DNA of 8,839 nucleotides from NCBI GenBank assembly GCA_001799195.1, contig MGSU01000166.1, positions 1 through 8,839 of the forward strand, read 5' to 3'. The stretch's first letter is position 1. The number at the start of each line of letters is the position of its first letter. The translations under genes and the position numbers were made by a program. The notes under the pieces are model-generated. The model saw only the letters and a program-made list of their open reading frames with translations, was not told where the DNA came from and made no database searches. The stretch comes from Deltaproteobacteria bacterium RIFOXYA12_FULL_61_11 (GTDB lineage: Bacteria > Bdellovibrionota_F > JAHFAK01 > YA12-FULL-61-11). This document shows positions 1-8,839 of this stretch, in pieces.

Positions 1-72
1 CCCCCGTCGGCGCCACCCCAACGTGGTGACTAGAACAATATACAATCCACCCAAGACGGAAGGGTTACCGAA

Positions 73-116
73 GCAAGCCGAATTCGCTTGCATTCCGCCC
101 CCTACTCGGCTACAAG
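73..116 (+). promoter_or_regulatory. Candidate sigma70-type promoter with an overlapping near-palindrome, upstream of the DUF1015-xylB-xylA genes
   Basis: TTGCAT at 88-93 and TACAAG at 111-116 are separated by 17 nt, an acceptable but weak sigma70 pair (3/6 and 4/6 matches). They would start transcription near 123 and leave a leader of roughly 40 nt before the ATG at 166. A near-palindrome covers 73-91: arms GCAAG (73-77) and CTTGC (87-91) around CGAATTCG (79-86), with one extra C at 78. It overlaps the -35, where a repressor could act. An alternative -10-like TACAAT at 41-46 has no convincing -35. This is a pattern match only. Confidence 0.35.
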
Positions 117-154
117 AACTCGTCATTTCAATTCGTTCCTAGTTCACCATCGCG

Positions 155-160
155 AGGAGG
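155..160 (+). promoter_or_regulatory. Strong Shine-Dalgarno site that fixes the DUF1015 start
   Basis: AGGAGG lies 5 nt before the ATG at 166. It decides in favour of that start over an in-frame TTG at 88, whose extra 26 residues do not match the family and which has no comparable ribosome binding site. Confidence 0.85.
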
Positions 161-165
161 TCCCC

Positions 166-1389
166 ATGAACTTCGTCAACCCCTTCATCGCGCTCCTACC
201 TGATGCGGCGCGCGTATCCGACCTGACCGCGGTCCCCTATGATGTGGTCACCGAAACCGAGGTCCGCGCAATCGTCGAACGCAACCCGCTGAGTTTCCTT
301 CGCATGACGCGCCCCGAGGTCAATTTCCCTATCGGCATCGATCCCCACTCCGAGCAGGTATACCACAAGGCCCGCGAGGTCTTCCAAGCCTCCCTCGCCG
401 CCGACCACTTCACCCGTGATACCGCTCCGGCCGTCTACGTCTATTCCCAATCCATCTCCGATCATAGTCAGCGCGGCCTCGTCTGTTGCTACCCGGTCGA
501 CCTGTACGACGAGGGGCTCATCGTCAAACACGAGAACACGCGCGCCGACAAGGAAAAAGACCGCACCGACCACCTCTTGGCTGTGTCCTGCCATCCCGGA
601 CCGCTCTTCCTCGCCTATCGCGACATTGCGGGGATCGATGCCATCCTGGAACGCGAAACCAAGCGCCCGCCTCTCTACGACTTGACCTCCGAGGACGGGG
701 TTTCTCATCAGGTCTGGAAGATCTCCAACCCCGAGGTCCTTGCAGAAATACGCGAGGGCTTTTCCTCCATACCCAACTTGTACATTGCCGACGGCCATCA
801 CCGCGCAGCGGCCGCCAGCAGGGCCCGAGCCACGCTCCGAGCGGCCAACCCCCGACACAACGGCAGCGAGGACTACAATTTCTCGCTGGGGGTGATGTTC
901 CCGGCCGACCAGTTGCGCATCCTCCCCTACAACCGCGTGATCGTGCGCCTGCCCAGCGATGCCTCGACCTTCCTTAAGGAACTATCGAGCAAATTCAATA
1001 TCTTCGAGACGGAACAACCCCGCCCTCGAGAGAAGGGCCGGGTGAACCTCTACTTGGGCGGGAAGTGGTGGCAATGCAAGCTCGAACCCGTGCTCGGTTC
1101 GGTGCTCGATCAAATGGACGTCAACCAACTCCAGCAGCAGATCCTCCAACCTTTCCTGGGGATCACCAACCCTCGCACCGACAAGAACATCGACTTCATC
1201 GGCGGGACCGACAGCATCGACAAGATCGAGCGCCGGGTGCAGAGCGGCGAAGCCCAGATGGGCATCAGCCTCTACCCGACCCAGATGGACGAGTTTCTCG
1301 CCGTTTCCGACGCCCGGCAACTGATGCCGCCGAAATCGACCTGGTTCGAACCCAAACTGCGCTCCGGCTTCTTCATCCATACCTTCTGA
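166..1389 (+). CDS. DUF1015 family protein
   Basis: A 407-residue cytoplasmic protein of the DUF1015 family, with no signal peptide or membrane segment. The N-terminus has the family pattern of a short hydrophobic start, an Asp/Ala-rich stretch and a PYDVV motif, followed by NPLSFL and a Pro-Glu turn. The hallmark ADGHHR is at residues 208-213, and the C-terminal signature MPPKSTWFEPKL starts at residue 387, just before the end. The length is normal for the family, so the gene looks complete. The DGHHR motif resembles the ParB/sulfiredoxin fold, which includes free-serine kinases such as SerK. In some bacteria DUF1015 genes lie near serine biosynthesis genes (from memory). The biochemical role is not established. 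Here it leads a xylose gene pair, 19 nt before xylB and probably co-transcribed, which hints at a phosphotransfer or regulatory role but proves nothing. The family assignment is firm; the function is unknown. Confidence 0.9.
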   Translation: MNFVNPFIALLPDAARVSDLTAVPYDVVTETEVRAIVERNPLSFLRMTRPEVNFPIGIDPHSEQVYHKAREVFQASLAADHFTRDTAPAVYVYSQSISDHSQRGLVCCYPVDLYDEGLIVKHENTRADKEKDRTDHLLAVSCHPGPLFLAYRDIAGIDAILERETKRPPLYDLTSEDGVSHQVWKISNPEVLAEIREGFSSIPNLYIADGHHRAAAASRARATLRAANPRHNGSEDYNFSLGVMFPADQLRILPYNRVIVRLPSDASTFLKELSSKFNIFETEQPRPREKGRVNLYLGGKWWQCKLEPVLGSVLDQMDVNQLQQQILQPFLGITNPRTDKNIDFIGGTDSIDKIERRVQSGEAQMGISLYPTQMDEFLAVSDARQLMPPKSTWFEPKLRSGFFIHTF

Positions 1390-1408
1390 CCCGGAACTCT
1401 CCCGAGCT

Positions 1409-2917
1409 ATGCCCGCCTCGCCGCTTCGCGACCGCTTTCTCGGGATCGACCTCGGCAGCTCGTCGATCAAGGTGTGTCTCTTCGCTGCCGACCGACGGAC
1501 AGTATTGGGAGAAGCCACCCTGCCGACCGGCGGCCTGGAGATTATCAGTCCCCGTCCGGGTTGGGCCGAGCAAGCCCCAGAGGAGTGGTGGAGGCAGGTC
1601 AAGGCCGCGATCTCCTCGCTGCGCAGACAACACGGCGCCGATTTGCAGCGGCTGGGCGGTATCGGCATCGCGTATCAGATGCACGGGCTGGTCTTGGTCG
1701 ATCGGGCGGGTACTCCCTTGCGGCGGGCGATTCTCTGGTGCGACGGTCGGGCCGTCCCCCTGGCCGAAGAACTCGCTGCGGAACTCCCCGATCGGCCGAC
1801 TTGGCTGCGTCGGCACGGCAATCTCCCCGGCAATTTCACCGCCACGAGAATAGCGTGGGTCGCTCGGCACGAGCCTCGGCTCCTGGACCAGGCATGGAAG
1901 GCCCTCTTGCCGGGGGATTGGCTCGCCTTGGCCTTGACCGGCGAAGCAGGCACGACGTCCTCCGGACTCTCCGAAGCCATCCTGTGGGACTATCCCGGCA
2001 ACTGCCTGTCGGCCGAAGCGCTCGCCCTGTTCGGACTTCCCAAGGAGATCCTCCCCTCCCTGGTCCCGACGTTCGGCCTCCAAGGCCGGCTCACCCCTGC
2101 TGTCGCACAAGAACTCGAGCTTCCCGTAGGCGTGCCGATCACCTATCGCGCCGGCGACCAACCGAACCAGGCTCTCGCCCTGGGGGTACTGGAACCAGGG
2201 CAGGTGGCGGCAGGCTGCGGCACCTCGGGGGTCGTCTTCGCCGTGACCGAACACCTGTCCTCTGCCGCGAGCGAGCAGGTCAATGTCTTCCTGCACGTCG
2301 GCCATGCTCCGGAGGCCCCTCGCCTCGGACTGCTGTTGTGCCTCTCGGGAGCCGGCAGTCTCCAGGCTTGGCTGCGTCGGCTCCTGGGTTCCTCCCTCGA
2401 CGGACACGCAGCCCTGGATCGTTTGGCTGCCGGGGTCCCCTTCGGCAGCGACGGCTTGCTGGTCCTCCCCTTCGGCAACGGTGCCGAACGCATCCTCTCC
2501 AACCGCGACCCCGGCGCCTCGTTCCATGGACTGCGTTTCTCCCGCCACGGAGTGCCTCATTTGGCGAGGGCGGCCCAAGAAGGCATCGCCCTGGCCCTCG
2601 ACCACGGTCTCGAAGCGATGCGTCGGCGGGGTTGTGAACCTGCTGCCTTGACCGCGAGCAGGACCGGGCTCTTCCGCAGTCCGGTCTTCGCCTCCACCCT
2701 CACAACTCTGACCGGTCTTCCCATCACCCTCGTCGAGAGCGACGGTGCCCAGGGAGCAGCCCGGGCGGCTGCCTTCGGAGCCGGGTACTACCCGAGTCTG
2801 AAGGAAGCCACCCAGGGTTTACGCGAACAGGAGAGGTACGAACCCCGCGTGGAGCTGGCCGAGGAGGTGAACGACCTCCGTCAGCGTTGGCAAGAACTGG
2901 TAAACAGGATCCCTTGA
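1409..2917 (+). CDS. xylB: Xylulokinase (FGGY carbohydrate kinase)
   Basis: Phosphorylates D-xylulose with ATP to D-xylulose 5-phosphate in the cytoplasm, feeding the pentose phosphate pathway. The 502-residue length is normal for FGGY kinases. The first actin-like domain opens with the phosphate loop FLGIDLGSSSIKV (Asp14). The xylulokinase sugar-binding motif YQMHG follows (MHG at 91-93), then ILWCDGR. The catalytic Asp is D250 in YRAGDQPN, followed by the second-domain nucleotide loop GCGTSGVVFAV. The C-terminal SDGAQGAARAAAFGAGY is the usual adenosine-binding end. MHG together with LWxDGR separates xylulokinase from glycerol, ribulose and rhamnulose kinases. The YRAGDQPN and HAPEAPRLGLLLC segments place it in the clade seen in Bacteroidota-like bacteria rather than with E. 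coli XylB. The ATG has only a weak GGAA 12 nt upstream, so translation probably depends on ribosomes leaving the DUF1015 gene 19 nt earlier. The next gene encodes the matching isomerase. Confidence 0.93.
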   Translation: MPASPLRDRFLGIDLGSSSIKVCLFAADRRTVLGEATLPTGGLEIISPRPGWAEQAPEEWWRQVKAAISSLRRQHGADLQRLGGIGIAYQMHGLVLVDRAGTPLRRAILWCDGRAVPLAEELAAELPDRPTWLRRHGNLPGNFTATRIAWVARHEPRLLDQAWKALLPGDWLALALTGEAGTTSSGLSEAILWDYPGNCLSAEALALFGLPKEILPSLVPTFGLQGRLTPAVAQELELPVGVPITYRAGDQPNQALALGVLEPGQVAAGCGTSGVVFAVTEHLSSAASEQVNVFLHVGHAPEAPRLGLLLCLSGAGSLQAWLRRLLGSSLDGHAALDRLAAGVPFGSDGLLVLPFGNGAERILSNRDPGASFHGLRFSRHGVPHLARAAQEGIALALDHGLEAMRRRGCEPAALTASRTGLFRSPVFASTLTTLTGLPITLVESDGAQGAARAAAFGAGYYPSLKEATQGLREQERYEPRVELAEEVNDLRQRWQELVNRIP

Positions 2918-2927
2918 TCCCAAGGAG
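2907..2927 (+). promoter_or_regulatory. xylB-xylA junction: Shine-Dalgarno site within two competing hairpins
   Basis: AAGGAG at 2922-2927 lies 7 nt before the ATG at 2935 and fixes the isomerase start. An earlier in-frame start at 2887 would lie inside xylB. Two small hairpins compete here: GGATC (2907-2911) with GATCC (2916-2920), and CCTTG (2912-2916) with CAAGG (2921-2925). The second would cover part of the ribosome binding site. Both include the xylB stop at 2915-2917, so a terminating ribosome would open them. The pairing is exact, but function is inferred. Confidence 0.5.
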
Positions 2928-2934
2928 CCTCACG

Positions 2935-4074
2935 ATGACAAAGTCCCCTTCCTACCACAGCATCTGCCGCTGGACCTTCCACGCCGGCCGCGGCGGTTTC
3001 GTTCCAGCGGACATCAGACCGGCCTGGACCGGTGATCGCCTGGACTCAGCGGGTTTCGTCCGCTTGGTCGCCGAGAAGCTGAGGCCTCGCCTACCCTCCC
3101 ACGTCGTACTCGGCGTTGAACTGCACTACGACACCGAGATCCACGAAGCCAATGCGGCCGAACTGGCCTCGGCCTTGAGCGCTACGGGGTTGCATCTCGC
3201 CATGATCACCCCGGGAGCCCACTCCCATTTCGCTTATGGCGGACTGGCCTCGCTCGACCCACGGGAGTTGGAGCAATGCAGGAACCTCGGCCGTAAAACG
3301 ATCGAACTCGCCTATGGCCCGTTACGATCCGCGTGGCACCCGGACCCTGCCCTGGCTCCGTCCCTGGTGATTTGGAACGGCTCGTTCGGCTATGACCTCC
3401 CCAGCATCGCGCTGCGCGAGATGTACCAGACGCTGAAACGCTCGCTGCTGGACCTCTCCCGATACGAACGAGCCCTTGGGGGCGACCTCTTCCTCGCCCT
3501 CGAACCCAAACCCAACGAAGGTCACCCGGCTATGCTCCTCCCGACCGTGGCCAGCGCCCTGGTCCTCTGGCACCAACTCGCCTCCGAGCACGGCCTCGAC
3601 CTCTCCCGCAGAGGTCTGAACATGGAACTCGGACACTCGGAGATGCTGGGGCTCGATCCGGTGTTCGACCTGGTCGAGCAACTCGAGGAAGCGCGGGTCA
3701 TGCACCTGCACCTCAATTCCCAGGGAGGAGCCGATGGGTTGAGCCTTGGCGGAGCAGGCAAGTTCGACCTGGACTACGGCTTCCGGCCGAGCGCTTCCGG
3801 CTTGGCCCTGTGCGGTCTCCTCGACAAAGCAGGATACCGCCGCTGGCTGGGCCACGACCTGCAACCGCGCTCCTATGACGACGAAAACCAGGCCCTCGAC
3901 CGCGTGGTGCGCGCGATCCTCGGATACGAAGCCTGCGCCGCGGCGGCCGCCGACCTGAACGAAGAGGCGCTGCTCGCGCTCCTGGCCGCACGAGAGACCG
4001 CCATGGCCGAGGATCTGATCAGGTCCTCACTGCACGACGCCTGGAAAATCTTCGACCGCTGGTATCGGTGTTGA
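2935..4074 (+). CDS. xylA: Xylose isomerase family TIM-barrel protein, class I-like with an altered metal site
   Basis: A 379-residue cytoplasmic protein that aligns by eye along its length with actinobacterial xylose isomerases (about 388 residues). Those enzymes interconvert D-xylose and D-xylulose using two divalent metals. By comparison with Streptomyces XylA, the active site is largely kept: W13 (W16), F22 (F26), H64 in ELHYD (H54), W147 in VIWNG (W137), E190 and K192 in LEPKPNE (E181, K183), E231 and H234 in MELGH (E217, H220), D278 and D280 in KFDLDY (D255, D257) and D308 in GHDLQP (D287). The metal-1 ligand D245, in the family motif HIDLNGQ, is H259 here (HLHLNSQ). The loop from there to D278 is about 9 residues longer and rich in Gly. 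Position directly after xylB supports a role in xylose or a similar ketose pathway. The altered metal site could mean a different metal or a different aldose, so the symbol is tentative. The start is set by AAGGAG 7 nt upstream. Confidence 0.82.
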   Translation: MTKSPSYHSICRWTFHAGRGGFVPADIRPAWTGDRLDSAGFVRLVAEKLRPRLPSHVVLGVELHYDTEIHEANAAELASALSATGLHLAMITPGAHSHFAYGGLASLDPRELEQCRNLGRKTIELAYGPLRSAWHPDPALAPSLVIWNGSFGYDLPSIALREMYQTLKRSLLDLSRYERALGGDLFLALEPKPNEGHPAMLLPTVASALVLWHQLASEHGLDLSRRGLNMELGHSEMLGLDPVFDLVEQLEEARVMHLHLNSQGGADGLSLGGAGKFDLDYGFRPSASGLALCGLLDKAGYRRWLGHDLQPRSYDDENQALDRVVRAILGYEACAAAAADLNEEALLALLAARETAMAEDLIRSSLHDAWKIFDRWYRC

Positions 4075-4095
4075 TCCAACGAAATCACCAACACC
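4067..4095 (+). terminator. Possible weak hairpin at the end of the xylose genes
   Basis: GGTGTTG (4067-4073) can pair exactly with CAACACC (4089-4095) over a 15-nt loop. The stem overlaps the isomerase stop codon and has no T-run after it, so it is not a classical intrinsic terminator. It may stabilise the 3' end or be chance. Confidence 0.2.
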
Positions 4096-4099
4096 AGGG

Positions 4100-4128
4100 T
4101 GGTCATCGCCCGAACTTCATGCTATCCT
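4100..4128 (+). promoter_or_regulatory. Candidate extended -10 promoter for the envelope genes
   Basis: TGGTCA (4100-4105, 4/6 to the -35 consensus) is followed after 17 nt by TATCCT (4123-4128, 4/6). A TG one base before the -10 gives the extended form TGCTATCCT. Transcription would start near 4135, about 50 nt before the lipoprotein ATG. It lies in the 113-nt gap between xylA and the lipoprotein gene, the largest gap between genes in the window, which supports a separate transcription unit. Confidence 0.4.
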
Positions 4129-4187
4129 TCGACAGTTCGCCTGAGCAAACATCACGGCGAGAACCTGAAAGCGCGGAGATACCGGTC

Positions 4188-4829
4188 ATGCCCACAGCCC
4201 TCGTGTCGTCCTTCCTCCTGCTCGCGCTCTTCACCGGTCTGGGTTGCACCGAAGAGAAAGACAAGACCGGGGGGACCACGCCGAGCACCTCCGCGGACCA
4301 AGATAAAAAAGATGCTTCTGCCGACGGCCAAGCCGCGGTCGATTACCTGACCCCGATCAGCGAAAAATGGGAAACCCTTCGCCAAGAGAAGGGGTTGACC
4401 GATAAGCTGGCCGATATCAACCTCCGCGACTGGAACGAGCAACAGAAGAAGATCTCGGAACTCGCTGGAGGCAAACCCACGGTCCTCGTCTTCGTCGGTC
4501 CGAGTTGTCCTTACAGCAAGAAATACATGGACATGCTCAAGTCCAAGATGGATGACCTCGAGAAGGACCTGGCCTTCGTCTTCGTAGCCCTCGGTCCTGC
4601 CGACGAGGCCAAGTTCTACCTGGAGAAGATCAAATACCCCTGGTCCTTCCTCGTCGACCCCCAGGAAATCTACGCCGCGCAGTACGGCTACGTGGGCGAG
4701 GTCCCCTACTCGGTCTTCCTGACCTCGGACGGCACCATTGTGGGCGTCCTGGCCGGATACGTCGCCGAGAACGAACAGGCCTTCCTGCGGCTGTTCGAAC
4801 AGCTCGCGGCCTATCCCGAAACCGACTGA
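4188..4829 (+). CDS. Probable thioredoxin-fold lipoprotein with a single-cysteine CPYS motif
   Basis: A 213-residue exported protein. The N-terminus is a short hydrophobic signal ending in FTGLGC, so Cys20 is the likely lipidation site. The Gly at position -3 makes this a weak lipobox, and plain secretion remains possible. A charged Lys/Asp/Ser/Thr linker (about 21-50) follows, then a thioredoxin-like domain (about 75-213). TVLVFVGPSCPYS carries the active-site motif C107-P-Y-S110, with the second cysteine of the usual CxxC replaced by Ser. The cis-proline is P173 in EVPYSVFL, and SDGTIVGVLAGY is the typical last strand pair. No other cysteine is present after Cys20. A one-cysteine Trx fold suggests a mixed-disulfide, peroxidase-like or isomerase role rather than simple two-electron reduction. 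The start ATG has GGAG 9 nt upstream; an in-frame start at 4068 would add about 40 residues before the signal and was not used. The first barrel gene follows 7 nt after the stop, so the three envelope genes are probably one operon. Confidence 0.75.
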   Translation: MPTALVSSFLLLALFTGLGCTEEKDKTGGTTPSTSADQDKKDASADGQAAVDYLTPISEKWETLRQEKGLTDKLADINLRDWNEQQKKISELAGGKPTVLVFVGPSCPYSKKYMDMLKSKMDDLEKDLAFVFVALGPADEAKFYLEKIKYPWSFLVDPQEIYAAQYGYVGEVPYSVFLTSDGTIVGVLAGYVAENEQAFLRLFEQLAAYPETD

Positions 4830-4836
4830 GCCCTCC

Positions 4837-6450
4837 TTGCCGGCGGCCATCCTCGTTCGCAGGCGGACGCTCATCGTCTTGGTAGTCCTCCTGTTCGGCC
4901 TTCCCTCCGAGCCGCGAGCCTATGACCTCCACGCCGTGTATACCGAGGACTGCAAGGTCCAGGTCGGCTTCTTCCTCGCCGTGGATGCGGTGAACGTCAT
5001 CCTGCTCGACCTCGAAGGACGAGCCCGTTCCATTCCCCGGGAACAGCTCCGGAGTCTGGCTCTCTTCTCGGTCCTGACCAACCCTCTCGCGGCCGTGGTC
5101 CTCGATCCCCTCGTCCTCGAACATCTACGGCTGGTCCACGTCGGCGGTTCCGATACTCCGCTCTTCACCGGTTTCGCGGTCAAGTTCCTCGAGGACCTGG
5201 TCATTTTCCACGACCTCCAGGGTGCTTCTCACGTCTTCGACATGCACGACCTCACGGCCCTCCGTCCCCTAGACCTGGAACCCGGCAGGGTCGTGCGGGC
5301 CGAGAGCGTCAGCGAGCCGGACCTCGATCTCGGCCTTGGGCTCGACCAGTGTTCCGAACACCCCCCGCAGCGCGGCAGTAGCCCGCCGACCAGGTTAATC
5401 TCCGACCGTATCCGTATCAACGGGTACCTCGACGAGTTGGCCGAGGCCTTCGAACGCCTGAAGAGCTACGAGGAACGGACCTATCTCTACGCCCGACCCT
5501 TCCTGTTCCCCGAACGCACCCGATTGGTCCTGCTGCTGCGCAACGATCTGGCAGAGATCTTCCAGAGCGGGGTCCTGCCCGTGGCCTTCGAATGGTCCAC
5601 CGGTACCCCCTACCGTTTCCAGAGCCACACGACCATCGGCGCTCAAATCCCCTCCTGGCTGCCCACGCTGACCCCGGTCTTCGCGCTCTCCTCAGAGGTA
5701 AAATCGCACCTTTTCAATGCCTTATTTATCGGTAACGTCGCCGCCTTGTCCGCGGGCACCTCGCTCTTCGCCGAAGGCCCCTTCGGTGTGGTTTTGGACC
5801 GTGCCTATGCGATCGAACCGGGATTCAACTACCTCGCCATGATGGGGGCCGATTACCTCTCGTGGTCGGTATCGCTCGGCACCCTGTTCGCGACCTATGG
5901 TCTCAAGACCCCCACCCTGCAACGCGAGGTGCTCGGCAGCGAGGTCTCGCCGGTCCTCCGCCTGATGCGCACCACGGCCAGGACCAGGCTGCGCCTGCTC
6001 TATGGTTACAGCGACCTCGACCGCACCGGGACCGAACTTGGGGATTACTTATTGTTGGACAGCTCCGGTGAATCCATGACCGACGCGGCCCTCGAGGCAG
6101 AAGCCTCGCCCCCCCCCGGAACCTCCTCCCCGATCCCGAACCCGACCAGCTTCTCGCTCCGTTGCGACGTCCTCCGCTTGGGCCTGGATCTGGACCTCGA
6201 CGACAGTATTCAGCTCACCCTGGACGGTATCCTCGTACACGGCCGCTACCGCGAGCGCGGTTCCGCCTCTGATGTTGATTTCCGCTTCACCGACCTCCTA
6301 CCGCGACTGACCGTCCGGCACCAGTTCGGGCACTACGTTTCTCTGCGCGGTTTCCTCCACCTGCCCTGGCGCTATCACGACGTGGCCGGCCAGGACCGGG
6401 GTTGGAACCACGAATTCGGCTACGGAGGGCACTTTGAGCTGCTGTTCTAG
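4837..6450 (+). CDS. Predicted outer-membrane beta-barrel protein, paralogue 1, with N-terminal small-beta domain
   Basis: A 537-residue protein of no family I recognise. The TTG at 4837 is chosen because it gives a clean signal peptide: RRR at 8-10, hydrophobic core to about 22, likely cleavage after PRA28. It also starts 7 nt after the lipoprotein stop; the ribosome site is weak, so the start is uncertain. The mature part opens with HAVYTEDCKVQVG (Cys39) and a compact beta pattern ending LEGRARSIPREQL (59-71). A linker around Cys172 (QCSEHPPQRGSS) leads to a helical stretch with ERLKSYEE (206-213). The rest is a run of alternating polar and hydrophobic strands, with a Pro/Ser loop near 424-437 whose PPP is encoded by nine C in a row, ending in FELLF. 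A terminal Phe after alternating residues is the usual outer-membrane barrel signal. The downstream gene is a full-length paralogue. The cargo or ligand is unknown. Export and barrel fold are inferred from pattern only. Confidence 0.65.
   Translation: MPAAILVRRRTLIVLVVLLFGLPSEPRAYDLHAVYTEDCKVQVGFFLAVDAVNVILLDLEGRARSIPREQLRSLALFSVLTNPLAAVVLDPLVLEHLRLVHVGGSDTPLFTGFAVKFLEDLVIFHDLQGASHVFDMHDLTALRPLDLEPGRVVRAESVSEPDLDLGLGLDQCSEHPPQRGSSPPTRLISDRIRINGYLDELAEAFERLKSYEERTYLYARPFLFPERTRLVLLLRNDLAEIFQSGVLPVAFEWSTGTPYRFQSHTTIGAQIPSWLPTLTPVFALSSEVKSHLFNALFIGNVAALSAGTSLFAEGPFGVVLDRAYAIEPGFNYLAMMGADYLSWSVSLGTLFATYGLKTPTLQREVLGSEVSPVLRLMRTTARTRLRLLYGYSDLDRTGTELGDYLLLDSSGESMTDAALEAEASPPPGTSSPIPNPTSFSLRCDVLRLGLDLDLDDSIQLTLDGILVHGRYRERGSASDVDFRFTDLLPRLTVRHQFGHYVSLRGFLHLPWRYHDVAGQDRGWNHEFGYGGHFELLF
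6109..6117 (+). repeat. Homopolymeric C9 tract inside paralogue 1
   Basis: Nine consecutive C encode three Pro codons (residues 425-427) in a Pro/Ser loop of the predicted barrel. The reading frame is intact across it, because similarity to the downstream paralogue continues to the C-terminus. Confidence 0.9.
6424..6429 (+). promoter_or_regulatory. Shine-Dalgarno site for a TTG start inside the preceding gene
   Basis: GGAGGG within the last codons of paralogue 1 lies 4 nt before TTG at 6434. It supports that unusual start and the 17-nt overlap of the two reading frames. The next in-frame ATG at 6514 would remove the signal peptide. Confidence 0.7.
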
Positions 6451-8074
6451 GCCGAGCCTCGCCGCCGCGTTGGCCGTGGTCTGCCTGCTTTTCACAACCG
6501 CATCCACCCAGGCCATGAACGTGCAGGCGGTCTACACGGCCTCCTGTCAACGGCAGGTCGGAGTGCTGTTGGAGGTCGGTCGGCACCACCTCACCATGCT
6601 CACCCTCAGCGGTCGCATCCTCTCCTTACCCCGGCACGAGCTGATCTACATGGTCGAATACCCCCTCGACAGCGTTCCCTTTGAGGGGGTCAGGGGCGGC
6701 GACCCCAGCCGGGTGGTCGACATCGTCACGAGACAAGGGACCAACCTGTTGCCGTTGGTCAAGGGCTGGCCGATCGACTACTCCCGCGACGATATTTCAT
6801 TCCTCAGCCTCGACGGCGCCGAGGTCGTGGTCCACCGCGAACACATCTTCGGCCTCGAGTTCTCGGCCGCGCCGACCGAACTGCTTTTCCCGGCAACCAA
6901 GCGGCGTATCCTGGAGTTCGTCCATCCCTATGTCTTCGCGTCCTGTGCGCAGGAACCGCCCCCCCTCGGCTCGTCCGAGGTCTCGAGCGACCCCTCGCAA
7001 CCGGAAGCAGCGACCATCGTCGAGCTTGAACGCAGGAAGATCTTCCCCCAACAATTCTTCCCCGATCCGGTGGCCATCAAGCGTGAACTCGACCGCCGGC
7101 TCGAAGGCTATGAACGCTTGCGCATCTACGAACGCTCCCAGAAGTTCTATCCCGTACCTCAGGTGTACAAGAATCTGACGTCGCTGGGTCTCTGGCTCTC
7201 CGCGGGGAGCCGCTACGGGGCCTCGGGCTCGCGCAGCAACAACCTCAACCCCATGTTGGTCAATGAATACTCCAGCGGCCCCTTCGGGTATCAGCACCGC
7301 CTGGTTTCCGGCAACGGTCCGATGCCCTACTCCCTCCACACCGAGATCCAGTCCCAGCTCTACTACCGTTTCAAGGCCGACTACTTCCACCTCTCGGCCA
7401 TGCTCGACCCCAACCTGTTCCTGGTCGGCGACAAGTATGCCTGGACCAAGGAAGACCTCGACCCCATCGATGAACGCTTCAACGAAATGCTCCTCGTCGA
7501 GAGCGGCCTAGACTTCGGCCCCCTCTCCCTCGAGTGGTACCTGATCGACCCCCTCAACACCGCGGTGCGGCAGGAGGAGGACTTCTTGGGGCTCGAGATG
7601 AACCTGATGCGCTTCGGTCTCGTCTACCACCATTACCTGGTACGAGTCTCCCTGGTCGCGGGAAGGACCTTCGGTTTCCTCAACTCCCCCCAGCACAGCT
7701 ATGTCGAGTCCGAGGGATCCTCACCAGCAGAACTCGTCACCACTCCGTCGCTGGACGTGGTGCGCCTCAACGTGGATCTGACCGGTTCCGACAGTTATCT
7801 GCTCAACCTCAGCACCATCGTCCGACGCTTCGGCTGCCGCAGCGACCAGATCACCTGGACCGAGGAGGGCTCCCACTTGGAAGAAGGCTTGCGCTATCGC
7901 AGTCTGGCCGTCGAACCGGCACTGCACGGCTCGTGGCGTTTCGGCACGCGGTACGAGCTAGGAGGGTTCCTCTCGACGGAACTCCGCAGGATCGAACACG
8001 GCACCGGTTCCCTGGAGGATACCCGACATCGCCTGGTTCCCAAGCTCGGAGTCCTGGCCTCGCTGACCTTCTGA
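6434..8074 (+). CDS. Predicted outer-membrane beta-barrel protein, paralogue 2, with N-terminal small-beta domain
   Basis: A 546-residue, full-length diverged paralogue of the preceding gene, also of no family I recognise. The TTG start gives a signal peptide with likely cleavage after STQA27. Shared features, in order, are: VQAVYTASCQRQVG (Cys38); a beta pattern ending LSGRILSLPRHEL (58-70); a linker SCAQEPPPLGSS around Cys171; a helical segment with ERLRIYER (227-234); and long alternating strands that include SSGPFGYQ (AEGPFGVV in paralogue 1) and DVVRLNVDL (DVLRLGLDL in paralogue 1). It ends in LGVLASLTF, with the terminal Phe expected of outer-membrane barrels. The mature protein has one further cysteine, C468, with no counterpart at the same place in paralogue 1. 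The overlap with paralogue 1 implies coupled translation and perhaps a fixed ratio of the two proteins. A porin, a secretion channel or a surface structural protein are all possible; the sequence does not choose between them. Confidence 0.7.
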   Translation: MSCCSRPSLAAALAVVCLLFTTASTQAMNVQAVYTASCQRQVGVLLEVGRHHLTMLTLSGRILSLPRHELIYMVEYPLDSVPFEGVRGGDPSRVVDIVTRQGTNLLPLVKGWPIDYSRDDISFLSLDGAEVVVHREHIFGLEFSAAPTELLFPATKRRILEFVHPYVFASCAQEPPPLGSSEVSSDPSQPEAATIVELERRKIFPQQFFPDPVAIKRELDRRLEGYERLRIYERSQKFYPVPQVYKNLTSLGLWLSAGSRYGASGSRSNNLNPMLVNEYSSGPFGYQHRLVSGNGPMPYSLHTEIQSQLYYRFKADYFHLSAMLDPNLFLVGDKYAWTKEDLDPIDERFNEMLLVESGLDFGPLSLEWYLIDPLNTAVRQEEDFLGLEMNLMRFGLVYHHYLVRVSLVAGRTFGFLNSPQHSYVESEGSSPAELVTTPSLDVVRLNVDLTGSDSYLLNLSTIVRRFGCRSDQITWTEEGSHLEEGLRYRSLAVEPALHGSWRFGTRYELGGFLSTELRRIEHGTGSLEDTRHRLVPKLGVLASLTF

Positions 8075-8095
8075 ACGCTCCGAGCAGAGCGCTTC
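8073..8095. terminator. Possible bidirectional hairpin between convergent genes
   Basis: GAACGCTC (8073-8080) pairs with GAGCGCTTC (8087-8095) over a 6-nt loop, with a one-base bulge. It lies between the paralogue 2 stop and the dinB stop, where a shared terminator is expected. No T-run follows on either strand, so the call is weak. Confidence 0.3.
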
Positions 8096-8110
8096 GGTCT
8101 GGCCTTGGCC

Positions 8111-8839
8111 TCAGAAATCGAAACAGAGCTGGCCCGGTGCTCCCACGTCGGAAAGGTTCGTGACCGACAGGCCGAGCAAGCGGACCGGTGGGAAAGGAGC
8201 AAGGAGCGTACGGTCCAGAACCGCCCGAGCGCATTGGTACAAACTCTCTGCCCGGTTGGTGGGCACCAGGGTCGTGCCGCTGCGGGTCTGCAGGGTGAAA
8301 TCGTGGTACTTGAGCTTGATCGTCACCGTGCGGCCGACCATGCCCCGGCGGCGCAGCGCGGCCGCTACCTCCTCGGCCTCTTCGACAAGCACGGCATACA
8401 GGAACGGCAGCTCTGTGGTGTCTCGCTCGAAGGTACGCTCGGACCCTCGACTCTTGGGTACCCACTCGGACACCACCGCACGATCATCGATACCTCTGGC
8501 CAGGTCGAAGAGAAAACCCCCGAACTTGCCCAGCTCTCGCTGGAGTTGCAGCCGGGACAACCGGCGCAGGTCGGCCACCGTACGGACACCCAGCTCTCCC
8601 AAGTGCCGGCCGGTGACCGTTCCGACTCCCCACAGGCAGGCGACCGGCAAGGGGTCGAGGAACTCCTGCACCTTCGAAGGATGGACCACGGTGAGACCAT
8701 CCGGCTTGCGTCGCTCCGAAGCGATCTTGGCCACCAATTTGGAAGGTCCGACCCCGGCCGAAGCGGTCAGACCGGTGCGACGGACGATCTCGGCCTTGAT
8801 CCAGCGCGCCGCTGTCACTCCCAACTCGAAGCCGAGCCG
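8111..8839 (-). CDS. dinB: DNA polymerase IV (Y family), 3' part; N-terminus beyond the window
   Basis: Error-prone translesion DNA polymerase. The visible 242 residues are the C-terminal part, and the frame stays open to the window edge, so the first 100 or more residues with the fingers and the catalytic acidic residues are outside. Visible in order: the end of the palm (TGLTASAGVGPSKLVAKIASE, first 19 residues diagnostic, followed by RRKPDG), the thumb helix-hairpin-helix (LWGVGTVTGRHLGELGVRT), the linker with KSRGSERTFERD, and the little finger with TVTIKLKYHDFTLQTRS and VRLLGLSVTNL. The protein ends in GQLCFDF, where QLCFDF resembles the hexameric beta-clamp-binding motif. It is convergent with the envelope operon, its stop lying 36 nt from the paralogue 2 stop, so it is not part of that unit. 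Its promoter, and any SOS box, is outside the window. Confidence 0.93.
   Translation of the reverse strand, partial: RLGFELGVTAARWIKAEIVRRTGLTASAGVGPSKLVAKIASERRKPDGLTVVHPSKVQEFLDPLPVACLWGVGTVTGRHLGELGVRTVADLRRLSRLQLQRELGKFGGFLFDLARGIDDRAVVSEWVPKSRGSERTFERDTTELPFLYAVLVEEAEEVAAALRRRGMVGRTVTIKLKYHDFTLQTRSGTTLVPTNRAESLYQCARAVLDRTLLAPFPPVRLLGLSVTNLSDVGAPGQLCFDF

Follow-up and report, generated by a model that had tools for sequence, protein, structure and literature searches.

Two adjacent genes of Deltaproteobacteria bacterium RIFOXYA12_FULL_61_11, b1 and b2, encode paralogous proteins predicted to be outer-membrane barrels, and by sequence they constitute a genuine, unnamed protein family. In this family the two genes lie in a fixed order with overlapping starts, the duplication that separated them is ancient, and each protein keeps a pair of cysteines. 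The family is sparse and centred on the SAR324 phylum. We consider it marginally probable that b1 and b2 form an obligate two-subunit outer-membrane channel with disulfide-stapled periplasmic domains, a reading in which complex, channel activity and substrate are inferred.

The locus and its genes

The window, that is, the whole stretch of 8,839 nucleotides analysed here, is the entire contig C166 of a draft genome of 4.64 Mb (87% complete). An earlier note on this DNA had described a module of three genes, for a thiol lipoprotein and two barrels, with a gap of 7 nt after the first gene and an overlap of 17 nt between the other two. All three open reading frames, which are co-directional, and both junctions were recovered exactly as described (Table 1). 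The note had also supposed that the genes have a promoter of their own. We found 0 sigma-70-like sites in 4000-8200; the 113 nt between the thiol-protein gene and the gene before it would leave room for one.

The rest of the window holds genes of other kinds. At 166-1389 (+) lies a protein of unknown function that Pfam assigns very strongly to DUF1015 (5.8e-90). It is followed at 1409-4074 (+) by an FGGY sugar kinase, nearest to xylulokinase but under the XylB cut-off, and an adjoining xylose-isomerase-like TIM-barrel protein, which together suggest a pentose-type sugar step. On the other strand, at 8114-8824 (-), a Y-family DNA polymerase of the DinB type is truncated by the contig end.

Table 1. 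Features of the b1/b2 locus, in window positions; structural regions are predicted.
Feature	Positions	Strand	Remarks
Thiol-protein gene	4188..4829	+	Thioredoxin fold, CPYS, C107; exported, possibly lipoprotein (C20); Pfam AhpC-TSA 5e-11, Thioredoxin_2 5e-8
Gap, thiol-protein gene to b1	4830..4836	+	7 nt
b1 gene	4837..6450	+	TTG start, 537 aa; orthologues in ~24 loci; clade support 100/100
b1 periplasmic region	4921..5277	+	Two small five-stranded domains, residues 29-80 and 98-147; AlphaFold2 strands
b1 Cys39 codon	4951..4953	+	Kept in 15/15 aligned members covering the site
b1 Cys172 codon	5350..5352	+	Kept in 16/16 aligned members covering the site
b1 helix	5407..5487	+	Residues 191-217; conserved heptad-like hydrophobic pattern
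b1 C-terminal beta-barrel	5521..6447	+	~14 strands, residues 229-537; CymA Z 14.5, Omp33 Z 14.5
Probable b2 ribosome-binding site	6424..6429	+	GGAGGG, inside b1 end
b1/b2 overlap	6434..6450	+	17 nt, with b2 TTG start; position shared by most relatives
b2 gene	6434..8074	+	546 aa; predicted outer-membrane barrel protein, b1 paralogue
b2 periplasmic region	6515..6886	+	Two small five-stranded domains, residues 28-80 and 93-151
b2 Cys38 codon	6545..6547	+	Kept in 19/19 aligned members covering the site
b2 Cys171 codon	6944..6946	+	Kept in 20/20 aligned members
b2 helix	7067..7147	+	Residues 212-238; conserved heptad-like pattern
b2 C-terminal beta-barrel	7178..8071	+	~14 strands, residues 249-546; CymA Z 14.7, TodX/CymD/FadL Z 13-14, OmpG Z 13.8

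An unnamed family kept in pairs

That the two barrel proteins are paralogues, as the earlier note had proposed, was borne out by an identity of 28% between b1 and b2 and by profile-profile comparison (E 2.6e-35 over 494 columns). Each has a signal peptide, a predicted barrel of ~14 strands and a C-terminal Phe. The claim that they stand outside known families also held in every library searched: b1 and b2 of the window gave 0 matches in Pfam and NCBIfam at E<=1, none in PHROGs and nothing credible in the PDB by sequence. Their aligned relatives matched curated porin and barrel families at chance level only, and none of 39 family members matched the Pfam FadL/TodX model (Toluene_X) at E<=0.1. 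The pair was not described in the limited set of papers searched.

Relatives emerged only through profiles, a scan of contigs with the b2 sequence alone having found none. An initial profile of b1 and b2 searched against 386 genomes detected just two strong carriers, which belong to a single family in a different phylum. Its other matches were weak (E 0.03-0.08) and were put down to chance, and none of them recurred with a stronger profile, which detected 3 carriers in a broad sample of 386, the window's own genome included. Scanning the contigs of named genomes with the b2 alignment yielded 19 loci, mostly of SAR324 (Candidatus Lambdaproteobacteria); two came from Bdellovibrionota and one from a Myxococcales bin, and a few lay in bins with vague labels. 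A search of plasmids returned no relative. By phylum, matches were present in 16/52 SAR324 genomes, 7/290 Bdellovibrionota genomes and 1/282 sampled genomes of a Myxococcota phylum, this last being the Myxococcales bin itself; among the two species sampled from the window's own phylum, the genes were missing outside this genome. From these carrier counts the family is sparse and SAR324 is its centre. SAR324 is reported to be abundant in the ocean worldwide (PMC9031357). One locus (L071) lies on a contig labelled Marinimicrobia, yet its b1 and b2 differ very little from those of SAR324 (branch lengths ~0.01-0.03); the label is probably a binning error.

Wherever a locus was long enough to tell, b1 immediately preceded b2 in the same orientation, and in most cases the two open reading frames overlapped. 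Besides the window, 24 paired loci were collected (14 in the SAR324 phylum and 10 elsewhere), a few of them cut by contig ends; the remaining single fragments sit at contig edges, and no intact solo b1 or b2 was seen in the sampled genomes. One genome holds a second pair. A tree of 39 sequences separated all b1 from all b2 into two clades with 100/100 support, indicating that the duplication is ancient and predates the spread of the family. Within these clades, b1 and b2 of the window each grouped nearest to the Myxococcales protein, with modest support. The fixed side-by-side order suggests joint function, trees and gene order being evidence of co-inheritance and not of contact.

The overlap itself is more than a chance feature, judging from the junctions compared. 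In ~17/23 of them a TTG lies exactly at the 17-nt overlap position, and a GGAGG-type ribosome site within the last codons of b1 precedes it in the window and in loci L079, L110 and L111. The b1 C-terminus is itself conserved (xE[FL][IVL][LF]-stop), so that conservation of the TTG is partly a by-product of protein sequence. Many SAR324 loci also have an ATG farther upstream at which b2 could start instead. For both reasons we give the overlapping TTG modest weight.

The upstream thiol protein is a lineage-specific neighbour

The product of the first gene was described in the earlier note as a probable lipoprotein with a one-cysteine thioredoxin fold. The fold is supported by a Pfam AhpC-TSA match of 43 bits, where the curated cut-off is 26, which places the protein in the Thioredoxin/AhpC-TSA superfamily. 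It holds exactly two cysteines, C20 in the lipobox-like FTGLGC and C107 in CPYS; there is no CXXC redox pair, and CPYS leaves one active thiol. The lipoprotein call is uncertain: FTGLGC (residues 15-20) fits a loose lipobox, but with the start at 4188 the signal-peptide n-region ahead of C20 holds no Lys or Arg. The genome also encodes a paralogue (G000 contig C97:3542-3940; 35% identity) in which CPYC is intact, and the single thiol therefore looks like a derived state.

No homologue of this protein was detected at E<=0.001 anywhere in the 18 other pair-bearing genomes, and none adjoins b1/b2 in any relative locus retrieved. Although the search had BLAST sensitivity and dealt with draft genomes, we judge an absence in 18/18 to be clear. 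The three-gene module was accordingly rejected as a conserved system: of the assembly proposed earlier, the two barrel genes stand as one conserved unit, and the thiol protein is a neighbour outside it. That this protein would be a dedicated partner of both barrels thus appears very improbable. The 7-nt gap to b1 in this genome and the conserved barrel cysteines, a possible substrate for such a protein, speak for a partnership; its absence from relatives and the paralogue elsewhere in its own genome speak against it. The thiol protein could at most aid in forming or repairing barrel disulfides in this organism.

Other neighbours are no more constant. Elsewhere the pair lies beside genes for CoaE, a histidine phosphatase, GNAT, EamA, UvrA, DHFR, AcrB, FIST and others, all unrelated housekeeping or local genes, and in an all-against-all comparison of neighbours no family recurred beside the pair beyond close relatives. 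Three Bdellovibrionota have a lipoprotein of ~440 aa directly upstream of b1 (L066:5073-6455, L079:4616-5923 and L111:158-1510), larger than the window's thiol protein and unrelated to it. Those of L079 and L111 are related (1.8e-9) and that of L066 only marginally; they gave no Pfam match and are absent from the other pair loci.

Predicted architecture and a possible two-subunit channel

The barrel call of the earlier note was supported by AlphaFold2 predictions of each protein alone, which gave a barrel of ~14 strands for both (b2, mean pLDDT 82.1 and pTM 0.71 from 20 aligned sequences; b1, mean pLDDT 79.5 and a pTM of only 0.59 from 19). The predicted folds share one architecture, namely a signal helix, two five-stranded units, a helix of 27 residues and ~14 strands running to the C-terminal Phe. 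The strand number is predicted from the AlphaFold2 secondary structure together with matches to 14-stranded chains. In both models the five-strand pattern appears twice; hhalign profile comparison aligned the first and second units in register, weakly, and the periplasmic part gave weak Pfam KOWx_SPT5 matches (0.009-0.017) and no PDB match by sequence. In the proposed model these small domains would be SH3/Sm-like.

Outside the barrel, three features stand out in alignments of ~20 sequences, which come mostly from one phylum, SAR324 supplying the majority of loci. Most mature family proteins contain two or three cysteines in total, and the conserved pair flanks the periplasmic domains, making it likely that a disulfide closes this region. 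The helix before the barrel has, at an equivalent place in b1 and b2, the 4-3-4-3 hydrophobic spacing found in coiled coils. Finally, extracellular loops 1 to 3 of b2, assigned from the model topology, have conservation values of 0.78, 0.74 and 0.64, compared with 0.50-0.58 for the late strands. Extracellular loops more conserved than strands are unusual for general porins, and the pattern points to function or contact at these loops if the modelled topology is right.

The nearest solved folds (CymA, TodX/CymD/FadL, Omp33 and OmpG, Z 12-15) cover the barrel only, and such middling matches do not show function. The top match of both barrels was CymA, the 14-stranded cyclodextrin channel of Klebsiella oxytoca (b2, Z 14.7, 4.2 A over 243 residues; b1, Z 14.5), at an identity of just 5-8%; unlike b1 and b2 as modelled, CymA has no N-terminal periplasmic domains, paired paralogue or conserved cysteine pair. 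The FadL/TodX/TbuX channels for hydrophobic compounds have a 14-stranded barrel such as is predicted for b1 and b2 (Z 12-14), without any Pfam match of b1/b2 to link them, and have an N-terminal hatch where b1 and b2 are predicted to have tandem small barrels. OmpG, a monomeric 14-stranded porin (Z 13.8 for b2), is encoded by a single gene and lacks a periplasmic domain. In DcaP and FapF (Z ~10.5) a helix stands directly ahead of the barrel, as predicted for b1 and b2; these are homotrimers in which a periplasmic coiled coil precedes the barrel, their strand number differs, and unlike b1/b2 as modelled they have neither tandem small barrels nor a paired paralogue. In their working, b1 and b2 may resemble 14-stranded porins, while by sequence they belong to none of the porin families searched.

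Two related subunits within one outer-membrane porin have been described for the OmpC/OmpF heterotrimeric osmoporins (PMC5056734). This is the theme of the unit proposed here, though the sequences are unrelated. The ompC and ompF genes are unlinked and their subunits also make homotrimers; to our knowledge, linked obligate pairs of different porin subunits are rare in Gram-negative bacteria. Barrel channels as such are known. In the limited literature searched, we did not find a description of paralogous barrels that are always paired and carry small barrels in tandem on the periplasmic side.

In the mechanism that we propose, b1 and b2 would be translated in fixed order from their overlapping genes, ribosomes that end b1 going on to begin b2. 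Both proteins would be exported by means of their signal peptides and inserted in the outer membrane, where disulfides between the conserved cysteines would staple the periplasmic domains of each subunit. The coiled-coil-like helices would then bring b1 and b2 together, most likely as a hetero-oligomer, and this assembly would act as a channel for a small solute. Because no transporter or enzyme partner recurs beside the pair, no substrate can be named.

The same genes might instead be two independent porins left in tandem by an old duplication, each forming homo-oligomeric channels, with the operon merely setting their ratio. Tandem paralogues are common, and each protein has a complete barrel and the same set of domains and could act alone. 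We nevertheless regard this as unlikely, though a serious contender: although b1 and b2 are ~28% identical, order and pairing remain strict in the several phyla sampled, neither gene was seen intact on its own, the genes overlap, and the extra copy in one genome is again a pair. It is rather improbable, in our estimate, that the pair serves to build the envelope or to export material (as a scaffold, a secretion pore or an outer-membrane assembly factor, for example), with partner proteins bound by its small periplasmic domains. The large periplasmic region (~190 residues), conserved as much as the barrel, would suit such a role, as would the conservation of the first three b2 loops over the late strands and the lack of a recurring transporter gene nearby; against it, no secretion or assembly gene recurs beside the pair either, and few genomes carry the family even in the phyla where it occurs, which argues that the pair is not core machinery.

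The two-subunit channel is therefore the reading we retain for b1 and b2. More tentatively, the pair may represent an undescribed class of obligate two-subunit channels. In these, two barrels that diverged from an old duplication, each with tandem small-barrel domains in the periplasm closed by a disulfide, would form a hetero-oligomer for some solute in SAR324 and scattered relatives. A fixed two-gene barrel family that is unnamed in all searched libraries offers a concrete target for work on structure and uptake, and its small size of two genes, together with the conserved cysteine pair, makes the question of b1/b2 assembly testable.
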